Shown here piece by piece: positions 1 to 5,299 of a stretch of DNA of 5,299 nt. The stretch covers positions 1 to 5,299 of the forward strand of contig JABGPX010000919.1 of NCBI GenBank assembly GCA_018644745.1, in the 5' to 3' direction. The stretch is from Spirochaetales bacterium (GTDB lineage: Bacteria; Spirochaetota; Spirochaetia; ARS1246). Under the pieces are notes generated by a model. That model was given only the letters and a program-made list of their open reading frames with translations, did no database searches and was not told the origin of the DNA. The translations under genes and the position numbers were made by a program. Numbering within the stretch: position 1 is the stretch's first letter; each line of letters begins with the position of its first letter.

Positions 1-68
1 AAAACCGCGAATGTGCGGACACTAAAACGTCTTTTAAATGGAATACGGCTCTCGCGTTTATTGCTCAT
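1..68 (-). CDS. Start of an unidentified gene, cut by the window edge
   Basis: Only the first 22 codons are inside the window, so the product cannot be named. The ATG (68-66) is preceded four bases upstream by GGGGTGAG (73-80 on the plus strand as ctcacccc), much like the site used by the small peptide gene of this operon, which supports a real start. The visible residues begin MSNKRESRIPFKRRFSVRTF: a strongly basic stretch with Arg/Lys clusters running into more hydrophobic residues. This is how many inner-membrane proteins begin (sensor kinases, cyclases, transporter permeases), but no membrane segment is reached, so this is only a guess. It lies 79 bases after the stop of the radical SAM gene on the same strand and is probably co-transcribed with it. 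A TATACT hexamer (97-102, minus strand) could be a -10 element of its own, without a convincing -35. Confidence 0.6.
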   Translation of the reverse strand, partial: MSNKRESRIPFKRRFSVRTFAV

Positions 69-147
69 TTAACTCACCCCGATTCAAGCACTTTTTAGTA
101 TACATAATATTCGGGAATGAATAATGCGTCTTGATTCTGATTCTCTC

Positions 148-1461
148 TTACAACGCAGCGCCTTTTGATCGGCCATATTCGAGTTTCAGATTTTCAGTTA
201 CCAAATAGTCCATGTAGTCTTTCTGGCAGTTGAGCCTGTCAGTATCGCCATATTTGATATACGAGCCATAGATGCAGCCGTCGCCGCAGAGCGCTACATT
301 TTCGCAGCTAGTACAACGTCTCCACAGGTCCTTTTTTACCTCGCCGCTATCCCCGGTTTCAATTGTGCCTACACAAAACTCCTCACGCCCGACAAAAGCC
401 ATACATTTATAGAGCTTCCCGACGGGATCAATGGTTATTTGTAGACCATCGAGGGTGATACCGCAAACATTCACTCCGATGCTGTCATCGGTCTTAAAGC
501 GGTTGTCAATGAGAAGCTTGCGTAGCTTAACCATTGCCTCACCGGTCCCCTCTCGAGAATAGGCACATGCCAGTTCCGCGGAAAGAGGCGCCTTCTTCCT
601 ATCCTCAGGAGTCTCCGATATAGGCTTGAAGCTCACCTTATTCAAAGTTCGATGAAGGCCAATATCTCGAAGATAAAGAATGAGACTCTCAAAACTATCT
701 ACGTTTGTGTCGTCAAAGTTGCCGCCTACGTCTACCGCTATGTGTTTTGCAGCATACCGGATGTTTTCGATAATATCATCAAAACTTCCCTCGCCGTTTT
801 TATACGGCCTTTTCGCATTGTGATGTGCTCTGTCTCCGTCGATGGTAACTTTTACGCCTTCGAGACCGAGTTTTTTTAGCTCCCGTACCAGCGATGGCTT
901 CAGCAATGCACCGTTTGTCGTGAGAGCAAACCCGAATTCAAGTCCCTTCTTCTCACAATGCTTGCGTACCGCTTTTGCGATTGACCGAATCGGAGGGATG
1001 TTCATGAGAGGTTCACCTCCGTAAAAGTAAAGGTTGATTGTTTCAACGTTGTTTTTCCCGGCTTGATCGATGATATAACTTGCACATTTCGCCGTAGTCT
1101 CTTCATTCATCCTTATGTTGCAGATTACCCCATCCTCCACACAGTATGTACATGCGAAGTTGCATGCGAATGTGGTAAGCAGGGTCACCTCAAGAGATTT
1201 TTCCGTAATCGATTTAATCTCTTTGAAGTAATCCTCGATCAGGCTCGTATCCGCGGCCGAATCAGGAACAATCATAAAGCGGTCTTGAAGCTCTTCCCGG
1301 TATGGCGCGGGGACTTCGCCTCTATACTCATCAGGATTATCGATGTATCCCTTCAACTCATCATCCACCGTTATTATGCTATGGGTAAGAGTATTAAATA
1401 AAAGATGCTGACCTTTCCGGGGATAATTCGCTACACATTTAGTATAAAGTGACCGCTTCAT
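148..1461 (-). CDS. Radical SAM/SPASM peptide maturase (RiPP-modifying enzyme)
   Basis: Cytoplasmic iron-sulfur enzyme of 437 residues, read as the maturase of the peptide encoded just upstream. Residues 1-90 include GQHLLFNTLTHSII and a run of acidic residues, resembling the N-terminal leader-recognition-like region of other maturases (inference). The radical SAM core has the cluster motif C100-x3-C104-x2-C107 (ACNFACTYC) and the GGEP motif at 148-151, the SAM-binding element. The C-terminal SPASM domain is complete: C333-x14-G348-x4-C353, then C383-x2-C386-x5-C392-x3-C396, then C412, giving seven cysteines for two auxiliary [4Fe-4S] clusters. SPASM enzymes make thioether, C-C or other crosslinks in peptides, or act on sulfatases and PQQ or mycofactocin precursors; which reaction applies here cannot be told. 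The start at 1461 is chosen because AGGAG lies five bases upstream. An in-frame extension to a GTG at 1539 would run through the intergenic hairpin and lacks a good ribosome site. The gene follows the peptide gene by 87 bases. Confidence 0.93.
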   Translation of the reverse strand: MKRSLYTKCVANYPRKGQHLLFNTLTHSIITVDDELKGYIDNPDEYRGEVPAPYREELQDRFMIVPDSAADTSLIEDYFKEIKSITEKSLEVTLLTTFACNFACTYCVEDGVICNIRMNEETTAKCASYIIDQAGKNNVETINLYFYGGEPLMNIPPIRSIAKAVRKHCEKKGLEFGFALTTNGALLKPSLVRELKKLGLEGVKVTIDGDRAHHNAKRPYKNGEGSFDDIIENIRYAAKHIAVDVGGNFDDTNVDSFESLILYLRDIGLHRTLNKVSFKPISETPEDRKKAPLSAELACAYSREGTGEAMVKLRKLLIDNRFKTDDSIGVNVCGITLDGLQITIDPVGKLYKCMAFVGREEFCVGTIETGDSGEVKKDLWRRCTSCENVALCGDGCIYGSYIKYGDTDRLNCQKDYMDYLVTENLKLEYGRSKGAAL

Positions 1462-1466
1462 AATAA

Positions 1467-1471
1467 CTCCT
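1467..1471 (-). promoter_or_regulatory. Ribosome binding site setting the maturase start
   Basis: AGGAG on the minus strand, five bases before the ATG at 1461. It decides between this ATG and the 26-codon longer in-frame reading from a GTG at 1539. It lies just beyond the U run of the upstream hairpin, so read-through transcripts would carry it exposed. Confidence 0.75.
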
Positions 1472-1477
1472 ATCGAC

Positions 1478-1515
1478 AAAAATCCGCCGCGGGGCATGAA
1501 AACCGCACCCCGCGG
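1478..1515 (-). terminator. Hairpin with short U run between peptide gene and maturase; possible leaky terminator
   Basis: On the minus-strand RNA, CCGCGGGG (1515-1508) pairs perfectly with CCCCGCGG (1494-1487) around a 13-base loop. The spacer CGGA and five U residues (1482-1478) follow. The stem is strong and GC-rich, but the U run is short and offset by four bases, so partial rather than full termination is likely. It lies between the precursor gene and the maturase gene, where RiPP operons often hold an element that gives more peptide mRNA than enzyme mRNA. A second hairpin, ACCGC/GCGGU (1516-1502) around GGGGU, uses part of the same bases and excludes the first. Function is inferred; the pairing is visible. 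Confidence 0.55.
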
Positions 1516-1548
1516 TGTTTCACCTACCATCGGGAACACGACTCCAGC

Positions 1549-1656
1549 TTATTTTTTCTTTACAAAAAGATATGCCATTCCGAGCCACCAGCAGCATGCC
1601 ATTCCCTGTACTTTTCCCGGTCGATCTGATCCTCTCTTCACTGTTTTGAGCGTCAT
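1549..1656 (-). CDS. Small RiPP precursor peptide (35 residues), candidate substrate of the SPASM enzyme
   Basis: A 35-codon reading frame with ATG at 1656 and TAA at 1551-1549. A near-perfect Shine-Dalgarno site GGAGGTGA lies four bases before the ATG, and the start falls 20 bases after the stop of the substrate-binding protein gene, so translation coupling is likely. The N-terminal half (MTLKTVKRGSDRPGKVQ) is basic and hydrophilic and would serve as leader. The C-terminal half (residues 18-35, GMACCWWLGMAYLFVKKK) holds the only two cysteines, adjacent at 21-22, two tryptophans at 23-24, Tyr29, Phe31 and a triple-Lys tail. GMA occurs twice, eight residues apart (18-20 and 26-28). These side chains (Cys, Trp, Tyr, Phe, Lys) are usual targets of SPASM peptide maturases. 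I recognise no known precursor family. Alternatives are a small membrane peptide that is not modified, or a coupling leader for the maturase. Position, ribosome site and composition make the precursor reading the best one. Confidence 0.75.
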   Translation of the reverse strand: MTLKTVKRGSDRPGKVQGMACCWWLGMAYLFVKKK

Positions 1657-1660
1657 CTGC

Positions 1661-1668
1661 TCACCTCC
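1661..1668 (-). promoter_or_regulatory. Very strong ribosome binding site of the small peptide gene
   Basis: GGAGGTGA on the minus strand, an almost full match to the anti-Shine-Dalgarno sequence, four bases before the ATG at 1656. It is the best ribosome site in the operon. This is the main argument that the 35-codon frame is translated, and translated at a high level. Confidence 0.8.
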
Positions 1669-1676
1669 AAAAAAGA

Positions 1677-3281
1677 TTATTGTGCCCGTATCTTCCAATC
1701 ACGCACCGAATACATGAGCGACTGTGGTTCTGCCATCAGTCCTTCGATTTGCGATGTAGCACCGATATAAATTCTGCGGACAAAGAGAAAGATTGACGCG
1801 GTATCATCCGCCATAATCTGATGGATACCGCGGTAGACGGTTCGTCTTTTCTCGATGTCGCTTTCGGATCTGCCTTCTTCGATTAGTCGGTCAACTTCGG
1901 TATTTCTGTATCTGGCAAGGTTCGACGCACCGATCCTGCTCGAGTGCCAGAAGAGAAAAGTAAAATTGTCGGGGTCCCCCGCGGCATTAAACTGGAGCAG
2001 CGCTGCCTGGTAGAGGCCCGGATAAATACGTTCCTGAAGGAACTCACGCGGCGCGAGATATTCCACATTTACCTGAACACCGATCTGAAATAACTGCCAC
2101 TTGATCTGTTGAGCCACCGATTCCTTAAGTCCGTCGCCTTCATCAATCAGCAGAGAAATCTCGAGCTTTTTGCCGTTATTGTCGAGAATCCCGTCATCAT
2201 CCGTATCCGCCCATCCTTCATCGGCCAGCATCTTTGCAGCCTCCGGGGGATCATATTCCGTCGATACAGATTGATTGTGCGACCACGTGCCGGGAATAAA
2301 GGGACCTGTGGTTACATCAGCACGCCCGTTGAGAGTTTCACCCACGATTCCTTCGGTATCAATCGCCATTTTCAAAGCGCTTCTGACCGCCGGATTCATG
2401 AGTAAAGGATCTTCGAAATTGAGCAGAATGGTGTAATAGAACAGATCGAGATAGCTGTAGGTAGTAAACCGTTCATCCTCATCGATAACTTTGAAATCAT
2501 CAGGATCCAGATCGGTGACAATGGAGACCCGGCCCTGCATCAGTTCCGACCAGGCTTGAGTTGAATCCTGGAGGGTGCGAAGCCGCACGGTATCGAGATA
2601 GGGTCTGCCTTCGAAATACCCCTCATACGCGGTGAGAGTGATGGCGTCATCGTCCCACGAAGAAAGCATGAAAGGACCGGTTCCGATTGGATTTATTCGA
2701 AAATCATCACCCGACATTTCGCCGTTCTCTAAAAGATGACTTGGTAAGATTTCTATTGTCAGCAGGTGAAGAAGAGGCGCGTAGGGCTGGCGAAGCTCGA
2801 TTCGAACCGCCAGGGCACCGGTTGCTTGAATAGATTTTATATTTGCATAAAGCGGGCTGACGGCGTAGCTGTCTCCTCCCCTCAGAATTTCCTCGAGAGT
2901 AAAAACCACGTCGTTGCTGTCAAATATATGGCCGTCATGGAAAGTAACACCTTCGCGAAGTATAAAATCCCACTGGGTGCCATCGCCGGAAACGATCCAC
3001 GATTCTGCCAGATCGGAGACCGGCTCGAGGCTTTCATCGATTTTAATAAGGCTGTTATACACGAGCTGAAGCGCGGTGGCGTCGACATTCCTGTCAATAA
3101 GGGGATGGAACCCCTCCAGACCACGAAGCAAGGGGATAGTCACCGCACCGCCATATTCGGATTCATCATTTTGACATGACTGTGCGACAAGCAGCGCTGC
3201 CAGGAGAAGCACCAGCGCCGCGGTACTTCTTTTTCGTTTGAGGTGACTCTTGCTCTGTTGTCGAACCTGTTTTCCGCTCAT
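1677..3281 (-). CDS. Lipoprotein substrate-binding protein of an oligopeptide/dipeptide-type ABC transporter (SBP family 5)
   Basis: Extracytoplasmic solute receptor, 534 residues, in the usual size range of DppA/OppA-type proteins. A long basic N-region (residues 1-18) and a hydrophobic stretch (about 20-33) precede A-Q-S-C36. This is an atypical lipobox, lacking Leu at -3, but Cys36 is the likely lipid anchor. Family hallmarks are DGTQWDFILREGVTFHDG (100-117) followed by DVVFTLE (124-130), NPIGTGPF (197-204), the central NPAVRSALKMAID (296-308), and DPDNFTFLFWHS (436-447). Members bind peptides, nickel or other small solutes for import; the ligand is not predictable here. No permease or ATPase gene is visible in the window. 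Being first in an operon with a peptide gene and its maturase suggests it may bind that peptide, or a related one, outside the cell (inference). Start: ATG at 3281 with AAGGA four bases upstream. A TTG at 3299 with AAGGAG eight bases upstream is a credible alternative adding six residues. Confidence 0.93.
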   Translation of the reverse strand: MSGKQVRQQSKSHLKRKRSTAALVLLLAALLVAQSCQNDESEYGGAVTIPLLRGLEGFHPLIDRNVDATALQLVYNSLIKIDESLEPVSDLAESWIVSGDGTQWDFILREGVTFHDGHIFDSNDVVFTLEEILRGGDSYAVSPLYANIKSIQATGALAVRIELRQPYAPLLHLLTIEILPSHLLENGEMSGDDFRINPIGTGPFMLSSWDDDAITLTAYEGYFEGRPYLDTVRLRTLQDSTQAWSELMQGRVSIVTDLDPDDFKVIDEDERFTTYSYLDLFYYTILLNFEDPLLMNPAVRSALKMAIDTEGIVGETLNGRADVTTGPFIPGTWSHNQSVSTEYDPPEAAKMLADEGWADTDDDGILDNNGKKLEISLLIDEGDGLKESVAQQIKWQLFQIGVQVNVEYLAPREFLQERIYPGLYQAALLQFNAAGDPDNFTFLFWHSSRIGASNLARYRNTEVDRLIEEGRSESDIEKRRTVYRGIHQIMADDTASIFLFVRRIYIGATSQIEGLMAEPQSLMYSVRDWKIRAQ

Positions 3282-3316
3282 TTTTTCCTTATTAGTCAAT
3301 CGGGATACTCCTTATA

Positions 3317-3344
3317 TTTATGGCTAAAATGGATCAGCTCGCAA
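3317..3344 (-). promoter_or_regulatory. Weak candidate promoter for the peptide operon
   Basis: On the minus strand TTGCGA (3344-3339) and CATAAA (3322-3317) stand 16 bases apart; each matches the sigma-70 consensus at four of six positions. Transcription would start near 3310, upstream of both possible starts of the substrate-binding protein. The -35 edge touches the palindrome at 3343-3361, which would place a bound regulator at the promoter. The match is modest and could be chance in an AT-rich spacer. Confidence 0.3.
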
Positions 3345-3361
3345 TCAGGATATTCCTGATT
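3343..3361. promoter_or_regulatory. Perfect palindrome in the divergent intergenic region, possible operator
   Basis: AATCAGGA, the centre TAT, then TCCTGATT: an exact 8-base inverted repeat with a 3-base centre. A stem with a 3-base loop and no U tract is a poor terminator, whereas two-fold symmetry of this size is typical of a site for a dimeric DNA-binding protein. It stands 62 bases before the ATG of the substrate-binding protein and 109 bases before that of the desaturase, so it could serve either side. GCAAT and ATTGC flank it as an extra, offset inverted repeat (3341-3345 and 3363-3367). Confidence 0.45.
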
Positions 3362-3431
3362 TATTGCCTCTTTATTACTTAGAAATATCGGCATTAGATG
3401 AGATTATGAGAGCTGAACTATGACCGGAAGC

Positions 3432-3460
3432 TTGCTAGGGGCGCGTTAATTACATATATT
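3432..3460 (+). promoter_or_regulatory. Candidate promoter of the desaturase gene, implying a leaderless mRNA
   Basis: TTGCTA (3432-3437, four of six matches to TTGACA), a 17-base spacer, then TATATT (3455-3460, five of six matches to TATAAT). Transcription would begin about 3466-3468, at most a few bases before the ATG at 3470. No Shine-Dalgarno sequence is visible before that ATG, which agrees with a leaderless message. Confidence 0.45.
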
Positions 3461-3469
3461 GTCAGCATT

Positions 3470-4474
3470 ATGAAAGATGAACGAACGGTAAGCTGGTACA
3501 GAGTGCCAATCGAACGGGATGTGCTGAGATCCCTCACAAAAAAGAGCAATTTCCGCGGCTTTCTCCAGGCCGGCGGCCATCTCGCGTTGCTGGCGGCAAC
3601 AGCCGTGGCCGCGTTTCTCTCAGTAGGCAGGCTGCCGGTGGTAATCACCGTGCTCCTCATTTTTCTCCATGGCACTTTCTATGCCTTCCTGCTCAATGGC
3701 TTTCATGAGCTATCTCACCGAACGGTCTTCAAAACACGGTTTCTCAATGAGTTTTTTTTGCGAATTTATAGCTTTCTGTCCTGGTTTAATTTTGTTTTCT
3801 TTCGTGAAAGCCATAAGCAGCACCACCTCTATACACTTCATCCGCCTGATGATCTAGAAGTGGTGCTGCCAATAAAGTTCACTCTCAAAGACTTTCTGTT
3901 ACGGGCATTTGTTAACCCGATGGGGCTGTATGAGCTGCCTCGCAATACGATCAGACACGCGCTAGGCCATATAAGCGGAGAGTGGCCTGAGAAGCTCTTT
4001 CCCGCAGAGAACGTGAAACTAAGGAAAAAACTTTCTCGTTGGTCCTGGGTCTTGCTGATCGGCCACGCACTAAACACAGGTTTTTGTATCGCCTTGGGGC
4101 TGTGGATGATACCCCTGCTGACCACTTTTGCACCTCTGTATGGAAACTGGTTTCTCTATTTATGCAACAACACTCAGCACGTCGGGCTCAAAGATAATAC
4201 GAGCGACTTCCGGCTCAGCGCTCGAACATTTGAAGCTGGTCCGCTAATAAGATTCCTGTATTGGCAGATGAATTATCACATTGAACACCACATGTACGCG
4301 GCGGTGCCCTGCTATAGACTAAGAAAGCTGCACCGGCTGATCGAAAATGAGCTTCCGCCAAGCCCGAAAGGATTGGCGGGGACATGGCGTCTGATTCTCA
4401 CCATTCTGAAGCGGCAGAAAAGTGAACCTGATTATCAGTATGATGCTTTGCTCGCCGAGGGAGTCCAAGGTTAA
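3470..4474 (+). CDS. Membrane-bound di-iron fatty acid desaturase
   Basis: Integral membrane oxygenase of 334 residues in the FA_desaturase family, expected to introduce a double bond into an acyl chain or a related lipid, using O2 and electrons from a ferredoxin or cytochrome partner not seen here. All three histidine boxes are present: HELSH (79-83), HKQHH (115-119) and HIEHH (270-274). They bind the two irons on the cytoplasmic face. An extra NTQH (234-237) lies before box 3, as is common in the family. Hydrophobic stretches at about 35-52, 55-76, 95-112 and 191-233 form the membrane hairpins. Length and box spacing look intact. Substrate and double-bond position cannot be read; related proteins are sometimes annotated as dihydrorhizobitoxine desaturases, but nothing here supports that role. 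The ATG has no visible ribosome site. A LuxR-type regulator follows after 9 bases, so the two are likely co-transcribed. Confidence 0.9.
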   Translation: MKDERTVSWYRVPIERDVLRSLTKKSNFRGFLQAGGHLALLAATAVAAFLSVGRLPVVITVLLIFLHGTFYAFLLNGFHELSHRTVFKTRFLNEFFLRIYSFLSWFNFVFFRESHKQHHLYTLHPPDDLEVVLPIKFTLKDFLLRAFVNPMGLYELPRNTIRHALGHISGEWPEKLFPAENVKLRKKLSRWSWVLLIGHALNTGFCIALGLWMIPLLTTFAPLYGNWFLYLCNNTQHVGLKDNTSDFRLSARTFEAGPLIRFLYWQMNYHIEHHMYAAVPCYRLRKLHRLIENELPPSPKGLAGTWRLILTILKRQKSEPDYQYDALLAEGVQG

Positions 4475-4483
4475 AGCTTTATC

Positions 4484-5014
4484 ATGTACCGCATCGCGGT
4501 AATAGATAATAATCGGGAATTATACAATCGCCTTCAGAAAGAAGCCGACCGGCGCATGCCGGGTTTGCTTGCTTTTGAGGGGCCGTTCACGGAAACAGAA
4601 ACCACTGCAGACGCTGTAGTGTCTGTAGATAATGATGAATATGAGGTATCCCAGGTAACCTTGCGGGTGCCAAAAGAATCACCTGCCAATGACGATACTT
4701 CTGAAACAATATTAAAGCTCGATGGCACCCGGCCGATCAGAATTCTTGCGGCACTTCTAGCTTCGCTGCTGGATTTCGATGTGAAAGACCTGCTGATTAA
4801 AACACCATCCAAAGGCAGGGAATTGACCGCTCGCGAGTCAGATGTTCTCAATTTTATCGCTGCAGGATATACAAATAAAGAAATCGCAGGCTTCCTTGGA
4901 ATCACGGAGAGAACAATCAAGTTTCATGTGTCGGAAATACTCGCAAAACTCAATGTAAGCGGCAGAACAGAGGCGGTTGTGGAAGCCGCAAAAATGGGAA
5001 TAATTACTCTCTAA
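4484..5014 (+). CDS. LuxR/NarL-type transcription regulator with a non-canonical N-terminal domain
   Basis: DNA-binding regulator of 176 residues. The C-terminal part (about 112-170) is a clear GerE/LuxR helix-turn-helix: LTARESDVLNFIAAGYTNKE followed by IAGFLGI, TIKFHVSEILAKLNV and a closing RTEAV. The N-terminal ~100 residues begin MYRIAVIDNNRELYNRL, like the first strand and helix of a response-regulator receiver, with a single Asp8 where an acidic pair is usual. The segment is shorter than a normal receiver (about 120 residues), and I see no convincing phosphorylated Asp or conserved Lys. It may be a pseudo-receiver or an unrelated ligand or partner domain. The start lies 9 bases after the desaturase stop with only a distant AAGG (4467-4470), so translation probably depends on coupling to the desaturase. 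Its targets may include its own operon (inference). Confidence 0.85.
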   Translation: MYRIAVIDNNRELYNRLQKEADRRMPGLLAFEGPFTETETTADAVVSVDNDEYEVSQVTLRVPKESPANDDTSETILKLDGTRPIRILAALLASLLDFDVKDLLIKTPSKGRELTARESDVLNFIAAGYTNKEIAGFLGITERTIKFHVSEILAKLNVSGRTEAVVEAAKMGIITL

Positions 5015-5027
5015 TTCGAGGCGAAAC

Positions 5028-5043
5028 CTGTACGATGGTACAG
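5028..5043. promoter_or_regulatory. Inverted repeat upstream of the protease gene, possible operator
   Basis: CTGTAC-GATG-GTACAG is a perfect 6-base inverted repeat with a 4-base centre, 14 bases after the regulator stop and 56 bases before the protease ATG. No U run follows, so it is a poor terminator. It also fits the pattern CTGT-N8-ACAG used by LexA in enterobacteria, but LexA sites differ widely between phyla, so that reading is weak. A further GTAC lies at 5066-5069. Confidence 0.35.
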
Positions 5044-5099
5044 TATCCGGAATAGGGAAATGACCGTACTTTAGATGCAACGTAGTAAAAGGAGCATCT

Positions 5100-5299
5100 A
5101 TGGATATGAAATCGACTTCCCAATCAATCGCAGCAATAGCGAAAGCTTTTGAACCCTTTGTTCTTCATGTTGAAGACTCATCAGGAATTCGAAGCGCAAT
5201 ACTGATAGATACATACGTGGTTACCGCGGCACATGGTCTGGATACCTCAGAGGCCGTGTTAGTAACAAACGGAGATGGTGAGAACCTCTCGGTTTCTTT
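5100..5299 (+). CDS. Trypsin-like serine protease, N-terminal part (cut by the window edge)
   Basis: The first 66 codons of a gene that leaves the window. The start is set by AAGGAG (5089-5094), five bases before the ATG. After a short Ala-rich helix-like stretch (about 9-19), residues 20-66 look like the first barrel of a chymotrypsin-fold peptidase: FVLHVEDSSG, then AILIDTYVVTAAHGL, where His45 in TAAH would be the catalytic histidine. The expected catalytic Asp and the GNSGG-type serine motif would lie past the window edge, so activity cannot be judged. There is no signal peptide or membrane anchor at the N-terminus, unlike most HtrA/DegP proteases, which suggests a cytoplasmic enzyme or a protease domain fused to further domains. 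It lies 85 bases after the regulator gene on the same strand. Confidence 0.75.
   Translation, partial: MDMKSTSQSIAAIAKAFEPFVLHVEDSSGIRSAILIDTYVVTAAHGLDTSEAVLVTNGDGENLSVS

Follow-up and report, generated by a model that had tools for sequence, protein, structure and literature searches.

A short Cys-Cys peptide gene beside a radical SAM/SPASM enzyme: a probable precursor-maturase pair and distant relative of the geopeptide system

A 35-codon gene and the radical SAM/SPASM enzyme gene beside it probably form a precursor-maturase pair, a reading that we hold with good confidence on the strength of comparison between related loci. Small ORFs encoding a Cys-Cys pair occur upstream of the homologous enzymes beyond chance, and the comparison shows the gene pair itself, a conserved Cys-Cys and leader, and a recurring operon. 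By sequence, the two genes form a distant branch of the NCBIfam geopeptide family, one that its models do not recognise. The window, the whole stretch of 5,299 nucleotides analysed, carries on its minus strand a gene for a periplasmic binding protein, then the 35-codon ORF and then the radical SAM/SPASM gene; the binding-protein gene is likely to be the first of the operon. The features are as follows.

1677..3299, minus strand: SBP_bac_5 periplasmic binding protein, oligopeptide AppA-like; start codon uncertain
1661..1668, minus strand: Shine-Dalgarno site GGAGGTGA at 4 nt from the ATG, with its GGAGG at 7 nt, as read from the sequence
1549..1656, minus strand: candidate RiPP precursor gene, 35 codons, reads MTLKTVKRGSDRPGKVQGMACCWWLGMAYLFVKKK; Shine-Dalgarno site; homologous enzymes have Cys-Cys small ORFs upstream; 46% identical to the peptide of L001
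1630..1644, minus strand: leader motif T-V-K-R-G, 12 residues before the Cys-Cys; motif in 47/52 peptides
1585..1596, minus strand: core Cys21-Cys22-Trp23-Trp24; Cys-Cys in 52/54 loci with a Shine-Dalgarno-preceded ORF, CCWW also in L001
1487..1515, minus strand: inverted repeat rich in G+C, in the gap separating precursor and enzyme; may form an attenuating hairpin, 10-bp stem predicted
148..1461, minus strand: radical SAM/SPASM maturase of 437 aa with PF04055; TIGR04280 is the best of the NCBIfam models and 5wgg the closest of the solved chains
1141..1164, minus strand: radical SAM [4Fe-4S] motif CNFACTYC; Cys100, Cys104 and Cys107 invariant in 36 sequences
226..465, minus strand: SPASM region with seven Cys (333, 353, 383, 386, 392, 396, 412) invariant in 36 aligned sequences
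3470-4474, plus strand: fatty-acid-desaturase-like protein, divergent from the binding-protein gene; best NCBIfam match NF041365 GntB, weak (51 bits vs 380)
4484-5014, plus strand: LuxR/GerE-type regulator
5100-5299, plus strand: partial ORF cut by the window end, contains VVTAAHG

The precursor ORF opens with GGAGGTGAGCAG-ATG, 20 bases (1657-1676) past the binding-protein stop, which ends at 1677; the bases before the ATG read ...TTTTTTGGAGGTGAGCAG-ATG, and 87 nt separate the end of the ORF from the enzyme's aligned ATG. The sequence-only reading had described this arrangement, a 35-codon frame with a ribosome site, 20 bases after the preceding gene and directly upstream of a complete radical SAM/SPASM enzyme, and the sequence bears it out. 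It had also recognised no precursor family in the peptide, and no NCBIfam or Pfam family matched it, in an NCBIfam scan that included TIGR04229 and went up to E 10. On the plus strand, past the binding-protein gene, lie the desaturase-like gene, the LuxR-type regulator and the beginning of a further ORF. The N-terminal half of the regulator had no receiver-domain match at E up to 1, and it may or may not pair with a kinase outside the window. The partial ORF had no Pfam match; its VVTAAHG resembles the trypsin-like protease His motif.

Chance alone produces many short frames, and the ORF could be spurious or the enzyme could have another substrate, which we consider very improbable. We compared 78 distinct enzyme loci, the window included, with a profile score of at least 225 bits and at least 420 nt of upstream DNA; L106 and L018 were left out for their short upstream DNA. 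Under the strict rule a small ORF counted if 5 nt or more of AAGGAGGT stood ahead of it, and Cys played no part in the rule. Such an ORF lay upstream of the enzyme at 54 of the loci and encoded Cys-Cys in 52. The same rule applied to 549 other genes of these loci gave 97 small ORFs, three with Cys-Cys, and the shuffled control gave Cys-Cys in 18 of 3900; the draws are not independent, given the relatedness of the loci and the overlap between a few of the control loci. A leader motif, defined as two of ILVMTF, any two residues and a Gly 9-14 residues before the Cys-Cys, was present in 47 of the 52 Cys-Cys peptides; when the leaders were shuffled 500 times it appeared in 3.4 of 52 on average and in 10 at most. 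Looser rules, judged by eye and with no control, gave a Cys-Cys peptide at 18 of the 24 loci lacking a strict candidate, in two of them (L013 and L019) about 1.6-1.9 kb upstream of the enzyme. Homologous enzymes kept beside no conserved short peptide had been named by the sequence-only reading as the pattern that would count against it; the survey instead found a Cys-Cys peptide at 52/78 loci by the strict rule and at about 70/78 with the relaxed ones, the latter judged by eye.

Eight of the 78 loci (L117, L004, L052, L051, L055, L066, L007 and L061) showed no convincing Cys-Cys peptide even under the relaxed rules, as a spurious ORF or another substrate would allow. In four of these eight, however, a leader-like peptide lies on the opposite flank of the enzyme, as judged by eye with no control. 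In L004 (6819-6893), L007 (9332-9403) and L055 (9035-9100) it is a single-Cys candidate precursor that lies downstream of the enzyme and has a ribosome site, with the cores YCVWLV, LCPFFVT and VCSWYLY; in L052 it is a leader-like candidate without Cys. Three further loci were added from the phylum to which L009 belongs (L009 is Brocadiaceae and therefore Planctomycetota): two of them, L139 and L141, have the leader and Cys-Cys, and the third, L140, has none in its short upstream sequence.

Some variants of the pattern are recorded here as observations. L004, L007 and L055 lie near the base of the group, and their single-Cys candidates hint that one Cys, rather than the pair, is the essential target. 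In L049, a Geobacteraceae MAG, two different candidate Cys-Cys precursors (4018-4122 and 5522-5704) flank the enzyme gene. Three Nitrospirae candidates (L047, 7752-7952; L039, 7535-7774; L060, 3380-3550) have long Lys/Ala-rich leaders before the Cys-Cys core, an odd leader type.

The nearest readable locus, L001, comes from a Spirochaetes MAG whose enzyme is 52% identical to that of the window. Its peptide, MNLTVMSKGSRKPQRVVAAACCWWITYAVLFDKRKRG, is 46% identical to the window peptide. The sequence-only reading had proposed looking among homologues for conserved CCWW or GMA; the CCWW is kept in L001, but the GMA is replaced by ITY, and we rejected GMA as a conserved motif. A search with the peptide alone through 394 genomes of L001's class matched exactly upstream of the L001 enzyme at E 1.7e-6, which argues against a spurious ORF; 113 other genomes were matched, all at E 0.0096 or worse. 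The search missed the peptides of five other enzyme-bearing genomes of the class (G002, G041, G110, G139 and G230); the cores that could be read among these are CCSW, CCLW, CCAD and CCGL. Enzyme relatives at E 1e-40 were present in 6/394, 16/285, 1/2 and 5/26 genomes in searches at class, order and phylum level, the groups partly overlapping, and stricter enzyme searches gave 1/392 genomes at 1e-60 and 3/392 at 1e-70. No CCWW peptide beyond L001 appeared in these searches for nearer relatives, and we rejected the Trp pair as a family-wide core, as it is not conserved past the nearest relative. The residue after the Cys-Cys is often aromatic, and the Cys-Cys alone is universal across the strict set. 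Residues past it vary widely between peptides, so the family has no conserved thioether acceptor, unlike the Cys-x3-Asp of PapB (PMC8172795).

The Cys and Trp codons in tandem, followed by a possible hairpin, raise the question of an attenuator, in which they would control transcription of the enzyme and the peptide itself would have no function. In the relatives, the sequence separating peptide and enzyme is more stably folded than its shuffles, z being below -2 at 38/51 loci (mean -3.4), as such control would predict. The gap of the window alone gave z of -0.8 and -0.3, which are not significant, and we therefore rejected its hairpin as evidence. The amino-acid leader motif is conserved well ahead of the Cys codons, the Trp pair is conserved no further than the nearest relative, and the gene downstream is a peptide-maturase-type enzyme rather than one for Cys or Trp synthesis. 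We give an attenuator very little credence. In the relatives the hairpin is as would be expected of a read-through terminator keeping the precursor above the enzyme.

The enzyme of the precursor-maturase pair looks complete. Alignment places its start at the ATG at 1461, the GTG at 1539 in the ORF list giving a longer frame. The cluster pattern C100-x3-C104-x2-C107 and the SPASM pattern C333-x14-G-x4-C353, C383-x2-C386-x5-C392-x3-C396 and C412 are those of a radical SAM/SPASM RiPP maturase, and all of these cysteines are invariant in the 36 aligned sequences. Related proteins numbered 286, and among the best 120 of these the nearest apart from itself, P0002-P0014, are 62-65% identical. The top NCBIfam model is that of the geopeptide maturase, TIGR04280, and the enzyme falls far below both the PapB model (148.8 bits vs a cut-off of 340) and the SCIFF model (107.2 vs 425). 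The closest solved chain, 5wgg, is presumably CteB; the enzyme profile aligns to it from position 10 against residue 7, the alignment being poor there, and the N-terminus of the enzyme, the place for a precursor-recognition (RRE) domain, had no Pfam match. The ranthipeptide systems SCIFF/CteB and PapB likewise combine a radical SAM/SPASM enzyme having two auxiliary-cluster motifs with core cysteines, but their precursors have six Cys or a repeated Cys-x3-Asp and the window peptide has one Cys-Cys pair. CteB has two auxiliary clusters in its SPASM domain plus an N-terminal recognition element, and both CteB and PapB form thioethers on non-alpha carbons (PMC8172795). Viral contigs gave 19 matches to the enzyme, the best with 26% identity over part of it (E 1e-23) and the others weaker.

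The relationship to the geopeptide system (peptide TIGR04229, maturase TIGR04280) is closer. The window shares with it the enzyme tree, the leader motif, the Cys-Cys and the order of peptide before enzyme, and in a broad sense the window peptide, with its leader motif, then Cys-Cys, and a gene just upstream of the enzyme, is of the geopeptide kind. Geobacter-type members of the window's enzyme tree reach TIGR04229 or TIGR04280: the enzyme of L057, a Geobacteraceae MAG, scores 649.1 with TIGR04280, and among seven peptides scanned that of L037 alone reaches TIGR04229 (32.7 vs 30). In contrast, the window enzyme scores 269.8 bits against a cut-off of 400 and its peptide is unmatched; the core is CCWW rather than CCTGG-like, and the neighbouring binding protein is SBP_bac_5, where geopeptide-side loci have a PF04392 binding protein and a TonB receptor. 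As NCBIfam and Pfam do not recognise the peptide and the enzyme is below the cut-off, the pair would be a new branch of a named family. The proposal of a candidate new RiPP system is supported, but the system is not wholly new, since the best model of the enzyme is that of the geopeptide maturase, below its cut-off. No mention of geopeptide, TIGR04280 or TIGR04229 was found in the literature searched, a limited collection.

A quick tree of 109 enzymes, with SH-aLRT support only and several long branches, groups the window enzyme with P0002, P0005, P0010 and P0012 (support 100). The next to join are L001 and its identical copy P0018 (99), within a clade of 22 rows (99). The Geobacteraceae enzymes with geopeptide-type peptides nest in a separate clade of 45 rows (100). 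Neighbouring genes within 6 kb were grouped at 69 loci by single linkage, with cluster representatives alone named by Pfam. The enzyme cluster was present at all 69 loci, a kinase/response-regulator cluster at 58, a TonB receptor at 55, a PF04392 binding protein at 36, SBP_bac_5 at 26 and an ABC exporter at 14. On the tree, the 45-row clade takes in the PF04392 labels and the SBP_bac_5 labels lie elsewhere, except in L023, which has both. These surroundings, an oligopeptide-type binding protein and a kinase-cluster gene, often with a TonB receptor or ABC exporter in relatives, are unusual for a RiPP. We do not favour a bacteriocin: what recurs around the enzyme is binding proteins, receptors and kinases, and a scan of one ABC exporter, that of L129, showed no peptidase domain.

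The 26 SBP_bac_5 loci were reduced to 24, as L136 repeats L005 and the copy in L023 is distant and on the other strand. In 20 of the 24 the enzyme is followed within 6 kb, on its own strand, by a kinase-cluster gene; in L127 the kinase-cluster genes come after two unrelated genes. The four loci without one are the window, L007, L009 and L131, where 147, 1291, 108 and 199 nt of sequence are left, and no kinase is visible in the window. The two kinases scanned carry dCache, HAMP and HATPase domains. Identities of the binding proteins follow those of the enzymes across the 24 loci (Mantel r 0.83; none of 2000 permutations as high), a co-variation that may reflect common descent alone. The best solved match of the binding-protein profile is AppA, an oligopeptide-binding protein (390 bits).

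We infer modification, export, binding and sensing of the peptide from these associations. The TVKRG motif near the N-terminus would be the recognition leader and the Cys-Cys-Trp-Trp tail the core. The enzyme would cleave SAM at the CX3CX2C cluster and, assisted by two SPASM auxiliary clusters, modify the core at its Cys residues; by analogy with its nearest characterised relatives, it would most likely introduce one or more thioether crosslinks. Once trimmed, the product would leave the cytoplasm, and the oligopeptide-type binding protein encoded alongside would bind it in the periplasm. Since a dCache histidine kinase follows in relatives, the bound product would probably be sensed by it, either as a signal or as a peptide carrying metal. 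The recurrence of binding protein and kinase thus suggests binding and sensing outside the inner membrane; that the periplasmic protein binds the product and that the product is sensed is a proposal to which we give a little under an even chance.

The main alternative end use is a metallophore, in which a thiol-bearing RiPP would be secreted, bind metal and be retrieved through a TonB receptor and the binding protein, with the kinase regulating its production. This would alter the last step of our preferred reading and leave the precursor-maturase pair unchanged, and we think it possible but unlikely. Methanobactin operons likewise hold a short Cys-containing precursor and an AppA/OppA-like periplasmic binding protein, as found beside the window precursor, and the proposed route parallels methanobactin uptake by MbnT and MbnE. 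They have a sigma-type regulator, where the window family has a histidine kinase, and methanobactin is made with MbnBC rather than a radical SAM maturase. MbnA has 22-40 aa, MbnE is OppA/AppA-related and MbnT is the TonB transporter of methanobactin (PMC7558416). The clusters of TonB receptors, both kinds of binding protein and ABC exporters favour this route, as does AppA as the best solved match of the window binding protein. No ABC-importer permease was among the matches listed for Pfam families matching at least two of the 69 unclustered neighbour ORFs at the 24 SBP_bac_5 loci, which also fits; these matches are the best 25 of 99 families, with single-member ones partly covered. Many relatives also share a TonB receptor or exporter with those operons. 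Against a metallophore, no TonB receptor was clustered in the three members of the window's clade with long upstream DNA (L002, L125 and L126, with 5.5-7.8 kb), and none is in the window, the upstream DNA of L001, L127 and L128 being too short to judge. MbnE (5ICQ) is absent from the best 60 of 107 solved matches of the binding protein. No MbnB- or MbnC-type gene was found among the window ORFs scanned, nor, among the matches listed, in families matching at least two of the 69 neighbour ORFs.

Beyond the precursor-maturase pair, the loci may represent a class of Cys peptides, found in several phyla and made by radical SAM enzymes, that has a periplasmic receptor of its own. Such peptides would be made, exported, recovered and sensed by the cell, as an autoinducing signal or a metallophore with new thiol chemistry. 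We put this forward tentatively, with slightly less confidence than the binding and sensing of the window product. The class would span Spirochaetota, Omnitrophota, Planctomycetota, Desulfobacterota and Nitrospirota, and its receptor would be the binding protein with the histidine kinase, often with a TonB receptor and sometimes with an exporter. Radical-SAM peptide systems are mostly interpreted as antimicrobials or cofactors. If true, a precursor and maturase travelling with a binding protein and a sensor kinase through several largely uncultured phyla would provide a concrete case, open to testing, of a peptide that a cell produces for sensing or for acquiring metal, with a chemistry made tractable by the short Cys-Cys core.
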